From Natrinema longum (GTDB lineage: Archaea > Halobacteriota > Halobacteria > Halobacteriales > Natrialbaceae), in the NCBI RefSeq assembly GCF_017352095.1, contig NZ_CP071463.1, positions 2,170,001-2,234,000 on the forward strand: DNA of 64,000 nucleotides, given 5' to 3'. Positions within the stretch are counted from its first letter, which is position 1; each line of letters begins with the position of its first letter. The notes under the pieces were generated by a model. The model made no database searches and was not told the DNA's origin. It worked only from the letters and a program-made list of their open reading frames with translations. A program made the translations under genes and the position numbers. Shown here in pieces: positions 1 through 64,000 of this stretch.

Positions 1-456
1 CAGCGCAAACGACACGTCCTCTGTGAGGCCGCGTGCGTCCTCGCAGAGCGACCGGAGGCCGACGATCTCGACGCACTGCTCGAGTGGGCGAGCAGGGCCG
101 ATCACTACCGGTACGAGGCAGACCCCATCGGCTCGATCGCCGGTGTCGGCCCCTCGACGTTCCAGTACCTGCGCCAGCTCGCGGGCGTCGAGACGATCAG
201 ACCCGCCCCACCGGTCGTCGCACTGATCGACCGCATCGACGCCGAACTCGAGTCCTCGCCCCTCGAAACGACGACGGCTCTGTGGACGATCGCGTCCGGC
301 GAGTGGCTGGCGATGACGTCGTCGTACTCGCCACTCGAGATCGACCGGCTCGCGTGGTGGACGGAGACCGACGACGACGAGCGCGAGGCCGTCGCCGACA
401 TCCACGCGCGGTCGATCGACGCAGTAGCCGCCCGGTCGTCGAACTCAGGCGGGTAG
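1..456 (+). CDS. C-terminal part of a helix-hairpin-helix protein (truncated by window edge)
   Basis: Open in frame 1 from the first base to a TAG stop, giving 151 visible residues; the start lies before the window. It contains a helix-hairpin-helix-like stretch (GVGPSTFQYLRQLAGV, about residues 51-66) followed by a segment resembling the region after the HhH in endonuclease III-type glycosylases, but no FeS cysteine cluster is visible. The rest is acidic and alpha-helical. A DNA-binding or glycosylase-like fold is an inference from the HhH alone; otherwise this is a haloarchaeal protein of unknown function. The next 180 bp hold no gene that I can support. Confidence 0.7.
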   Translation, partial: QRKRHVLCEAACVLAERPEADDLDALLEWASRADHYRYEADPIGSIAGVGPSTFQYLRQLAGVETIRPAPPVVALIDRIDAELESSPLETTTALWTIASGEWLAMTSSYSPLEIDRLAWWTETDDDEREAVADIHARSIDAVAARSSNSGG

Positions 457-639
457 CTCCCGGACGAACGGGTCTCGGTCGGTCTCGATCGTGCGGGGCT
501 CCTCACTGGACGGACCCATAGCGATTGGCCCGTCACACGAAACGCCCCGACCGGCTCCTCGAGTCTCGGTTCCGTACTGCGCGGGCCACCGGAGCACTCG
601 ATACGAATGGGCCAGTGAACGGATGAGAACGTAGTCGCT

Positions 640-777
640 CTATTTCGCTTCGTTCGGCCGATCCTCTACACGACACAGTTGTAGTACTTGTCGAACGTGG
701 AAATCCTTCTCCGATGGATCATCGTTCTGTAACGCTTCCTCTAAGTGTGCTCTGCTTTCAGCACTTAGCTCCCCCAT
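640..777 (-). CDS. Small acidic protein, 45 aa
   Basis: Encodes a 45-residue protein beginning MGELSAESRAHLEEAL, rich in Asp, Glu and Arg, probably helical. The start was chosen because a TATA-like box (TTTAAA, about 807-812) lies about 30 nt upstream of the ATG, the spacing of leaderless haloarchaeal transcripts, and the frame has charged haloarchaeal composition throughout. Function unknown. It is divergent from another micro-ORF and shares an AT-rich promoter stretch with it. Confidence 0.55.
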   Translation of the reverse strand: MGELSAESRAHLEEALQNDDPSEKDFHVRQVLQLCRVEDRPNEAK

Positions 778-783
778 TTCGTT

Positions 784-820
784 CTGCGGTATCCGCAGCA
801 AGGGATTTAAAATATTTGAT
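784..820. promoter_or_regulatory. Shared AT-rich promoter with palindrome
   Basis: The stretch 803-820 (TTTAAAATATTT core) is the only AT-rich DNA between two divergent small ORFs and is suitably placed as a TATA box for either. Beside it, 784-798 is a hairpin sequence: CTGCGG, spacer TAT, CCGCAG. On the minus strand this covers the expected transcription start, so it could act as an operator. Seen directly: sequence and spacing. Regulation is inference. Confidence 0.4.
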
Positions 821-838
821 GTCTTTAGCACATATGTT

Positions 839-970
839 ATGGTGATTGCTGATAACGTCACGACGGCGCGATTCGCCTCTTCAGTGGGATTCGGGTCGCT
901 ATTCGACGAGGACGGCGAACAGATGACCGGCGTTCCTGACGGCGAGCGAACCGCCGACCGGCTCGAGTGA
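839..970 (+). CDS. Possible micro-ORF, 43 aa
   Basis: An ATG-to-TGA frame of 43 residues ending in ...DGERTADRLE. It is acidic, has haloarchaeal codon choice and starts about 25 nt after an AT-rich box, so a leaderless transcript is possible. No family is recognised. It could equally be the remnant of a longer gene, since it lies in a gap with a dispersed repeat just downstream. Confidence 0.3.
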   Translation: MVIADNVTTARFASSVGFGSLFDEDGEQMTGVPDGERTADRLE

Positions 971-1071
971 GCGACGCATTTGGGTCTCGTACCAGCCAAA
1001 CCGATTCGCACACCGATCGCATAGCTGTCGGGCGCTCGAGTATGGAGTGACTTTCAGCGGTTACTATCGGT

Positions 1072-1150
1072 CGTCCGATACGGACCGCTGGCAGGCAGTG
1101 CTGGCGACCCCACAGACGGGTCGTGGAGTCGCCGGTAAATCGGGACGGCA
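1072..1150 (+). repeat. Dispersed hairpin repeat, copy 1
   Basis: Member of an intergenic family also found near 14.2, 16.8, 25.6, 39.1 and 56.3 kb. It starts GGACCGCT, then a GGCAGTG-like block, then an inverted pair GGCGAC...GTCGCC with CAC/GTG inside, then CCGGTAAATCG. It lies in the gap before the 3' end of the OsmC gene, which converges on it. Confidence 0.6.
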
Positions 1151-1277
1151 AACCGGTCGATTCTACCGTCTCCAACTCGCCCGGCCCGTCTCGGAGTGGA
1201 ACGCCGTCTCGACGGGCCCTGCGACATCCCCGTCCATCGACTCGCCCTCACGTTCGAGTCGATCCGTATCGAGGGAT

Positions 1278-1904
1278 TCACTCGTCGGTGGTCACCGGGT
1301 AGTCGTCGCCCGCCACCTCGGCGGGCGTGTTGATGGTCAGATCGACGTCCTGGGCGAGGGAGACGAGCGCGTAGACGGGTGCCCGCCGCGCCCATTCGTC
1401 GATCAGATCCCGATCGAGACCCTCGCCGTCGATCTCGACCTCGGCGGTGAGGTTCTCGAAAACCGAGTCAGCCGCCTTGAGTTCCTCGAGACTGAAGAGA
1501 ACCGCTGGATCGAAATCGGTCCCGACGCGCGTCTCGAGGTGGTCGATGTCCACGCCGCTGGCGGCGGCGTTGATGCTGATGCCGACGTTGATACAGGCGG
1601 CGAGCGCCGACAGCGCCACTTCTATCGGTTCCATCCGGTCGGTCGCGCCGATCCACCCACCGGCGTCCAACACTTCCTTCCAGCCCCCGTAGGGAATCGT
1701 GTATTCGCGCGTTTCGCGAGTGATCGTCTCGCCACCGAGGTCGTAGCTGTCGATCTTCGCCAGGCTGTGTGCGGCCGTCCCCTCGTAGGTCGCGGACGCA
1801 CGGAGCCCGAGCTGGACCGCTTCGGGATTCTCGGCGGCGTGTTCGGCGAACCCCTCGAGCGTTTCGAGGTCGGTGCCGTGTGCGGTCTGCTGGGTATCTG
1901 TCAT
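1278..1904 (-). CDS. OsmC-family protein
   Basis: A 208-residue OsmC/Ohr-fold protein. Family members are thiol peroxidases that reduce organic hydroperoxides. The core is recognisable: a glycine-rich first beta half, then EVALSALAACINVG with the first conserved cysteine at Cys104, followed by the helix and strand ISINAAASGVDIDHLETRV. The position where the second redox cysteine is normally found (about residues 172-180, WARRAPVYAL) has none, so two-cysteine peroxidase chemistry may be absent. A 7-bp stem hairpin (GCCAGCG/CGCTGGC, 1920-1939) lies just upstream of the start. Monocistronic; the next gene upstream is a regulator in the same orientation 237 bp away. Confidence 0.88.
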   Translation of the reverse strand: MTDTQQTAHGTDLETLEGFAEHAAENPEAVQLGLRASATYEGTAAHSLAKIDSYDLGGETITRETREYTIPYGGWKEVLDAGGWIGATDRMEPIEVALSALAACINVGISINAAASGVDIDHLETRVGTDFDPAVLFSLEELKAADSVFENLTAEVEIDGEGLDRDLIDEWARRAPVYALVSLAQDVDLTINTPAEVAGDDYPVTTDE

Positions 1905-2140
1905 GTGAGGTGCCTCCCTGCCAGCGACGCTACGCTGGCGAAGATACTGTAGTTACTTCGTGGCAGACCGCCGGGAGCTGCTGTCGTGGCAGTCACTGCA
2001 ACCGTCGCATTCCCCGCGACTCGAGGACGGTCGGGACCGACCGTCTCCCCGCCGACCCCGGTACGACCCCCTCGAACGAGCCGAGGACACAGCGGCCTCC
2101 GCATCAGTCACGTCTAGCAACGAACCTTGTCGTCTCTATT

Positions 2141-2953
2141 CTACTGAGGGTCGACCGGCTGTGCCTCTGCTGTGTACGTTTCGAACACCGACTGCGCCCA
2201 CTCGCGGACAGCCGCCGCGTCGGTGTCGATCAATGCCTGAACCGTCCCGCTGTCCCGTTCGTAACAGCTGATGGCGACGCGCTCGTCGAGGACGCTGATC
2301 CCGTGTGATGGAAGGTCGTCGTGTTCTAACACCGTGAAATTGTCCCGTTGCATCATCTCTCCACTGCGCTCCGGGTACGTCGAAAGGAAATACGTGTGGC
2401 TGTGTGGTCTGCCCACCAGAACGACGTCCACTCCCGCATCGACCTGGTGCCAAAGCACGTCGAAGCAGGGCTCCATCAGGGCAATTTCGGGACGAACGAA
2501 TCGAAGTTCGTCCGTCCCCTCGAGCAGTGACTCGAATCGGTTCACCGGGCGGTAGGGCGCATCGGGGTCGGCGACTGTGACGGTCATGGCCGCCCACGTC
2601 TCGAGGGGGTACTCGCTGACCACGTCGGGGAGCCAGTGCCAGACGTCACGCAATTTCCGCTCCGTTTCCACCCGTTCGATCAGGTCCACCATCCCCGACG
2701 CGATCACTTCACCCAGCGGTGTTGCCGTATACTGGTAGCTGTCTTTGCGGATCCAGATGCGGTCTTCGAACTCGTCTAACGTCCGCCGTATCGTGGAGGA
2801 CGACACACCGGTCAACTCGCAGAGTTCGGAGCGACTTCGAGGGCGCTCCGTCAGTGCGACGAGCGCCGGAACGCGATGGTGGGACCGGGCGAGATACGCG
2901 ATGTCGTCGATTGGTGACCCTGGTGCTTGGTATGGTATGGTGCCACTTGCCAT
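2141..2953 (-). CDS. FilR1-type winged-helix transcriptional regulator
   Basis: A 270-residue regulator. Residues about 30-95 form an ArsR/MarR-like winged helix (RSRSELCELTGVSSSTIRRT as recognition region). The rest resembles the middle and C-terminal ligand domain of methanogenesis regulator FilR1-like proteins, which are abundant in haloarchaea (VDVVLVGRPHSHTYFLSTYPE, DDLPSHGISVLDERVAISCYE). Such proteins bind promoter DNA, with an unknown ligand in the C-terminal domain. It stands alone, so its targets cannot be inferred. Start taken at the first ATG of the conserved reading frame. Confidence 0.85.
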   Translation of the reverse strand: MASGTIPYQAPGSPIDDIAYLARSHHRVPALVALTERPRSRSELCELTGVSSSTIRRTLDEFEDRIWIRKDSYQYTATPLGEVIASGMVDLIERVETERKLRDVWHWLPDVVSEYPLETWAAMTVTVADPDAPYRPVNRFESLLEGTDELRFVRPEIALMEPCFDVLWHQVDAGVDVVLVGRPHSHTYFLSTYPERSGEMMQRDNFTVLEHDDLPSHGISVLDERVAISCYERDSGTVQALIDTDAAAVREWAQSVFETYTAEAQPVDPQ

Positions 2954-3146
2954 ATTTGGAGTACGTGAACAAGTGTGAAAACGATTCGTCTTTCTCGTGC
3001 GACGAGCAATCGTGGATCAGCCGTATCATCTGCACTCTATTGGTCTTGAGGCTTCAACACGGCGTTCAGAGGTGAGACGCGACGGTTTGAGCACCTCCAA
3101 AGACGGCGCGGACCTGCTGTGCTGTCACCTCTCTCAGCCGAGTCGC

Positions 3147-3256
3147 GCGTCGGAGATCCGCACCCGACTACGGATCCCCTCTCACTCGAGTTCGGACTCG
3201 AGGGCGATCCGCCGATCCATGTGTGGACCGTCCACCACGAACGTCTCGGAACCACC
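3147..3256 (-). pseudogene. Duplicated, decayed 3' end of dph6
   Basis: Downstream of dph6 the last ~110 bp of that gene recur in the same orientation. The copy translates as ETFVVDGPHMDRRIALESE, nearly identical to the gene, then diverges. A TGG codon of the gene is TGA here (stop at 3182-3184), and several third-base and amino-acid changes follow, while VRI.DA of the true C-terminus is still readable. No start codon or body precedes it, so this is a 3' fragment, not a gene. See the element that separates it from dph6. Confidence 0.85.
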
Positions 3257-3363
3257 TTTTTCCGCTCGGGTTCGGTCACTTCGTTCCCTCACCCATCGCG
3301 CAAAAATCTGGACCAAAAAATCCCGCTCGTTCGCCGCGCCCTCGCTCACTCGCGGTACGCCAC
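3257..3363 (-). repeat. Spacer element with TTTTTGCGCGA and CCGAGCGGAAAAAG cores, copy A
   Basis: Between the dph6 stop and its duplicated tail, reading on the minus strand, lie a T-run, GATTTTTGCGCGA, a short inverted GCGA/TCGC-type region with GAACGAAGTGACC, then CCGAGCGGAAAAAG directly abutting the tail copy. The same order of motifs separates the M29 aminopeptidase gene from its duplicated tail (55.4-55.56 kb). Nothing here looks coding. Confidence 0.7.
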
Positions 3364-4092
3364 CTACGCTTCGAGGTGCGCGTCCGTGATCCGCACTCGT
3401 CCCCGCGTCCCCTCCCATTCGGGTTCGGACTCGAGGGCGATCCGCCGATCCATGTGTGGACCATCCACCACGAACGTCTCGAACTCGCCACCCTCTCCCA
3501 GGATGTGGACGCCGTACTTCTCGTGGAGCGTCTCGAGTTCCGCGATCGCTTCTCGATCGAGGGTTCGACCGAGCCAGGATTCGTCCAGGCCGTGAGCGGC
3601 GACCTGTATGATCTCGATCTCGAAGCCGGCCTCGAGCATCGCGTCGGCCAGTTCCGCGGGGTCTTCCTGCCAGAGCGGAGCGAAGAGATCACAGCCCAGC
3701 CGGTCACACATCCCCTGGATGCGGCTCGTCTGGTACTCGCTCTCGACGGCTCCCGCGGTGACGCCCGCGATGCCCCCCAGGAGGTCGCGATCGAGGGCCT
3801 CGAGGGCGACCTCGAGGGGCTCGAGTTCGTCGTCGCCCTGCACGCTCGAGTCGGTGGCCGTGTCGGCCGCGAAGTCGTCGGGTTCGACGTCGACCAGTTC
3901 GATGCCGATGCTTTCGGCCGCCAGCGCGGCCAGCTCGGTCGCGGGGACGTGATACATGTACGAGTCGCCTGCGGGATGGACAGTGACCAGTCGCTCGACT
4001 GGCAGCCCCTGCTCGAGGGCCTGATACAGCGCCCACGACGAGTCCTTGCCGCCCGAAAAGAGGCTCACCCACGCGCCGTCTGCATCGCTCAT
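3364..4092 (-). CDS. dph6: Diphthine--ammonia ligase
   Basis: A 242-residue adenine-nucleotide alpha-hydrolase-like enzyme that performs the last step of diphthamide synthesis on elongation factor 2, amidating diphthine with ATP and ammonium. The PP-loop SGGKDSS is at residues 13-19. The family block TAGAVESEYQTSRIQGMCDRLGCDLFAPLWQEDP follows in pieces around residues 125-160, and the tail EGGEFETFVVDGP is typical of Dph6 proteins. Length fits the archaeal family. The last ~110 bp are duplicated downstream. A DUF373 gene follows upstream in the same direction with a 48-bp gap, so the two may be co-transcribed. Confidence 0.92.
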   Translation of the reverse strand: MSDADGAWVSLFSGGKDSSWALYQALEQGLPVERLVTVHPAGDSYMYHVPATELAALAAESIGIELVDVEPDDFAADTATDSSVQGDDELEPLEVALEALDRDLLGGIAGVTAGAVESEYQTSRIQGMCDRLGCDLFAPLWQEDPAELADAMLEAGFEIEIIQVAAHGLDESWLGRTLDREAIAELETLHEKYGVHILGEGGEFETFVVDGPHMDRRIALESEPEWEGTRGRVRITDAHLEA

Positions 4093-4140
4093 GGTCGGAG
4101 GTCGCGGAGGAGGGGTAAATGGGTACCGAGTCGGGCGAGC

Positions 4141-5352
4141 TTACCGGGTCCGCTCTTCGGAGGCGTCGGGGTTCGTGTCGGCCCCGCCGTCGGTGAGCTC
4201 CGGGTCCGATCCGCCGTCGGTCCGATCGGCAGCGTCGCTCGAGCCGCTGACGGCGGCGGCGACCCGTGCCCCGACGAGGCTGATGACGATCGCGCTGACG
4301 ACGAACAGCGCGAGTCGTTCGCCGGTTCCCATCACGAACCGCTCGTTCGAGAAGATGAGGAACTCGTTGGCCGGGACGACGAACTGACCGATGACGTCCT
4401 GTTGCTCGAGGAAGTACGCGGAGAACCCACGGACGACCAGACTGACGGCGACGACGATGAACGGGAGGTTGAGGAACGAGCTTCGGATCGGGTCGTCGCG
4501 GATCGCCTCGTCGAGCAGGCGGCCGGCGCTGGCGGTCAGTGCGGCCATCGCCAACCATGGGATGCTGTCGTACGCGAACTGCATCGCCGGAATCACGACG
4601 CCGGGGGTCTCGCCGAGAGTCGAGACGCCCAGCGCGCCCACGAACAGGCCGACGAACGTGAGTCCGGCCGCGACTACGTAGGTCACGACCGATACCTGTC
4701 CGGAGTACAGCGATTCTCGCGTCTGGCGGGCGAGCCTGGTCAGGAGTTCGTCGACGTTGAACCCCTTGTAAAGAAGGAACAGGCCGATGACCGTCGTGAT
4801 CGCGGCGGCCCCTTCGGCGGGTCCGACGGTCGTCGCGAGTAGGGGGAAGACCAGCAACGTCAGTCCGATCGGAATCAACACCGTCTGGCGGAGCTCCTCG
4901 TCCGCGAGGAACTGCTTGAGGAGGTAGTACGTCGACTCGATATCGCGAGCCTGGCGGACCACGACCCGATCGACGGAGTCGACGCGAACGCGGCTCTCGA
5001 CGATCGGAATCAGCCGCTCGTCCTCGGCGCTGTCGGTCACGACGACCGCCGAGTCCGGCTCGTGGTCGGCGATGAGGTCGTCGAGTTGCTCGGCGACGGC
5101 CCGATCGGCCGACACCATCGACTCGTGGTCGCCCGAGACGACCGCGACGACGACCTCCTCGTTTTCGTCGCGGAGGTTCTGGGCGACCCGCAGCGACTCG
5201 AGTAACGTGTTGACCCCGGAGTCTTCCGGATCCGCGAGGCCGACGTCGGTTACGAGCGCGCGGACTGCCTCCCAGCCGACGACCGGCGAACGGAGACCGG
5301 TCTTGCGGCCCACGTCGTCGGTCCGGTCGAGGCAGACGACCAGCGTTGTCAC
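4141..5352 (-). CDS. DUF373 family membrane protein
   Basis: A 403-residue archaeal DUF373 protein. The cytosolic N-terminus TLVVCLDRTDDVGRK and the block VAVVSGDHE are characteristic; the C-terminal half carries about six hydrophobic helices and ends in an acidic tail. Function is unknown; the N-terminal half resembles a nucleotide-binding alpha/beta domain. I chose the GTG at 5352 (protein beginning MTTLVVCLDRTDD) rather than an upstream ATG, because a TTTTAT box lies about 26-33 nt before it and the upstream extension is low-complexity and unlike the family. Confidence 0.88.
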   Translation of the reverse strand: MTTLVVCLDRTDDVGRKTGLRSPVVGWEAVRALVTDVGLADPEDSGVNTLLESLRVAQNLRDENEEVVVAVVSGDHESMVSADRAVAEQLDDLIADHEPDSAVVVTDSAEDERLIPIVESRVRVDSVDRVVVRQARDIESTYYLLKQFLADEELRQTVLIPIGLTLLVFPLLATTVGPAEGAAAITTVIGLFLLYKGFNVDELLTRLARQTRESLYSGQVSVVTYVVAAGLTFVGLFVGALGVSTLGETPGVVIPAMQFAYDSIPWLAMAALTASAGRLLDEAIRDDPIRSSFLNLPFIVVAVSLVVRGFSAYFLEQQDVIGQFVVPANEFLIFSNERFVMGTGERLALFVVSAIVISLVGARVAAAVSGSSDAADRTDGGSDPELTDGGADTNPDASEERTR

Positions 5353-5464
5353 GGATAGGGATTGGACCCTCTGCAACGATAAAACCACGTACTCGGGAGG
5401 CGGAGCCACTCCGTTCGGGCGTCGCCTCGATCCAGTCCGACCGCCGGGCGGTGGCACCGATCCG

Positions 5465-6469
5465 CTACGTTCGAAGCCGAAACTCCCGGTCGCCGGCGAC
5501 GCCAGCGATTCCGGCTCCGAAGGCGTACGCGACCCGTTGGGCACCGGTTCCGACGCGAGCCATCAGCGGCCGTTCGGGCTCGAACGCTTCGACGGTAACC
5601 TCGTCCGTGTCGAGTCGATCGGCGAGTTCGGCCTCGATCTCCCGGCGGGTACCGAGCTGATCGACCAGTCCCATGTCGGCGGCCTCCTCGCCGAGGTAGA
5701 TCCGGGCCTCGGTGTCGCGGACGAACTCCGGCTCCAGATCGCGACCGTCGCTGACCCGTTCGACGAACGTCTCGTAATAGTCGTCGATCACTCCCTGCAG
5801 GTACTCGCGTTCCTCCTCCTCGAGTTCCTTCAACGGGGTGCCGGCGTCCTTGAACTCGCCGGCGGCGAAGCGCTCGTAGGAGAGGCCGACCTTCTCGGCG
5901 AGGTCGCTGGCGTTGACCCGGGAGCCGATGACGCCGATCGAGCCGACGATCGATCCCTCGCGGGCCCAGAGCTCGTCGCAGCCGCTGGCGATCCAGTAGC
6001 CACCGCTGGCACAGACGTCGGTCGCGTAGGCGACGGTCGGCCCGTCGAAGCGCTCGGCGGCCAGACGAATGTCGTCGCTGGGAACGACCTCGCCGCCGGG
6101 CGTGTTCAGCTTCACCAACAGCGCTCGCACGTTGTCGTCGTCGTTCGCGCGATCGATCTGTTCGACGACGTCGTCGGCCGGCGTCGACCCCGGACTCGTG
6201 GGCAGTCGGCCGCCGCCGCCGTCTCGGCTGATCGGCCCCTCGACGGCGACCTCCGCGACGTCGTAGGTCGGAAACAGCGAGTCCGCGATGTTGCTCGCGA
6301 ACCGCACGCCAACGAGGGCGACGGCGATCGCGACCAGTACGCCGAACAGGTCCGTCAGCGTCTCCGGGTAGACGACGAAAAGGGCGATTGCGACCACCGC
6401 GGAGGCGAGCCCACCGAGGCCGACCGTCAGGAGTCGATCTATCCCGCCGCTACTGACCACGGACAGCAC
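5465..6469 (-). CDS. sppA: Signal peptide peptidase SppA (family S49)
   Basis: A 334-residue membrane-anchored serine protease that degrades released signal peptides and membrane proteins. Two hydrophobic segments occupy about residues 12-57. The S49 domain follows: LLVKLNTPGGEV around 118-128, catalytic Ser155 in CASGGYWIASG, and the dyad lysine, probably Lys207, in GEFKDAGTPLK. This is the short archaeal/Bacillus form with one S49 repeat. It precedes the DUF373 gene in the same direction with a 112-bp gap. Confidence 0.92.
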   Translation of the reverse strand: MLSVVSSGGIDRLLTVGLGGLASAVVAIALFVVYPETLTDLFGVLVAIAVALVGVRFASNIADSLFPTYDVAEVAVEGPISRDGGGGRLPTSPGSTPADDVVEQIDRANDDDNVRALLVKLNTPGGEVVPSDDIRLAAERFDGPTVAYATDVCASGGYWIASGCDELWAREGSIVGSIGVIGSRVNASDLAEKVGLSYERFAAGEFKDAGTPLKELEEEEREYLQGVIDDYYETFVERVSDGRDLEPEFVRDTEARIYLGEEAADMGLVDQLGTRREIEAELADRLDTDEVTVEAFEPERPLMARVGTGAQRVAYAFGAGIAGVAGDREFRLRT

Positions 6470-6613
6470 CTCGAGTCATATCGGAACCTGGGGGCGGTTC
6501 CGGTTAAGGGTTGACGTTCCGAGAGGAGTCACGGACGGTCGCTGCGATCCGAGTCGAGGTGTCCGCTCTTTTCGCTCGGAGACGGCTCTCTGATCACTGT
6601 GTCCCGGAGACGG

Positions 6614-7999
6614 TCACCGTGACTCGGATCGGGACCCACCGTCTGTCTGGGCCGACCGCGTCGGATCCCCCTCCGCAACCGGGTTCGTATCCGTCGGTTC
6701 CGCCCGGTCGTCGCTCTCGACGACGGTCCCGTCCTCGATCTCGATCTCGGTTTCGGTCGGGGAGTCCGAATCGGATTGGGTCTCGAGCCACGCTCGCACG
6801 AGGTTCACGCCGTCCTGGAAAAACGGCACCGGGTCGGCGGCGGACGCGTAATCGAATCGTGGGTGTCGAAGGAGCGACGTGGCGACCTCGCGGGCGGCGG
6901 TGCCCAGCGAGGGCCGGTCGACGAGCGGGTACTCCTCGGTCGCCACGCTGTGGAGATAGCTGAGTTCCCCCCGGAGGAGGTGGCCGCCCATGCCGACCGC
7001 GTACGTCGGGCCCGTTTCGATCCGTTCGCCCGTCGCGAGCTGCCAGTAGTAGTGGGGGAAATCCGCGCCCGCCCGGACGGAAAACGGCAGCGACGACCAG
7101 AATCGTGGGTTGATCTCCATCAGCTTGAACTCGCCGTCCGCGGGATCGCGCAGGAACTCGACCATCGCGAGGCCGTGCCACTCGAGTTCGCCTAGGAGCG
7201 CCCGCCCGGCGGTCTCGAGGGCGGGAACGTGGATCGACTCCCGGTAGGCGCTTGGCCCGCCACAGTACTTCCAGCCCCGGCGCTGGCAGTGCTGAAAGGT
7301 CGCGACCGGTTCGCCGTGGTCGTAGAGGGCGAAGAATCCGAACTCCCGTACGTCGGGGATCCGTTCCTGGACGAGCGGGGTGTGTCCCCGCCGGTCCCGC
7401 ATTGCCTGTGGGTCCGGTCGCGTCCCCGGCTGCTGGTACTCCGTCGAGCCGATTTCGGCGTCGTCGAACTGCGAACCGAGATAGGCGGGAGCAGCCACGG
7501 TGTAGCGTGGTTTCACGATCGTTTCCCGGTCCCAGTCGTCCCACTGGTCGAGGAGGGCGGTCTCGGGAGCGCCGACGCCGGCCGCGCTGGCGGCCTCGAA
7601 GAGTTCGACTCGATCCTGGACCCGTCGGAGCGTCTCGAACTCCGGCCAGGGGGTCGCGATCTCGGCGTCGAAGGCCTCCTTTCGGTTCGCGAGAACGTAG
7701 ACGTCTTCCTCCCGGACTGGGATGATCGTCCGAACGTCGGGTCGCTCTGCCAGCGAGAGCAACGCGTCGCCGTACGCGACGAGATCCGTTTCGGGGTCGG
7801 GGAGACTGACGAACTCGTCACGGTAGGTCGAGGCGGCTGCCGGAGTCGACCGTGACTCGGAGCCGACGATGGTTCGGACGCCACGCGGTCGAAGCGAGCG
7901 GAGACAGGCGACGGTACTCGGCGCGTCGATTCCAGGTACGACCACGCCAGCCTCGCCCCTGTGACGTTGCATGAACGACAACTGGGTATCGTCTCGCAT
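6614..7999 (-). CDS. ATP-grasp domain ligase
   Basis: A 461-residue ATP-grasp enzyme of the carbamoyl-phosphate-synthase-like group; the substrate is not predictable. It begins with a Rossmann-like pre-ATP-grasp domain (GVVVPGIDAPSTVACLRSL), continues with the ATP-binding lobe (ETIVKPRYTVAAP, PLVQERIPDVREFGFFALYD) and contains the metal-binding MEINPRFWSS typical of the superfamily. The C-terminal 60 residues are an acidic, Ser/Thr-rich tail. I start at the ATG at 7999; the frame stays open upstream, but that extension is Arg/Gly-rich and unlike the family. A TATA-like GATATAAC near 8089 would give a short leader. Confidence 0.82.
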   Translation of the reverse strand: MRDDTQLSFMQRHRGEAGVVVPGIDAPSTVACLRSLRPRGVRTIVGSESRSTPAAASTYRDEFVSLPDPETDLVAYGDALLSLAERPDVRTIIPVREEDVYVLANRKEAFDAEIATPWPEFETLRRVQDRVELFEAASAAGVGAPETALLDQWDDWDRETIVKPRYTVAAPAYLGSQFDDAEIGSTEYQQPGTRPDPQAMRDRRGHTPLVQERIPDVREFGFFALYDHGEPVATFQHCQRRGWKYCGGPSAYRESIHVPALETAGRALLGELEWHGLAMVEFLRDPADGEFKLMEINPRFWSSLPFSVRAGADFPHYYWQLATGERIETGPTYAVGMGGHLLRGELSYLHSVATEEYPLVDRPSLGTAAREVATSLLRHPRFDYASAADPVPFFQDGVNLVRAWLETQSDSDSPTETEIEIEDGTVVESDDRAEPTDTNPVAEGDPTRSAQTDGGSRSESR

Positions 8000-8263
8000 T
8001 GTTATGGATCGGCTACGCGATGCGATCCCTCGGCGTTCGCCGGCCGTCCCCATCGCCGGCCGGACGTTTCGTACACGGCTCGTTATATCCGCTCGCGGTC
8101 CACCACCGGGAATCGTCGCCCGTCCACGCCCCCCGCAATCGGGGTTCGCATCGCGTACACCGCAGTAGGTGGCGATTACTGGCTCGCGGAGGATGGCTCC
8201 GGGCTGTTCAGATCGTCGCTCTCCGGTCGACGGCACCCGGACGGCCGACGCCGCGCTGGCGAG

Positions 8264-8689
8264 TCAGGGAGCCCCGTCCGCGATCACGTACTGGACGTGG
8301 ACGAACTCCTCGAAGGACATGGGTGCTCGCCCTTCGATCTTCTGTTGGATCTCCTTGGCGTCCAGGTCGATCTCGAGGTAGCTCTCGACCGCATCCACGT
8401 CGAGAACGGCGGTCGACATCCCCAACAGCAGGTGCTCGAGCGCCATCGTGACGATCGTTTCCGAATCGGGTTCGCCCTCGCCCAGCGCCTGGAGCTGGGC
8501 CGCCTCGGTCACGGTCAGGTCGGGCGAGTCACCGGCGAGTAGTGCCTCGAGCGTGTCCCCCTCGAGATCGGTTTCGGCTGCGACAGTCTCGGGGCTGTGG
8601 CGGTCGACGATCGTTTCGAATTCGTCCTCGTACTCGGACCGGAGTTCGGCGGGCGAGTCGGGGACGGTCATCCGTTGTTCGTAGAACAT
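8264..8689 (-). CDS. DUF5791 family protein
   Basis: A 141-residue acidic, helical protein beginning MFYEQRMTVPDSPAEL, the pattern I associate with haloarchaeal DUF5791. No catalytic motif is visible; function unknown. The ATG at 8671 is an alternative start. It is transcribed divergently from the CetZ gene across a 165-bp gap, so the two promoters face away from each other. Confidence 0.75.
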   Translation of the reverse strand: MFYEQRMTVPDSPAELRSEYEDEFETIVDRHSPETVAAETDLEGDTLEALLAGDSPDLTVTEAAQLQALGEGEPDSETIVTMALEHLLLGMSTAVLDVDAVESYLEIDLDAKEIQQKIEGRAPMSFEEFVHVQYVIADGAP

Positions 8690-8854
8690 ACCCGAATGGA
8701 AGGGGATACGGCTGAAAGGTATTGTGACCGTCACCGACCGGTGACCGGATGCCGGCCATCGGACGATGGGCGTCCGTCGGATACCGGCTCGAGCTGCGGG
8801 ACCATCGGTCAACTTACCGAAACGTTCAACTAGTTCTGTCGAAATGTAATACGC

Positions 8855-9940
8855 ATGAAAGTAGCCCTGATCGGAGTCGGTCAGGCAGGCGGCAACGTCA
8901 CCGAACGGCTCGCCCGGTTCGACGCGAACATGGGCTTCGAAGCCGTCCAGGGCGCGCTGGCTGTCAACACCGCGGAAGCCGACCTCCAGTCCCTCCAGTT
9001 CGTCGACACCCAGTTGATCGGTGCCGACCGCGTGAACGGGCACGGCGTCGGTGCCGACAACGAACTCGGTACGGACGTGATGCAGTCGGACGTCCAGCAA
9101 GTACTTGACGACCTCGACGGCCGCGTCACGTCACGAGCCGAAGCCATCGTCGTCGTCGCCGGCCTCGGCGGCGGCACCGGCAGCGGCGGCGCGCCGGTCC
9201 TCGTCCACCACCTCCAGCAAATCCACGACATCCCGATCTACGCGCTGGGCATCCTTCCGGGACGGAACGAAGGGGCGATCTATCAGGCCAACGCCGGTCG
9301 CTCCCTGAAGACGCTCCTCCGGGAGGCCGATTCGACGCTGCTGATCGACAACGACGCCTGGCACGAACAGGGCGAGAGCATCGAGAGCGCCTTCGAGACG
9401 ATCAACGAGCGGATCGCCAAGCGGGTCGGCCTGCTCTTTGCCGCCGGCGAGGGAGTCGACGACGCAGCCGCCGCTAGCGTCGTCGACGCGAGCGAAGTGA
9501 TCAACACCCTTCGGGCGGGCGGCGTCGCGGCGCTGGGGTACGCCTCCGCGGTCGCCAGCGAGGACAGCAGCGAGAACATCACGAACACGATGAGCGTCGC
9601 TCGACAGGCGCTGTTGACGGGAACGAGCCTGCCGGACGCGACGACGGCCGACTCGGCGCTGCTCGTCATTGCCGGCCAGCCCGACGCGATCCCGCGCAAG
9701 GGCGTCGAGCGCGCCCGCCGCTGGCTCGAGGACGAAACCGGGAGCATGCAGGTCCGCGGCGGTGACTTCCCCATGGACAGCGACCGACTCGGCGCGCTCG
9801 TCTTGCTCGGCGGCGCGGAGCGTTCCGACCGGATCGAGGCGTTCATGGAACGCGCCCGCGAGGCGAAAGACGCCCAGGAGGCCGAGGCCACGGACCACGC
9901 CGAGGAGTTCGCCGACGATCGCCTCGAGAACCTCTTTTGA
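8855..9940 (+). CDS. CetZ-family tubulin/FtsZ-like GTPase
   Basis: A 361-residue tubulin-superfamily GTPase. Evidence is the N-terminal GVGQAGGNV phosphate loop, the signature GGGTGSG at residues 105-111, and the T5/T6-type region PGRNEGAIYQANAGRSL. CetZ proteins in haloarchaea form dynamic filaments that influence cell shape and motility, whereas canonical FtsZ1/FtsZ2 act in division; this sequence lacks the FtsZ C-terminal peptide and fits CetZ better. Which CetZ paralogue it is cannot be said. The gene is followed by 600 bp without a clear ORF, containing a strong hairpin. Confidence 0.88.
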   Translation: MKVALIGVGQAGGNVTERLARFDANMGFEAVQGALAVNTAEADLQSLQFVDTQLIGADRVNGHGVGADNELGTDVMQSDVQQVLDDLDGRVTSRAEAIVVVAGLGGGTGSGGAPVLVHHLQQIHDIPIYALGILPGRNEGAIYQANAGRSLKTLLREADSTLLIDNDAWHEQGESIESAFETINERIAKRVGLLFAAGEGVDDAAAASVVDASEVINTLRAGGVAALGYASAVASEDSSENITNTMSVARQALLTGTSLPDATTADSALLVIAGQPDAIPRKGVERARRWLEDETGSMQVRGGDFPMDSDRLGALVLLGGAERSDRIEAFMERAREAKDAQEAEATDHAEEFADDRLENLF

Positions 9941-10540
9941 GACGATCGGACGGGACGATTTGCGGATCGAGTCGCCTCGAGACGCAAACCGTCGGTGCTG
10001 CCCGTCCTCGAGACGCGAGTCGGTGTTCACGGACGGCTATCCGACAGGGCGACATCGACGGCCCGTCCTCGCCGTGGACCACGAACGAAGCCGACGGCTC
10101 GCAACGAGTGCTGCGGTCGGTATCGACCTGCTCTCGGTGTCGCCACGACACCGAGAGCACGCTCCGCGTCGGCGGCCCGGCTTCGAACTGGGCGTCCAAT
10201 CCGCCGGGTCAAAGCCGGCTCTATTTATGTTCGCCGGCCACCCGCTTGTCATCAGCTAACACGGGGGTAGAGGCTCCTGTGAACCGTTTTCAGGGTATCT
10301 GGGACCGGTAGATTTAAACTATAGGCGACAGTAGTTGTCGTCACCAGAACGCCACCGGGGCGCGTATCGCTCGACGAACGATGACAGGAAATCTTATTCA
10401 CCGAGGTTTCGCAGATCGTGAGCAGTCGCTTCGAACGGTCGGCTTGCTGCCCGTGAGTCGCTCGCCCAGCCGTCGGCGACCGACTCGAGTGGGCGACCGA
10501 CCGTTCCCCGGTGCGGGTATGGCACAGAGGTTTAACTAAC
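9941..10540. other. 600-bp gap without a recognisable gene
   Basis: Lies between the CetZ gene and a coiled-coil gene. Candidate frames are Arg/Pro-rich shadows. It holds a perfect 14-bp inverted repeat (10129-10159, own entry), a weaker CGACA/TGTCG repeat around 10325-10340 next to an ATTTAAACTATA stretch, and a TCTTATT box near 10390. The last two could belong to a promoter for the downstream gene with a long leader, or for an untranslated RNA. Confidence 0.4.
10129..10159. repeat. Perfect 14-bp inverted repeat, 3-nt loop
   Basis: Arms TGCTCTCGGTGTCG and CGACACCGAGAGCA surround CCA with no mismatch. No U-run follows on either strand, so it is not a canonical archaeal terminator. It sits 190 bp after the CetZ stop. 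Confidence 0.7.
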
Positions 10541-11422
10541 ATGGTAGACGAATCGAAGAACATCGAACTGACAGAGGACGACTTAGAAAACAAATCGAAA
10601 GGACAGCTCATCAAGATGGCCGGTCAACTCCGAGACCGGCGAAACGACCTGAACCAGATGGCTTCCGAGCGGGCGTCAAAGCGTGACGATCTCAACGCGA
10701 AGACCCGCGAGAAGGTCGACGAAGCCCAAGAGCACCGCGAGAAACGCGACGAGCTCAACGAACAAGTCCAGGAACACAAGGAAAGCCGCAACGAGCTCAA
10801 CGCCGAGGCCAACGAGCTGTTCGACAAGGTCGAACAGCTCAAGTCCGACATGGAGCTCGACGAGGGCACGGACCTCGAGGAGCTCAAAGAGGAGATCGAG
10901 CAACTCGAGTTCAAACAGCAGACCGAGGTCCTCTCGAGCGAGGAAGAGAAGGAACTCATCGAGAAGATCGAGAGCAAGCGCGAGGAGTACGAGGAGCGCA
11001 AACAGAAACTCGATCAGAACGAGGACTTAGAGGAGCTCGTCGAGGAAGCCGAAGAAGTGCGATCGGAAGCCTCCCAGCACCACCAGAAGGTCACGGAGCT
11101 GGCGGACAAGGCCCAGGAACATCACAACCAGATGATCGAGGCCTATCGCGAGGCCGACGATGTCCGTGACGAGGCCGACGAGATGCACGAGAAGTTCGTC
11201 GAAGCCCAGGAGGCCGCCGACCGCCACCACGAGGACTTCGTCCGCGTCCAGAAGCGCCTGCGCGAACTGGACAAGAAAGAAGAGGAAGAGCGCAAGTCCG
11301 AGCGCGACAAGAAGAAAGAGGAGGCCAAAGAGGAGGCCGAAGAGATCTATCAGAAGTTCAAGGAAGGCGAAACCCTCGAAACCGAGGACCTGATGAAACT
11401 CCAGAAGACGGGACTGCTCTAA
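10541..11422 (+). CDS. COG1340-type archaeal coiled-coil protein
   Basis: A 293-residue, highly charged protein that is almost entirely coiled coil: long runs of Glu, Lys, Arg and Gln with heptad-like hydrophobics and no globular domain or membrane segment. It matches the archaeal COG1340 pattern (sometimes mislabelled phosphoserine phosphatase). Lys content is unusually high for a haloarchaeal protein because of EEERKSERDKKKEEAKEE-type runs. Function unknown; a structural or nucleoid/SMC-like role is speculation. The ATG at 10541 was taken as start because MVDESKNIELTEDDLENKSK begins the conserved region. Confidence 0.82.
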   Translation: MVDESKNIELTEDDLENKSKGQLIKMAGQLRDRRNDLNQMASERASKRDDLNAKTREKVDEAQEHREKRDELNEQVQEHKESRNELNAEANELFDKVEQLKSDMELDEGTDLEELKEEIEQLEFKQQTEVLSSEEEKELIEKIESKREEYEERKQKLDQNEDLEELVEEAEEVRSEASQHHQKVTELADKAQEHHNQMIEAYREADDVRDEADEMHEKFVEAQEAADRHHEDFVRVQKRLRELDKKEEEERKSERDKKKEEAKEEAEEIYQKFKEGETLETEDLMKLQKTGLL

Positions 11423-11632
11423 TTCGATTCCGTCTACCGCGGCTTTTCTCCCCGAATTTTCGGGTTTCGCGAACGGTCGTGTAGTGGCGTCGCTCTCGGC
11501 ACCGCGTACTTCGGGCGTCGATCTCCCCCGCCGGGACGGATCGCCGTACACACCGTTCGATAATACTGTCCAAAAGACAGTGAACGCCGCCTCGAGCGGT
11601 GAAATTATGCGTATTCGACCACGAGTCCCGGT

Positions 11633-12526
11633 ATGGACGTTGCAATTCTCGGCTGTGGGTACGTCGGCATCGAGCTGGGCCGACAGCTCGCGACACGAGA
11701 GCACGAGCCGATCGGCGTTCGGCGGTCGGCGGCAGGAATCGAGCGGATCGAAGACGCGGGCTTCGAGGCGGTCCGAGCGGACGTCACCGATCGCGAGGCC
11801 CTCGCGGCGGTCCCGGACGTCGATGCGATCGTCTTCGCCGCGAGCAGCGGCGGGCGGGGTGCCGAGGCCGCCCGCGACGTGTACGTTGAGGGGCTGCAAA
11901 CGGCGATCGAGGCGTTCGGCGAACGCGAGCACCCGCCCGAACGACTGGTCTACACCTCCTCGACCGGTGTTCACGGCGATCACGACGGTGACTGGGTCGA
12001 CGAGGAGACGCCGCTCGATCCCACGACCGAGAAGACGGCGGTACTCGCCGAGGCCGAACGGATCGCGCTCGAGGGCCCCGAAGCGTACGGCTTTCGGGGG
12101 ACCGTCGCACGGTATGCCGGGCTGTACGGCCCCGACCGATACCGTCTCGAGCGGTATCTCGAGGGGCCCGTGACCGCGGGGTATCTCAACATGGTCCATC
12201 GGGACGACGCCGCCGGTGCGGTCCGATACTTGCTCGAGGAAGACCTCGCACGCGGGGAGGTCGTCCAGGTAGTCGACGACGAACCCGCCTCCAAGTGGGC
12301 GTTCGCGGACTGGCTGGCCGCGGAGTGTGGTCGGGAGGGGCCGCCGACGCAGACGAAAGCCGAACGGCTCGCGGACGACGATCTCTCCGAGGCGGGCCGA
12401 CGCCGGATCCTGACGAGTAAACGCTGTTCGAACGACCGGCTTCGGGAACTGGGCTACGAGTTCGCCTATCCCACTTTTCGTGAGGGGTATCGAGAGGCGA
12501 TCGAGAGCTATCGCCGTCGGGGATAA
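11633..12526 (+). CDS. NAD(P)-binding SDR-family protein
   Basis: A 297-residue extended short-chain dehydrogenase/epimerase-like protein. The N-terminal Rossmann motif is GCGYVGIELG (residues 7-16). The usual catalytic Tyr-x3-Lys is not clear: YTSSTGVHG is present, but the later conserved YxxxK appears as KTAVLAEAE, so it may be an atypical SDR that binds NAD without classical chemistry. Similar proteins are annotated as YeeZ-like epimerases. It stands alone between two genes in the same direction. Confidence 0.8.
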   Translation: MDVAILGCGYVGIELGRQLATREHEPIGVRRSAAGIERIEDAGFEAVRADVTDREALAAVPDVDAIVFAASSGGRGAEAARDVYVEGLQTAIEAFGEREHPPERLVYTSSTGVHGDHDGDWVDEETPLDPTTEKTAVLAEAERIALEGPEAYGFRGTVARYAGLYGPDRYRLERYLEGPVTAGYLNMVHRDDAAGAVRYLLEEDLARGEVVQVVDDEPASKWAFADWLAAECGREGPPTQTKAERLADDDLSEAGRRRILTSKRCSNDRLRELGYEFAYPTFREGYREAIESYRRRG

Positions 12527-12719
12527 TCAGTACTCACTCGTTCGTGAACCGGGAACCACGACTCCGGTCCTGACCGTGGGCCGTACGCGGTGTGTCACTC
12601 GTTTCAACGACTGCGATACCGTCGTGAGGCCGTCGACTGACGGTTCGTGACGATCGACGGCCCTTCTCGAGCGGACAAACCGTCGGAAAACTCTTGGTGG
12701 TTCGATTTGATTCCTCGGT

Positions 12720-13910
12720 ATGAGCTATCGGCGCGCCTCGAGGGGCGGTGCCTTCCTCGGGGCGAATCCGTTGGTAACCGAGTCGCTCGGTGACTCGGTC
12801 CGATCCCTCGAGCCGCTCGTCCTCTCGTTGCTGGTTCTCGTCGCCGTCGCGCTCGTCCTCGGTGGGTGGTGGGCGGTTCGATGGGTTCGACGACCGCCGG
12901 GCGTCCGGCTCCAGCGCGTCCTCGCCGGCGAGGACGAGGTGACGGTATTGATGCATCCGAACCCGGATCCCGACGCCATGTCGTGTGCGATGGGCGTCGC
13001 GGCGATCGCAGCGTCGGTCGACACCGACGCGACGCTGCAGTTCTCGGGCGAGATCCGCCACCAGGAGAACCGCGCGTTCCGAACCGTCCTCGATCTCGAC
13101 ATGGAGTCCATCGAGGCGAGTTCACAGCTCGCGTCGAACCCGGTGGTCCTCGTCGATCACAACACCCCCCGCGGGTTCACGGGTGCACAGACCGTCGAGC
13201 CGATCGCGGTCGTGGATCACCATCCTGGCAACGGGGCCGGGAAGAAGTTTACCGACGTCCGGACCGACTACGGTGCGGCCTCGACGATCATCGTCGAGTA
13301 CCTGAACGATATCGGCGCGACGATGGCCGCCGAGGACGGCTCCGGCGGGCTCGAGGTGTCGCCGGAGCTGGCGACGGGCCTTCTCTATGGCATCCAGTCG
13401 GACACGAACCATCTGACGAACGGCTGCTCCCGGGCGGAGTTCGACGCCTGTGCGACGTTGTTTCCCGGGATCGACGAGGACCTGCTCGACCGGATCGCCA
13501 ACCCGCAGGTCAGCGACGACGTGTTACAGATCAAGGCGAAGGCGATCACCGAGAAACGGATCGAAGGCCCATTCGCCGTCTGCGGCGTCGGCGAGATCGG
13601 CAACGTCGACGCGATTCCACAGGCCGCGGACGAACTCATGCACCTCGAGGGCGTCACGGCGGTCGTCGTCTACGGTGAACACGACGGGACGCTTCACCTC
13701 TCGGGGCGGTCCCGGGACGACCGAGTCCACATGGGCGAGACGCTCCGCCACGCGATCAGCGATATACCGATGGCCAGCGCGGGCGGTCACGCACGAATGG
13801 GCGGTGGCCAACTCTCGGTCGATCACATGGAGGGGATCGGTCCCTCCGACGGGATCGGCCGCGCGGAGTTCGAGGAACGGCTCTTCTCGGCGATGGCGGG
13901 CGAACGGTGA
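12720..13910 (+). CDS. Membrane-anchored DHH-family phosphoesterase
   Basis: A 396-residue protein with one transmembrane helix (about residues 32-55) followed by a DHH/DHHA1 phosphoesterase. The metal ligands are visible: HPNPDPDAM from residue 79, VDHN around Asp146, and DHH at 166-168. The C-terminal DHHA1 part ends with GGHARMGGGQLS. Relatives (NrnA, GdpP) hydrolyse nanoRNA, pAp or cyclic dinucleotides; the membrane anchor makes a c-di-AMP- or nanoRNA-type role at the membrane possible, but the substrate is inferred. Confidence 0.87.
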   Translation: MSYRRASRGGAFLGANPLVTESLGDSVRSLEPLVLSLLVLVAVALVLGGWWAVRWVRRPPGVRLQRVLAGEDEVTVLMHPNPDPDAMSCAMGVAAIAASVDTDATLQFSGEIRHQENRAFRTVLDLDMESIEASSQLASNPVVLVDHNTPRGFTGAQTVEPIAVVDHHPGNGAGKKFTDVRTDYGAASTIIVEYLNDIGATMAAEDGSGGLEVSPELATGLLYGIQSDTNHLTNGCSRAEFDACATLFPGIDEDLLDRIANPQVSDDVLQIKAKAITEKRIEGPFAVCGVGEIGNVDAIPQAADELMHLEGVTAVVVYGEHDGTLHLSGRSRDDRVHMGETLRHAISDIPMASAGGHARMGGGQLSVDHMEGIGPSDGIGRAEFEERLFSAMAGER

Positions 13911-13966
13911 CGACGACCCTGCTCGGAGTCGGTCGGTGGCGTCTCAGTGCCCGTCGTCACCCGCCG

Positions 13967-14137
13967 TCATCGGATCTCTTTCCACTCGGACTTGCAGTCC
14001 GGACAGATACGGACCGTCTTGATCTCATCCGGGTCGTTTTCGGTCTTCAGTGGCTTCTCGCACTCACCGCAGACGAGCCGATCGTAGGTGTCTTTCTCGA
14101 GTTCGCCGGCACGGAGTGCCTTCCGGACTGATCTCAT
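13967..14137 (-). CDS. HVO_0758-family zinc-finger protein, 56 aa
   Basis: A 56-residue zinc-ribbon protein: CGEC and CPDC (two CxxC pairs 21 residues apart) within a charged frame ending WKEIR. The sequence MRSVRKALRAGELEKDTY followed by the CxxC pairs matches the small haloarchaeal zinc-finger family named after HVO_0758. Role unknown; such micro-proteins may be regulators or RNA/protein-binding factors. It faces away from the glycosyltransferase gene. Confidence 0.85.
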   Translation of the reverse strand: MRSVRKALRAGELEKDTYDRLVCGECEKPLKTENDPDEIKTVRICPDCKSEWKEIR

Positions 14138-14204
14138 GTTCACCCTGTAGGCAGGTGGGGAAGAAAAAGACCAATGCTTCCCGGCCTCGAGTCGCTGCCG
14201 CCGT

Positions 14205-14325
14205 GTCGTCGCCGTCGTTACGGGAGCCGGTGGCAGGACGGTTCCCTGCCTCGAGTGACCGGCGACCCCGCGGCCGGGTCCGTGGGTCGCCGCCACTGCT
14301 GAGAGCGGTCCGTGGTGTCTATCTG
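14205..14325 (-). repeat. Dispersed hairpin repeat, copy 2
   Basis: On the minus strand it reads GGACCGCT, CAGTGGC, GGCGACCC.CGG...CCG.GGGGTCGCC, then CACTCGAGGCAGGGAACCGTCC. The GGCGACCC/GGGTCGCC stem is intact, with a CGG/CCG inner pair. It occupies the divergent gap between the zinc-finger gene and the glycosyltransferase gene. Confidence 0.65.
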
Positions 14326-14370
14326 GCCGCATCCGTGGCCGTTTTACCGGTCCGCTCGAACACCCCACCG

Positions 14371-15519
14371 ATGGAGTACGTCCAGGAGCGGATCGCCACG
14401 CTCCACGAGTTCGGCGACGGGGACGGGCGGCGGACCGACCTCGCCCGCGAGGCCACCGCGGCAGTCGCCGAGACGGCCGTCGTCGTCCCGATGACCGGCC
14501 GCGAGTACGAGAGCCCCGCCGCCGAACGCGTCCTCGGCGAACTCGAGACCCTCGAGCCGGAACCGGCCGCGGTGTTCGTTCCCGTTCGCGCCGAGCCCGA
14601 TCGGATCGGTCCGTTTCGGAACTGGCTCGAGGGGTTCGAGCTGCCGATTCGCGTCCTCTGGTGTAACGCGCCCGGCGTCGAGACGCTCCTCGCCGACGCC
14701 GGACTGGGCGGCGAGTTCGGAAAGGGCCGAGACGTCTGGCTCGCGCTCGGTCCTGCCGCCGACGTCGCCGACGCTGTCGTCGTCCACGACGCCGACGCTC
14801 GGAGTTACGAGGCGGGCCACGTTCGCCGCCTGCTCGCACCGCTGACGATGGAGTTCGAGTTTTCGAAGGGATACTACGCCCGCGTCGAGCGCGGTCGACT
14901 CTACGGGCGGCTTTGCCGACTGTTCTACGAACCGCTCGTTCGTACCCTCGCGGACGCTCACGATGCGCCGATCGTCGACTACCTCGGTGCGTTCCGGTAT
15001 GCGCTGGCCGGCGAGTTCGCCGCGACCGCCGACCTCGCCCGGCGGCTCCGCGCCCCCCGTACGTGGGGGCTCGAGGTCGGAACCCTCGGCGACGCCTACG
15101 AGATCGCCGGCTTCGACGGCAGTGCACAGGTCGACCTCGGCCGGCACGAACACGACCACCGCGCCGTCGCCGGCGAGACCGGCCTCGAGGGGATGAGCCG
15201 CGAGGTGGCCGCCACGCTCCTGTCCCTCCTCGAGGAGCACGGGGTCGACCCCGACTACGGGACGCTGCCCGAGCGGTATCGGACCGTCGGCGACGAACTG
15301 ATCGAGCAGTACCGCGCCGACGCGGCGATCAACGGGCTCGCGTACGATCCGGCGGACGAACGGGAGCAGCTGGCTCGCTACGCCGAGTCGATCGTCCCAC
15401 CGGGGCCCGACGACACGCGCCTGCCGCGATGGATCGACGCGCCGTTCGCGCCGGGCGACGTGCTCGAGGTAACCCAGCCCTGGCGGGAGCGACGCGTCGG
15501 CTCGCGCTCGCAAGACTAA
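14371..15519 (+). CDS. Family 2-like glycosyltransferase
   Basis: A 382-residue GT-A glycosyltransferase of the glucosyl-3-phosphoglycerate/mannosylglycerate-synthase-like group. Visible are the N-terminal nucleotide-sugar region with VVVPMTGREYESPAAERVL, a DxD-type metal motif in VVVHDADARSY, the acceptor region FEFSKGYYARV and GLEVGTLGDAYEI. Family members make compatible solutes or glycolipid heads; a solute role would suit a halophile but is inference. The ATG at 14371 has a GTTTTACC box about 28 nt upstream. A DUF7109 gene follows after 26 bp, then a Nudix gene, likely one operon. Confidence 0.83.
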   Translation: MEYVQERIATLHEFGDGDGRRTDLAREATAAVAETAVVVPMTGREYESPAAERVLGELETLEPEPAAVFVPVRAEPDRIGPFRNWLEGFELPIRVLWCNAPGVETLLADAGLGGEFGKGRDVWLALGPAADVADAVVVHDADARSYEAGHVRRLLAPLTMEFEFSKGYYARVERGRLYGRLCRLFYEPLVRTLADAHDAPIVDYLGAFRYALAGEFAATADLARRLRAPRTWGLEVGTLGDAYEIAGFDGSAQVDLGRHEHDHRAVAGETGLEGMSREVAATLLSLLEEHGVDPDYGTLPERYRTVGDELIEQYRADAAINGLAYDPADEREQLARYAESIVPPGPDDTRLPRWIDAPFAPGDVLEVTQPWRERRVGSRSQD

Positions 15520-15545
15520 TCCCCCTATCGGCCGTTGGGCCGCGT

Positions 15546-16043
15546 ATGGACGCGACCGCCGACGAACTTGCCGGCGTGGTCGATCTCTTTGGCGGGTTGA
15601 CCCGTGCCGAACTCGAGCGGGCGCTCGCCGAAGCCGCCTACCGTGCCGACGGGCAATCGGTCGACGACGGGGCCCTCGAGGCGGCGATCGACGAGGCGCT
15701 CGAGTCGTTCACGCTCGTTCGGTACGATCCCGCGGACGAGGACGTTGCGTCGATGGCCGACGGCGAGGCGTTGCTGGTCGCCGGCCCGACGGCCTTTCCG
15801 ACCGTGCCGGCGGACGCGGAAGACGTCCCCCACATTCTCGACGTCGAGCGACGACGGCTCGATCGGGACCTGTTGGGTGAGCGGACCCGCGAGCGTGTCC
15901 GCGAGGCTGCCGACGAGGCCATCGAAGCCGAGGAGAGCGAACGGATCAGGGTCCTGATCGACGTCAGCTACGACGTCGAGTCGTGGGCACCGGTCGATCT
16001 CACGGACGAACGGACGCGACTGGAGGACGCTCTCGACGAATGA
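15546..16043 (+). CDS. DUF7109 family protein
   Basis: A 165-residue acidic protein with no membrane segment and no obvious catalytic motif. A helical N-terminal half (LTRAELERALAEAAYR) precedes a mixed segment containing GPTAFPTVPADAED and a charged C-terminus. I associate this pattern with the haloarchaeal DUF7109 family; function unknown. Its TGA overlaps the Nudix start (TGATG), so the pair is translationally coupled. Confidence 0.72.
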   Translation: MDATADELAGVVDLFGGLTRAELERALAEAAYRADGQSVDDGALEAAIDEALESFTLVRYDPADEDVASMADGEALLVAGPTAFPTVPADAEDVPHILDVERRRLDRDLLGERTRERVREAADEAIEAEESERIRVLIDVSYDVESWAPVDLTDERTRLEDALDE

Positions 16044-16633
16044 TGGCGAGGAGACTGACGCTCGATCCCGTCGCAGCGTACGACCCCACCGAGATCGGCG
16101 ACCAGGAGTACGACGCCGCGGTTCTCGCGCCGATACTCGATCGGGACGGCGAGGACCACCTCCTCTTTACCCGGCGGGCCGACCACCTCGGCGAACACCC
16201 CGGACAGATGAGCTTCCCCGGCGGCGGAGCCGAGCCACAGGACGACACCATCCTCGAGACCGCGCTCCGTGAAGCAAACGAGGAGATCGGCCTCGAATCC
16301 AGCGAGGCCGAAATCGTCGGCCAACTCGACGACATTCGAACGGTCACCGAGTACGCCGTTACGCCGTTCGTCGCCCGCGTGCCCGATCGGGAGTACGTCC
16401 GCGAGGAGAGCGAGGTCGCCGAGATCGTCGTCCTGCCGCTGTCGGGGCTGCTCGATCCGGACAACTACGAGTACGAGCGCCGATCTCACCCCTACTACGG
16501 CGAGATCGTCATCCACTACTTCCACGTAAACGGTGCCACCGTCTGGGGCGCGACCGGCCGGATCCTGGTGCAACTGCTCGAGCTGGCGACCGACTTCGAA
16601 GCACCAGAGAAGGTCGATCGGTCGGATTTTTAG
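16043..16633 (+). CDS. Nudix hydrolase, CoA pyrophosphatase (NudL) type
   Basis: A 196-residue Nudix protein. The UPF0035-type motif LLFTRRADHLGEHPGQMSFP (residues 40-59) precedes the Nudix core REANEEIGL (76-84); this combination marks NudL/Nudt7-like enzymes that split CoA and its derivatives into 3',5'-ADP and 4'-phosphopantetheine. Another Nudix substrate is possible. The ATG three bases earlier (16040) is an alternative start. Last gene of the likely glycosyltransferase-DUF7109-Nudix operon. Confidence 0.88.
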   Translation: MARRLTLDPVAAYDPTEIGDQEYDAAVLAPILDRDGEDHLLFTRRADHLGEHPGQMSFPGGGAEPQDDTILETALREANEEIGLESSEAEIVGQLDDIRTVTEYAVTPFVARVPDREYVREESEVAEIVVLPLSGLLDPDNYEYERRSHPYYGEIVIHYFHVNGATVWGATGRILVQLLELATDFEAPEKVDRSDF

Positions 16634-16797
16634 TCGGTTACTCGCCGAATTGCTGGAGTTTCCGCTGAATATTCCGTCGAGTACCGCAGTGCCGTGGTTT
16701 CCCTCCGTGAGCACTGCCTCCCGAACTGCCTCGACCGTCCCTCGTCACCCGTGGCTGTCCCGAAATCGAGTTACCTCTCGGAGAGGTCGAGAACGGA

Positions 16798-16880
16798 GTG
16801 ATACGGACCGCTGTCAGGCAGTGGCGGCGACCAACGGACCCGTGGGGTCGCGGTCACTCGCGACAGGGGACCGTCCGAAT
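16798..16880 (+). repeat. Dispersed hairpin repeat, copy 3
   Basis: Reads GATACGGACCGCTGTCAGG, CAGTGGCGGCGACC, ACGGACCCGTGGGGTCGC, then CACTCGCGACAGGGGACCGTCC. It lies between the Nudix gene and the MGMT-fold gene, whose 3' ends converge here, a place where a terminator is expected. Confidence 0.65.
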
Positions 16881-16890
16881 CGATCGTGGG

Positions 16891-17361
16891 TCACAGCCCC
16901 TCGAGCGACCGCAATTTCTGCTCGACGTCGGGCGGCGCGGCGCTGGGGCCGTCGCGCACGCGGTGGTCGGGGACCAACAGCGGGGCCGGGTTCTCGTCGA
17001 GTGCGGTCCGGACGAGGATGATGTCGTCGTCGTCCTCGTGATCGAGCCCGGAGGTCATCCGGGCGAGCGTCTCGACGCTGACCTGCTCCCCGTAGGGGAT
17101 CCCCTGGACGCCCTCGAGGACCGCCCGCTGGTCGGTCGGCATGGTCATCGCGACCTGCACGTCGTCGAAGGTGATCTCCTCGAGGCCGTCGAGGTACTCG
17201 AAGATTCGATCGAGGACGGGATGGTCGTCCTCGGCGTCGTCGTCGGGGATCTCGGGGAACGAGACGCTCAGGACCCGCCCGCTCGCGGCACCGAGTTGGA
17301 CGTACCGGTCGAGGTACGGCGATTCCCGTGCGTAGATTCCGGCATCCGTAACGTCCTCCAT
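16891..17361 (-). CDS. MGMT/Ogt-fold protein lacking the active-site cysteine
   Basis: A 156-residue protein with an O6-alkylguanine-DNA alkyltransferase C-terminal domain: the helix-turn-helix region IPYGEQVSVETLARM (residues 88-102), ALDENPAPLLVP (120-131) and HRVRDG (133-138). The reactive cysteine of the PCHRV motif is replaced: it reads PDHRV, with Asp132 encoded by GAC. Alkyl transfer to the protein is therefore impossible. Known cysteine-less relatives (ATL proteins, with Trp or Ala here) bind lesions and recruit nucleotide excision repair; that role is possible but unproven for an Asp variant. It is divergent from trpC. Confidence 0.82.
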   Translation of the reverse strand: MEDVTDAGIYARESPYLDRYVQLGAASGRVLSVSFPEIPDDDAEDDHPVLDRIFEYLDGLEEITFDDVQVAMTMPTDQRAVLEGVQGIPYGEQVSVETLARMTSGLDHEDDDDIILVRTALDENPAPLLVPDHRVRDGPSAAPPDVEQKLRSLEGL

Positions 17362-17613
17362 AGCTAGGCCTAGACCATCGGGGCTTGAATAGTCGCCGGT
17401 CCTCGGTTTCTTCTCGTCCGGACTCGCCGGGAGTCTCGCCTCCACTGACGAGGAACACCACGCCTTCCCCAGCCGACTTCTACTCACGGCTCCGACAGTC
17501 GACGTTCGTATTTCGGAGGCTTCGCAGTCCTCACCGCGGCACAGCGCGCGCCACTGCACGTGGGCAGATCGCGTTCTCCCTTCTTTTCTCCGCTCCCACG
17601 TGCCGCCATGACG

Positions 17614-17650
17614 CAAGCCTTATGTACATATGAGTACGTCGATGTACAAT
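17614..17650 (+). promoter_or_regulatory. trpCBA promoter with phased TGTACA boxes
   Basis: A CTTATGTA TATA-like box lies about 30 nt before the trpC ATG, so transcription should start at or next to the codon. On it sits the palindrome TATGTACATA (17621-17630), with TGTACA at 17623-17628; a second TGTACA is at 17643-17648, and an intervening GTAC is at 17634. The GTAC cores start at 17624, 17634 and 17644, exactly 10 bp apart on one DNA face. TGTACA is the TRP box bound by TrpY in Methanothermobacter; use of a similar repressor here is inference. Confidence 0.65.
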
Positions 17651-17651
17651 A

Positions 17652-18473
17652 ATGAACTCCGATACGGAGCTCGCTCCCGCGGTGGAGTCGATCCTCGAGG
17701 CGGCACGGGAGCGGTCGGGTGGTGAGGGCGTCGTCGACGTCGACGCGCGCTCGCTGTCGGACGCGCTTGCCGACGCCGAGGCCGAGGGGCGAGTCCCAGT
17801 GATCGCGGAGGTGAAACCGACGAGTCCGACGGCGGCTGGCACTCGAGCCGACGACCCGGTCGAACTGGCACGGGCGATGGTCGACGGCGGCGCGGCGGCG
17901 ATTTCGGTACTCACGGAGCCGACCCACTTCGGCGGCTCGCCCGAGGCGCTTTCCCGCATCCGGGCGGCCGTCGACGTCCCCGTCCTTCGCAAGGACTTCG
18001 TCCTCGAGGAGGCCGGGATGGACGTCGTCGAGGCGGACCTGCTCTTGTTGATCGTCAGGTTCGTGGACGATCTCGAGGCGCTCGTCACCGCCGCCCGCGA
18101 GCGGGGCTTTCAACCCCTCGTGGAGGTCCACGATCGAGCGGAACTCGAGACCGCCCTCGAGGCGGGCGCGGAAATCATCGGCGTGAACAACCGGGATCTG
18201 GCGCGACTCGAGGTCGACCTCGAAACCTTCGAGTCAGTCGCACCCGAGGCTCCGGACGACGTAACCCTGATCGCCGAGAGCGGGGTCTCGTCGCCGGCCG
18301 ATGTCCGGCGGATGCGCGAGGCGGGTGCCGACGCTCTCCTGGTTGGCAGCGCCATCATGGACCACGGCGCGGGCGACAGCGACGTGACCGCGAACACGCG
18401 GCGACTCACGCGAGCGGAATCGAGCACGACGACTGAGACGACACGAGCGCACGACGGAGAGACACAGACATGA
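17652..18473 (+). CDS. trpC: Indole-3-glycerol phosphate synthase
   Basis: A 273-residue TIM-barrel enzyme that closes CdRP to indole-3-glycerol phosphate in tryptophan synthesis. Family strands are all present: [40 protein letters not shown] with the catalytic lysine, [18 protein letters not shown] and ALLVGSAIM. The last ~35 residues are a Thr/Glu-rich extension. First gene of trpCBA; its stop overlaps the trpB start (ATGA). Control is probably through the TGTACA-containing promoter. Confidence 0.95.
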
Positions 18474-19738
18474 GCACGGAACGCGAACGGGACGGCGAGT
18501 ACGAATCCGGACGGACGGGCAGCTTCGGCGACTACGGCGGTCAGTACGTCCCCGAGGCGCTGATGCCGGCGCTGCAGGAACTCGAGGACGCCTACGAGCG
18601 CTACGTTCTCGAAAACGAGGACGGATTTCTCGACGAGTTCCGCGAGCGCATGCGGGACTTCGGCGGGCGGCCGACGCCGCTGCAGCGCGCGGATCGGCTG
18701 AGCGAGCGCTACGACCGCGAGATCTACCTCAAGCGCGAGGACCTCCTCCACGGCGGGGCCCACAAGCTCAACAACGCGCTCGGACAGGTTCTCCTGGCCA
18801 AGTACATGGGTAAAGAGCGGATCATCGCCGAAACCGGTGCCGGACAACACGGCACCGCGACGGCGATGGCCGCGGCCCATCTGGACATGCCCTGCGAGAT
18901 CTACATGGGCCGGACGGACGTCAACCGCCAGCGACCCAACGTCTATCGAATGCGAATGAACGGGGCCGAGGTGAACCCGGTCGAGGCCGGCAGCGCCACG
19001 CTGAAGGAGGCGATCAACGAGACGATGCGCGACTGGGCGACGACCGTCGAGCGGACCCACTACGTGATCGGCTCGGTCGTGGGGCCACACCCGTTCCCGC
19101 AGATGGTCCGTGACTTTCAGGCGGTCATCGGCGAGGAGATCCGCGATCAGATACAGGAGCAGGCGGGCCGACTCCCGGACAGCGTCGTCGCCTGCGCGGG
19201 CGGTGGCTCGAACACGATGGGCACGTTCCACGCGTTCGTTCCCGACGAAGCCGTCGACCTCTACGCCGTCGAGGCCGGCGGCTCGAGCCTCGAGATCGAC
19301 GAAGACGCCGGACTCGCGCCGAACTCCGCGACGCTCTCGACGGGCACCGACGGCGTCCTCCACGGCGCGATGACGAAGCTCCTCCAGGGCGGTGACGGCC
19401 AGATCGTCGAGTCCCACAGCGTCAGCGCGGGGCTCGACTACGCCGGCGTCGGTCCCGAGCTGTCCCACCTCGTCGAGACCGGACGGGTCACGCCCACGAA
19501 CGTCGACGACGACGCCGCGCTCAACGGCTTCCACCGGCTCTCGCGACTCGAGGGGATCATCCCCGCGCTCGAGTCGAGTCACGCGCTCGGGTATCTCGAG
19601 GAGGAACACGACGAACTCGGCGACCTCGTCGTCGTCAACGTCTCCGGTCGCGGCGACAAGGACCTCGAGACGGTGCTCGAGGAGACCGAGAAGCGTGAGC
19701 TCGAGGCCGCACCGGACGTCGAGGTGTTCGACCAGTGA
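18470..19738 (+). CDS. trpB: Tryptophan synthase beta chain
   Basis: A 422-residue PLP enzyme that joins indole and serine. The PLP lysine is Lys99 in [13 protein letters not shown], the phosphate-binding loop is GGGSNTMG, and the N-terminal [17 protein letters not shown] is typical of the TrpB1 form that works with TrpA. It overlaps trpC by 4 bp and trpA by 4 bp, so the three subunits are translationally coupled. Confidence 0.97.
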
Positions 19739-20619
19739 CCGACGAAGCACGATCCGAGAACGACGCGGCGTACGACAGCGACGTCGAAGCGGCCATCCGT
19801 GAGAACCACCCCGCGCTCGTCACCTACATCACCGCGGGTGACCCCTCGCTCGAGGACACGAAGGCGTACGTCGAGGCCCTGGATCGCGGGGGCTCGGATC
19901 TGATCGAGCTCGGGCTCCCGTTCTCGGAACCGATCGCGGAGGGGCAGACGATCCAGGCCGCGATCAACCGCGCGCTCGCGGCCGGGACGACCCCCGACGG
20001 GTTCTTCGAGCTGGTCGAAGACCTCGAGACCGAGGCACCGCTGCTGGTGATGACGTACTATAATATGATACTGCAGTATGGAAGCGAAGCCGACGTGCGG
20101 CCGTTCGTGGAGCGGGCCGCCGAAGCCGGCCTTTCGGGAATCATCGTTCCCGACTTGCCTGCCGAGGAATCCGATCCGCTTCGGGAGGCCTGCGACGACA
20201 ACGGGCTCGACCTCGTCTTCATCATCGCGCCGACGACCGAGGGCGAGCGACTGGACAGTATCATGTCCCAGGTTTCGGGCTTTGCCTACGTCCAGGCCCG
20301 CCTCGGGACGACCGGCGCGCGAGCGAACGTCTCGGGTGCGACCCACGACAGCCTCGCGCGGCTCTCGGAGTACGACGTCCCCAAAGCCGTCGGCTTCGGC
20401 GTTAGCAAGGGCGAACACGCGACCGAGATCGTCGAGGCAGGGGCCGACGGCGTCATCGTCGGTAGTGCTCTCATCGACATCATTTCCTCGAGCGAGACGC
20501 CCGGCGACGCGGTCGACGCACTCGAGGCCAAAGCGGCGGAGCTCAAACGGGGCGCACGTCGCGGCGCGGATTCCCTCACGGTCGATCCGGAAGAACGACC
20601 GGAACCAGAACAGCCATAA
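19735..20619 (+). CDS. trpA: Tryptophan synthase alpha chain
   Basis: A 294-residue TIM-barrel subunit that cleaves indole-3-glycerol phosphate and channels indole to TrpB. It starts with GTG overlapping the trpB TGA. The catalytic Glu is in [19 protein letters not shown]; the aspartate equivalent to E. coli Asp60 (PLADG) is Glu here (PIAEG), a conservative change that keeps an acid. Other family parts, [29 protein letters not shown] and VGFGVS, are normal. Confidence 0.95.
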
Positions 20620-20643
20620 CGGCAAGCTTGTTAGACTCCCGCA

Positions 20644-21438
20644 ATGACCACAGGAACTGACGCACGACTCGAGCGAATCGGCACAGACGGATCGTACGTG
20701 ATCATCCCGATGGACCACGGCATCACGATGGGTGCGGTCCAGGGACTGAAAGACATCGAATCGACGATCGACGGCGTGACCAGCGGCGGGGCGGACGCCG
20801 TCCTCACGCAGAAGGGCGTCGCACCTCGCGTCCACGACAACAAGAACGGGAAGGGGTACATCGTCCACCTCAACGGCTCGACGACGATCGGACCCGACGA
20901 ACAGGACAAACGGATGACCGGGACCGTCGAGGAGGCGATCCGAGTGGGTGCCGACGCCGTTTCCTTCCACATCAACGTCGGCTCCGACCACGAACCCGAC
21001 CAGATCAGCCAGCTCTCGGAGGTCACCGAGCAGGCACAGCGGTTCGGCATCCCGGTGCTCGCGATGGCCTACGCTCGCGGTCCCGGCGTCGACTCGGCGG
21101 ACCCAGAAGCGCTGGGCCACGCGGTCCGACTCGCCGAGGAACTCGGCGCGGACATCGTCAAGACGGGCTACAGCGGTGACGCGGAGAGCTTCCAGCACGT
21201 CGTCGAGTCGACCCGACTGCCGGTCGTCATCGCCGGCGGTTCGAAGGGCACCGACCGCGAGACGATCGAGATGGTCCGGGGCGTGATGGACGCCGGCGGT
21301 GCCGGCGTCTCGATGGGCCGATCGATCTTCCAGCACGAGGACCCGGAAGCCATCGCGCGGGCGGTCGCCGGCGTCGTCCACGAGGACCTCTCGACCGACG
21401 AGGCACTCGCCGAGTCGGGGCTGGCACTCGAGGCCTGA
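20644..21438 (+). CDS. 2-amino-3,7-dideoxy-D-threo-hept-6-ulosonate synthase
   Basis: A 264-residue class I aldolase-like enzyme. In archaea without the DAHP route it condenses 6-deoxy-5-ketofructose-1-phosphate with aspartate semialdehyde to ADH, the precursor of 3-dehydroquinate. Markers are YVIIPMDHGITMGAVQGL, HLNGSTTIGPD, ADAVSFHINVGS and the Schiff-base lysine in DIVKTGYSG. A fructose-bisphosphate aldolase activity is the alternative reading, but the company of trpCBA and the AroB' gene nearby favours ADH synthase. It follows trpA by 24 bp and is probably in the same operon. Confidence 0.9.
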   Translation: MTTGTDARLERIGTDGSYVIIPMDHGITMGAVQGLKDIESTIDGVTSGGADAVLTQKGVAPRVHDNKNGKGYIVHLNGSTTIGPDEQDKRMTGTVEEAIRVGADAVSFHINVGSDHEPDQISQLSEVTEQAQRFGIPVLAMAYARGPGVDSADPEALGHAVRLAEELGADIVKTGYSGDAESFQHVVESTRLPVVIAGGSKGTDRETIEMVRGVMDAGGAGVSMGRSIFQHEDPEAIARAVAGVVHEDLSTDEALAESGLALEA

Positions 21439-21496
21439 GGCCCTTCGTTTCTCTTCTCGCTGTCGACCGCAGTAGCGTCCGCGATACCCCTCGCGG

Positions 21497-22456
21497 TCAG
21501 TGGCAGTGCGTATCGAGATACACGTCACGGTCCGCATAGTGGGGACTCAGTTCGACGGTCGCGTGATCGACGCCGTGGCGGGCGAGTTCGTCGTGGACGC
21601 GAGCGACGACCGATTCGGCCTCGGCCATCGTCTCGACGCCGGTCTCGAGGTGGACCGTCGCGACCGTGATCTGACTGCAGATCTGCCACGCGTGGAAGTC
21701 GTCGACTCGATCCACGCCGTCGATCCCGGTAATGTGGGAGCGAACGTCGGCGCTCTCGAGGGGCGTCTTGAGGAAGAAAATCTCGCCGCTGCCGCGCAAG
21801 ACGGTGACCGCCGACCAGGTCACCACGGCGGCGATGAGCGCCGCGGTGATCGGGTCGACGACGCGGATGCCGGTCACCTCGATGGCGAGCACGGAGACGA
21901 TGACGGCGACGGAGCCGCCGGCGTCGCCGAGCAAGTGGTAGAACGCACCCTTCTCGTTGAGGCTCATCGCGTCGCCGTGGAGGACGTACACCGAGCCGAC
22001 GTTGACGAGGAGGCCCCCCGTCGCGATGGCGATCGTCGGGCCGGTACCGATGGCGACGGGCTCGAGGAAGCGTTGATAGGCCTCCCAGAGGATGAACCCG
22101 ACCATCGGCAAGAGGAGGAGCCCGTTGAGGAACGCGGCGAACGGCTCGAGACGGTGGAGGCCGTACGACCAGCGCTCGCCGTCGCCGTACTGTTCGGCGA
22201 CGTGAGCGGCGGCGAAGGCCATCACGTACGCCAGCGCGTCGAACAGCATGTGGACGGCGTCGCTGATCAACGCGACGGAGCCAAAGGCCAGCCCGCCCGC
22301 GAGTTCGACGAGGAAGCCGACGACGTTGATCAGCGAGACGGCGGCGAGTTTGCGACTGCTCGTCGAATCCCCGCCGTGGCTGTGCCCCCGTCCGTGGCTG
22401 TGGTCGTCGCCTGCGTGCGAGTCGTCGTGAGCGTGCGCCGACTCGTGTTGACGCAT
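21497..22456 (-). CDS. CDF family Zn2+/Co2+ exporter
   Basis: A 319-residue cation diffusion facilitator with six hydrophobic helices and a C-terminal cytosolic domain. The Zn-type transport sites are present: SDAVHMLFD in TM2 and HLLGD in TM5 (HxxxD in both). The N-terminus has a histidine-rich stretch (HAHDDSHAGDDHSHGRGHSH), usual for ZnT/CzcD exporters. Likely exports zinc or a related divalent metal in exchange for protons. Promoter entry follows; the gene is divergent from the SprT-like gene. Confidence 0.93.
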   Translation of the reverse strand: MRQHESAHAHDDSHAGDDHSHGRGHSHGGDSTSSRKLAAVSLINVVGFLVELAGGLAFGSVALISDAVHMLFDALAYVMAFAAAHVAEQYGDGERWSYGLHRLEPFAAFLNGLLLLPMVGFILWEAYQRFLEPVAIGTGPTIAIATGGLLVNVGSVYVLHGDAMSLNEKGAFYHLLGDAGGSVAVIVSVLAIEVTGIRVVDPITAALIAAVVTWSAVTVLRGSGEIFFLKTPLESADVRSHITGIDGVDRVDDFHAWQICSQITVATVHLETGVETMAEAESVVARVHDELARHGVDHATVELSPHYADRDVYLDTHCH

Positions 22457-22477
22457 CGTACGTCGAACTCGGTCCCT

Positions 22478-22506
22478 CGATCTTATTAATATAGTTGCTA
22501 TTAGAC
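22478..22506 (-). promoter_or_regulatory. AT-rich promoter of the CDF exporter
   Basis: Minus-strand AATAAG/TATTAATA stretch about 25-35 nt before the ATG, overlapped by ATAG-TTG-CTAT (inverted 4-bp arms). The dense AT palindromic character resembles metal-responsive operators such as ArsR/SmtB or DtxR sites; that identity is inference only. Confidence 0.4.
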
Positions 22507-22637
22507 GCCGTTTTCTATACTAATCGCAGCAAAAATACCTGGCTAAGTTATTAAAACGTGTCTGGTGCATCGCCGCTTCTCACCCGGAACGGGACCGAAT
22601 CGGAACGATTTCGACGGGAGCCACCTAGTACGAGCCC

Positions 22638-23210
22638 GTGACCGACGGCGAGGAGCTGACGCTCGCAGACGAGATCGTCGCCCGCGCGCGGATTCACGCC
22701 CGTGAGGTCCGCGAGGAGTACGAACTGGCCGTCGACCTCGGGGCCCTCGAGTGGACGGTCTCCCCGCGAGCGCGCCGCCGGGCGGGCCTTTGCAGGTGGA
22801 ACGCGGACAGCGGCGTCGCGACGATCGTGCTCGCCCGCCGGGCGTACGACCACTACGACTGGCCCGAGTTCGCGGGGATCGTCCGCCACGAACTCGTCCA
22901 CGCCTGGGAGTTCCAGCACTTCGGCGAGTCCGGACACGGGGAGCGATTTCGCGACCGGGCTGGCGCGCTCGAGGCCCCGCGCTACTGCGAGGCGTTCGCG
23001 GAGCCCCGATACGTCCTCCGGTGTCTCACCGACGGCTGTGACTGGCGGGCAACGCGCCACCGTGCGTCCACGCCCGTGAAATCGCCCGATCAGTACCGCT
23101 GTGGTGCCTGTGGCGGCCCCTACGAGGTCGAGCACGCGGAAAGCGGCCGGACGTGGACGACCGCCGGCGGCTACGGCGGCGCGAAAGCGGCCCTCGGCGA
23201 CGAGTGGTAG
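22638..23210 (+). CDS. SprT-like zinc metalloprotease
   Basis: A 190-residue protein with the zincin motif HELVH (residues 84-88) and a third ligand candidate at His100 (GESGHGERF), followed by a zinc ribbon (CLTDGCD...CGAC). This is the SprT/Spartan core without the eukaryotic extensions. Spartan cuts DNA-protein crosslinks; the same role in archaea is plausible but not shown. The start is GTG at 22638. Confidence 0.87.
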   Translation: MTDGEELTLADEIVARARIHAREVREEYELAVDLGALEWTVSPRARRRAGLCRWNADSGVATIVLARRAYDHYDWPEFAGIVRHELVHAWEFQHFGESGHGERFRDRAGALEAPRYCEAFAEPRYVLRCLTDGCDWRATRHRASTPVKSPDQYRCGACGGPYEVEHAESGRTWTTAGGYGGAKAALGDEW

Positions 23211-23287
23211 TGCGATCGGTGCGCGAATCGGGCGAGCGACGGGTCGAGCGCGGAACACTTATTCGCCTCACCATGCCTGTGTCAGGT

Positions 23288-23827
23288 ATGGGAATACTCG
23301 AGTTGATGCTGGGTTCGTCCGGCCCCGGCGAACAGGGCATCGAGGGGAAATCGTACACGCTCCCGAAGGAGACCCACGACTTCGTCTATCCGATCGCGGT
23401 TCGCCGCGAGGAGGTCGAGGCCTTCGGGGAGTTGCTCGAGGCGGCCGGCGACGGGTCGCCCGCCGAGACGGATCCCGAGGAACTCCAGGCGGTCATCGAC
23501 GACGTGGGGGGCGAGGAGGGTCCCGATATCGATACCGACGCGCTCGTCGAGCGGCTGCAACGGCCCCAGAACGCGGCCGCGTCGGTGATCGGGACCTGGA
23601 GCGAGACCCTCGAGCGAGACATCGGCGTCGTCTACGCCCGTCGCGGGACCCTCGAAGTCCTGGTCGAGTTCGTCAAGCGCTGTAAAGACCGCGACGAGGA
23701 CGAGTCGGACTCGTTCGAACTCCCCGAGAGCTTCCCGAACGCGGCGGCGCTGCTCAAGCGACTCGAGGAAGGGACGGACACCCAGTATCGGGCCGTCGTT
23801 CACACGGATCTGCTGCCTGACGAGTAG
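23288..23827 (+). CDS. Conserved haloarchaeal protein of unknown function
   Basis: A 179-residue soluble, acidic protein starting MGILELMLGSSGPGEQG. No motif is recognised. I chose the ATG at 23288 because the ACTTATTC box lies about 25-30 nt before it; the in-frame ATG at 23273 would be too close. It lies between the SprT-like gene and a HAD gene in the opposite direction, whose 3' end is 15 bp away. Confidence 0.75.
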   Translation: MGILELMLGSSGPGEQGIEGKSYTLPKETHDFVYPIAVRREEVEAFGELLEAAGDGSPAETDPEELQAVIDDVGGEEGPDIDTDALVERLQRPQNAAASVIGTWSETLERDIGVVYARRGTLEVLVEFVKRCKDRDEDESDSFELPESFPNAAALLKRLEEGTDTQYRAVVHTDLLPDE

Positions 23828-23842
23828 GGGTTCGAACCGCCA

Positions 23843-24517
23843 CTAGACGATCGTTTCGAAGGTCTCGAGCGACGCGAGCTCGTAGGTCGGCTCGTGTTCG
23901 CTGGGGCCGTCGTCGCGGCCGGTGTCGAGCCAGGCCGAGTCCAGGCCCATCGCGTTGGCCCCTGCGATGTCGGCGTGTAACGAGTCGCCGACGTGGATCG
24001 CCGCGTCCGGCGTCACGTCGAGGTCGGTGAGTGCGCGTTCGAAAGGGGCCGCGTTCGGTTTCGGGAGGATCCCCGCGCTTGGCTCCGTGAAGACGTGGGT
24101 GTCGAACGCGTCCTCGATACCCAGCGATCGGAGTTTCCGGGTTTGTGTCTTCCGGCCACCGTTCGTGATGAGCGCGACGGATGCACGCTCGCGGGCGTAT
24201 TCGAGTGCGGGTTGCGCGCCGGGCCGGAACCGGACGGCGGTCGGCTCCTGGACGTCGAGGTAGTTCGCCGCGAGCGTCGGCGCGAGATCGGGAGCCACGC
24301 CGGCCCGCCGTGTGACTTCCGTAAAGAGGTGCTCGTAGAACTCCCGATCCGTTTCGGCGGTCGGCAGGTCGGGCACCGCGGCTCGCAGATCCGCCGGCGT
24401 ACAGAACGGGTCACAGCCGGCCCGCTCGAAGGTCGACTCGAGCAGGCTCGCGGCATCCTGGGTCGATTCGCAGAGCGTCGAATCCAGATCGAAACAGATC
24501 GCGTCGTAGGCGGCCAT
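23843..24517 (-). CDS. HAD-superfamily hydrolase
   Basis: A 224-residue phosphatase-like protein with all HAD motifs: FDLDST (nucleophile region, residues 9-14), ITNGGR (II), KPNAAPF (III) and HVGDSLHADIAGAN (IV), with a helical cap between I and II, so subfamily I. Substrate unknown; possibilities include sugar phosphates or nucleotides. Confidence 0.88.
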   Translation of the reverse strand: MAAYDAICFDLDSTLCESTQDAASLLESTFERAGCDPFCTPADLRAAVPDLPTAETDREFYEHLFTEVTRRAGVAPDLAPTLAANYLDVQEPTAVRFRPGAQPALEYARERASVALITNGGRKTQTRKLRSLGIEDAFDTHVFTEPSAGILPKPNAAPFERALTDLDVTPDAAIHVGDSLHADIAGANAMGLDSAWLDTGRDDGPSEHEPTYELASLETFETIV

Positions 24518-24749
24518 CTGTTTCCGTGTAGGGGCGGGGGCGTTCTCAACGTTTCGCCGAGGTCCTACCCACTCGAGACGAGGGTATCGTCACCGACGAG
24601 AACTGCCTGAAAGTCCCGTTCAATCCCGCCAGACTGGTTGTTCGACCGGGGAGCCGACCTCGCCGGCCGATCGGGGCCGACTCGAGCCTCTGTATAGAGT
24701 CGCCTACCGATTCCGTAGCAGTTATTCTTATTGACACGCCTCTCGGCGT

Positions 24750-25610
24750 ATGGAGGTCGTCAAGCGAGTCCACGTCGTGCCGCTGGGCTACGAGTTCGAT
24801 CGGATCTTCGAGCCGATCCGGGACCAGCGGGCGGATCTCGTCTATCTGCTCGAGGGTGACGGCGTGGGCGGCAGGGGGAGGAACGGCAACGGAGGGGAGC
24901 GGAACGGAACGACCGAGCGAAACGCCACGGCAGCCGCCGAGTACCACGAGGAGTTGCGCGCGGAACTCGAGTCGATCGTCCCCGAGGTTCGGACCAGGGA
25001 GTGCGATCTGACGGACGTCTACGCCGTGCTCGGAGACGTGACGACGATCGCCGACGAGCACGCAGACGATCAGGTGTACGTCAACGTCTCCGGGGCCGGG
25101 ACGATCCCGGCGATCGGTGCGACGATCGCGTGTATGGACGTCTCGACTGACGCACACGCCTATTACGTCGAGCCCGCGGAGTACGCCCACGACGGGACCG
25201 ACGAACCGGTCTCGTTCGGGCTCGACGAGATCGAGGAGGTCCCGACCTATCCGATCGAGTCGCCGTCGCGTGACCAGGTCGCGATCATGGAGTTCCTCTC
25301 CGATCCGCCCGCGTGGGACGGATTTCACGACGATCGGACGGCCCCGCCGAAGAAGAAAGACCTCATCGAGTACGCGCGCGACCACGACCTCTCTTTTATC
25401 GCCGACCGCCGCTCGCCCGACGAGCGCTCCGGCGAGGACAAGGGCGCGTTCCGCGTGCTGGATACCCACGTCCTCGAGCCTCTCGCCGAGGACGGCTACG
25501 TCACGATCGAGTCGGTCGGCCGCCGGCGCGTGGTCGAGTTGACCGAGCGAGGCGAAAACGCCTACCGGGCGTTCCGGCACAAACTCATCGGTGACGATAC
25601 CGAATCCTGA
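24750..25610 (+). CDS. HFX_2341-family (DUF6293) CARF-HTH regulator
   Basis: A 286-residue protein with an N-terminal Rossmann-like CARF domain (VHVVPLGYEFDRIFEPI at the start; VYVNVSGAGTIPAIGATIAC as the ligand loop) and a C-terminal winged helix (about residues 175-275, ending LTERGENAYRAFRHKLIG). CARF domains sense nucleotides such as cyclic oligoadenylates in CRISPR systems, but the HFX_2341 family is widespread in haloarchaea outside CRISPR loci, and none is seen here. A Gly/Asn-rich low-complexity insert (about residues 38-60) interrupts the CARF. A TTATTCTTATT box 20-28 nt upstream supports the ATG at 24750. Confidence 0.83.
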   Translation: MEVVKRVHVVPLGYEFDRIFEPIRDQRADLVYLLEGDGVGGRGRNGNGGERNGTTERNATAAAEYHEELRAELESIVPEVRTRECDLTDVYAVLGDVTTIADEHADDQVYVNVSGAGTIPAIGATIACMDVSTDAHAYYVEPAEYAHDGTDEPVSFGLDEIEEVPTYPIESPSRDQVAIMEFLSDPPAWDGFHDDRTAPPKKKDLIEYARDHDLSFIADRRSPDERSGEDKGAFRVLDTHVLEPLAEDGYVTIESVGRRRVVELTERGENAYRAFRHKLIGDDTES

Positions 25611-25611
25611 G

Positions 25612-25700
25612 ACGGTTTGCTGTCCCGATTTGCCGGTGAGACCGGGACCCGCTGTGTGGGTGGGTCGGGACCCAGTGACACCGGACCGTCCGAACGGCGG
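25612..25700 (-). repeat. Dispersed hairpin repeat, diverged copy 4
   Basis: Contains the same ordered pieces on the minus strand, GGACCGTCCG...CCGGTG, GGGTCCCGACCC and AATCGGGACAGCAAACC, but the inner hairpin has drifted to CCGGTG/CACCGG. It lies between two genes whose 3' ends converge. Confidence 0.45.
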
Positions 25701-25724
25701 TCGGCCAGCACACGCGTCGCCAGT

Positions 25725-26306
25725 TCACTCCTCGTGAACCAGCCTGTACAGTTTCGTCCCCAGCCGGGCGAACTCGAGGTCGGCCTCGAGTCGCTCGACG
25801 TGGTCTCGAAGCGCCGCCGCGTCGAGTCCCGGGAACTCGCGGTCGGTGCGGGAATCGAGGTGGCTGCTCGCGCGTGCGAGCAGGAAGGGCGCGGCGTCAG
25901 CGAGGTGCGAGCCCGGCAGCTCGGGGCCAGCGCCACGGCCGCGCTCGACCGCGGCCAGCACTTCTCTGGCCACGATGAGCCGCCGCCGGAGCCGGCGGAT
26001 CTCGTCGTCGTCCGCGGGCGGCGTCAGGTACCGCGACTGCAACTCGTCGGCCGCGACGACGCGGTCCGGATCGACGTCGAACTCCGCCGCGAGCCGTTCA
26101 CGGTCCGGTTCGCCGACGCCGGTCCGGCGAGCGGCGAGCCGGATCGCGCCCAGCATGGCAGCCGGCTGCCCGTACTCGAGGACCGCCAGCTCGCCGGCGT
26201 GATCGTAGACCGCTCGCGCGATCGTGGCCGTGGACTCCGCCTCGAGACGGCGGGCGGCGCGGTCGATCGACGGTTCTGCATCCATCTCGAGGTGACGCTG
26301 ACCCAT
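25725..26306 (-). CDS. Conserved haloarchaeal protein of unknown function
   Basis: A 193-residue, Ala/Arg/Glu-rich helical protein. The segment around residues 40-85 (GELAVLEYGQPAAMLGAIRLAAR) is reminiscent of a cyclin-like helical repeat, but the match is weak. No catalytic or metal motif. The ATG at 26306 is supported by an ATAAGATA box 20-28 nt upstream. It faces away from the 3-dehydroquinate synthase gene. Confidence 0.72.
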   Translation of the reverse strand: MGQRHLEMDAEPSIDRAARRLEAESTATIARAVYDHAGELAVLEYGQPAAMLGAIRLAARRTGVGEPDRERLAAEFDVDPDRVVAADELQSRYLTPPADDDEIRRLRRRLIVAREVLAAVERGRGAGPELPGSHLADAAPFLLARASSHLDSRTDREFPGLDAAALRDHVERLEADLEFARLGTKLYRLVHEE

Positions 26307-26527
26307 GTTCGATCGATCGCCCGGAGATATCTTATCAACTTCTGAGAAAGTGTCCGTACTATCCTTACTATCGCGGGTGTTGGTACTATCTGTTCTATTA
26401 CGGCTTTCGACCGGCGGTATCGGGCCCGACGACCCGGAAACGGCTGCCGTCGATCCGTTGGACCGATCGATCCGCCGGCCCTGCCCGATCCGCCACGTTC
26501 AAGCCGGTCCCCTTCGAGGATCGATTC

Positions 26528-27709
26528 ATGACGCGAGCTGTCTGGGTGAAAGCCGACGATACCGTCGGCGACTGGAACGACCGCCGGGCGCGGATCACCA
26601 CCGCGCTCGAAGCGGGTGCAGACTGGGTACTGGTCGACGAAGACGACGTGGGACGCGTCCGCGAACTGGGCGACATCAACGTCGCGGCGTTTCGAACCGA
26701 TGGCGACGTGACCCTGGTCGACGACGCCGAGAGCGAAGACGACCCTGCTTCGCAGGCCGACGCGATTATCGTCGGCAAAAACGGCGAGGGCGACGCGACG
26801 ATCGACCTGCCCGAGGACTTCTCGGGCTCGGCGGATCTCTCGACGCTGCGACGGGACGGCGACTTCGACCGGGGCGCGTACGTCCGCATTCTCGGCACGG
26901 AGTACGAACGCTTCGCGGAAACCGCCGCCGAGGAAGCCGACCACACGATCGTCGTCGGCGAGGACTGGACGATCATCCCCCTCGAAAACCTGATCGCGCG
27001 TATCGGCGAGGAGACGGACCTCGTCGCGGGCGTGACCAGCGCCGAGGAGGCCAAGACGGCGTTCGAAACCCTCGAGATCGGCTCCGATGCCGTCTTGCTC
27101 GACTCCGACGATCCCGACGAGATCCGAAAGACGGTCGAGGTCCGGGACGAGGCAGCCCGCGAGAGCCTCGATCTCGAGTACGCCGAGGTACTCGACGTCG
27201 AACGGGCCGGCAGTGCCGACCGGGTCTGTGTCGATACCGGCAGCCTGCTCGAGCACGACGAGGGGATGCTCGTGGGGTCGATGAGCCGCGGGCTGGTGTT
27301 CGTCCACGGCGAAACCGCGGAATCACCGTACGTCGCCTCCCGTCCCTTCCGGGTGAACGCGGGCGCGGTCCACGCCTACGTCCGCACGCCCGACGGCGGG
27401 ACGAAGTACCTCTCGGAACTGCAAAGCGGCGACGAGGTCCAGGTCGTCGATCTTCAGGGCAACACCCGCGAGGCCATCGTCGGTCGGGTCAAGATCGAAC
27501 AGCGACCGATGTTCCGGATCGCCCTCGAGGCCGCGAACGGCGACCGCGTCGAAACCCTGCTCCAGAACGCCGAGACGATCAAGGTCGCCACCGCCGACGG
27601 ACGCAAAGCGGTGACTGACCTCGAGGCCGGCGACGAGATGTTGCTGTACTACGAGGATACGGCTCGCCACTTCGGCGAAGCCGTCGAAGAAAGTATCATC
27701 GAGAAGTAG
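26528..27709 (+). CDS. 3-dehydroquinate synthase II (archaeal AroB')
   Basis: A 393-residue PF01959-type enzyme that oxidatively deaminates and cyclises ADH to 3-dehydroquinate, replacing bacterial AroB. It is recognised by VWVKADDTVGDWNDRR at the N-terminus, EDWTIIPLENLIA, LVGSMSRGLVFVHGE, and SRPFRVNAGAVHAYV with KYLSELQSGDEV. It uses the product of the ADH synthase encoded 5 kb upstream, so the first two archaeal shikimate steps and the third (AroD) lie in this window. Confidence 0.95.
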   Translation: MTRAVWVKADDTVGDWNDRRARITTALEAGADWVLVDEDDVGRVRELGDINVAAFRTDGDVTLVDDAESEDDPASQADAIIVGKNGEGDATIDLPEDFSGSADLSTLRRDGDFDRGAYVRILGTEYERFAETAAEEADHTIVVGEDWTIIPLENLIARIGEETDLVAGVTSAEEAKTAFETLEIGSDAVLLDSDDPDEIRKTVEVRDEAARESLDLEYAEVLDVERAGSADRVCVDTGSLLEHDEGMLVGSMSRGLVFVHGETAESPYVASRPFRVNAGAVHAYVRTPDGGTKYLSELQSGDEVQVVDLQGNTREAIVGRVKIEQRPMFRIALEAANGDRVETLLQNAETIKVATADGRKAVTDLEAGDEMLLYYEDTARHFGEAVEESIIEK

Positions 27710-27815
27710 CGGTCCCCGTCGGCTCCTCGCCCGCTCGGCTCGTACGGTCTCCCGTACCGATGCAACCGCGACCTGTCTTGGGGGTGTACCGTCGATGACT
27801 TCCAGCAGACCGTCC

Positions 27816-28253
27816 TCAGATATCGTTCGTCTCTGCCTCGGGCTCTGCCGGTTCGAGTCGCGTCGTACACCAGTGACAGAACGCGAGGTCCTCGTCGATT
27901 TCTTTCCCGCACTCGGGGCAGGTCGATTCGTCCGTCTCCGTATTACCGCCGGGCAGGTAGCCCAGCGCGCGAAAGGCCGAATCGACCGCGGCGAACAGGG
28001 CGATAAACGAGAGGAAGAACTGTGCCATCACGTCGGTTTCTTCGGCCATGATCGTCGCTTGCTCGAAGGCCTCGTCGTAACTCGTTATCGGACCGGCCGC
28101 CGTGAGTTGATCGATCGGGAGAAAGAAGGCACTCACCGAGAGGAAGAGCCCGGCAAAAAGGGCAGCGCGGAGCCAGTCACGAACGAGGACGTGGCCCGCA
28201 CCGGGCATGATCACCGACAGGCCGGCGGCGAGAAGCGCACGGAGCCATGTCAT
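27816..28253 (-). CDS. Membrane protein with C-terminal zinc ribbon
   Basis: A 145-residue protein: about three hydrophobic helices (residues 3-20, 28-48, 78-98) followed by a zinc ribbon CPECGKEIDEDLAFCHWC (CxxC...CxxC) and an acidic tail. Similar small zinc-ribbon membrane proteins are common in haloarchaea and uncharacterised. It lies between the 3' end of AroB' and AroD. Confidence 0.78.
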   Translation of the reverse strand: MTWLRALLAAGLSVIMPGAGHVLVRDWLRAALFAGLFLSVSAFFLPIDQLTAAGPITSYDEAFEQATIMAEETDVMAQFFLSFIALFAAVDSAFRALGYLPGGNTETDESTCPECGKEIDEDLAFCHWCTTRLEPAEPEAETNDI

Positions 28254-28311
28254 TGTACTGGGATGGTAGGGGCCCCCTGCCCTTAACATTCCGATTCTCC
28301 TCGTTTTCGAC

Positions 28312-28986
28312 TCACTCGAGTCGTGTCACCAGTTCCGAGAGCGTCTCGAGGTCGTACTGTCCCGGTGCAGTCGCCGCCGCGGGATCGACGGGCGCGTAGC
28401 CGATTTTCGACCCGTACACCGGTGCGACCGCACGCGTGTGACTCCCCACGTCGCCCATCGCCATCGTCGCGACCGTGTCGCCGTGGGCCGTCAGCTGTTC
28501 GGTCGCGGACAACACCGCGAGCGTATCGGCCTTCGAGTCCGCAGTCACCGCCAGTTTCGCGACGTCGGCGTACTTGCCCGCCTCCGTCAGCGTCCGGACC
28601 AGCCCCGTTCGAGGCGGCGTCCCCTCGAAGTCGTGGGCCGACGCGACGATCGAGACATCCCGGTTGCGAGCCGTCTCGAGGGTCTCCTCGGCGTCGCCGT
28701 CCACGATCGACTCGAGTTCGACGTCGATCGCGGCGACGGCATCGAACCCGGTCGCTTCGGTCAGCGCCTCGAGTCGGCCGTCCTCGTCGGCGTCACCGCC
28801 CTCCCAGTCGGCTCGATTCGTCGCGAGGAGCGGGAGCTCGCCGTCGTAGGCCTCGAGTGCGGCCAGTGGCTCGTCGGTCAGGTCCATTCGAAACTCGATC
28901 GCGTCCGCGTGCTCGCGGGCCGTGGGTTCCTCGGAGAGGTCCGCCGTCGACGCCGCGAGTACGAACGAGTCGAAGTCAAGTTCCAT
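28312..28986 (-). CDS. aroD: 3-dehydroquinate dehydratase, type I
   Basis: A 224-residue TIM-barrel enzyme that dehydrates 3-dehydroquinate to 3-dehydroshikimate through a Schiff base. The catalytic His is in VSIVASAHDFEGTPP and the Schiff-base Lys in DVAKLAVTADSKAD; the C-terminal GSKIGYAPVDPAAATAPGQ is characteristic of archaeal AroD. It completes the local trio ADH synthase, AroB' and AroD, though it is separately transcribed. Confidence 0.94.
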   Translation of the reverse strand: MELDFDSFVLAASTADLSEEPTAREHADAIEFRMDLTDEPLAALEAYDGELPLLATNRADWEGGDADEDGRLEALTEATGFDAVAAIDVELESIVDGDAEETLETARNRDVSIVASAHDFEGTPPRTGLVRTLTEAGKYADVAKLAVTADSKADTLAVLSATEQLTAHGDTVATMAMGDVGSHTRAVAPVYGSKIGYAPVDPAAATAPGQYDLETLSELVTRLE

Positions 28987-29057
28987 TGCTACCCACTGCG
29001 GACGAGCGTGGCAAAAACGGTATCGTTCCGGCGAGTTTCAGTCGTCGTTGTTCCGAG

Positions 29058-30038
29058 TTAGGCCATCCCGATGGTCTCCTCGGCCTCGAGGAGCTCGTGG
29101 TAGCGGTTTCGGATGGTGACTTCGGAGATGTCGGCGACGTCGGAGACGGCGGCCTGCGTGGTCTTCTCGTTGGTCAGCAGTGCGGCGGCGTAGACCGCGG
29201 CGGCTGCGAGGCCGACCGGCGACTTGCCCGAGTGGACGCCCTTCTCCTTGGCGTTCTGGAGCAGGCTTCGCGCGCGGTGCTCGGCCTCGTCGGAGAGTTC
29301 GAGTCCCGAGGCGAACCGGGGGACGTAGCTCTCGGGATCGGCCGGCTGGACCTCGAGGCCGAGTTCGCGGACGACGTAGCGGTAGGTGCGGGCGATCTCG
29401 TTTTTCTCGACGCGGGAGACGTCGGCGATCTCGTCGAGGCTCCGGGGGACGCCAGCCTGCCGGGCGGCGGCGTAGACACACGCCGTCGAGACGCCCTCGA
29501 TGGAGCGACCGGGGAGGAGGTCCTCGTCGAGCGCGCGTCGATAGATGACGCTTGCCGTCTCGCGGACGTTCGTGGGCAGCCCCAGCGCGGAGGCCATCCG
29601 GTCGATCTCGCCGAGTGCCTGCTTGAGGTTGCGCTCCTTGGAGTCGCGGGTGCGGAAGCGCTCGTTCCACTTGCGCAGGCGCTGCATCTTCTCGCGCTGA
29701 CGCGAGCCAAGGGAGTTCCCGTAGGCGTCCTTGTTGCGCCAGTCGATGTTGGTCGAGAGGCCCTTGTCGTGCATCGTGTTCGTCGTCGGCGCGCCCACGC
29801 GGGACTTCTCGTTTTTCTCGGCGGCGTCGAACGCGCGCCATTCGGGACCGCGGTCGACCGAGTCCTCCTCGACGACCAAGCCACAGTCCTCACAGACGGT
29901 CTCACCGTGTTCGTCGTCGACGACGAGGTTACCCGCACACTCGGGGCAGGCAAGATCCTCCTGCTCGCTTTCGGTCTCCTGTTCGTTCGTTTCGGGTTCG
30001 CTACGTCGTACTCTCGTATTCGATGGTGCGTTAGTCAT
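29058..30038 (-). CDS. tfb: Transcription initiation factor TFB
   Basis: A 326-residue TFIIB homologue. The N-terminal zinc ribbon uses Cys31, Cys34, Cys49 and Cys52; then the B-reader region (GPEWRAFDAAEKNEKSRVG, KGLSTNIDWRNKDAYGNS) and two cyclin repeats (about 130-215 and 225-320). It recruits RNA polymerase to TBP-bound promoters. Haloarchaea carry several TFBs; which one this is cannot be told. A GCTTTTACG box lies about 35 nt before the start. Confidence 0.96.
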   Translation of the reverse strand: MTNAPSNTRVRRSEPETNEQETESEQEDLACPECAGNLVVDDEHGETVCEDCGLVVEEDSVDRGPEWRAFDAAEKNEKSRVGAPTTNTMHDKGLSTNIDWRNKDAYGNSLGSRQREKMQRLRKWNERFRTRDSKERNLKQALGEIDRMASALGLPTNVRETASVIYRRALDEDLLPGRSIEGVSTACVYAAARQAGVPRSLDEIADVSRVEKNEIARTYRYVVRELGLEVQPADPESYVPRFASGLELSDEAEHRARSLLQNAKEKGVHSGKSPVGLAAAAVYAAALLTNEKTTQAAVSDVADISEVTIRNRYHELLEAEETIGMA

Positions 30039-30333
30039 ACGATGGCAAGTGCTCCCGGCCGAACCGATCGTAAAAGCCCGGACGGATTCGTTACCTCCCA
30101 CGTTCAGAGACTCAAGGTTTAACGGTTTCGGAATCCGGATCCAATATGCTCCGAAAACGGATAATTCGGACGAACGAGTATGACAAATAGAAACATTCAA
30201 GAATAGAACGAAACCGTCACCGATCGCTCACGACGACGGTCGGCCCGCACAGTCGGGCCGATCGGGATTCGAGCCGGCCGACGATCTCGCTTCGAAACGG
30301 AGGTCCCAACTCGGTTCCGTTCGAACGGCCGGT

Positions 30334-30858
30334 ATGAACCTCGCAGTCGGCAGCACGAATCCGGTCAAGATCGATGCGGTCGAGCGAACCCTCGAGCGAT
30401 ACGAGCCGACCGTAACCGCGGTCGACGTCGATTCCGGTGTCGACGAACAGCCACGGTCGATCGCGGAAACCGTCACCGGTGCCGAGAACCGCGCGCGACG
30501 AGCGCTCGCGGCGACCGACGCGGACTACGGGATCGGCCTCGAGGGCGGCGTCGCCCGACTCGGAGCGACGCCGGGACTGTCACTGATCATGTGGGGTGTG
30601 GCCACGGATGGTGAGCGGACGGAACGAGGCGGCGGCCCGACGCTTCGGCTTCCGGATCACGTCGCCGAGCGGCTCGCGGACGGTGCGGAGTTGGGGCCGG
30701 TGATGGACGACGTACTCGGAACGACGGGGGTCGCTACGGGGGCGGGAGCCGCCGGCGTGTTCACCGACGGCTTGACCGATCGGACGCGAGCGCTCGGCGA
30801 GGCAGTTGCGTGTTCGTTTGGCCCCTTGGTAACGACGGCTTACGAGACGGAACCCTAA
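30334..30858 (+). CDS. Inosine/xanthosine triphosphatase (DUF84, YjjX type)
   Basis: A 174-residue protein of the NTPase family that clears ITP/XTP. The start MNLAVGSTNPVKIDAVERTL, then DSGVDEQPRS, GAENRARRAL and GIGLEGGV are the family signature. It is divergent from tfb with a 295-bp gap that holds both promoters. Confidence 0.92.
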   Translation: MNLAVGSTNPVKIDAVERTLERYEPTVTAVDVDSGVDEQPRSIAETVTGAENRARRALAATDADYGIGLEGGVARLGATPGLSLIMWGVATDGERTERGGGPTLRLPDHVAERLADGAELGPVMDDVLGTTGVATGAGAAGVFTDGLTDRTRALGEAVACSFGPLVTTAYETEP

Positions 30859-31099
30859 CAGTCCGCGATGGCGAGCGGTTTTCCTCGCGCGTCTCCGTTC
30901 GAGTCGAGTCGCTGCCCCCGTCGACCGGAAACGTTCACGAACAAAAGACACTCGCCGGAATACATATATTAACCAGCCGTACCAACGAAACCTTTCCGTC
31001 CAGTTAGTACCGAATTACTTGCCAGCAAAACCGCAAGAAGGCGACGGGTTAACCGCACGTACCAAACCCCCTAAGGGTGTTCCTGTCATCTGGACGAAT

Positions 31100-31333
31100 A
31101 TGAGCACTGCAATGGCCCCCGACCTCACGAGCAAACAACAGCGGATTCTGGAGTACTTCCGGAACAACGCGGCGACGAAGACGTACTTCAAATCCCGCCT
31201 CATCGGCCAAGAGCTCGGTATGACGGCCAAAGAGGTCGGCTCGAACATCACCGCGCTTCAGGAGGGCGACTACGATGTCGAGATCGAAAAATGGGGGTAT
31301 TCCTCGAGTACCACCTGGAAAGTAAACTGTTGA
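31100..31333 (+). CDS. DUF7123 winged-helix-like small protein, 77 aa
   Basis: A 77-residue protein: SKQQRILEYFRNNAATKTYFKSRLIGQ then ELGMTAKEVGSNITALQ, consistent with a small winged helix. I associate this sequence with the haloarchaeal DUF7123 family; function unknown, perhaps a chromatin or regulatory factor. Upstream there is an ATATATTAA box at about 30965 (130 nt away) and the motif GTACCAA twice (about 30980 and 31063), suggesting a leader with regulatory repeats. Confidence 0.8.
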   Translation: MSTAMAPDLTSKQQRILEYFRNNAATKTYFKSRLIGQELGMTAKEVGSNITALQEGDYDVEIEKWGYSSSTTWKVNC

Positions 31334-31445
31334 TGGGACTGGCGCGACACGAGTCCGGCGACGTCGTCTTTTACTGATCGTAACGACGTGACTACTATCG
31401 CGCGCCGAACACCCTTTGGTTCGGCGCTCCCTACATCGTCGCTGA

Positions 31446-32141
31446 ATGACGGTGATACTATTCGATATGGACGGCGTCGTCCTCGAGGGCCCGCGAACGG
31501 ACCCGCAGGTGTACGCCGACGCCGCGGACGCCGCGCTCGCCGCGCTCGAGGCCGATCCGACGCCGGCCCAGCGTCGCGACTGCAGAACGCACGACCACGA
31601 ACTGATCCGGACGCGGTGTGCGGAACTCGGGATCGATCCCGCCCGGTTCTGGGAACTGAAAGAGAGCTACGCCTCGAGTGGGACCCACGATCGCCTTCGA
31701 TCGGGCGAGCGTGCCACCTACAACGACATCGACGCGATTCGCGATCTCGCCGAACGGACGCGGATCGGGCTCGTCACCAACAATCGTCACGAAACCGCGG
31801 CATTCGTCGCGGGGTTCGTCGGAATCGATTTCGACGTCGTTCGGGGGCGAGCGCCGACGTTCGAGGGGTACGACCGGCGCAAGCCGGATCCCTACTACAT
31901 CGAGGACGCGCTCGCGGCCCTCGGCGTCACCGACGGACTCTACGTCGGCGATTCCCCGAAAGACGTCACGGCCGGCCGAGCGGCCGGCCTCGAGACCGCT
32001 TTCCTCCGGCGGTCGCACAATCGCGACCACGAACTGCCGGCGGACGCGACCTACGAACTCGAGTCGTTGGCCGAACTGCCGCCGCTGATCGAATCGCCAG
32101 AATCGGCGTCGGCCGGACGGAAACCGCTTTCCCTCGAGTAA
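31446..32141 (+). CDS. HAD-superfamily phosphatase
   Basis: A 231-residue HAD subfamily-I protein: FDMDGV (residues 6-11), LVTNNRHE (II), RRKPDPYYIEDAL (III) and YVGDSPKDVTAGRAAG (IV). It resembles phosphoglycolate phosphatase-like enzymes; substrate unproven. Eight bp after its stop, the next gene ends on the opposite strand. Confidence 0.88.
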   Translation: MTVILFDMDGVVLEGPRTDPQVYADAADAALAALEADPTPAQRRDCRTHDHELIRTRCAELGIDPARFWELKESYASSGTHDRLRSGERATYNDIDAIRDLAERTRIGLVTNNRHETAAFVAGFVGIDFDVVRGRAPTFEGYDRRKPDPYYIEDALAALGVTDGLYVGDSPKDVTAGRAAGLETAFLRRSHNRDHELPADATYELESLAELPPLIESPESASAGRKPLSLE

Positions 32142-32148
32142 CGGTCAC

Positions 32149-32766
32149 TTACCCCTGGTACTCGAGGAACTGGTCCGCGTCTTTGGCGAGCGTCTGCGCG
32201 CGGTCGCCAAACGAGTCCGCGTGGCGGACGACCAGGACCAACACGGTCTCCGGTCGCTCGACCGCGTAGCCGTCTTCCCGGGAGAGCAAGCCGGCGTCCT
32301 CGAGTTGACCGGCGTACTTGCTCACCGTCGGTGCCGAGACGTCCAGCGCCTCGGCGAGGTCGCCGGCAGTCGCGTCCGACTGCAAGAGCAGTTCGATCAG
32401 CATGCCGCGGGGCGTTTCCCGGCGGAGATAGCCAAGCGCTCGCTTTTCGAACTCGTCGAACCGATCGGCCGTGACGAACCGCTTGTAGTCGCCGTCGCGG
32501 TACCGCTCGATGGCGTCGAGTTCCTCGAGGCGGCGGAGGTGGTGTTGGGTTTCGCCGGTCCCGAGTTGCAGGTCGTCACGGATCTTCGAGAAGTGCGCGC
32601 CGGGCGTCGTGGAGAGATAGCCCGCGATCGCATCGCGCGCGTCGCTCTCGCCCGTGTCAGCCGCCGCTGCGTCGGCGCGGCCGACCAGCGGGGAGGCGGC
32701 ACCGAGGGCGGCGAATCGGCGCAGGGTCGCGCGTTTCTCGTCGTCGACCCCATCGGGCTTCGTCAT
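32149..32766 (-). CDS. Double winged-helix transcriptional regulator
   Basis: A 205-residue haloarchaeal regulator. An Ala-rich N-terminus (AALGAASPLVGRADAAAA) is followed by a first winged helix (TPGAHFSKIRDDLQLGTGET, about residues 54-100) and a second (SDATAGDLAEALDVSAPTVSKYAGQLEDAGLL, about 125-165, in pieces). The double-wHTH layout is common for haloarchaeal regulators; ligand and targets unknown. No cofactor motif. Confidence 0.82.
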   Translation of the reverse strand: MTKPDGVDDEKRATLRRFAALGAASPLVGRADAAAADTGESDARDAIAGYLSTTPGAHFSKIRDDLQLGTGETQHHLRRLEELDAIERYRDGDYKRFVTADRFDEFEKRALGYLRRETPRGMLIELLLQSDATAGDLAEALDVSAPTVSKYAGQLEDAGLLSREDGYAVERPETVLVLVVRHADSFGDRAQTLAKDADQFLEYQG

Positions 32767-32998
32767 TTCTACCTACCGTCTACAAGGGCACGACCCGTAA
32801 AACAGGTTTCGCTCCGCTTTGTTCACCGAATACGACTGGTTACGAATTCAATACGAGCCCCGTGATACAGCGAGTCGTCCCCGGTCAGTGTCCCGAGCCG
32901 GAACCCTCGCGTTCTTGCGGCCACATCTCGGGTCGGCCTACGTGAAGTCCGGCGAGCGAAGGGGAGCGGGACGAGTCGGTCGGGAGGGCGAAGACTCG

Positions 32999-34186
32999 TT
33001 ACTCGCCGGTCGAGGGGTTGTCGGCGTCCGTCTCGTCGACCGGGATGTCGGTCCCGCCGTCGGCCTGGCTCTGGAAGTCCTGATCCATCTCCTCGATGAC
33101 CTCGTCGGGATCGGAGATCTCCGCGGGGTCCTTGCCCTCCTTGATCGCCTGGGCTTCTTGCTCCATCGCTTCGACGTCCATATCGGCTTCCTGGTCGATC
33201 TCGCCGATGATCTCGGCGATGTCGTCCAGGCCGATCAGTTCGCGCGTCTCGTCGTCGAACTCGCGACTCTCGAGTTCCTGGCCGTCCGCCTCGACGTCGC
33301 TGCCCGAGAGGTGCTTGCCGTAGCGCCCGACCAGCGAGGTGAGTTCCTGGGGCATGACGAACGTCGTCGACTCGCCCTGGCCGATGTCGGCGAGCGTCTC
33401 CATCCCCTTGTCGATGACGGCGCGTTCGCCCATCGATTCGGCCGAGCGGGCACGCAGGACCGTCGAGATCGCGTCACCCTGTGCTTCCAGGATCTGGCTC
33501 TGTTTTTCACCCTGGGCACGGATGATCTCGCTTTGTTTGTCACCTTCGGCCTTCTCGACGGCGCTGCGGCGTTCACCCTGTGCCTCGAGGATCATGGCAC
33601 GGCGTTTCCGCTCGGCGGAGGTCTGTTGCTCCATCGCACGCTGGACGTCCTTGGAGGGGTTGACCTCGCGGACTTCGACCGATTCGACGCGAATCCCCCA
33701 CTCGTCGGTGGGTTCGTCGAGTTCCTCGCGGATGCGGGCGTTGATCTCCTGGCGCTTGTTCAGCGTGTCGTCGAGTTCCATGTCACCCAGCACGGCACGC
33801 AGCGTCGTCTGGGCGAGGTTCGAGACGGCACGCTTGTAGTCGTCGACCTGGAGGAACGCCTTCTTGGCGTCCATCACCTTGATGTAGACGACGGCGTCGG
33901 CCGTCACCGGCGAGTTGTCGCGGGTAATCGCTTCCTGTCGTGGCACGTCCAGCGTCTGCGTTCGCATGTCGAACCGATAGGTGTTCGAGACGAACGGCGG
34001 GACGAAGTTGATCCCCGGATCGAGCAGTTTGCGGTACTCGCCGAAGACGGTCAGGGTTCGTTTTTCGTAGGCGTCGACGATCTCGATCGCGCTCAACAGC
34101 GCGGCGACGACGACGACGAGGGCGAGGGCACCGACGAGCAGCACGGCACCGCCGACGGTTTGCATCGGGAACAGTTGTACCACCAT
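32999..34186 (-). CDS. SPFH/stomatin-like membrane protein
   Basis: A 395-residue protein: an N-terminal membrane helix (about residues 8-32), the SPFH/band 7 domain (EKRTLTVFGEYRKLLDPGIN, TADAVVYIKVMDAKKAF, WGIRVESVEVREVNP) and a long coiled coil (RRAMILEAQGERRSAVEKAE) ending in an acidic tail. Stomatin-like proteins scaffold membrane microdomains and often pair with NfeD proteases; the NfeD gene lies 178 bp upstream in the same orientation, forming the classic SPFH-NfeD couple. Confidence 0.94.
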   Translation of the reverse strand: MVVQLFPMQTVGGAVLLVGALALVVVVAALLSAIEIVDAYEKRTLTVFGEYRKLLDPGINFVPPFVSNTYRFDMRTQTLDVPRQEAITRDNSPVTADAVVYIKVMDAKKAFLQVDDYKRAVSNLAQTTLRAVLGDMELDDTLNKRQEINARIREELDEPTDEWGIRVESVEVREVNPSKDVQRAMEQQTSAERKRRAMILEAQGERRSAVEKAEGDKQSEIIRAQGEKQSQILEAQGDAISTVLRARSAESMGERAVIDKGMETLADIGQGESTTFVMPQELTSLVGRYGKHLSGSDVEADGQELESREFDDETRELIGLDDIAEIIGEIDQEADMDVEAMEQEAQAIKEGKDPAEISDPDEVIEEMDQDFQSQADGGTDIPVDETDADNPSTGE

Positions 34187-34364
34187 ATTTCGGACTTACG
34201 GCGGTGGGGAGAAAAACGTTCCCTTGTTTCGGCGACATATGTCGTCCGGTAGCACAGCAGGCCCCCGTGTCACCGTGTCGACCGCGCACTCGAGCCCGTC
34301 CCCGCTGTGGGGCTCAAGCCGACGGGCGCGGCCGGAGTGGACTCGTCGGCACGGCTGGGTGTCC

Positions 34365-34964
34365 TTAGCTCGATTTCTCGGTTTCCCGCTCGGTGTCGAT
34401 CCCGGGTATCGATCCGTCGTCGTCGCGATCCGATTCGTCTCGCTCGCTCCGTGCTGCCGCATCGCGTGCGAGCGCGCGATCGATCTCGTCTTCGCCGAGC
34501 GCGTCGAGGGATTCGACCGTGAGCACGTTTCCGCCGCCCGGATCGAGGACGATGACCTCCTCGCCTTCCTCGATCGTGCCGCTGGTCGTCCGCGCGCTGT
34601 AGTAGGGAGCGAACCCGCCCTCGTCGAGTTTGACCTCGCCGCTGCGGGTCGTGACGGGTTCGGTGACGTACCCCGTCTTGCCGGACAGCGAATCCGAATC
34701 CGTCGTCTGAGCGGTCCCCTTCCCGCCGTAGAAGTCGAACTCCCGGTAGATGTAGGCCGCGACCATCCCGATACCGAGCGTCAGCGCCGCCAGTACGAGG
34801 ACGTTCGCTGCGGGCGGAAAGAGGACGCCGATGAGGCCGGCCCCAACCAGCGCGATGCCGATGACGATGAGGTGGGCTCCGGGCGAAATCGCCTCCAGTA
34901 CCATCAACACGAGCCCCGCCACCAACAGCAGGAGCGGCACGTTCCCCACGAGGGATTCGACCAT
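34365..34964 (-). CDS. NfeD-like membrane protein
   Basis: A 199-residue protein with about four hydrophobic helices in the first 95 residues (LLLLVAGLVLMVLEAISPG is the usual NfeD start) and a soluble beta-barrel OB fold (KTGYVTEPVTTRSGEVKLDE, GEEVIVLDPGGG). This is the short NfeD form without the ClpP-like protease domain. It partners the stomatin-like protein downstream. Confidence 0.92.
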   Translation of the reverse strand: MVESLVGNVPLLLLVAGLVLMVLEAISPGAHLIVIGIALVGAGLIGVLFPPAANVLVLAALTLGIGMVAAYIYREFDFYGGKGTAQTTDSDSLSGKTGYVTEPVTTRSGEVKLDEGGFAPYYSARTTSGTIEEGEEVIVLDPGGGNVLTVESLDALGEDEIDRALARDAAARSERDESDRDDDGSIPGIDTERETEKSS

Positions 34965-35008
34965 ACTAGAGGTATACTCCCGCCGGAGGTAAATGTTTGT
35001 CAACGACC

Positions 35009-35221
35009 ATGGATCGGTGGTCGGGGACAGTCGTCGAAACCGACGAGTCACGCCCGGTACCCGCTCGACTGCCGACGCCCGTCCGGAGCGATCACCCCCT
35101 GTGGCGCGCTTTTCGATTGCTCTTTCGCCGCGAGGTGATCCCCGAGGGAACCCGGTCTCGAGCGTTCGACGGGGACGCCGTCTCGAGACTACTGGTCCGA
35201 ATCCTTTTGGAACGTTTATGA
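35009..35221 (+). CDS. Small basic protein of unknown function, 70 aa
   Basis: A 70-residue Arg-rich protein beginning MDRWSGTVVETDESRPVPAR and ending LLVRILLERL. It follows the GGTAAATG box by about 20 nt, and its TGA lies inside the palindrome in front of the GMC gene, so if real it may be co-transcribed or overlap that promoter. Composition is unlike the acidic neighbours; a spurious frame cannot be excluded. Confidence 0.4.
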   Translation: MDRWSGTVVETDESRPVPARLPTPVRSDHPLWRAFRLLFRREVIPEGTRSRAFDGDAVSRLLVRILLERL

Positions 35222-35228
35222 ACGTTCC
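35209..35228. promoter_or_regulatory. Operator-like palindrome before the GMC oxidoreductase gene
   Basis: GGAACGTT, spacer TATG, AACGTTCC: a perfect 8-bp inverted repeat centred 31 bp before the start codon, so it covers the expected TATA position (GTTTATGAAC). A repressor bound here would block TBP. The regulator is not in sight. Confidence 0.6.
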
Positions 35229-35248
35229 GTGATATGGTGTGAGATACC

Positions 35249-36844
35249 ATGACAGTATCAGGGCAGACGTACGATTACGTCATCGTCGGTGCGGGGCCGG
35301 CAGGCTGTGTCCTCGCGAACCGGTTGTCGGCCGACGCCGAGACGGACGTGCTGTTGCTCGAGGCCGGGGAACCCGATACGGAGCGCAAAATCGGGATTCC
35401 GGCGGCGTTCTCGGAGCTGTTCCAGTCGACCGTCGACTGGAACTATCACACCGAGGCGCAGTCGGAACTTCACGACAGGGACCTCTACTGGCCCCGCGGG
35501 AAGACCCTCGGGGGCTCGAGTTCGATCAACGCGATGATCTACATCCGCGGCCAGCCCGCGGACTACGACCACTGGGCGGAGCTGGGCAACGAGGGGTGGG
35601 GGTACGAAGACGTGCTGCCGTACTTCATGCGGGCCGAACACAACGAGCGCGGCCCCTCGGACTATCACGCGATCAGCGGGCCGCGGAACGTGGCGGATCC
35701 CCAGTCGCCGAACGAACTCAGCGAGGCGTTCGTCGCGGCCGGGCAAGCGGCGGGACTGCCACACAACGCGGACTTCAACGCGGGCGACCAGGCGGGCGTC
35801 GGGCTCTATCAGGTGACACAGGAGGATGGTCGTCGCCACAGCGGTGCCGACGCCTACCTGAAGCCCGTACTGGACCGCCCGAACCTGACTGCGGAGACGG
35901 GGGCACAGGCGACCCGAATCCGATTCGACGGCCAGGTGGCAGTCGGCGTCGAGTACGCTCGCACCGATGCCGACGGGGGTCCGGCGACGGTCGACGCAGC
36001 CCAGGAGGTCATCCTCTCGGCCGGGGCCGTCAACTCGCCCCAGTTACTGTTGCTCTCCGGTATCGGTCCGGCCGACCACCTCGCGGAACACGACATCCCC
36101 GTCGTCGCGGACCACCCGGGCGTCGGTCGAAACCTGCAGGATCACCTGCAGGCCGGCGTCGGCTACGAGTGCGAACGACCGATCAGCCTCGCGGACGCGG
36201 ACTCGATCTGGAACCTCCTCACATTCTTGCTGTTGAAGCGGGGGCCGCTGACCTCGAACGTGGGGGAGGCCGGCGGGTTCGCGACCGTCTCCGAGACGGC
36301 CGACACCCCGGACGTTCAGTTCCACTTCGCCCCGTCGCACTTCGTCGAACACGGGCTCGATAACCCCGATGGCCACGGGTTCTCGCTGAACGTGCTTCGA
36401 CTGCGACCGGAGAGCCGCGGTCGGATCGCGCTCGCGTCGGCCGACCCCTTCGACGACCCGGTCATCGATCCACAGTACCTGACCGAGGGGGCGGACCTCG
36501 AGGTGTTGCTCGAGGGTGTCAAACTGGTTCGGGAGATCCTGCGGGCCGAGCCGTTCGACGAGTATCGCGGGGCCGAGCTACTGCCGGGATCGGACGTCCG
36601 GACCGACGAGGAACTGATCGAACACATCCGCGAGACCGCCGAAACGCTGTATCACCCGGTCGGCACCTGCAAGATGGGCGACGACGACATGGCCGTCGTC
36701 GACGACCGGCTTCGGGTCCACGGCCTCGAAGGACTGCGCGTCGTCGACGCCTCGGTGATGCCGACGATTCCGAGCGGCAACACGGATGCGCCGACGACGA
36801 TGATCGCCGAGAAGGCGGCCGATTTCGTTCGAAGCGGGACGTGA
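35249..36844 (+). CDS. GMC-family FAD-dependent oxidoreductase
   Basis: A 531-residue glucose-methanol-choline oxidoreductase. FAD-binding VIVGAGPAGCVLANRLS is at residues 11-27, GMC signature 1 is KTLGGSSSINAMIYIRG, signature 2 is GAVNSPQLLLLSGIGP, and the active-site His lies in YHPVGTCKMG (about residue 468) with the C-terminal SGNTDAPTTMIAEKAA. Relatives oxidise choline or other alcohols; choline to glycine betaine would suit a halophile, but no betaine-aldehyde dehydrogenase is adjacent, so the substrate is open. The palindromic promoter suggests repressor control. Confidence 0.93.
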   Translation: MTVSGQTYDYVIVGAGPAGCVLANRLSADAETDVLLLEAGEPDTERKIGIPAAFSELFQSTVDWNYHTEAQSELHDRDLYWPRGKTLGGSSSINAMIYIRGQPADYDHWAELGNEGWGYEDVLPYFMRAEHNERGPSDYHAISGPRNVADPQSPNELSEAFVAAGQAAGLPHNADFNAGDQAGVGLYQVTQEDGRRHSGADAYLKPVLDRPNLTAETGAQATRIRFDGQVAVGVEYARTDADGGPATVDAAQEVILSAGAVNSPQLLLLSGIGPADHLAEHDIPVVADHPGVGRNLQDHLQAGVGYECERPISLADADSIWNLLTFLLLKRGPLTSNVGEAGGFATVSETADTPDVQFHFAPSHFVEHGLDNPDGHGFSLNVLRLRPESRGRIALASADPFDDPVIDPQYLTEGADLEVLLEGVKLVREILRAEPFDEYRGAELLPGSDVRTDEELIEHIRETAETLYHPVGTCKMGDDDMAVVDDRLRVHGLEGLRVVDASVMPTIPSGNTDAPTTMIAEKAADFVRSGT

Positions 36845-36948
36845 CCGCGGTCGATCAGTACCCGTCGAGCTGAAATTAGCAGATGAACAACTATTTCACC
36901 TGACTTCCCCAATAGGACCGGTAGAGCCGACTCACGGCTCGGTATACC

Positions 36949-37614
36949 ATGAACGTCGACGAATTCGTTACCGCGAACGAACCGAAGGATGGGGGCGAAA
37001 CGTTTCAACTCGAGAACGGCAAACTGCTCGACATCACCCTCGACGGGACCATCATCGCCAAAGCCGGATCGATGATCGCCTACGACGGGGACATCTCCTT
37101 CGAGGGGAAGTCCTCGGCCGAAGGCGGGATTACGGGATTCCTCAAGGAGAAAGCGACCAGTGAGGGGACGCCCGTTATGGAGGCGACCGGAACTGGCCAT
37201 CTCTACCTCGCGGATCAAGAAAAGAAGATCCAGGTGCTCGATCTCGATCCCGGACAGGAGATTTCGGTCAACGGCAACGACGTCCTCGCGTTCGAGTCGT
37301 CGGTCGACTACGAAATCCGGACGATCAATAGTATCGCTGGCTTCTCCGCTGGCGGACTGACGAACGTCTCGCTCGTCGGACCCGGTAGCGTCGCGATCAC
37401 GACCCACGGCGAGCCACTCGTCCTGGAACCACCCGTCAGGACCGATCCCAGCGCGACCGTCGCCTGGAGCGGGACGACTCCCGGTAGTCACGTCGACAAT
37501 GCCCTCTCGAACATGATCGGCCAATCCTCCGACGAAACCTACCAGCTCGAGTTTACGGGCTCGGACGGATTCGTCGTCGTCCAGCCCTACGAGGAGCAAA
37601 CACCACAGCAGTAG
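36949..37614 (+). CDS. AIM24 family protein
   Basis: A 221-residue AIM24/TerD-unrelated beta-sandwich protein: FQLENGKLLDITLDGTIIAK, GSMIAYDGDISFEGK, GHLYLADQEKKIQVLDL and VQPYEEQTPQQ at the end. In eukaryotes AIM24 is mitochondrial; the prokaryotic role is unknown. It is less GC-biased than its neighbours. It precedes the Na/Ca exchanger gene by 69 bp in the same direction. Confidence 0.88.
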   Translation: MNVDEFVTANEPKDGGETFQLENGKLLDITLDGTIIAKAGSMIAYDGDISFEGKSSAEGGITGFLKEKATSEGTPVMEATGTGHLYLADQEKKIQVLDLDPGQEISVNGNDVLAFESSVDYEIRTINSIAGFSAGGLTNVSLVGPGSVAITTHGEPLVLEPPVRTDPSATVAWSGTTPGSHVDNALSNMIGQSSDETYQLEFTGSDGFVVVQPYEEQTPQQ

Positions 37615-37683
37615 CAGGCAGGAGCCACATCGCACCGTCCCACGTAGGAGTCGCCGACCAGTACGCGGTCGGAGACGATTTCC

Positions 37684-39069
37684 ATGAGACGACAGGCGTT
37701 GGGCGCGATTTCGGCCGCGGTCGCACTGACACTGCCGTGGGTCGCCGTGATCGGGGCCACCGATATCCTCCCTTGGCTCGCGACAGCCACAGGGTTCGAG
37801 TATCGGGCCCCGGCCCTGCTCCGATCGCTGTCGACGCTGTGGACGGTGTTCGTGACTGGCCTCGCCGTGCTGGGGTCGGCGTTTCTGCTCGCGTGGGCGG
37901 CTGAAACCGCCGAGAAGGACGTGCCCCAGGCGTTCGCGATCGCCGTTCTGGCGGTCCTCGCAGTCGCCCCGGAGTACGCCGTCGACGCGCTCTACGCCTG
38001 GAACGCGGGCGTGTTCGCCGGGACCGAACGCGGGATCGAGGCCGGCAACTTGGCCGTCGCCAACATGACCGGCGCGAACCGAATCCTCATCGGCATCGGC
38101 TGGGCCGGCGTCGCCCTCTTTACGATCTATCGGCGGGGTTCGTCGACCGATCCCTCGGTCGAGAAACGCGACGGCCGCCTCTCGGATGTCGTCGTCCTCG
38201 ATCGGGAGATCGGCCTCGAGGTCGTGTTCCTGCTGATCGCGACGCTCTGGGCGTTCCTCGTCCCGCTCAACGGCGGGATCGATATCTTCGACATGCTGTT
38301 TCTGGTCGGGCTCTACGTCTGCTACATCGCGGTCATCCTCCGTGGCGAAGTCGAACCGGACATGGACCACGTCGGCGTCCCGGCGTACCTACAGCGGTTG
38401 TCGAAACCGGCCCGGATCGCGACCGTCTTCGTGCTCTTTGCCTATTCGGGCGTGATGATCTTCACGGCCGTCGAACCCTTCGCTCACGGCCTCGAGTCAC
38501 TCGGCGAGAGCGTCGGCATTCCTTCCTTCTTCATGATCCAGTGGATCGCGCCGCTGGCTTCCGAAGCGCCGGAACTCATCGTCGTCGTCTACCTGGTGAA
38601 CAAGGCCCGCTCGACCGCGGGCTTCAACGCGCTCATTTCCTCGAAGCTCAACCAGTGGACGCTGCTCATCGGCACCCTCGTCGTCGTCCACTCGATCGCG
38701 CTGGGTCAGTACGGCGTCCTCGCGTTCGACTTCAAGCAGTCGGCGGAAATCTGGCTGACCGCCGCCCAGTCGTTCTTCGCCGTCTCCCTGTTGCTCCGCT
38801 TCGAGATCTCGGTCGGGGAAGCGGTCGTCTTACTTTCCTTGTTCCTCTCGCAGGTCTTCCTCGAGTTCGTCATCATCCGCGAGTTGGCCACGTTGCCGGT
38901 CTCGAGTACCGACCTGTTGCTCATCTACAGTGGGATCTACGTCGTGCTCGGGACGGCGCTGTTCGTCAGTCGGCGGCGAGCGTTCGGCCGTCTCGTCCGG
39001 CGAACCGCGGGGACGGTCGGCGATGCGATGTCGACCGGCGGCGAGCACCCCCACAGCGCCGACGACTGA
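37684..39069 (+). CDS. Sodium/calcium exchanger family protein
   Basis: A 461-residue membrane protein with about twelve hydrophobic helices in two halves, each with a CaCA alpha-repeat: LAVAPEYAVDALYAWNAG (with the GNxxxxN-like LAVANMTGANR) and PLASEAPELIVVVYLVNKAR. It likely exchanges Na+ (or H+) for Ca2+. The acidic residues of the repeats are present, so it should be active. Confidence 0.9.
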   Translation: MRRQALGAISAAVALTLPWVAVIGATDILPWLATATGFEYRAPALLRSLSTLWTVFVTGLAVLGSAFLLAWAAETAEKDVPQAFAIAVLAVLAVAPEYAVDALYAWNAGVFAGTERGIEAGNLAVANMTGANRILIGIGWAGVALFTIYRRGSSTDPSVEKRDGRLSDVVVLDREIGLEVVFLLIATLWAFLVPLNGGIDIFDMLFLVGLYVCYIAVILRGEVEPDMDHVGVPAYLQRLSKPARIATVFVLFAYSGVMIFTAVEPFAHGLESLGESVGIPSFFMIQWIAPLASEAPELIVVVYLVNKARSTAGFNALISSKLNQWTLLIGTLVVVHSIALGQYGVLAFDFKQSAEIWLTAAQSFFAVSLLLRFEISVGEAVVLLSLFLSQVFLEFVIIRELATLPVSSTDLLLIYSGIYVVLGTALFVSRRRAFGRLVRRTAGTVGDAMSTGGEHPHSADD

Positions 39070-39070
39070 G

Positions 39071-39113
39071 ACGGCTATGGGGTCCCGGCGCTGCCTGACA
39101 GCGGTCCGTCTGA
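39071..39113 (-). repeat. Dispersed hairpin repeat, partial copy 5
   Basis: A short partial member. Reading the minus strand it shows CGGACCGCTGTCAGGCAG.GCCGGGACCCC, ending near the exchanger stop. The hairpin's second half is missing. Confidence 0.45.
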
Positions 39114-39164
39114 ACGGGCTGGCCACAGACCTATGGGGGAGCCGATGGTGGCTCACATCGAACG

Positions 39165-39905
39165 ATGGTCCCGATCGGATCACTGGGTCCCGAGACGATG
39201 CTCAGGCTGGTGTTCGCGATCGCCCTCGGACTCGTTCACCTCTTCGCCGGCCGGCTGGGGTTTGGCGGCCGCATTCCCCGGAGCCGCTGGCTGTCGGCCG
39301 CCGGTGGCGTCTCCGTCGCCTACGTGTTCGTCCACCTCCTCCCCGACGTCGGGGCGGCCGCGGCCACACTCGAGGCCTACGGGACGTCGACCGCCTTCGC
39401 CGAACACCACGGTTATCTGATCGCCCTGCTCGGGTTCGTCGTCTTCTACGGTCTCGAGCAACTCGCCCGACGAGCGAACACCGGTTCGAACGGGGACGAG
39501 GAGTCGTCCGGGACCGGCGTGTTCTGGATTCACGTCGGCTCGTTCGCCGCCTACAACGCGATCGTCGGTTATCTCCTCTGGGATCGCCAGCTCGGCAACC
39601 TGTTCTTCTACGTCGTCGCGATGGCACTGCACTTCGTCGGTATCGACGACGCGCTCCGAACGCACCACGGCGTCACGTACCACCGTCGGGGCCGCTGGCT
39701 CCTCTCGGCGGCGGTGATCGCCGGCTTCGCGAGCGGCTACGCCCTCGAGGATATCGGCCTCCTCATCGCGGTGTTCGTTCCGTTCCTCGCGGGTGGAATC
39801 ATTCTCAACGTGATCAAAGAGGAGTTGCCCGCCGACCGCGAGAGCCGGTTCTGGTCGTTCGCGGTCGGGGCAGCGGGCTACGCAGCGTTGTTGCTGTTCG
39901 TGTGA
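39165..39905 (+). CDS. Polytopic membrane protein, possibly ZIP-like
   Basis: A 246-residue protein with about seven hydrophobic helices. SVAYVFVHLLPDV, HVGSFAAYNAIVGYL, ALHFVGIDDALRTHH and GGIILNVIKEELPADRESRF are reminiscent of ZIP metal transporters, but the HxxxE motifs are incomplete, so I leave the function open. An internal ATG at 39198 is an alternative start. Confidence 0.7.
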   Translation: MVPIGSLGPETMLRLVFAIALGLVHLFAGRLGFGGRIPRSRWLSAAGGVSVAYVFVHLLPDVGAAAATLEAYGTSTAFAEHHGYLIALLGFVVFYGLEQLARRANTGSNGDEESSGTGVFWIHVGSFAAYNAIVGYLLWDRQLGNLFFYVVAMALHFVGIDDALRTHHGVTYHRRGRWLLSAAVIAGFASGYALEDIGLLIAVFVPFLAGGIILNVIKEELPADRESRFWSFAVGAAGYAALLLFV

Positions 39906-40051
39906 GCGACTCCCGATTATAGGAGCCGGCCTCACAGTGCGAGGGTCGCGTCGTCTCGAGCAGTGACGGGCGGTCTCGATGCGATCGATATCGGCGGTGT
40001 CGAGAATTCCTCGAACGGGACCGTTTTGCCGTTCCGGTATAATCACCTGCT

Positions 40052-40558
40052 ATGAAACTTCGACGCCCGCGCCGTCCGCGCGACTTTCGGCTCGCGGACT
40101 CGGCCCAGCAGATCGTCGGCGGGTTCCTGCTCGCGGGTCCGTTCGTGGTTACGGAAGAAGTCTGGGTCCTCGCCGGAAACATGCACGTTCTGCAGGCGCT
40201 GACGATCGTCGCTATCGTCTTCGCGATCGGCTACGCGGCGCTGTACAAGGCGGATACGACCCGCGACCTCGACGACGAACAGGAGGTCGCCGGCGTTCCG
40301 GTCCGCTTTATCTCGCTGATGGTCGTCACGTTCGGCTCGGTCACTGCACTCGCCCTCCTGTTCGGTGCCCCCGAGACGTTCCTCGAGGGTGCCACGACCG
40401 CCTGCAACCCCGTAGGCCTGTTTCGTGCGCCCGACCCGGTCCTCGAGAACGCCGCAACCTCCTGTGAACTCGTCTTGACCTCGTTCAAAGCGGTGACCGT
40501 CGGATCGGTGTTCAGCGTCGTCGGTGCGGCGACGGCCGACAGCATCTTCGCGAAGTGA
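40052..40558 (+). CDS. DUF2391 family membrane protein
   Basis: A 168-residue membrane protein with four hydrophobic helices, beginning MKLRRPRRPRDFRLADSAQQ (basic, inside) and containing GGFLLAGPFVVTEEVWVLA and SVFSVVGAATADSIF. It fits the DUF2391 family of putative integral membrane proteins. Function unknown. Confidence 0.8.
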   Translation: MKLRRPRRPRDFRLADSAQQIVGGFLLAGPFVVTEEVWVLAGNMHVLQALTIVAIVFAIGYAALYKADTTRDLDDEQEVAGVPVRFISLMVVTFGSVTALALLFGAPETFLEGATTACNPVGLFRAPDPVLENAATSCELVLTSFKAVTVGSVFSVVGAATADSIFAK

Positions 40559-40633
40559 CCGCGACGCGGTTCGGGTTCGATCGGCCGACTCGGAACGGCC
40601 GGAGCGACGGGCTGGCCGTACAGTGGTCGCGTA

Positions 40634-41470
40634 TCAGAGATGCGACCTGTCGTACGACTCCTCGGAGCGCTCCGCGTGTGAGTTGCCACACTCGCTACAC
40701 TCGAGTCGTTCCATGTTGTCCATCGAGACGTCGAGCGAGCCACAGTTCGCACAGTAGTATCCGTACTGTTCGGTGTGGGCTTCGTCTTCGTAGGTGCCGA
40801 AAAACGGTGCTGCAGTCCCCGACTCTTCTTCCCCCCGGTCGACGTACACCGTTTCGTCGCCCGCAGTTGCCGTCAGGTGCCCGTCCGTCCGCTCCGTTTC
40901 GGGGAACGTCGCTGGCTCCGCGTTCTCCCCGGCCGCCGAATCAGTCTCCCTCGACTCCGTCGGGAGATCCACGTCGACGTCCGAATCGGTGTACACGTAC
41001 TTCACGAGGGACTCGCCGGCGACTTCGATACGCAGATCGCCGTCGTGCTCGAGGCCGAACCGTTCGACGAAGTCGTGGCCTTCGGTGTTGGCCTCGAGGA
41101 CGGTGACACAGACGTGATCGACACCGCGATCGCGGAGGGTTTCGGTCGCGGCGTCGTATAGCGCCGTCCCGATGCCCTGTCCTCGATGCTCCGGATCGAC
41201 GAACAGCCAGTTTACCTCGCCCCACTCGTCCTCGAGGCGTCCTTCGACGAAGCCGGTGATGGTCTCGCCCTCGATGTTCTCGCCGCTCTCGGCGACGTAG
41301 AGGACGGTGTCCTCGTCGTCGATCTTCTCCGTGACGGCGTCGTCGTCGAACTGGCCGTCGGTAATACCGTCGATCCGGCCCGGGCTGAGCCTGAACGAGG
41401 TCGTCATCGAACTGTCCACGACGGCTCGAATTCGCTCGGCTTCCGCCGACTCCGGCTCCCGAATCTCCAT
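40634..41470 (-). CDS. GNAT acetyltransferase fused to a zinc-binding tail
   Basis: A 278-residue protein. Residues about 1-165 are a GNAT domain: WLFVDPEHRGQGIGTALYDA holds the acetyl-CoA loop (Q/RxxGxG/A). A variable acidic linker is followed by a C-terminal DUF5816-like zinc ribbon (YYCANCG...LECSECGNSHAE, two CxxC). Substrate unknown; the zinc module may bind nucleic acid or protein. The ATG at 41470 begins the GNAT fold. Confidence 0.88.
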   Translation of the reverse strand: MEIREPESAEAERIRAVVDSSMTTSFRLSPGRIDGITDGQFDDDAVTEKIDDEDTVLYVAESGENIEGETITGFVEGRLEDEWGEVNWLFVDPEHRGQGIGTALYDAATETLRDRGVDHVCVTVLEANTEGHDFVERFGLEHDGDLRIEVAGESLVKYVYTDSDVDVDLPTESRETDSAAGENAEPATFPETERTDGHLTATAGDETVYVDRGEEESGTAAPFFGTYEDEAHTEQYGYYCANCGSLDVSMDNMERLECSECGNSHAERSEESYDRSHL

Positions 41471-41749
41471 ACCGGTGAGTGGGTATCGATCCGGATAAGA
41501 TGGCTGCCGGCGGGTACATGCGGAGGTCTGGGCTGACTCGAAGCGAGAGTCAGTACGTCGGCCACCGTCGAGTCCCCGTCGTGTGTCTCGAGCCTGCTGG
41601 GTGAGCGATTCGCCTCGAGTACCGCCAGGATCGGAGACGTGCAGCGACCCGGGTCGGAGAGACTGGTGTTCGCCGGCCGTCGGATTCGACAGCAGTCGCG
41701 AGCCACAGCGGTCGTCGGACGGGAGGGTCCCCCTCGAGTACAACGAGCG

Positions 41750-42169
41750 TTAGTTGCCGCTCCCGGTAACGACGACCGGGCGGTCGGAATTGAGAATAAT
41801 GCCCTGCGTGGTACTGCCGAAGATCGCCTTCCCCACGGGTGAGCGTTTCCGACCGCCGAGGACGATCGAATCGACGTCGGAAGCCTCGGCTTCCTCGAGG
41901 ATGTCTTCCTCAGTGTCGCCGCTGTCCTCGAGGATCGTCACGTCGACGCCGGCTTCCTCGAGGGCTTCCTGGGCGCGGCGGACCGAGCCGATCCGCGAGG
42001 CGGATTTGAAGTTCTCGAACTCCTTGGGGAGCTCCTCGCTGTCCCCGGTGAAGACGAACAGAATGTACGCTTCGACTGTGTCCGCGGCGTTCGGAAGCGA
42101 TGCGACGTACTCGGCCTGTGCCAGCGCACGGTCCTCGCTGGTATCGACCGGCATCAACACGCGATACAT
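41750..42169 (-). CDS. Universal stress protein family protein
   Basis: A 139-residue UspA-fold protein: VLMPVDTSEDRALAQAEYVA at the start and the ATP-binding-type GGRKRSPVGKAIFGSTTQGI near the end (G-x2-x-G-x9-GS pattern). It should bind ATP and respond to stress. Free-standing, with another Usp gene at 55.8 kb. Confidence 0.92.
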   Translation of the reverse strand: MYRVLMPVDTSEDRALAQAEYVASLPNAADTVEAYILFVFTGDSEELPKEFENFKSASRIGSVRRAQEALEEAGVDVTILEDSGDTEEDILEEAEASDVDSIVLGGRKRSPVGKAIFGSTTQGIILNSDRPVVVTGSGN

Positions 42170-42242
42170 GGACAGGCATTGGCATGGTGTGATTATAAAA
42201 CCGACTCTCACTCTTGCCGTCTCGGAGCCGTCGGCGGCGACG

Positions 42243-42491
42243 TCAGTCGTCGGTCGCCTCGTCGTCGGTCGCTTCGCCCGTTTCGCCGTCGCCGGTCCCG
42301 TCGTCAGTCGTTTCGGCCGTTTCGTCGTCGGTCGCTTCGCCCTCGACTGAGACTTCGGCTTCGACTTCGATCGTCAGCCCACCGGCCTCGAGTTCGCCCT
42401 CGAACTCGCGTTCGTCGCCGACCTCGATCTCGAGTTCGGTGGAGTCCACTTCGACTTCGACCTCGACGTCGACGGTGACTTCTTCGTCCAT
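42243..42491 (-). CDS. Highly acidic beta-rich small protein, 82 aa
   Basis: An 82-residue protein made almost only of Asp, Glu, Val and Thr: alternating VEVEVEV-type strands in the first half, then a Thr/Asp/Gly-rich tail. No Cys, Lys or aromatic residues of note. A TTCCTTTA box about 27-34 nt before the ATG supports expression from a leaderless transcript. Function unknown. Confidence 0.65.
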   Translation of the reverse strand: MDEEVTVDVEVEVEVDSTELEIEVGDEREFEGELEAGGLTIEVEAEVSVEGEATDDETAETTDDGTGDGETGEATDDEATDD

Positions 42492-42617
42492 ATCGGTCCT
42501 TCGCCGGGCTCCCCTAAAGGAATATCGCGGGATTTCGAGGATCGACGGCGCGCATCGAGTCGGGACCGACCGGCGCTCTCCCGGAACATACTTTTAGGCT
42601 GGCCGAAAACAGTGGGT

Positions 42618-43169
42618 ATGACCGATCCCGTCCGGGTAACGCTCGAGGGAGACGACGAATCGACATCCGCTCGCGTCTACGACGACGAAGGGGACGTCTC
42701 GATCGAGAACGCGACGTTTCGATTCAGCGTGACGGGTAGAAGCGAGGGCGACGAGATCGATCACGACGCCCTCGACGGCGACGCGACCGCCACCGACGAG
42801 CCGCGTCGGATCGCCCCGCTCGCCGACGTGCCCGCGAACGGCACGTTGCGGTGTGAGGCCCGATCCGGGGCTCGCGGGACGGAACTGATCCTCCAGCGGC
42901 AGGGTGAGGACGCCGTCGCGTGGCGGAATTCCTGTCCCCACAAACCGGACGTCCGGCTCGATCCTGGTTCCGGTGCGATCGTCACGGACGACCAGCTCGT
43001 GTGTCACGAACACGGCGCGCGCTTCGAGTGCGGCGACGGCGTCTGTACGGCCGGGCCGTGTCGTGGCGACGCGCTCGAGTCGATCGCCGTCGCGGTTCGC
43101 GACGGAACGGTCTACCTGACCGACGATCGATTCGAGTCGTGCAATCGACTGGACGATCCCGCCGCGTGA
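42618..43169 (+). CDS. Rieske [2Fe-2S] protein
   Basis: A 185-residue soluble Rieske domain protein with an N-terminal acidic extension. Cluster ligands Cys106 and His108 (NSCPHKP) and Cys129 and His132 (LVCHEHGARF) are intact. No membrane anchor or oxygenase domain, so it is probably a small ferredoxin-like carrier. The ATG at 42618 follows an ATACTTTTAGG box by about 25 nt. Confidence 0.92.
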   Translation: MTDPVRVTLEGDDESTSARVYDDEGDVSIENATFRFSVTGRSEGDEIDHDALDGDATATDEPRRIAPLADVPANGTLRCEARSGARGTELILQRQGEDAVAWRNSCPHKPDVRLDPGSGAIVTDDQLVCHEHGARFECGDGVCTAGPCRGDALESIAVAVRDGTVYLTDDRFESCNRLDDPAA

Positions 43170-43208
43170 CGCCACCTGGATATAGTGGCCGTTCGTCCAG
43201 CTTTCTAC

Positions 43209-43236
43209 CCACTTGTATGGGTGTTCAAGTATAAAT
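43209..43236 (+). promoter_or_regulatory. Inverted repeat and 12-bp motif before the receiver gene
   Basis: ACTTG, 12 nt (TATGGGTGTT inside), CAAGT: an inverted repeat immediately before the AGTATAAATTACC TATA box. The core GTATGGGTGTTC recurs exactly once more, just upstream of the PhiH1-like repressor gene (46452-46463). Confidence 0.5.
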
Positions 43237-43275
43237 TACCGCGCCCTTCTTTTACTACTCACTCCAACCTAGGGT

Positions 43276-43737
43276 ATGTCTCCACCTATCAACGATGCCA
43301 TTACGATCTTGCTAATCGAGCCCAACCCCGGCGACGCACGGCTGTTCTCCGAGTCCTTCGCCGATGCGAACGTCGCGAGCGAGATCCACGCTGCCGCCGA
43401 CGGCGAGACGGCGCTCGATTTCGTCTACCAGCGCAACGAGCACGCAGACAGCCCGCGGCCGGACATGATCTTGCTCGACTTCCGGCTCCCCGACGTCGAC
43501 GGTGCCGATATCCTTTCGGAGCTCAAGGCGGAACCGGCGCTGCGATCGATCCCCGTGATCGTGATGACGAGTTCCGCATCCGAAGCGGACATCGCCCGCT
43601 CGTACGACCTCCACGCGAACGCGTACGTCCGGAAACCGATCGAGCCCGACGAGTTCGTCGAGCTCGGCCGATCGTTCGAGGACTTCTGGCTGACGTTCGT
43701 CCGCTTTCCCGCCGACCGGACCTGTAGTAGCTACTGA
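43276..43737 (+). CDS. Stand-alone response-regulator receiver protein
   Basis: A 153-residue REC domain without an output domain. Phospho-acceptor Asp68 (MILLDFRLPDVDG), the Thr/Ser switch in VIVMTSSAS and the Lys in YVRKPIEP are all present. The C-terminal DFWLTFVRFP is typical of Rcp1-like receivers in haloarchaea, which work with orphan histidine kinases. No kinase is nearby. Confidence 0.92.
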   Translation: MSPPINDAITILLIEPNPGDARLFSESFADANVASEIHAAADGETALDFVYQRNEHADSPRPDMILLDFRLPDVDGADILSELKAEPALRSIPVIVMTSSASEADIARSYDLHANAYVRKPIEPDEFVELGRSFEDFWLTFVRFPADRTCSSY

Positions 43738-43821
43738 AACGATTGATACATTGATCGCAACGCCGTCATTCGGTCGGGTGTGCAGTGACTTTCGGTGACC
43801 ACTATAACGAATCCGCCGAGC

Positions 43822-44703
43822 CTACGATTCGAGCCAGTCGGGAACGTCGTTGATCGACTCGAGGACCGCCGCCGCGCCCTCGCGCTCGTACTTCCGCCGG
43901 CCCTCCTCGCCGGTCAGCCCCCCGGTCAGGACGCCGATGCCGTGGTACTCCCGATCCGAATCGGCCTCGTTGGCATTGACTGCCGTCCTGACGTCGTCCA
44001 AGGTATCACCGACGAAGACGGCGCTTGTCGCCTCGAATCGTTCCGCGAGCGTCGTCAGCGCGCGCGGATGCGGTTTCCCTTCCTCCCAGTCGTCCATCGT
44101 AAAGCGGTGCGCGACGGGAATCGCGTCGTCGAGTCCCACCCGCTCGAGGGCGATCTCGGCTTCGGCCGCCGGCCGGCCGGTCAGGACGCCCACGTCGTAC
44201 CCCTCGAGCAGCCGGTCGCGGGCGTCGGCCTCGAGCAAGACCGGCTCGTCGTGAATGAACCCGGTGGTCTCGCGGTCGAGGTCCGGCTCGCCGCCCTCGA
44301 GACCGCGATAGAGTTCGTCCCCGAGGTACAGCTGCTGGAAGACGTCCCGAAGCCGCGTCCGGTCTAACCGCCCGGTCACGCGCTGGGTGGCCCGCGCGCC
44401 GATCGCGTCGCGTACGACGGTTTCGGCGGCCTCGAACCCGCCACCCGCGGCGGCGATCTCGTCGGTGAACGCCTCGAGCGACCGGTCGTAGCCCTCCGCG
44501 GCCGCGAGGACGTAGAGGGCGGCAGCGTCGGTCAGCTCCCAGTCGTTGTTGAACCCGCCCGCGTCTTTGAACTCCTGAATGTCGGCTTTGCGGATCGTCC
44601 GGTCGTAGACCGCTTCGACGGACTCGACGATCGCGCGCCGATAGGAGTCGGCGACGTCGACGAGCACGCCGTCGATGTCCAGGACGACGGCATCTGCGTT
44701 CAT
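43822..44703 (-). CDS. TIGR01548-like HAD hydrolase
   Basis: A 293-residue HAD protein with nucleophile region [10 protein letters not shown] (residues 8-17), motif [12 protein letters not shown], motif III EGKPHP and motif [19 protein letters not shown] large helical cap with [16 protein letters not shown] is the hallmark of the haloarchaeal/cyanobacterial TIGR01548 group (related to imidazoleglycerol-phosphate-dehydratase-type HADs). Substrate unknown. Confidence 0.88.
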
Positions 44704-44789
44704 ACTCCCCCAGACGGCCCGCCGAAAATAAAGCCCACCCGTTTTACGGTCGCCAGAACATTCTTGGGACCGCTGTCCGATGAGCAGGC

Positions 44790-46049
44790 ATGAGTAGTGC
44801 GGCCCGATCGCTCTCGGAACCGCAGGTGCTGGCTCACACGAAGCGGCGGCTCTTTCCCGCGGCCGACGAGTCGACCGCCTACGCGGTGGCCGACACCCAG
44901 TTCTCGATGGCGGAGTGGCTCCCCGGCCGGCCAGTCGATCCCGCCGTTCGGGACTGTCTGGCACCGTTCAACCACGTTCGGATCGGCGGCGGCTATCCCG
45001 ACCTCGTGGGGGTTCGCACCCTCGAGTCCGACCTCCTCGCCGTCGAGCGGCTGGGCGAGGAACCGCCGCTGATCGCCGTGGAGGCGAAAGGGGAGACCAG
45101 CGGCGGCGTCGATACGCAGCGCGGAATCCTCCAGGCCTACGATCGGCTCCACGAGGCGAACGCGGCCTATCTCGCCGCGCCCGCGACTGCGATCTCCGAG
45201 ACCGACCGGACGCTCGCGCGGGAACTGAACGTCGGCGTACTCGGGGTCGATTCCGCGGGGGAGGTGGATGCACTCGAGGTGCCCCGCGTCGTCGGGAATC
45301 GGACGACGACCGAGGCGACGGCGCTGCGGTTTCAGGCGAGCGCGCAGGGCGTCGCCGACGCGTCGTTCGGCCTGAACCATCCGAAGAACTATCTGGGGTA
45401 TCCGCTGGCCCACTACGCGGCCGGCGATACCGGGGCGTTGCTGTCGGAGTACAAGGTCGTAAGCGCCGTCGATAGCGCCCGGCAGGGAGCCGCCTTCCTC
45501 GGACTGATCGAGGAGGGGGTCGGTGTCGAGGGCAGCGCGAGTGTCGAACTGACCTCGCTGGGCGAGGAAGTCGTCCGGTTCGCGACGGGCCGTTACGGAT
45601 CCGTCGAGGCGGCCCTCGAGGAGTTCGAGACCTGGTATCGGTCGGGAAAACGGTTCGTCGATCTCGCGCCGGCGTGGGGGCAGTTAGCCCGCCGCGTGCT
45701 GTTCGACTACGAGGCGACGGCGCTGCTCGTCCGCGAACTCCAGTGCATGCACGACGACGGGATCACGGAGCCGTCGCTCGTGGACGTCGTGGAGTACTTA
45801 CACGAGTTGCACCCGTCGTTCACCGTCGAACTGTTCCTCCGCGGGGCCGACGGCGTCCGGCGTCGCGTGCTGACCGAGGACGGCGAGCTCCGGCCTGCGG
45901 CGCTCGAGGACGGCTCCGTCTACCACTCGCCGACGGTGTTCCAACTGAAGGCGATGCTGTACCACAGCGGAATTCTCACTCACCGTGGGGCGGAACCGAG
46001 TCGGCTCGAGCCACTCGAGGACGTCTGGGCGCTTCGGGAGCCGGTCTGA
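44790..46049 (+). CDS. Predicted PD-(D/E)XK nuclease-like protein
   Basis: A 419-residue protein that I do not recognise by name. Residues 70-117 have a nuclease core: [10 protein letters not shown] (PD at 70-71), LIAVEAKGE (E-A-K at 98-100) and ILQAYDRL (Q-A-Y), the order of the PD-(D/E)XK superfamily including the trailing QxxxY motif. The C-terminal ~200 residues are helical with winged-helix-like parts. It could be a DNA nuclease or an inactive relative; no methylase or helicase lies beside it. Confidence 0.72.
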
Positions 46050-46183
46050 GCTGGTTTGGTTCCGAGTACTCGAGACGTCACCGTGCGAAAGCGCGTATCG
46101 CTAGCCACCCAGCGGTGGTTTGGCGCACCTGCTATCGCGTACTCGAGTGTCACTGCGAGCGAGTAGATGGACAAGCGTGGCCG

Positions 46184-46450
46184 TTACTCGTCGGCCGGTT
46201 CGAGATCGTCGGCATCGAGTTGTCCCTCGAGATACGCGACTCCGAGGTCGTCGATCTCGTAGTAGCCTCGTTCGACGCGGGTGACCAGTTCGTAGTCGAC
46301 GAGGACGGAGAGACGACGATTGACCTGTTCTCGACTTTTGTCGATATTCTTCCCGATAACGGCCGGTGAGAGGGTGAGACCCGACGAGTCGAGGACTTCG
46401 AGAATGCGCTCGTCAGTTGGCAATTGCATCCATTCGCCGGGTTTTCGCAT
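46184..46450 (-). CDS. PhiH1-repressor-like winged-helix protein
   Basis: An 88-residue winged helix: DERILEVLDSSGLTLSPAVI, NIDKSREQVNRRLSVL (recognition helix) and YYEIDDLGVAYLEGQL. It belongs to the haloarchaeal group similar to the phage PhiH1 repressor. The motif GTATGGGTGTTC lies immediately before its ATG, so self-regulation is likely. It marks the left edge of a small accessory region. Confidence 0.85.
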   Translation of the reverse strand: MRKPGEWMQLPTDERILEVLDSSGLTLSPAVIGKNIDKSREQVNRRLSVLVDYELVTRVERGYYEIDDLGVAYLEGQLDADDLEPADE

Positions 46451-46451
46451 C

Positions 46452-46463
46452 GTATGGGTGTTC
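46452..46463. promoter_or_regulatory. GTATGGGTGTTC motif at the repressor start
   Basis: Twelve bp identical to the motif in front of the receiver gene at 43.2 kb; placed 1-13 bp upstream of the repressor's start codon. Operator role is inference. Confidence 0.4.
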
Positions 46464-46681
46464 CTGAATAGATTCTTACGCCTATCGGTCCATCACATTC
46501 GAGTCATCAATATCCTACCCATAGATCATGTATTAGTGATTAGATTTATGAGGATGGCAACAGAGCCGTTGAATTACGGGAAAGTGAAACTGGCAGACTA
46601 ATCGGTAGGCCTGCCAGAAACAAGCGGTCCGGTGTGTAGGCACCGAGCCGCGACAGCTCCCGTATTCCAGCTCCGGAAGCC

Positions 46682-47112
46682 ATGTCCGACCACAATTCGC
46701 GGGCCCTTGAAGGCCCCGACCGATCAGGTGCATCGATGTCGAACGCTCGAGTCCGCGCCGATGGCGGGACACAAAACGAGTCCGTCCGCGATTGCCTCGC
46801 GTCGATCGACTACCTCACGCGCACCTTGCTCGCGTCCATCCGGATGACGAGACGGACCTCGGGACGACCACCCACGAGAGCCGTCTCGAGGCCGCGCGAC
46901 ACGTCCGCGGGATCAGGGTGGAGGCCAGTCGGGTCGGACTGTTGTTGGTCGGCCCCGAAGCGGTGATCCCCTACCAGCCGGGCGACGATCCCGACCGCGG
47001 TTCGTCGCCGACCGATCGCTCGCGCTCGTTCACGACCGCCTATCTCGGGCCGGACGCGGAGGCCCTCGAGCGCCAGCGGGGGGAGAGTGGGTGTGACAGT
47101 GGTGATAAATGA
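46682..47112 (+). pseudogene. Frameshifted gene, copy A of a duplicated pair
   Basis: From ATG (MSDHNSRALEGPDRSG) the frame reads well to DCLASIDYLTRTLLAS; thereafter, around 46830, sense continues in another frame as HPDDETDLGTTTHESRLEAA, VEASRVGLLLVGPEAVIPYQ, and TDRSRSFTTAYLGPDAEALE to TGA at 47112. A small indel therefore split the gene. No known family. The same gene, more degraded, lies at 48.29-48.55 kb; about 70 bp of upstream sequence are shared as well. Confidence 0.75.
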
Positions 47113-47201
47113 TGTCGGTGCAGCGGTGGTCAGACGTTGTCAGAGTTCGAGGAGACGAGACTGTCAGCGAACGTAACTGACGAGAGAGTCGGTTGCCTCG
47201 G

Positions 47202-47510
47202 TCACGAGCCTGCGTTCGATTCGCCCTTGCCAGTATCGATATCGTCTCGTGCAATCGACTGGACGCCCCACGGAACGATGCGACTATCGTCGGGAGTGCC
47301 GCCACGAATCCATGCATTCGCAGGAATTTCGATCAGTCCATCCATCCAGGTTTTGGTCGTGAGTGAGAGCGTGATGTACTGCTCGCCGTGGAACGGCCGT
47401 CCGTCGTGGTTCGAAAGGACGAGCCACGGTCGCGCTGCATCGTCCCCCTTGTACGGATCAGCACCGTAAACGACGTCTCCACGCTGGTAAATCGGCTCAC
47501 TGCCACTCAC
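47202..47510 (-). CDS. PemK/MazF-family toxin (probable mRNA endoribonuclease)
   Basis: A 102-residue MazF/PemK-fold protein: YQRGDVVYGADPY (residues 8-20), ARPWLVLSN (26-34), YITLSLTTKTW and WIRGGTPDDSRIVPWGV. Family members cleave mRNA at short motifs. It starts with GTG overlapping the TGA of the partner upstream (GTGA), the usual coupling of toxin-antitoxin genes. Toxicity is inferred from family; some haloarchaeal MazF homologues are weak. Confidence 0.85.
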   Translation of the reverse strand: MSGSEPIYQRGDVVYGADPYKGDDAARPWLVLSNHDGRPFHGEQYITLSLTTKTWMDGLIEIPANAWIRGGTPDDSRIVPWGVQSIARDDIDTGKGESNAGS

Positions 47511-47881
47511 TGTGAGTCCTCCTCGAGACTCGGATGGGGCTCCGACGGCGCGTGTTCTTTCCACGCCGCTTTCTCCTCGGCTCCGAACTGCTCGTTGAAC
47601 AGGCGCGTCGCACGGCTGTAGCCGTCGTATCGCTCGAGTCGCTGTGCATCGCTCGTGATCGCCCAGTACGTCCCCTTGTGTTCGACCAGTTCGCGGTTTT
47701 TCAGCCGTGTCAGTGCCGTGCTGACCGTCCCGCCGTCGAGTTCCGTTCGGGCCGCGATCTCCGTCGCCTTGAACGCGCGATCGTCGTTCGCAGCCAGAAA
47801 GCCGAGCACCTGCTCCGTGCTGGAGAGTTCCTCGAGTTCGTCCTCGCTCGAGTGGTCAAACGTCTCCCGATCGATGGACAT
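47507..47881 (-). CDS. Winged-helix antitoxin/regulator of the PemK/MazF pair
   Basis: A 124-residue MarR-like winged helix (STEQVLGFLAANDDRAFKA, ARTELDGGTVSTALTRLKNR) with a charged C-terminus that could cap the toxin. It is first in the operon. A TATA box (about 47904-47910) lies 23-29 nt before the ATG and a near-palindrome TAATGGCCGTTA (47923-47934) lies just behind it, so autoregulation is likely. Antitoxin role is inferred from gene order and overlap. Confidence 0.78.
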   Translation of the reverse strand: MSIDRETFDHSSEDELEELSSTEQVLGFLAANDDRAFKATEIAARTELDGGTVSTALTRLKNRELVEHKGTYWAITSDAQRLERYDGYSRATRLFNEQFGAEEKAAWKEHAPSEPHPSLEEDSQ

Positions 47882-47903
47882 GATCGAGACTACTGTAGCG
47901 CGT

Positions 47904-47934
47904 GTTATATGCGTTACTCCTGTAATGGCCGTTA
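47904..47934 (-). promoter_or_regulatory. Toxin-antitoxin promoter and near-palindromic operator
   Basis: ATATAAC TATA box followed upstream by TAATGGCCGTTA, 10 of 12 positions symmetric. The position in the BRE/TATA region fits repression by the winged-helix antitoxin. Confidence 0.5.
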
Positions 47935-48225
47935 TTGCGCGTCGTACAGGATATTCTCTGCGATGAGCTGGGGGGAACGAGTTCGTGCACTCCCCCGTCG
48001 TTGTGGAGTTACTCGATAATATCTCTATCGACCGGCGTCATCCAGTCGGCTAACCTCGGGCGTATCTGGAGCCACGACGTTCTCTCCCCGTTTGACTATT
48101 TTCATTGCGTAGTTGCTAGAGACAATAGAGTTCGATGAACAATAGAACTGTCGTTAGTTTTGATTCGGATGAAAACAATACTGTTTGTCACGGGAACGAT
48201 ATACGGGTCCATTCGATTGATCCGT
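47935..48225. other. AT-richer gap without a recognisable gene
   Basis: Between the toxin-antitoxin promoter and pseudogene copy B. It is visibly AT-richer than the flanks; short frames on both strands have no family features or haloarchaeal acidic composition. Likely decayed accessory DNA. Confidence 0.4.
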
Positions 48226-48291
48226 GGCAAAATGCAGTCCAGTGTATAGGCACCGGACTGCGCTACCTCCCGTATCAGTGCTACAGAAGCC

Positions 48292-48545
48292 ATGTCCGAC
48301 TACAATTCGCGAGCCCTTGAAGGCCCCGATCGATCAGGACGGAGGCCAGCCAGGTTGGGCAGTTACTGGTTGGTCCCGAGGCGATGATCCCCTACCGGCC
48401 GGGTGACGATCCCGACCGCGATTCGTCGCCGACCGATCGCTCGCGCTCGTTCACGACCGCCTATCTCGGGCCGGACGCGGAGTCCCTCGAGTCCGAACTC
48501 GAGCGCCAGCGTGGGGCGACTAGCGATGAGAGCGATACAGAATAA
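48292..48545 (+). pseudogene. Internally deleted gene, copy B of the duplicated pair
   Basis: Starts ATG TCC GAC TAC AAT like copy A, reads 16 codons, then jumps from CGATCAGG of the 5' part to the sequence after GATCAGG at 46910 of copy A: about 185 bp are missing between two copies of GATCAGG. The 3' part is still readable in one frame (EASQVGQLLVGPEAMIPYRP, TDRSRSFTTAYLGPDAESLE) to TAA at 48545. It is not in frame with the ATG. Neither copy can make the full protein. Confidence 0.75.
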
Positions 48546-48733
48546 CCCCGCGGTGGTACAGTCTCGGATGACCCAATCGAGAACGTGAACGAGATCTACA
48601 TCGATTCGAACCCGTGGCGTTCTCGATGTGCGGCGAGGAATCTCGCGTGTGGACGGCGATCCTCGTCCGCCGGTAGCGTCAGTGAGTCTCCCTCGAGTAA
48701 ACCTTCACGTCGCTTGAGGGCGTAATAGCAGTT

Positions 48734-49099
48734 ATGTCCGAGTCAGCGCTCGCCGACCAGGAGTGTGAGGCCTGTACCAGCGAAGACGACCCCCTCGAGC
48801 CCGAGGAATACGCCGACTACCGCGCGGAGATTCGCGACGACGTCTGGACGGTCGTCGACGATCACCACCTCGAGGGAACCTACGCGTTCGAGGACTTCCG
48901 TGACGCCCTCGAGTTCACCTACGAGGTGGGCGAGTTGGCGGAGGAAGAGTGGCACCACCCGGATATCGGCCTCGAGTGGGGCGAGGTAACGATCGAGATG
49001 TGGACCCACAAGATCGACGGGCTTCACAAGACCGACTTCGTGATGGCCGCCCGGATGGACCGAATCTACGAGGAGTACGAACCCGACGCGGACGCGTAG
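48734..49099 (+). CDS. 4a-hydroxytetrahydrobiopterin dehydratase-like (PCD/DCoH)
   Basis: A 121-residue PCD-fold protein with an N-terminal CEACTSEDD stretch. The active-site region [20 protein letters not shown] followed by [13 protein letters not shown] carries the conserved histidines. It would recycle 4a-hydroxytetrahydropterin; in archaea, which use molybdopterin and methanopterin-like cofactors, a related pterin substrate is possible. Right border of the accessory island. Confidence 0.9.
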
Positions 49100-49289
49100 G
49101 TACTCGGCGGAAACTCGGAGTCGCTACTCCCGTGTCCGGCTGTCGAGAATCGTCGATGGCGGAGCCGACCGGAGGGATGACCTCGAACGCCGACGGACTC
49201 GGCTCGCGTCGAACGCGACCCGACGAGGACGACCGCCGGCCGGCGAACGCGCGGTACAGGGCCATGTGTCTCGAGCCCCTCGCCCCGGT

Positions 49290-49751
49290 ATGGCTATTCC
49301 CGGCTACGATCCGAGTCGCGTCGCCGAATATACCCTCGAACAGGTGGGTGCCCGCGTCGCCGTCGTCGCGGGCGTCGTCCCCGACTCGTTCGACCTCGCA
49401 AAGAGCAGTCGCCAGCCGCCGATCGATGCGCTCGCGGATCCCGTCGATCTCGTGGCACTCGAGGAGCTGAAGGCGGTCGAAGCCATCCGGATCGCGCTCG
49501 TCTACGATCCCGCCGAACTGCCGCCCGGTGCGAGCCCGACCGACGTCGCGGTCGCCGTCGAAACCGGCGGTGGGTCGGAGACGCAACGAGCAGAAAGCGA
49601 CGCCGTCGACGACGGCTGGGTCCCACTCGAGTCGACGGTCGATCTCGAGGAGACGACGGTGACGGCGGTACTGAACGACCGCCCGCCGGGTTCGACGGTG
49701 GTCGCGGGGTACGACGATCGGGGCGCGGAGAGCGACGAATCGACGGACTGA
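49290..49751 (+). CDS. Haloarchaeal protein of unknown function
   Basis: A 153-residue acidic protein starting MAIPGYDPSRVAEYTLEQVG; a mixed alpha/beta first half is followed by an acidic second half ending GAESDESTD. The in-frame GTG at 49266 is an alternative start. No motif recognised. It is co-directional with the PCD gene after a 190-bp gap and ends 54 bp before a CDF gene on the other strand. Confidence 0.7.
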   Translation: MAIPGYDPSRVAEYTLEQVGARVAVVAGVVPDSFDLAKSSRQPPIDALADPVDLVALEELKAVEAIRIALVYDPAELPPGASPTDVAVAVETGGGSETQRAESDAVDDGWVPLESTVDLEETTVTAVLNDRPPGSTVVAGYDDRGAESDESTD

Positions 49752-49805
49752 TCGAACGAGAGAACGAGCAGACGGAACAGTGCGACGGGAGACGGCTGCG
49801 AGCGG

Positions 49806-50750
49806 TTAGGTCTCGGGTTCGATGTAGACCTTCTGAACCTGATCGTCGTGATCCCTCAGTGCGCGTTCGAGTTGGGTAATCCGCTCGTTGATCGTCCCGG
49901 TGTCGAGATCGGACTCGAACGCGACGTCGGCGGTGACGAGGAGTTCCTCGGCACCGAAGTAGACGGTTCGGAGGTCGACGAGTTCGGTGACGCCGTCCCA
50001 GTCGGCGACGATCCGGCGGAGTTCGTCCTCGTCGGCTTTCGGGAGACTCTCGCCGAGGATGAGCCGCTTGTTCTGCCAGGCGAGCGCGAGGGCAAAGCCC
50101 ATCAGCATGATGCCGATAAGGAGAGCCGAGCCGGCGTCGTAGACGGGGTTTCCGGTGGTTCGTGTGAGGTAGACGCCGAAGAGCGCGAACCCGGCACCGG
50201 CGAGGGCGATCGTGTCCTCGGTGAGCGCGGTCAGCGTCGTCACGTCGCTGGTCTTCGCGAACGCCTCGCGGAGGCTCGTCCAGCCGTGTACGTCCATCTG
50301 CCGACTGATTCCCTGGTACGCCTTCCAGAGCGCGTAGGATTCGAAGAGAATCGCCCCGAGCAACACGGCGTAGTTGACGTAGACCGGATCGAACGTCGCT
50401 CCGAGCAACGTGATGTCTTCGCTGGCCCGGTGGACGCCGCCTTCTCTCAGCGCGCTGAGACCGTGACGGGCGCTCTCCCAGCCGGCGATACCGAAGAGCA
50501 TGACGCTGACGAGCAGACTATAGAAGAACTGCGCCTTCCCGTGGCCGAAGGGGTGCTCTCGAGTCGCTTCCTGTGCGCCGTACTTGATCCCGACCAGCAG
50601 AAGGACTTGATTGCCCGTATCCGAAATCGAATGGTACGTCTCCGACAGCATGGCGGGGCTCCCGGTGAGTGTGAAACCGCCGAATTTGAGAACCGCGATT
50701 GCGCCGTTCGCAAACAATGCCGCGAGAACGACGGAAGTACTACTGGCCAT
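49806..50750 (-). CDS. CDF family cation transporter, SLC30A9-like
   Basis: A 314-residue cation diffusion facilitator with six hydrophobic helices. SETYHSISDTGNQ in TM2 keeps HxxxD, whereas TM5 has the EDTIALAG form seen in the ZnT9/SLC30A9 group, distinct from the HxxxD/HxxxD exporter at 21.5 kb. A C-terminal alpha/beta domain ends VYIEPET. Likely exports a divalent cation; selectivity unknown. No His-rich stretch. Confidence 0.9.
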   Translation of the reverse strand: MASSTSVVLAALFANGAIAVLKFGGFTLTGSPAMLSETYHSISDTGNQVLLLVGIKYGAQEATREHPFGHGKAQFFYSLLVSVMLFGIAGWESARHGLSALREGGVHRASEDITLLGATFDPVYVNYAVLLGAILFESYALWKAYQGISRQMDVHGWTSLREAFAKTSDVTTLTALTEDTIALAGAGFALFGVYLTRTTGNPVYDAGSALLIGIMLMGFALALAWQNKRLILGESLPKADEDELRRIVADWDGVTELVDLRTVYFGAEELLVTADVAFESDLDTGTINERITQLERALRDHDDQVQKVYIEPET

Positions 50751-50904
50751 CGACGGCGACTACGAAGGGGCTCCCTAAAAGTGTAAGCGGTTCTAGAGCC
50801 GGCCGCTCCGCAGTTCGGTGCCATCGCTGACTTTAACACCCGACCCGGCCCGCAGTGGCGATCGCATCCGAAAGGAACCTGTCAGTGCCGAGCGAACGTC
50901 GACC

Positions 50905-51432
50905 ATGATCGCGATCTTTTCGGACACGCACAGCAGCCGGGGCCACGAACTCGAGGGAGCGGCCGTGACCGCGGCCCGCGAAGCCGACACCGTCGTTCAC
51001 GCGGGAGACTTTACCAGCGAGGCGGCACTGGAGGCCTTCCAACGGGAGTGTGACCGCCTGTTCGCGGTCCACGGAAACGCCGATAGTGCGGCGGTACGCG
51101 ACCGTCTGCCGACGGCGCGCGTCGTCGAGGCGGGTGGCGTCCGGATCGCCGTCACGCACCGCCGGGACGGCGGCGAGACCGGACTCGCGATGTTCGGTCG
51201 CTCGCGAGGTGCCGACGTCGTCGTCTTCGGGCACAGCCACCGGCCGACGGTCGTCGAGACCGAGGACGTCGTCCTGCTCAACCCCGGCAGCCACGCCGAT
51301 CCGCGCGGGAATCGACCGGGGTTCGCTACCCTCGAGCCGTCGGCCGACGGGACGGGCGGACTCGAGGGAACGATTCGCGAGCCGAACGGGACCGTCATCG
51401 AGACGTTCGACGTTCGGACTGGGACGGAGTGA
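50905..51432 (+). CDS. YfcE/MJ0936-type metallophosphoesterase
   Basis: A 175-residue calcineurin-like phosphodiesterase: FSDTHS (metal site 1), HAGDFTS, VHGNAD, VFGHSHRP and LNPGSHADPR contain all family ligands. Small archaeal members hydrolyse cyclic nucleotides or model phosphodiesters in vitro. The ATG at 50905 begins the first beta strand (MIAIFSDTH). Confidence 0.92.
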   Translation: MIAIFSDTHSSRGHELEGAAVTAAREADTVVHAGDFTSEAALEAFQRECDRLFAVHGNADSAAVRDRLPTARVVEAGGVRIAVTHRRDGGETGLAMFGRSRGADVVVFGHSHRPTVVETEDVVLLNPGSHADPRGNRPGFATLEPSADGTGGLEGTIREPNGTVIETFDVRTGTE

Positions 51433-51843
51433 GACCTAGAGACGAGTCAGCGAACGCTCGGCGGGCTGAACGACGGCGAGTAGGAGTTTCCAGTGGCTCG
51501 CTCAGTCGGCGCGTGGCTCGTGCTCGACGGGTAGCGAAGCCATCCCGACTCGAGGACAGCGCCAGCGGGGACGTCGGGCGGGAGACTGGCGAACGGAGAG
51601 CGACCGTGGGAGTTCGGGTGTCAGAGGCGAACGGATCCACGGACAGCGTGATCGGCGGTGGGACGATTCGGGCAGCTGGCCCCGATCTCGAGGCCGGCCC
51701 TCGAAACGGGTAGGGAGGGGAGGTGGGCCGACGATCGAGGCACATATCGACGGACGAGCCGGCCGACGTTATAGTCAGCGCAAGCTGAAATCACGGTTTT
51801 AGTTACCGAAGCGGGGGCAGGATTCCACCGCTCGAGGTCGAAA
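51433..51843. other. About 410-bp gap without a recognisable gene
   Basis: Between the phosphodiesterase and a small membrane protein. A frame at 51429-51713 is Arg/Ser-rich and unlike a real haloarchaeal protein. A TTATAG box lies near 51770. No repeat of the dispersed family is seen. Confidence 0.45.
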
Positions 51844-51862
51844 CTGTTAACCACGCTAACAG
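51844..51862. promoter_or_regulatory. CTGTTA/TAACAG inverted repeat
   Basis: Perfect 6-bp arms with a 7-bp spacer, 15-33 nt before the start of the small membrane protein, so over the TATA/start region. Possible operator. Confidence 0.5.
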
Positions 51863-51876
51863 TGTACTCGCCGCGT

Positions 51877-52023
51877 ATGCTGGACCTCATCACCGGTCTC
51901 CTCCCCGACGATCCGGTCATCATTGCGGTCGTCCTGATCTTGCTCGGGTTGGTCTTCTTCGCCTATCTCCTCCTCCGGCGGACCGTCCTCGAGTTCCGCG
52001 ACGGGATGCGTGGGGATCGGTAG
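51877..52023 (+). CDS. Single-span small membrane protein, 48 aa
   Basis: A 48-residue protein too short for usual gene calls: MLDLITGLLPDDP, then the membrane helix VIIAVVLILLGLVFFAYLLL (residues 14-33), then a basic and amphipathic tail RRTVLEFRDGMRGDR, giving Nout-Cin topology. The palindrome in front of it and haloarchaeal relatives of this shape (I recall similar small DUF proteins) argue that it is real. It is followed by the threonine aldolase gene on the other strand after 14 bp. Confidence 0.65.
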   Translation: MLDLITGLLPDDPVIIAVVLILLGLVFFAYLLLRRTVLEFRDGMRGDR

Positions 52024-52037
52024 CCGACCGTCCCTCC

Positions 52038-53054
<1,017 letters not shown>

Positions 53055-53157
53055 ACGTCGCCGTAGCTCCGGAGGGCGGAAATAGCCGCTGGTCGATCGG
53101 TTCGACGTGTGCGCACGGAACGGGCGGGTTTAACTTCACGTTCACCAACAGGTTCGT

Positions 53158-54225
53158 ATGGTCCCCGCCCCCGGTGCCGGGTCGCCCCCCGACGACGGTC
53201 CACCGACGACCACGGACGGCTCGAGCCCCTTCCAGCGGCACGTGTCCCGCGTCATCGATCGACTCGACGATCTCTGGCCGTTCGCCGTCGTGCCCCTGAT
53301 CGTCTCGCTGCTCGAGTTCGAGAAGGTGGGACGAGCGCTCGGCCCCGCGGGGAGCGGGTTCTCGATCAACCTCGAGTTGCTGTTCCCGAGTCCGCTCGTG
53401 ACCCTGTGGCGGTTCGCCAAGCCGCCGGATCCGCCGCGCGTGACCACGCGATCGCCGCGCGACGAGCCGTTTGGCTCCTCCTCGTTCGGCGAGTCGACAC
53501 CGAGTGGCGGCTCGTCGACACCCACCGGATCGATTGGATCCGGCGCTACCGACCTGACGATCGAGACGCCCGTCGGACCCCTCGAGATCCCCTTCGAGGC
53601 GATCGGACCCGAGACGATCGCGTGGATCGGGCTCGTGCTCGCCGTGTACGCAGTGCTTTCGGGGATACTGCTGGCAGGCTATCTCGGCGGGATCGACCGG
53701 CGACTCCGCGGGGAGCCGATCGCCATCGGCTCGTGTCTCGTCGCCTACGCGCCACGACTCGTCCTGTACAATCTCGTCGTCTCCGGCGCGTTTTTGCTGG
53801 GCGTCTCGATCGTGTTCCTCGTCCCCCTGCTGTTCTTGCTCGCCGTTCCGGTCATCGTGCTCCTCGGCTACGTCTTCTATCCCGTTCCCTTCCTGTTCGT
53901 CGTCGACGACGCACCGTTCCGTGCGGCGTTTCGGCAGTCCGTCCGGCTCACGACCGCGGGCGGGCCGGTGCTGAGCTTCGCGCTTTGGCACCTCGCCGTC
54001 GGGATCGTCTCCTCGCTTGTGCTGTCACTGTTCGTGAGCGCCGGCGGCGCAGGCTTCCTGCTCGCACTGATCGGTTCGGCACCGCTCGGACTCGTGTTGA
54101 CGGCTGCGACGATTTCGTTCCTCTGGGAGTTCCTCGAGAGCGACCGTCCCGAATCGACGGGTCGTCCCAGAAACGGCCGCCCGGGAACGGACGAGACCGA
54201 CGAATACGGCTGGGCGAGCGACTGA
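53158..54225 (+). CDS. Polytopic membrane protein (DUF7847-like)
   Basis: A 355-residue protein: a Pro/Ser-rich N-terminus, one helix near residue 42-55, a Ser/Gly/Thr-rich loop (about 105-130) and about five helices from residue 158 on, ending in a charged tail. VVDDAPFRAAFRQSVRLT within the membrane part is typical of haloarchaeal multi-spanning proteins resembling glycerophosphoryl diester phosphodiesterase membrane domains. Function unknown. It precedes the M29 aminopeptidase gene in the same direction. Confidence 0.72.
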   Translation: MVPAPGAGSPPDDGPPTTTDGSSPFQRHVSRVIDRLDDLWPFAVVPLIVSLLEFEKVGRALGPAGSGFSINLELLFPSPLVTLWRFAKPPDPPRVTTRSPRDEPFGSSSFGESTPSGGSSTPTGSIGSGATDLTIETPVGPLEIPFEAIGPETIAWIGLVLAVYAVLSGILLAGYLGGIDRRLRGEPIAIGSCLVAYAPRLVLYNLVVSGAFLLGVSIVFLVPLLFLLAVPVIVLLGYVFYPVPFLFVVDDAPFRAAFRQSVRLTTAGGPVLSFALWHLAVGIVSSLVLSLFVSAGGAGFLLALIGSAPLGLVLTAATISFLWEFLESDRPESTGRPRNGRPGTDETDEYGWASD

Positions 54226-54308
54226 GCGACCACGACCGACCCGATCGAACGCCGACGACGGATTCCCAATCACGAACCGTTTTTTCCTCCCCCTGCAAAT
54301 ACCGGGGC

Positions 54309-55409
54309 ATGGACCCGCGAATCCGCGAACACGCTGAGATCATCGCCGATCACTCGGTCGACCTGGAGGAAGGCGACAACGTCGTCGTCGACGCCCATCC
54401 AGTCGCAGAGGACCTGGTCGTTGCTCTCCACGAAGTGATCGGCGACCGAGGCGCGAACCCGATCACGACGAGCCAGCGAACCGGGAAACGACAGCAGCGT
54501 GCGTATCTCCGGGCTGCTGACGACGAGTTCGACACGCCGGAACACGAACTCGCTCTCATTCGGAACACCGACGTCTACATCGCCATCCGCGCCACGGACA
54601 ACGTCACCCAGACCAGCGATGTCGATCCCGAGACGCAAGCGGCCCACCAGCAGGCCCACCGTCCCATCCTCGAGGAACGCCTCTCCAAACGTTGGTGTCT
54701 CACTCAGTACCCCGCACCCGCAAACGCCCAACTCGCCGAGATGAGCACTGAGGGGTACGAGAATTTCGTCTGGGACGCCGTCAACAAGGACTGGGAGGCA
54801 CAGCGCGAACACCAGGAACACATGGTCGAACTCATGGATCCCGCCGAAGAGATCCGGATCAAGAGCGGCGACACGACCGACGTGACGATGTCGATCGACG
54901 GCAATCCGACGATCAACGACCACGGCGAACACAACCTCCCCGGGGGCGAGGTCTTCACCGCACCCCAGCCCGACAGCGTCGAGGGCGAGGTCCTCTTCGA
55001 CATGCCGCTGTACCACCAGGGCCGGGAGATCACCGACGTCTTCCTCGAGTTCGAGGGTGGCGAGGTCGTCTCCCACTCGGCGGCGAAGAACGAGGACGTG
55101 CTGACGGAAGTGCTCAACACCGACGACGGCGCGCGTCGACTCGGCGAACTCGGCATCGGGATGAACCGCGACATCGACCGGTTTACCTACAACATGCTCT
55201 TCGACGAGAAGATGGGCGACACCGTCCACATGGCCGTCGGCCGGGCCTACGACGACACCGTCGGCGAGGGCAACGAGGCCAACGACTCCGCCGTCCACGT
55301 CGATATGATCGTCGACATGAGCGAAGATTCGTTCATCGAAGTCGACGGTGAAGTGGTACAGCGGAACGGAACGTTCCGATTCGAGGACGGGTTCGCGGAC
55401 GACGTTTGA
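54309..55409 (+). CDS. Aminopeptidase, peptidase family M29
   Basis: A 366-residue M29 (AmpS/AmpT-type) metallo-aminopeptidase. Expected parts are ADHSVDLEEGDNVVVDAHP at the N-terminus, FTAPQPDSVEGEVLFDMPL, NEDVLTEVLNTDDGARRLGE with the metal-binding Glu, and VHVDMIVDM with the HxD ligands near the C-terminus. It should release N-terminal residues from peptides, using Co2+ or Zn2+. Its last ~110 bp, including the stop and 20 bp beyond, are repeated downstream. Confidence 0.92.
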   Translation: MDPRIREHAEIIADHSVDLEEGDNVVVDAHPVAEDLVVALHEVIGDRGANPITTSQRTGKRQQRAYLRAADDEFDTPEHELALIRNTDVYIAIRATDNVTQTSDVDPETQAAHQQAHRPILEERLSKRWCLTQYPAPANAQLAEMSTEGYENFVWDAVNKDWEAQREHQEHMVELMDPAEEIRIKSGDTTDVTMSIDGNPTINDHGEHNLPGGEVFTAPQPDSVEGEVLFDMPLYHQGREITDVFLEFEGGEVVSHSAAKNEDVLTEVLNTDDGARRLGELGIGMNRDIDRFTYNMLFDEKMGDTVHMAVGRAYDDTVGEGNEANDSAVHVDMIVDMSEDSFIEVDGEVVQRNGTFRFEDGFADDV

Positions 55410-55431
55410 TCGGCGCGACCGCCTCGAGCTA

Positions 55432-55554
55432 TCGAACGCGAGCGTCGTGAGCCGCGAGGAGGAGCGGCCGCGACGAACGGTCGTGAGTCGCGGCATTTTT
55501 CATCGAAGTTTTTGCGCGAGCGGTCGCGAAGCGACCCGAGCGGAAAAAGTTCGG
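55432..55554 (+). repeat. Spacer element with TTTTTGCGCGA and CCGAGCGGAAAAAG cores, copy B
   Basis: Separates the aminopeptidase gene from its duplicated tail. It contains a GGTCGTGAGTCGCGGC run, GCATTTTTCATCGAAG, TTTTTGCGCGAGCGGTCGC, GAAGCGACC and CCGAGCGGAAAAAG right before the tail copy. Same order and same end sequences as in the dph6 case. Confidence 0.7.
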
Positions 55555-55662
55555 AGCGATTCGTTCATCGAAGTCGACGGCGAAGTGGTCCAGCGGAACG
55601 GAACGTTCCGATTCGAGGACGGGTTCTCGGATGACGTTTGATCGGCGCGACCGCCTCGAGCA
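55555..55662 (+). pseudogene. Duplicated 3' end of the M29 aminopeptidase gene
   Basis: About 105 bp almost identical to 55322-55431: DSFIEVDGEVVQRNGTFRF in the same frame, then EDGFSDDV and the TGA, and the next ~20 bp after the stop are also copied (TCGGCGCGACCGCCTCGAGC). Only about five differences are seen, three of them synonymous and one Ala to Ser. There is no start, so it is a 3' fragment. Confidence 0.9.
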
Positions 55663-55822
55663 GCCGGCGGCGGCGACCGCTCGAGTCTCGTCTCGTTCAG
55701 CCCGGCCGCTCGCCGTCGGCGGTGGGTCCGATGTGTCGTCCGATGACGGGTAACCGACTGTCGCCACGACTCGAGCGGGAAGTATCGGGCGGGTTTATAC
55801 TCCTGAACGGTCGATCACAGGT

Positions 55823-56242
55823 ATGGCAATACTCGTCGCATACGACGGCTCCGCGCCCGCACAGGAAGCGGTCGAACACGCGTTTACGACCTATCCGGAC
55901 CAAGAGATCGTCCTGTTGCGTGTGATCGAAGCGGCGGAGGGATCGACGGGAGCCGGAATCAAACTCGCACAGGAGGTGTTTCGGGAGCGAGAGGAGAAAG
56001 TCTCCACGGAACTGCCAACGGAGATTTCGGACCTGATCAGCGATCCCGACAGGGAGTTTCGGACCGAAACCGCCGTCGGGAAACCCGCACGGGAGGTCGT
56101 CTCGTTCGCCGAGGAGAACGACGACATCGAGCACATCGTCATCGGAAGCCACGGCCGAGCCGGTCTCTCCCGCGTCCTGCTCGGCAGCGTCGCGGAAACG
56201 ATCGTCCGACGGGCCCCGGTCCCGGTCACCGTCATCCGCTGA
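55823..56242 (+). CDS. Universal stress protein family protein
   Basis: A 139-residue UspA-like protein: VAYDGSAPAQEAVEHA at the start and the nucleotide loop IVIGSHGRAGLSRVLLGSVA near the end, the full ATP-binding pattern. The GTTTATACT box 21-29 nt before the ATG indicates a leaderless mRNA. Confidence 0.94.
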   Translation: MAILVAYDGSAPAQEAVEHAFTTYPDQEIVLLRVIEAAEGSTGAGIKLAQEVFREREEKVSTELPTEISDLISDPDREFRTETAVGKPAREVVSFAEENDDIEHIVIGSHGRAGLSRVLLGSVAETIVRRAPVPVTVIR

Positions 56243-56243
56243 G

Positions 56244-56330
56244 ACGGGTTGCCGTAACGATTTACCGGCGACCCCACGGACGAGTCCGCGGGTCGCCGGC
56301 ACTGTCTGACAGCGGTCCGTCTGCGGACGC
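56244..56330 (-). repeat. Dispersed hairpin repeat, copy 6
   Basis: The clearest hairpin. On the minus strand: CGGACCGCTGTCAG, CAGTGCC, then GGCGACCCgCGGAC-tc-GTCCGtGGGGTCGCC, then GGTAAATCGTTACGGC. Stem of about 13 bp with one mismatch. It is exactly between the convergent 3' ends of the Usp gene and the next gene. Confidence 0.7.
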
Positions 56331-56377
56331 TTGAGGTGGGTCGACGAACGCGCCAGCGAGCTCACGGGAGCGTTCGG

Positions 56378-56734
56378 TTATCGGTGTTCACGCGTTCGTT
56401 CGTAGGCGTAATCGAGCGCATCCTCGAGCGAACCGGGGCCGTCGTAGCTGGCCGAAAAGAGGTCCATGAATTCGGCGGCGATCCGGTCGCACCGCTCGAA
56501 CGTCAGGACGGTCCGGACCTGTATCGTCTCGGAGAGATCGAGCCCCGGATAGCTCGTCGCCGTCAACGTGTAGCCGGGGTGATCCGCACCGTCGAGCGAG
56601 GCGGGCGCGACTTTCAACCGCAGATCACCTGATTCGTGGAGATACGTCCGATACTGCAGTTCCCGGTCAGTGTCGGCAGACGTATAGGTCCGACACTCTT
56701 CGGTGTTCCACTCGAGCGGCACGTCGGCTTCCAT
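56378..56734 (-). CDS. Haloarchaeal protein of unknown function, 118 aa
   Basis: A 118-residue soluble protein starting MEADVPLEWNTEECRTYTSA, with several beta strands (YTLTATSYPGLDLSETIQV) and a helical C-terminus. No family recognised. The 245 bp before it are AT-rich and carry no gene. Confidence 0.68.
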   Translation of the reverse strand: MEADVPLEWNTEECRTYTSADTDRELQYRTYLHESGDLRLKVAPASLDGADHPGYTLTATSYPGLDLSETIQVRTVLTFERCDRIAAEFMDLFSASYDGPGSLEDALDYAYERTREHR

Positions 56735-56979
56735 CGATCACTCGTACCCTCCGGAGCGCTACGTTCGTATCGCAACGAGCAATATTATCGAACGATGGTC
56801 CAGTTACTCGAATATTGGTGGGTTCGATGCCTGTAAGAGGATTATATTCTGGACAAACGTCTGCTATCGATCGGGTTATTCGGATGAACGACGAATCGGA
56901 TGCTCTCTCGCGAGCGGTTCCTCGTTCGTGTCCCGCGATCGGCTGGCGATCTTCATCGCCGATTGGAGACGGCGCGTCG

Positions 56980-57831
56980 TCAATCGTCGCTCGAGGACTC
57001 CGCTCCGGGGACCGACTCCTCGTCGGCTTCGGGACTGACGCTGCCGGTCCGGTAGCCGTGGAGGTCGAGCGTGACGTGATCGAAACCGAGCGTCGAGAGC
57101 TCCGCGCGGACCGTCTCGACGAACTCCCGTTCCAGGGCGCGCTCGAGTTCGTCGGGTGCGACCTCGATGCGGGCGAGGCCGTCGTGGTCGCGGACGCGGA
57201 ACTGGTCGAACCCCCACTGTCGGAGCAGCGCCTCGGCCCGCTCGATCCGCGTCAGTCGATCCTCCGTGACCTCGAGGCCGGTGGGGATTCGGGAGGAGAG
57301 ACAGGCCATAGACGGTTTGTCGGCGACCGACAGGTCGTAGCGGGTGGCGATCTCTCGGACCTCCGCTTTCGTGATGTCGTGGGCCAGCAGCGGCGAGTGG
57401 ACGGCCAACTCGTCGACCGCCCGGAGACCGGGCCGGTGACCCGCGCCCGGATCGTCGGCGTTGGTCCCGTCACAGACTGTGCCGACCCCGAGTTCGCGGG
57501 CGGTCTCGAGCATCTCGCCGAGTCGCATCGTCCGGCAGTGATAGCAGCGGTCGTCGTCGTTTTCGACGAACGCGTCGCTCTCGAGTTCCGAGAAGGAGAC
57601 GATCTCGTGGCGGATACCGATCTCGTTTGCGACCCGTTCGGCGTCCTCGAGTTCGGCGGCAGGGAGCGTCTCGCTCTTTGCGGTACAGGCGATCGCGTCC
57701 TCGCCGAGGGCGTCGTGGGCGAGCGCGGCCACCACGCTCGAGTCGACCCCGCCGGAGAAGGCGATCACGACCCCGTCACGGGCCGCGAGATCCTCGCGGG
57801 CGGCCTCGAGTTTCGCCTCGACTGTTGTCAT
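56980..57831 (-). CDS. larE: LarE-type ATP-dependent sulfur transferase
   Basis: A 283-residue PP-loop enzyme: SGGVDSS at residues 26-32, DGTNADD, RPGLRAVDELAVHSPL, and cysteines in CYHC and ACLSSRIPTG. LarE inserts sulfur into pyridinium dicarboxylate during nickel-pincer cofactor synthesis for lactate racemase-like enzymes. The three cysteines fit the [4Fe-4S]-type LarE rather than the sacrificial single-cysteine form. No larB, larC or larA is adjacent, so the pathway is not complete here. The start MTTVEAKLEAAREDL was preferred over an upstream ATG. Confidence 0.88.
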   Translation of the reverse strand: MTTVEAKLEAAREDLAARDGVVIAFSGGVDSSVVAALAHDALGEDAIACTAKSETLPAAELEDAERVANEIGIRHEIVSFSELESDAFVENDDDRCYHCRTMRLGEMLETARELGVGTVCDGTNADDPGAGHRPGLRAVDELAVHSPLLAHDITKAEVREIATRYDLSVADKPSMACLSSRIPTGLEVTEDRLTRIERAEALLRQWGFDQFRVRDHDGLARIEVAPDELERALEREFVETVRAELSTLGFDHVTLDLHGYRTGSVSPEADEESVPGAESSSDD

Positions 57832-58018
57832 GGACCGTCGTTCGAACCGAGCGGGCAAAAGGACGTTGTCGTCGACGCAGCGATCCACGTCCCGTTGACG
57901 TAGTTGCCTCAGCCGTGGCGCTGCGAGCGGCCGCCGAGTTCGGAGACGACCGCCTGCAGTAAACAGCGTGCCAAGCGATTAAGAGACCGTCCGTGGTACC
58001 GCTGTCATCGAGAGTACT

Positions 58019-58588
58019 ATGGCTGTCTCCGATCGATTACGACGCCTGCGATCGATCACCGAGACGGAGGGGCACACCAGCGGCGTCGACGCCCACTCCC
58101 GCGAGGAACACGTCGCCGACGCGGTGGCCCGCGGGATCCAGGGCGGGTTCGTCGCGACGCTGCTCATGACCGCCTTTCGCCTCCCGCTCCTGCGATCGCT
58201 GCCGCCGTCGGCGAACTTCTGGTCCCAGTACGTCACCGGCGACGATCCCGACGGCCATCCGATCGCGGGGCTCGCGTTGCACCTGTTCTACGGCGTCAGT
58301 TCGGGCGCGCTCTTCGGCGGACTGTTCTCCCTGTACACCGCCGGTCGATCCATCGAACCCGAACAGCGCGGGCTCGTCTGGGGCTCGGTCTACGGCATGG
58401 TCCTGTCGGCCTTCGGCGTCCAGGTCATGCTCCAGAAACTGCTCGATATCCGCCTCGAGGCCGACGAACTCGCGCTCTTTCACGCCGGCCATCTCGTCTA
58501 CGGACTCTCGCTGGGAGCCTGGGTCGGCTCCCGAACCGAGGGCGTCGAAGACCCCGAACGGGAGTACGAGTACGACGACGGGAACTGA
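58019..58588 (+). CDS. Membrane protein of unknown function
   Basis: A 189-residue protein with about four hydrophobic segments (GIQGGFVATLLMTAFRLPLL, AGLALHLFYGVSSGALFGGL, GLVWGSVYGMVLSAFGVQVM, LFHAGHLVYGLSLGAWVG), a soluble N-terminus with HSREEHVADAVARG, and an acidic C-terminus. Similar to DUF6789/DUF1440-like proteins; role unknown. Confidence 0.75.
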   Translation: MAVSDRLRRLRSITETEGHTSGVDAHSREEHVADAVARGIQGGFVATLLMTAFRLPLLRSLPPSANFWSQYVTGDDPDGHPIAGLALHLFYGVSSGALFGGLFSLYTAGRSIEPEQRGLVWGSVYGMVLSAFGVQVMLQKLLDIRLEADELALFHAGHLVYGLSLGAWVGSRTEGVEDPEREYEYDDGN

Positions 58589-58752
58589 GATCGCCCGGTC
58601 TCTCGAGACGGCCGTTGCCGAGTGCCCGACTCGAGGCTTTCACGACTGCCGATCGGACGAGAACGAGAAGGCCGAGCAACAGGAGTCCGCGGCCCCAGTT
58701 TCCCGGCGGCCGCAAGCCCGTTCGTGCCGAACGGGACGTCGATTTGCCTCGT

Positions 58753-59712
58753 TCACTCTGGATCGAAGCCGCCGACGAGGTACTCGAGTGCGAACAGCGC
58801 GATCACCCCGACCGCGGCCCACGCGGCCGTCAGCGCGATCGTCTCCGTCGTCCAGGCGTGGGCCTCGGCGATGTTGTGCAACGGTGCCGGAACGGAGCCG
58901 GCGATGAGGCTCACCAGGAAGACGAGCGTCACCCCGCGGTTGCGGGCCAGCGCGGCGCGGACGACGCGGGCGATCGTCACGAGGCCGACGATCCCGCCCG
59001 CGACGAAGAGAGCGACGGTCGTTCCCGGATCGACGACGGCCCCGAGCGAGCCACCCCCGAGCAGGTCCGCGCCGGCGCGAACGAACGCGCTCAGCTCCCC
59101 CGAGAGGAAGACGTACTGGCCCAGTAGGATCAGGATGAGCGAGCCCGAGATCCCCGGCAGGATCATCGCGCTGATCGCGACCGCGCCGGCGAGGAAGATC
59201 ACGACCGGCCCGCCGCCCGGTAGCCCGACGACGTCGGCGGCGACGAGCAACGCGAGCGTCGTGCCCACGGCTCCAGCACCGACGTGTGTCGGCGAGGCGA
59301 ACTCGAGGCTCCGACCGAGGGTGATCGCCGAGGCGGCGATCAGCCCCGTAAAGAAGCCGAAGATCGCGATCGGGTGGGTCCCCGCGAGCGACGAGACGAC
59401 GTCCGCGATGAGCACGACAGCAGTGACCATGCCGACGCCCAGCGGAACCAGAAACCCCAGATCCAACTCGAGTATCGCTTCCCGGGCCCGGGTTCGGCGC
59501 TCGGGGTGGTAGCCCCGGAGGATGGCGAGCGCTCGACGGGGCGTGAACGCGGTGACGGCGGCGATCAACCGACCGTAGAAGCCAAGCAGGAGTGCGACGG
59601 TCCCGCCGGAGACGCCGGGGAGGGCGTCGGCCGTCCCCATACAGAGCCCGTAGCCGTAGGCCCGGAGCAACTCGAGGCGGTCGACGACGACGTCGGATCG
59701 CTCATACTCCAT
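58753..59712 (-). CDS. DUF368 (PopT-type) polyprenyl-phosphate transporter
   Basis: A 319-residue protein with about nine helices and the DUF368 hallmark GTADALPGVSGGTVALLLGFYGRL near the N-terminus (in two pieces) plus GAVAISAMILPGISGSLILILLGQY; both PGxSG motifs are conserved. Bacterial and archaeal homologues recycle C55-isoprenyl phosphate. Here it probably returns dolichyl phosphate used for glycoprotein synthesis. An ATG further upstream was rejected because its extension is Arg/Gly-rich. Confidence 0.9.
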   Translation of the reverse strand: MEYERSDVVVDRLELLRAYGYGLCMGTADALPGVSGGTVALLLGFYGRLIAAVTAFTPRRALAILRGYHPERRTRAREAILELDLGFLVPLGVGMVTAVVLIADVVSSLAGTHPIAIFGFFTGLIAASAITLGRSLEFASPTHVGAGAVGTTLALLVAADVVGLPGGGPVVIFLAGAVAISAMILPGISGSLILILLGQYVFLSGELSAFVRAGADLLGGGSLGAVVDPGTTVALFVAGGIVGLVTIARVVRAALARNRGVTLVFLVSLIAGSVPAPLHNIAEAHAWTTETIALTAAWAAVGVIALFALEYLVGGFDPE

Positions 59713-59952
59713 GCGTCCGCTCCTGACGGATCCTGATCCGGTTTGCGGGGCCGATCGACCGTGTTCGGCTCCCTGGACACCTCGAGGCTGTCGGCGACTG
59801 TCGTCTCGAGTCCGAGCGGCCGGACTGCCGTTTCGGCTGCATGCTCGATGGGGCGACGTGCGGCCGTATAAAAGTGTGACAACCTCGTCAGCGCGTGTAC
59901 CCCGAGCGCGCCGACTGGCATGCGTCGGGCTATAGTAGCCACCGCAAGTCAA

Positions 59953-59992
59953 TACACACCTGATCGCACCACAGCTGTGCGATCAGTGTGTA
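59953..59992. repeat. Long inverted repeat upstream of the MutS-family gene
   Basis: TACACA-C-CTGATCGCAC, 7-nt loop CACAGCT, GTGCGATCAG-TGTGTA: sixteen paired bases with one bulge. The inner CACAGCTGTG is itself a perfect palindrome. It lies about 90 bp before the MutS-family start and 240 bp from the divergent DUF368 start. Confidence 0.65.
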
Positions 59993-60082
59993 AACAGTTG
60001 CAGTTGTTACTCTCCCACGTCCGCCACGAAACGCCCGGGCGGGAACTTTTTCTCGCTCCGGTTTGATACGCACCTCGAGAAC

Positions 60083-62131
60083 ATGGACCTCGAGTCGATT
60101 CCGGGCGTCGGCGAGAAGACGGCCCGAGCGCTGGCCGAACTCGACGATCCCGAGCGCGCGCTGCGGACGGGTGACGTGGAAGCGATCGCGACCGCGCCGG
60201 GGATCTCGCAGGGCCGAGCGGCCCGGATCGCACGCGGTGCGATCCGACTCGAGCACGACGATCCCGGCGGCTTTCTCGCGACCGATCGGGCGCGCGAGGT
60301 CTACCGTGACCTCCTCGAACTGCTCGAGGAGCGCACCGTAACCGACTACGCGGCCCAGCGACTCGAGACGATCTATCCGAGCTCGCGGCGCTCGCGCATC
60401 GACGAAGTACAGGCGTTCGTCCGCGAGGCGCTCGAGCGCGACCCCGATCCCGACGTGCTCGAGGCCCTCGAGGGGGTCGAACCGCTCCGGGAGCCCGGCG
60501 ACGTGCGGGTTCGGGAGCGGTGTCTGGCGACGACCGACGCCGAGCGGTACTCGGCGGCCCGGGAGGCGGTCCCGGAACTCTCCGTCGAGATCGTCGAGGA
60601 CGCACAGGGACTGGCCGAACTCGCACGAGGGTACGCGACCGTCATCGCCCTCGACGAGTCCTTCGCCGGCGTCACCCTCGAGGGCGACGTACAGGTCCGA
60701 CCCGACGCGCTCGACACCCCGGCGGAGATCGTTCCCGAGCGGCCCCTCGCCTTCTTCGCGCGCAATCGAACCCGGCTGCAGGCGGCCGCCGCGGTCCATC
60801 GGGCCGCCGGGCTCGAGACGCCCTGCGACCTCGATGCGCTCGAGGCCGGCCTCTCGCGGCTCGACGAGGACGGGACGGTCGCGGGCGACGACGAACTCGA
60901 CCGGCTGACGACGGCCGTCGACGACCTCGACGCAGCGGCGGGTGCGGCCGAAAGCGTCGCCAACGATCACCTCCGGGCGGCGATCCGCGAACAGGACGTG
61001 ACGATCGAGGGCTCGGATCTGCTCTCGCTGGTCGAGCGCGGAGCCGGCGTCGACTCCCTGCTCTCGCGGGAGCTCGCCGACGAGTACGCCGCGGCGATCG
61101 AGGCCGCCCGCGATCACCTGGTCGACGCGCTCGATCTCGAGCAAGGCGAGGCCGAGATCGCCCGCCGGACGTTCGGCGACGAGCCGACGTTTCCGGTCGA
61201 ACGTGACGAGGACGTGGTCGGGCGGCTGCGCGAGGAACTCACCGCGGCAAAGGATCGCCGTGCGGGCCGGCTCAAACGCGAACTCGCAGCCGATCTCGCC
61301 GACCAGCGCGAGGGGGCCCGCCAGCTCGTTCGGGACGCCCTCGAGCTGGATGTCGAACTCGCCATCGCCCGCTTTGCCCGCGAGTTCGAGTGTGTGATGC
61401 CGGAATTCGTCGCTGACGATACCGTGGCCGACGTGGGGTTCGCGATCGAGGGCGGTCGCTCGCCCCTGCTCGAGGAACCGCTCGAGGCCATCGATCCGGT
61501 CGATTACGACGTCTCGGGCGTCGCCTTGCTCTCGGGGGTCAACAGCGGCGGGAAGACCTCCACGCTGGATCTGGTCGCGAGTGTGGTGATTCTGGCACAC
61601 ATGGGACTGCCCGTCCCCGCCGAGGGCGTTCGCCTGCGCCGGTTCGACGACCTGCACTATCACGCCAAGACCCAGGGAACGCTCGATGCGGGCGCGTTCG
61701 AGTCCACCGTCCGGGAGTTCGCTGACCTCGCACAGGGTGGCGAGGGCTCGCTGGTACTGGTCGACGAACTCGAGAGCATCACCGAGCCCGGTGCGTCGGC
61801 GAAGATCATCGCCGGCATCCTCGAGGCGCTCGCCGAGAACGGCGCGACGGCGGTGTTCGTCTCGCATCTCGCGGGCGAGATCCGCGAGATGGCCGGGTTC
61901 GACGTGACGATCGACGGGATCGAAGCCGTCGGACTCGTCGACGGCGAACTCGAGGTGAACCGCTCGCCGGTCAAGGATCACCTCGCGCGGTCGACGCCGG
62001 AGTTGATCGTCGAGAAACTGGCAGACGAAGCGCGAGACGCGGACCTCGCAGCCAACGGCGGCGTGCCGGACGACGACGGGGGCGATCCGGAACCCGTCTT
62101 CTACGATCGACTCCTCGAGAAGTTCGAGTAA
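60083..62131 (+). CDS. MutS-family ATPase with N-terminal helix-hairpin-helix
   Basis: A 682-residue protein. The N-terminal 60 residues hold two HhH motifs (IPGVGEKTARALAELDD, APGISQGRAARIARGA), followed by a MutS core (clamp region) and the ATPase: Walker A SGVNSGGKTST at about residue 486 and Walker B LVLVDELESIT at about 558. It lacks the mismatch-reading domain of MutS1, so it resembles the archaeal MutS5/MutS-like group whose role (recombination or repair) is unsettled. The gene ends in a short tail LLEKFE that recurs beyond the next gene. Confidence 0.87.
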   Translation: MDLESIPGVGEKTARALAELDDPERALRTGDVEAIATAPGISQGRAARIARGAIRLEHDDPGGFLATDRAREVYRDLLELLEERTVTDYAAQRLETIYPSSRRSRIDEVQAFVREALERDPDPDVLEALEGVEPLREPGDVRVRERCLATTDAERYSAAREAVPELSVEIVEDAQGLAELARGYATVIALDESFAGVTLEGDVQVRPDALDTPAEIVPERPLAFFARNRTRLQAAAAVHRAAGLETPCDLDALEAGLSRLDEDGTVAGDDELDRLTTAVDDLDAAAGAAESVANDHLRAAIREQDVTIEGSDLLSLVERGAGVDSLLSRELADEYAAAIEAARDHLVDALDLEQGEAEIARRTFGDEPTFPVERDEDVVGRLREELTAAKDRRAGRLKRELAADLADQREGARQLVRDALELDVELAIARFAREFECVMPEFVADDTVADVGFAIEGGRSPLLEEPLEAIDPVDYDVSGVALLSGVNSGGKTSTLDLVASVVILAHMGLPVPAEGVRLRRFDDLHYHAKTQGTLDAGAFESTVREFADLAQGGEGSLVLVDELESITEPGASAKIIAGILEALAENGATAVFVSHLAGEIREMAGFDVTIDGIEAVGLVDGELEVNRSPVKDHLARSTPELIVEKLADEARDADLAANGGVPDDDGGDPEPVFYDRLLEKFE

Positions 62132-62132
62132 C
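62114..62132 (+). repeat. 19-bp direct repeat, left copy (in the MutS-family 3' end)
   Basis: CTCGAGAAGTTCGAGTAAC includes the stop codon of the MutS-family gene. The identical copy is at 62836-62854, 722 bp away. The pair brackets a membrane-protein gene. Confidence 0.6.
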
Positions 62133-62271
62133 GCCCTGCGACGGAGCGACGAAAGACGCGCTGGTGTCGAGGTCGGTTTGACGCCACCGACGTAGTGGTC
62201 CGAAACGGTGGTCTGTGCAAAAACGCGGCCACCGTGCTTTTTCCTCGGTTGTCCACACTGGGAAACGGCCG

Positions 62272-62694
62272 TCAGTCCCCTCGCTGTGCAACGCCCATGA
62301 CCGTTCGTGATACCCTGCCCCCGGCGAGTGCACAGAGCGCCGCCAGTAACGCACTGGCTGTGATCGCGAAGAGAGACCACAGCACTCCCACCACGACCGC
62401 GAGAGCCAGAATGTCAAGCGATGCTGAAAGCTCTGATGCGACGAGATCCCCAGAGGACCAGACTACCGGTAAGCCACCGACGGCCCCAGTCCGAAGGCCG
62501 GCACGTTTCACAGAGCCAGAGTGCGTTCCATAATATAGCCCAGACGCGAACCCGGCTACGACAACCGGACTCAAGTTGATTATCGCCGGGTCTGCTGTCA
62601 GAATCAACGTGAACGGTATCGAGGCAATGCCGAGGAGTACATCCACCCTCATGTAGCGGTTTTGGAACGAGGGGGTATTACTGGTGCCATTCAT
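62272..62694 (-). CDS. Four-helix small membrane protein (DUF5518-like)
   Basis: A 140-residue protein with about four hydrophobic helices (IASIPFTLILTADPAIINLS, VVVAGFASGLYYGTHSG, LDILALAVVVGVLWSLFAIT, SALLAALCALAGG). Glycine-rich turns resemble haloarchaeal DUF5518. Codon use and AT content seem somewhat unlike the acidic, CTCGAG-rich neighbours. It lies between the two copies of a 19-bp direct repeat. A GATATAATTA box stands about 20 nt before the ATG. Confidence 0.68.
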   Translation of the reverse strand: MNGTSNTPSFQNRYMRVDVLLGIASIPFTLILTADPAIINLSPVVVAGFASGLYYGTHSGSVKRAGLRTGAVGGLPVVWSSGDLVASELSASLDILALAVVVGVLWSLFAITASALLAALCALAGGRVSRTVMGVAQRGD

Positions 62695-62835
62695 AGTTCT
62701 GCTGAGTAATTATATCGTTCTATTGGCATGTACTTTTGTCAGTTCCATCGATGTCGCCCTCCGACTCGTCGTCGACGGCGAAGGCTCGACGGGCGCGCGT
62801 ACGAACAGGGTCGAAGCCGTCGTCGAGAAGGCGCG

Positions 62836-62854
62836 CTCGAGAAGTTCGAGTAAC
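62836..62854 (+). repeat. 19-bp direct repeat, right copy
   Basis: Same 19 bp as at 62114-62132. Translation in the gene's frame gives ALEKFE and stop, against LLEKFE and stop in the gene. The bases before it do not match the gene. Confidence 0.6.
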
Positions 62855-62913
62855 CTTCGCGTCCCGGTGCTACGTGACTTCCCGACGGTCCCACCGATCG
62901 GTCGTCGTCGCTG

Positions 62914-63234
62914 TCATTCGTGCCAGTCCAGAATCCGCTGTTTCCCCCACTGTTCGTCCTCGTCGCTCGACTGCCCGGTGACCTCAGTGAGCGAGTCGGC
63001 ATCCTGGTCCTCGAGGAACGCGGCGAGTTCGTCGACGTACGCCGCGACGGCCTCGAGCGTCTCCGCGTCTTGCAGCGCGAACGCCTCTTTGGTCGTATCG
63101 GGCATCCCGTCGGGTGCCACGTACGTTTCTTTCCGGGCGTAGTCGCCGATTCCTCGCAGGGTCTCCGGCGGGAGGTCGTCGAACTGCTCGCTCAAGAAGT
63201 CGGGAATCACGTCCGGTGGGGTCGGTGATGTCAT
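62914..63234 (-). CDS. Haloarchaeal protein of unknown function, 106 aa
   Basis: A 106-residue acidic helical protein (PPDVIPDFLSEQFDDLPPET, VAAYVDELAAFLEDQDADSL) ending QRILDWHE. No family recognised. A dense AT run (TTATATTAATTTA) lies immediately upstream and is its likely promoter. It is divergent from the Orc1/Cdc6 gene. Confidence 0.7.
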   Translation of the reverse strand: MTSPTPPDVIPDFLSEQFDDLPPETLRGIGDYARKETYVAPDGMPDTTKEAFALQDAETLEAVAAYVDELAAFLEDQDADSLTEVTGQSSDEDEQWGKQRILDWHE

Positions 63235-63365
63235 CGGTATTCCCTAAATTAATATAATGTATATTGAGTCTTGTGGGCGTGTCGTATTGTAACCTATACC
63301 ATGATCGTCCGAGCGCAGAACGGGCCACCGAACCATTAAGACGCTGCGGAAGCAGGGTGAAAGTG

Positions 63366-64000
63366 ATGGGAGACGACCCCGAGGAGGGGATGTTGTCGTG
63401 GGACGAATCCGTGTTCCGCAACGAGCACGTCTTCGAAATCGACTACGTCCCCGAGACGTTCAAGCACCGCGAGGGCCAGACCCAGAGCCTGACCTACGCC
63501 TTGCGTCCGGCGGTGCGGGGGTCGCGACCGCTGAACGTCGTGGTTCGGGGACCGCCGGGCACCGGAAAGACGACGGCGATCCAGAAGCTCTTCGACGAGG
63601 TGGGGGCCCAGACGAGCGACGTTCGGACGATCCGGGTCAACTGTCAGGTCAACGCCACCCGGTACTCGGTGTTCTCGCGGCTCTTCGAGGGGACGTTCGA
63701 CTACGAACCGCCCTCGTCAGGGATCTCGTTCAAGAAACTGTTCGGCCAGATCGCCGAGAAACTCGTCGAGGAGGACAGGGTCCTCGTCGTCGCGCTCGAC
63801 GACATCAACTACCTCTTCTACGAGAACGAAGCGTCGGATACGCTCTACTCGCTGTTGCGCGCCCACGAGGAGTATCCCGGCGCGAAGATCGGCGTTATCG
63901 TGGTCTCCTCGGACCCCGCACTAGACGTGATCGACGAACTCGACTCGCGGGTCCAGAGCGTCTTCAGACCGGAGGACGTCTACTTCCCGGTCTACGACCA
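63366..64000 (+). CDS. Orc1/Cdc6 family replication protein (5' part, truncated by window edge)
   Basis: 211 residues are visible: AAA+ Walker A GPPGTGKT at 62-69, Walker B VVALDDINYLF near 146, and the lead-in VFRNEHVFEIDYVPETFKHR typical of archaeal Orc1/Cdc6. These bind origin recognition boxes and load MCM. Haloarchaea have many Orc paralogues; this may be origin-linked or an orphan, and no clear origin box is seen in the 130 bp upstream. An ATTAAG box about 30 nt before the ATG supports the start. Confidence 0.92.
   Translation, partial: MGDDPEEGMLSWDESVFRNEHVFEIDYVPETFKHREGQTQSLTYALRPAVRGSRPLNVVVRGPPGTGKTTAIQKLFDEVGAQTSDVRTIRVNCQVNATRYSVFSRLFEGTFDYEPPSSGISFKKLFGQIAEKLVEEDRVLVVALDDINYLFYENEASDTLYSLLRAHEEYPGAKIGVIVVSSDPALDVIDELDSRVQSVFRPEDVYFPVYD

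Follow-up and report, generated by a model that had tools for sequence, protein, structure and literature searches.

Gene 3′ ends are classic sites of integration, at which a duplicated gene tail is produced, and the target duplications of MITEs are a few bp long and of constant length. Amongst the repeats of haloarchaeal genomes, PATEs are short, transposase-free and palindrome-bearing, are related to IS605 and come without target duplication (PMC3119063). The same account covers SMR-A and SMR-B, repeats of ~80–110 bp, also without target duplication, whose mode of mobilisation the source gives as not known (PMC3119063).

The locus considered here lies in a stretch of 64,000 nucleotides of the Natrinema longum genome (the window), in which the 3′ end of dph6 is followed by a spacer and then by a diverged copy of the gene's own tail. 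The spacer, ~70 bp composed of TTTTTGGTCCAGATTTTT, a covarying hairpin and AAAAAGGTGG, is conserved and belongs to a family of short structured repeats that is spread across the haloarchaeal class at gene 3′ ends. The features of the locus are as follows.

3364–4092, minus strand: dph6 (diphthine–ammonia ligase), the host gene, an ORF of 242 aa (NCBIfam TIGR03679).
3372–3481, minus strand: gene-side (proximal) dph6 tail, the copied stretch, identified as a direct repeat.
3320–3363, minus strand: 3′ UTR with the hairpin-like stretch hp1 (CCGCGAG..GAGCGG), upstream of the T-run, from the sequence.
3302–3319, minus strand: conserved 18-mer TTTTTGGTCCAGATTTTT, present without mismatch in 112 of the 292 class genomes.
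3257–3306, minus strand: hairpin hp2, closed by T5:A5, with covarying arms and a fold z-score of −4.27.
3249–3261, minus strand: right end AAAAAGGTGG and the gene-specific junction TTC, the same dph6 junction being found in other species.
3139–3248, minus strand: distal copy of the dph6 tail, 87% identical over 110 bp.

The dph6 product, given as a whole protein, scored 264 bits against NCBIfam TIGR03679 (Dph6_archaeal; cut-off 197). The two tails form an ungapped direct repeat of 110 bp at 87% identity, with a start-to-start spacing of 233, and their 14 differences (gene strand, sites 19, 60, 64, 67, 75, 76, 79, 80, 82, 85, 95, 97, 105 and 106) are unevenly distributed, with 1 in the first 59 bp vs 13 in the remaining 51 (Fisher's exact test, P = 2.3e-4). 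The change at site 19 leaves Asp unaltered (GAT/GAC), and the distal copy carries an early in-frame TGA at 3184–3182 on the minus strand. The recurrence of ~110 bp of the dph6 tail with an early TGA, and the contrast between a first ~59 bp with one silent change and a more diverged remainder, had both been described in an initial annotation of the locus and are confirmed by these values; the interval it assigned, 3147–3363, does contain the spacer and the copy but misses the final 8 bases of the latter (3139–3146). Read along the gene strand, the 123 bases that separate the tails consist of the final 8 bases of the gene, a 44-nt 3′ UTR, TTTTTGGTCCAGATTTTT, a 40-nt hairpin, AAAAAGGTGG and TTC, after which the distal copy begins. 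The window contains the 18-mer TTTTTGGTCCAGATTTTT a single time, and none of 100 shuffles contained it even at 3 mismatches; together with the same arrangement in other genomes, this excludes a chance origin of the spacer. We attach a vanishingly small probability to a simple tandem duplication of the end of dph6 with a chance spacer, or to an assembly artefact: tandem units are indeed present at some loci, but the arrangement is found in dozens of independent assemblies and also at other genes, and the chance expectation of the 18-mer in the window is zero. Recurrence thus refutes both, in agreement with the earlier judgement that a plain tandem slip would not put a motif-rich spacer between the copies.

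Across the family the core TTTTTGGTCCAGATTTTT ... AAAAAGGTGG is fixed, and the sequence of the hairpin between them varies with its pairing kept. All 88 distinct elements have a hairpin closed by T5:A5, the outer arms pair with their own partner at 2.76 of 4 positions, compared with a maximum of 1.97 over 2000 permutations, and the mean z-score of element hairpins against shuffled cores was −3.5; for hp2 of the window (z −4.27), none of 200 shuffles was equally stable. Folded alone, hp1 of the window was not better than shuffles (z +0.5), its stem as drawn requires G.A mismatches, and on the strength of this z-score it is rejected as a significant fold in the window. The arms of hp1 and hp2 repeatedly show tandem G.A mismatches (CGAG opposite CGAG), which are scored poorly by standard folding and may possibly represent sheared G.A or kink-turn-like motifs. 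At some loci the 8-base centre GGTCCAGA, which lies between two T-runs, is swapped in place for inserts of 50–111 nt that look able to fold as hairpins, as seen at argF in G011 vs G016 (L232/L233) and at L264 and L194. Such inserts occur both in Natrinema relatives and in Haloferax, and resemble an optional helix of a structured RNA. Membership of a known structured RNA family was rejected on the absence of Rfam matches, there being none in the window at the gathering score and none around the element at E ≤ 1. Amongst the fetched loci no larger or autonomous form of the element was found, expansions being confined to hairpin inserts of up to 111 nt, and no mobilising enzyme was found.

A pattern search of the window's own genome (G000), allowing up to 3 mismatches, returned 10 element places, five of them flanked by substantial direct repeats: 45 bp at 95.6% identity at ileS, 47 bp at 95.7% at argF, 110 bp at 87% at dph6 and, for the remaining two, tandem units at one further gene. 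With one mismatch allowed, the 18-mer was detected in 41 of 61 relatives, whilst the exact 18-mer was present in 112 of the 292 genomes of the class and in 44 of its 77 genera, the reversed control giving 0 in each search. The named-contig matches listed include Haloferax, Haloarcula, Halorussus, Halococcus, Halorhabdus, Natrinema, Natronococcus and others. At least 12 named bacterial contigs also appear among the matches listed, and these are attributed to chance since none of the 12 contains a complete element.

Host genes of the element comprise dph6, ileS, argF, pheT, etfA, gatB, purH, elp3 and others. NCBIfam models were used to name argF, elp3, gatB, pheT, etfA, purH and an SDR oxidoreductase from C-terminal stretches, and dph6 from the whole protein; scores fell below the curated cut-offs for pheT, etfA, gatB, purH and the SDR gene, as only C-terminal stretches were given and the cut-offs are set for whole proteins. 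The sole matches of the ileS protein were to mupirocin-resistance isoleucine–tRNA ligase models, far below cut-off, and ileS is used here as a provisional label drawn from this weak match plus the sequence. The protein of another host, which we refer to as the ‘VERTPLA’ gene, had no NCBIfam match. The element sites are not an independent sample, as 14 host families were hit repeatedly among the 88 sites that have a long frame upstream. Some of these hosts are common to distant genera, etfA to Haloferax, Natronoglomus and Halovivax and pheT to Haloferax and Natrinema.

The 18-mer was also found in five viral contigs, which provided three usable sites, AT-rich and with no complete element in any of the three. 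Searched with the spacer, plasmid records gave one match (Haloferax alexandrinus, 78.6% over 45% of the query) and phage records zero, and a mobile replicon as the carrier of the element was rejected on these results. The same results bear on the suggestion that dph6 carries the scar of an integrative element, a provirus or plasmid inserted at the gene's 3′ end, with the two tails as attL and attR and the body since lost. A duplicated tail at a gene 3′ end is what such classic integration sites yield. A partial tRNA duplication described at a Haloquadratum prophage (PMC3119063) is a further point in its favour. Against it, the tails differ by gene whilst the element is constant, motif and copy mostly lie 41–69 nt apart, with no larger form in the fetched loci, and the searches gave no phage match, one plasmid match and 0 of 3 complete elements at usable viral-contig sites. 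We consider such a scar highly improbable, and reject it on the variation of the tail with the gene, the sameness of the element and the lack of any larger form seen.

The association between element and tail copy was assessed with the exact sites of loci L036–L199, of which 152 were distinct, 140 had enough flank and 110 were complete (motif, hairpin span and A5GG). A flanking direct repeat (score ≥50) was present at 58 of the 110 complete elements vs 2 of the 30 incomplete ones, and at 8 of the 331 further T-runs that served as a control within these loci, six of these eight being variant elements that had escaped the filter. A looser test (E ≤ 1e-3) gave a repeat at 60 of 113 elements vs 15 of 223 offset windows. 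No tail copy was detectable at 52 of the 110 complete elements. In a GC-rich set of 58 sites, 46 had a frame of 100 codons or more whose stop lay within the repeat or at most 15 nt from its end. The copied length up to the stop is mostly 24–118 nt (median 47), and motif and copy are separated by 0–158 nt, mostly 41–69. The repeated stretch is mostly the host gene's own tail and sometimes runs on through the hairpin to the T-run: amongst the 46 clear cases, the right border of the copy came within 12 nt of the T-run in 16, and in 17 it lay within 5 nt of the stop codon and not at the T-run. In arrays at L062, L110, L126 and L113 and in G063 and G072, the tails outnumber the elements by one (n+1 to n). 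At the ‘VERTPLA’ gene, two tandem units are nearly identical in G000 (L040/L041) and the second has decayed in the other strain (L284), so whole tandem units there are also homogenised or re-duplicated. A coding extension by fusion of element and tail was rejected, since the frame across AAAAAGGTGG, followed by hand, differs between dph6 and ileS.

A dph6 match was obtained in 60 of 61 genomes, and 30 places were fetched; a tail copy was present at 16 of these 30, with an element-like spacer in each (by eye), and a genome outside the fetched set (G029) has three extra dph6 tail matches. Amongst genomes of the same genus, a tail copy was found in 13 of 24 analysed at ileS and in 12 of 25 at argF. 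The junction between element and copy is typical of each gene and common across species, reading GGTGGTTC(C/T)GAGAC at dph6, GGTGGATG(C/T)CGAG at ileS and GGTGGG(C/T)TGTA at argF, the last with a shorter form in G004, G005 and G006. The region past the dph6 tail copy is unusually variable between species, several of which have extra blocks of hundreds of bases, and the downstream flank in the window has no match beyond the tail copy in any of the 29 relatives compared. A second dph6 homologue of 55–60% identity, often on another contig, occurs in G012, G017, G002, G018, G023 and other genomes of the same genus.

Filled and empty sites were found at several genes. Fifteen Haloferax relatives with elp3 were found, and a copy scoring at least 40 was present at 7 of the 13 loci analysed, with at least two types of unit, differing in UTR and tail length, as well as arrays; at the empty site of G067, GCGGCTGTAG is joined directly to CCGACGAAAACACCC, and in G074 the element and a 21-bp tail copy lie between the same two flanks. 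At argF, the flank after the single tail of G002 is that found after the distal tail in G012, G017, G020 and G024. In G246, a second strain of the window's species, pheT and the SDR gene are both filled, whereas G000 and four further genomes of the genus (G003, G013, G018 and G023) are empty at these two genes. The duplicated ~60 bp at pheT in G246 spans the coding tail, the stop codon and the hairpin into the T-run, and the single tail and terminator of G000 match the distal copy of G246. The native downstream flank comes after the distal tail. At etfA, the left part of the element is present in both strains and the tail copy in G246 only. None of these filled/empty pairs is polarised, and loss by recombination between tails is as possible as gain. 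Across relatives, for which the initial annotation had recommended an alignment of dph6, the element is present patchily, and filled/empty pairs at other genes show the block as a unit. Two tails at equal divergence in all relatives, by which an old feature of the locus was to be recognised, are not what is seen. Its reading of the locus as the scar of an event that targets gene ends is upheld in so far as the element stands with a local tail at many unrelated genes and in filled/empty blocks, but the event is not specific to dph6.

The main rival to insertion is an immobile, ancient and functional 3′-UTR element, a terminator or RNA structure passed on by vertical inheritance and homologous exchange, with the tail copy a by-product of hairpin slippage or template switching that conversion maintains. 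We regard this as a possibility of some weight, though not a probable one. The same hosts are found in distant genera, with 14 families hit repeatedly among the 88 sites, junctions are common between species and the hairpin is kept by compensating changes, all of which fit such an element, as does the termination of transcription by T stretches in H. volcanii (PMC7237163). It is at odds with the patchiness seen both within the genus (ileS 13 of 24, argF 12 of 25) and within the species, with the same core after unrelated genes in one genome and with the two or more types of unit, of differing UTR and tail length, at Haloferax elp3; moreover, slippage alone leaves the common core between the copies of different genes unexplained.

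The dph6 tails evolve in concert. The structure of the locus is the same in G246, whose tails differ at 2 of 110 sites vs 14 in G000, and at sites 22, 46, 54 and 91 both copies within a strain agree and differ from both copies of the other strain; no paralog-specific sites were found between G000 and G246. In the 16 genomes that have a copy, 27 gene-tail bases are private, and 16 of these also stand in the gene's own copy. In a tree of dph6 tails, many forks of which are weak, the copy pairs with its own gene in G000, G006, G010, G016 and G034, whilst copies pair with each other in the sister species G007/G026 and G002/G024. The strain-specific bases common to both tails and the pairings in the tree indicate homogenisation at intermediate intervals. 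The 59-bp stretch of low divergence in the window is best read, from these comparisons, as a probable gene conversion tract, and the uneven divergence, since both copies have strain-specific bases at sites 22, 46, 54 and 91, is best explained by partial conversion and not a sign of the event's age. Gene conversion without selection is documented in H. volcanii (PMC4056108).

The reading we favour, with our confidence evenly divided, is that the element is a repeat associated with terminators whose insertion comes with long duplications of the target, and that conversion later homogenises the tails and recombination between them removes the element. Each host gene would have gained the element at its terminator T-run or immediately behind it, by an insertion with duplication of the upstream 60–160 bp, as from two filled-in nicks that far apart, and the gene would stay intact because the duplication extends past the stop codon. 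Conversion would afterwards even out the tails in patches, which may account for the 59 nearly unchanged bp in the window, the distal hairpin would decay later, leaving copies that end near the stop, and tail–tail recombination would cleanly remove the element; spread between species may go by homologous recombination through the gene flanks. Efficient termination of transcription by T stretches is reported for H. volcanii (PMC7237163); the element carries T-runs and is a candidate terminator of this type. Deletion mediated by short direct repeats is documented in Haloquadratum (PMC3119063). The gene-specific junctions common between species at dph6, ileS and argF suggest that most copies are old at their locus, new transposition was not directly seen among the loci compared, and the 17 of 46 copies ending near the stop can be accommodated only if the distal hairpin was lost later or if a different mechanism was at work. 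We also put forward, as an unlikely version, insertion at the terminators of arbitrary genes by copying of the host transcript's 3′ end or of an R-loop, possibly by RNA-templated machinery; the duplication would then start 60–160 nt upstream and stop at the T-run on account of the 3′ end of the released RNA or of the displaced strand, and such insertions would by their nature preserve the gene end and carry long duplications.

The element with its copies of the host's own tail looks like an unrecognised way to insert DNA at gene ends. If true, one family of elements would shape many haloarchaeal gene ends without breaking the genes hit, an answer to the harm that insertions usually do in compact genomes. 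The tail pairs may also naturally report on gene conversion in archaea that are polyploid, with putative tract ends visible in the window, and filled and empty sites within one species make insertion and clean loss testable in Haloferax, where tools exist.

With MITEs the element has in common that these are non-autonomous dispersed repeats, often with a target duplication; their duplications are short, however, whilst that of the element is 24–118 bp, variable and placed across the stop codon, and with respect to the terminal inverted repeats that MITEs share with an autonomous transposon, the complementarity of the element's ends is limited to T5/A5, with no larger form in the fetched loci. 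Integrative elements at gene ends likewise leave the gene intact and its tail present twice, but have an integrase, a body and a fixed site, whereas the element has none of these and takes its tail from whichever gene lies upstream. PATEs are similar in being short, transposase-free, palindrome-bearing repeats of haloarchaeal genomes; with respect to their palindromes near the termini, hp2 is a conserved hairpin and hp1 is not significant in the window, and whilst PATEs lack target duplication, the element is flanked by a direct repeat in 58 of 110 cases and sits at the gene 3′ end. SMR-A and SMR-B are alike in size (~80–110 bp), but unlike the element have terminal inverted repeats and often lie inside other mobile elements. 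Repeat-mediated deletion (PMC3119063) could explain the clean loss of element and tail but does not create the structure. In listings from searches of the open-licence PMC literature, the literal core sequence included, no account of the element appeared. As it has target duplications, which PATEs and SMRs lack, as these are longer and more variable than those of MITEs, and as it is without the body and fixed site of integrative elements, we file it in none of these groups; its behaviour is that of a small, non-autonomous insertion whose duplication is unusually long and preserves the gene.

Follow-up and report, generated by a model that had tools for sequence, protein, structure and literature searches.

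The window, by which we mean the whole 64,000-nucleotide stretch of Natrinema longum DNA analysed here, contains two loci at which a protein-coding gene is followed by a short non-coding cassette and then by a second, detached copy of the gene's own end. Locus A lies behind a gene for an M29 family metallopeptidase and locus B behind dph6; their features, with the basis of each assignment in brackets, are as follows.

Locus A:
54309..55409, + strand: host gene A, M29 family metallopeptidase (M29 aminopeptidase), 366 aa (open reading frame; Pfam PF02073, E=1e-65)
55326..55429, + strand: tail copy 1, attached to the gene, comprising its final 84 nt including the stop codon plus 20 nt (repeat search)
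55467..55500, + strand: stem-loop GCCGCGAC...GTCGCGGC, then the first T-run, terminator-like (sequence)
55496..55513, + strand: cassette left end TTTTTCATCGAAGTTTTT, CATCGAAG subtype (pattern search)
55514..55553, + strand: hairpin GCGCGAG..CGAGCGG, followed by the A-run and the GTTCG right end (sequence; compensatory changes in the consensus fold of the sister subtype, GGTCCAGA)
55558..55661, + strand: tail copy 2, detached (repeat search; missing in the same-species genome G010)

Locus B:
3364..4092, - strand: host gene B, dph6, diphthine--ammonia ligase (TIGR03679, E=6e-79, above cut-off)
3372..3481, - strand: dph6 tail copy 1 (repeat search)
3302..3319, - strand: cassette left end TTTTTGGTCCAGATTTTT, GGTCCAGA subtype (pattern search)
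3251..3301, - strand: hairpin, A-run and right end AAAAAGGTGG (sequence)
3139..3248, - strand: dph6 tail copy 2, detached, with an in-frame TGA (repeat search)

The direct repeat at locus A is 104 nt long with 96% identity and a period of 232, and that at locus B is 110 nt long with 87% identity and a period of 233. An earlier sequence-only reading had claimed a cassette plus gene-tail copy at two unrelated genes, and repeat and pattern searches across the window confirm both, after the M29 gene (+ strand) and after dph6 (- strand); the segment it singled out spans the cassette and second copy of locus A, and the first copy starts at 55326. Two short cores occur exactly twice each in the window, CCGAGCGGAAAAAG at 55536-55549 (+) and 3256-3269 (-), and TTTTTGCGCGA at 55509-55519 (+) and 3296-3306 (-). 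Taken alone, these cores are close to chance frequency in 64 kb; unlike them, their joint arrangement with the tail copies is beyond chance.

Repeats of other kinds were also seen. Two direct repeats at 46619-48491 of the window (110 nt at 82% and 160 nt at 89%, copies 1.4-1.6 kb apart) surround a reverse-strand ORF-like stretch, suggesting either an insertion or a duplicated pseudogene, and a 41-nt inverted repeat pair (16803-16843 and 56280-56320, 88%) around CACTGTCTGACAGCGGTCCGT is possibly a dispersed intergenic repeat. Elsewhere in the same genome (G000), a 198-bp direct repeat at 98% identity contains a tRNA-like sequence (C1:2054131-2054684, L070), and 63-bp tandem repeats immediately adjoin another (C1:2110054-2110255, L073).

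The cassettes belong to a family with a set order of parts: two T-runs separated by an 8-nt tag, then a hairpin whose arms both carry CGAG, then an A-run and a short right end. The sequence-only reading had taken the two loci to hold a single element; the cassette and tail copy are indeed present at both, but the loci represent two sister subtypes, one with the tag CATCGAAG and right end GTTCG (locus A), the other with GGTCCAGA and GGTGG (locus B). A terminator-like stem-loop ahead of the T-run, between the tail copies, is clear in locus A. The locus A left end TTTTTCATCGAAGTTTTT occurs at 2 places in its own genome and at 23 or more places in 13 of the 29 genus genomes (reversed control, 0), and tail copies are mostly absent in this subtype. 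The exact 18-mer TTTTTGGTCCAGATTTTT of the other subtype is found in 73 of 125 genomes of the taxonomic family, representing 21 of 29 genera, and its reversed pattern in none of them. Cassettes that start with it usually close with AAAAAGGTGG 60-85 nt on. In its own genome (3.59 Mb) it stands at three places, behind ileS, dph6 and argF, each time with a tail copy, and in the 29 genus genomes at about 86 non-redundant places, 58 of them with a tail copy (at least 22 nt with a score of at least 20). Across the Halobacteria, the matches listed include Haloferax, Haloarcula, Halorhabdus, Halococcus, Halorussus, Halorientalis and Natrinema, among others, and tail copies are present also in Haloferax, Haloarcula, Halosimplex and Halorhabdus, among other genera. 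Copies per genome are few (0-9).

Under a strict two-end pattern (18-mer, 20-75 nt, AAAAA(A)GGTGG) there are 91 matches. The boundary on the right (GGTGG and the next 4-5 nt) hardly varies across independent genes, which speaks for a defined end of the element and against random crossovers. Both-sided compensatory changes in the hairpin were found at 7 of 15 consensus pairs in a hand-picked set of 28 cassettes. By eye, the cassette ends look only loosely inverted (CCAGATTTTTGCGCGAG / CCACCTTTTTCCGCTCG), which would make them imperfect rather than true terminal inverted repeats. Rfam covariance models gave no match at E<=1 over window positions 54300-56000. A viral or bacterial origin was rejected: the five viral matches to the 18-mer, and the bacterial ones, look like chance, because both the hairpin and the AAAAAGGTGG end are missing from them. 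A literature search, with subscription journals and preprints outside its scope, found GGTCCAGATTTTT in no paper and no account of such gene-tail copies.

Among GGTCCAGA-type cassettes with enough flank, a copy of the upstream gene's tail lies behind 80 of 111, a count that includes orthologous loci and so does not represent independent events. The copies vary from 28 to 130 bp or more at unrelated genes, and 13 or more unrelated gene families, mostly housekeeping, are involved: dph6, ileS, argF, an SDR oxidoreductase, pheT, purH, gatB, hisH, sufS, a PINA-like ATPase, an MBL-fold protein and an etfA-like gene, with the M29 gene for the CATCGAAG subtype. Where a gene was called at a copy-bearing locus, it lay on the + strand upstream of the 18-mer in all cases but one. 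A reverse scan blind to the cassette, covering 1,310 gene 3' ends (1.6 Mb, two genomes), returned five tail copies, four with a cassette and one a coding paralog; the M29 duplication was missed at 3' ends and listed as 5' instead because the gene caller had chosen another frame. Both counts uphold the earlier claim that cassette and tail copy are linked by more than coincidence. Cassettes lacking a copy, which had been named in advance as the sign of a coincidental link, do occur (31 of 111), yet they do not make it one, because about half are placed between convergent genes and roughly five more look like duplicates that have decayed or been truncated.

A single host gene's junction can be constant across species and genera, as in ileS (GGTGGATGCC|GAGATC), and argF has at least two different junctions. 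At L221 (129 bp, 100%), L231 and L235, very similar copies run right up to the cassette T-run. At 31 of 58 loci (10 of 10 for dph6, 1 of 6 for purH) the sequence strictly nearest to copy 2 is copy 1 of its own genome, and at the other 27 it is not, a pattern that suggests that some loci, but not all, have undergone gene conversion or are of recent origin. Tandem arrays exist (three 145-bp units in G011:C10), and at dph6 in G009 the alignment reads as an apparent deletion, with the end of copy 2 remaining as a scar. A dph6 ortholog in another genome (G007:C1:1162591-1163317) is split, with an overlapping internal repeat in which residues 107-139 occur twice; this is a different, intragenic duplication. 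Simple tandem duplication of tail plus spacer was rejected as an account of the tail copies, in that the spacer belongs to a dispersed family and a tail copy, not a spacer, closes the arrays. The reading of the tail copy as an independent small open reading frame is not supported, in that junction frames vary by host gene and, as read from the junctions, some copies begin with an in-frame TAG (SDR, argF).

The hairpin of the cassette is probably a two-way transcription stop signal. In Haloferax volcanii a T5C stretch terminated 95% of transcripts (PMC7237163), and it is from such T-run termination, together with the anatomy of the cassette, that we infer a terminator function here; at locus A the hairpin, A-run and GTTCG end are terminator-like for the - strand. 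Of the copy-less cassettes, 16 of 31 lie between convergent (+ and -) genes, and about five read as decayed or truncated duplicates (L188, L214, L025, L135, L136). At cassettes between convergent genes T-runs stand just past the stop codons on both strands, and in many of them a reverse-strand stop codon follows a few nucleotides past GGTGG. The placement of copy-less cassettes suggests that the cassette is primarily a bidirectional terminator, in which case RNA 3' ends would be expected at TTTTT before and after GGTCCAGA on the + strand and at CCACCTTTTT on the - strand. In Haloferax, Halococcus and Halomarina (L288, L318, L321), the right end of the cassette abuts the 3' end of an apparent tRNA gene on the opposite strand.

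Comparison of genomes of the same species yields two informative pairs of empty and filled sites. At pheT, G000 is empty (...GCGAGCGGTTCTTTTT|CGGCC...) and G010 is filled at GGTTCTTTTT, with the order copy 1 through its stop and hairpin to the T-run, cassette, copy 2 with hairpin and T-run, and native flank; this pair agrees with the proposal of the sequence-only reading that insertion occurs near a gene's 3' end with duplication of the target, and it places the insertion at the gene's own terminator T-run. From the stop codon to GGTGG, G010 pheT is 97.8% identical to G022, a genome of another species, but over the upstream coding sequence the two share only 90.0%; copy 2 and flank, by contrast, match those of G000 at 90.8%. 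The SDR gene shows the same contrast between G000 (empty) and G010 (filled), its native flank being without a comparable T-run in the stretch compared; identity between the two is 98.2% over the coding sequence, 91.4% over the last 70 nt, and 96.3% over copy 2 and flank. In both cases the end of copy 1 and the cassette look foreign, beside a native copy 2 and flank, on a signal of one site at pheT and a few sites at SDR; none of the three sampled donors has the substitutions seen at SDR positions -46 and -34. Apart from the cassette, the foreign tract covers no more than roughly the final 70 nt of the gene, so the homology arms would be short. An empty site alone does not prove direction, because direct repeats can recombine out exactly.

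The closest relatives of the locus A cassette are cassettes behind the same gene, M29, in other species. Each copy differs from G010 at 7 of 104 nt and both carry the same 20 nt of lineage-specific non-coding sequence, so that import and local duplication are indistinguishable there. In G017, as read from the alignment, copy 2 has a tail and flank resembling the gene end of another species (L049) and copy 1 differs, which suggests a displaced native end behind a gene end rebuilt from foreign DNA.

Between species, the identity of downstream flanks (0.47-0.54) equals the background of the aligner, and cassette identity exceeds coding-sequence identity in 38 pairs. In four of these comparisons between species the coding sequence stands at 0.94-0.96, the cassette at 0.98-1.00 and the flanks at 0.48-0.50; in two other pairs (coding sequence 0.93-0.95) the flanks are kept at 0.81-0.86. 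High cassette identity beside background-level flanks indicates that cassette and flank have different histories.

We propose, with a probability of about 0.5, that the cassette is a mobile bidirectional terminator spread by recombination, with the tail copy conserved as a homology arm. At a subset of genes the layout would be gene tail (T), cassette (C), tail copy (T') and flank. Once T-C-T' is present at a gene, homologous recombination would spread it between strains and species, with T as the left arm and T' as the right, both matching the same gene in any recipient despite unconserved intergenic DNA; the tail copy would be conserved as the right-hand arm because it is coding-derived. The recipient's own tail would be pushed downstream to become copy 2, and the direct repeats might afterwards be homogenised by gene conversion, expanded to tandem arrays, or deleted. 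The first T-C-T' at a new gene would be a rare event, and its geometry, with the T-run on the left and short purine-rich GAGA/AGAA matches (by eye) on the right, resembles microhomology-mediated template switching or staggered-break fill-in. We infer recombination as the vehicle from the two clear same-species cases and the pairwise identities. The unit is short, as had been claimed, and non-coding (about 130-230 bp), but an integrase or transposase acting in trans, the possible mover suggested earlier, is not supported: target duplications are variable (28-130 bp or more), and the foreign copy 1 end and cassette against native copy 2 and flank fit homologous recombination. No integrase was found among the window's open reading frames adjoining locus A or locus B, and the unit itself is without a gene.

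The alternative that fares best is a non-autonomous mobile element, MITE-like or SINE-like, that places the cassette in the T-runs of terminators and in doing so duplicates a long, staggered target; in the SINE-like version, a minus-strand transcript ending ...TCTGGACCAAAAA would prime at the target T-run. Ends fixed class-wide, the constant right end, the pheT insertion at a terminator T-run, variable duplications, and freshest duplications that extend exactly to the cassette T-run would all suit such an element. We nevertheless regard it as unlikely, given that copies per genome are few, that insertion into new genes is rare, to judge from the recurrence of identical host genes and junctions across genera, that copy 1 end and cassette look foreign in informative cases, and that the terminal inverted repeats look imperfect. 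The constant right end favours a defined element, and the foreign/native pattern favours recombination. The two may hold together, recombination having spread what a rare first insertion began.

More unlikely still is template switching during replication or repair at hairpin terminators, whereby a 3' end located at a T-run would copy a different terminator and then go back upstream into the gene tail by microhomology, producing both the insertion and the duplication with no element involved. The T-run at the left switch would be explained, as would the rapid exchange of hairpin stems between conserved ends and, by eye, the frequent start of copies at GAGA/AGAA-like sites near the post-cassette sequence of convergent genes (TAGAAC, GAAGG). 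However, random re-entry should also produce insertions with deletions and variable right ends, whereas the right end is nearly constant, and switching alone leaves spread between species unexplained. That ordinary terminators and unrelated tandem gene-end duplications merely coincide is highly improbable: copy-less cassettes do exist, but the 80 of 111 association, the cassette in every non-paralog tail copy of the blind scan, and junctions shared by orthologous genes across genera contradict it.

To return to the mobile terminator spread by recombination, it may represent a micro-element of a new class, whether selfish or useful: a bidirectional terminator that moves between species, with a copy of its host gene's 3' end (carried along or newly made) as homology arm, and leaves the gene intact; this we put forward tentatively, as somewhat doubtful. 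If true, a regulatory DNA module of less than 250 bp would have an enzyme-free route between species, a borrowed coding end would give homology where intergenic DNA offers none, and the exchange and homogenisation of haloarchaeal terminators would be revealed. For annotators, detached gene tails behind genes recur in Halobacteria and are not assembly errors.

Several known systems share parts of this arrangement. Archaeal T-run (intrinsic) terminators, including the T5C of Haloferax volcanii (PMC7237163), likewise place T-runs past stop codons, with hairpins that can aid termination; here, by contrast, an exact 18-mer whose T-runs enclose an 8-nt tag occurs class-wide, together with a fixed right end, and is tied to gene-tail copies. 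REP/BIME and MITE palindromes are short, non-coding, intergenic, hairpin-forming, dispersed and capable of termination, and the cassette shares the first five of these traits and probably the last. In MITEs the target duplications are short and of fixed length and the inverted repeats derive from IS elements, whereas the duplications here are variable, from 28 to >130 bp, and to our knowledge REPs do not duplicate the tail of a neighbouring gene. Homology-facilitated illegitimate recombination and paired-nick duplications leave a homologous junction paired with a microhomology junction, or else tandem duplications that contain filler DNA; the junction types are alike, but here the inserted DNA is one and the same element every time, and its end is constant. 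Integrative elements and prophages that target gene 3' ends (for example, icd and tRNA-gene integrations) carry an integrase and kilobases of cargo. As in those elements, incoming DNA appears to rebuild the gene end and the displaced native end lies downstream (here SDR and pheT in G010 versus G000), but the cassette unit is about 130-230 bp, geneless, and found at many unrelated genes.
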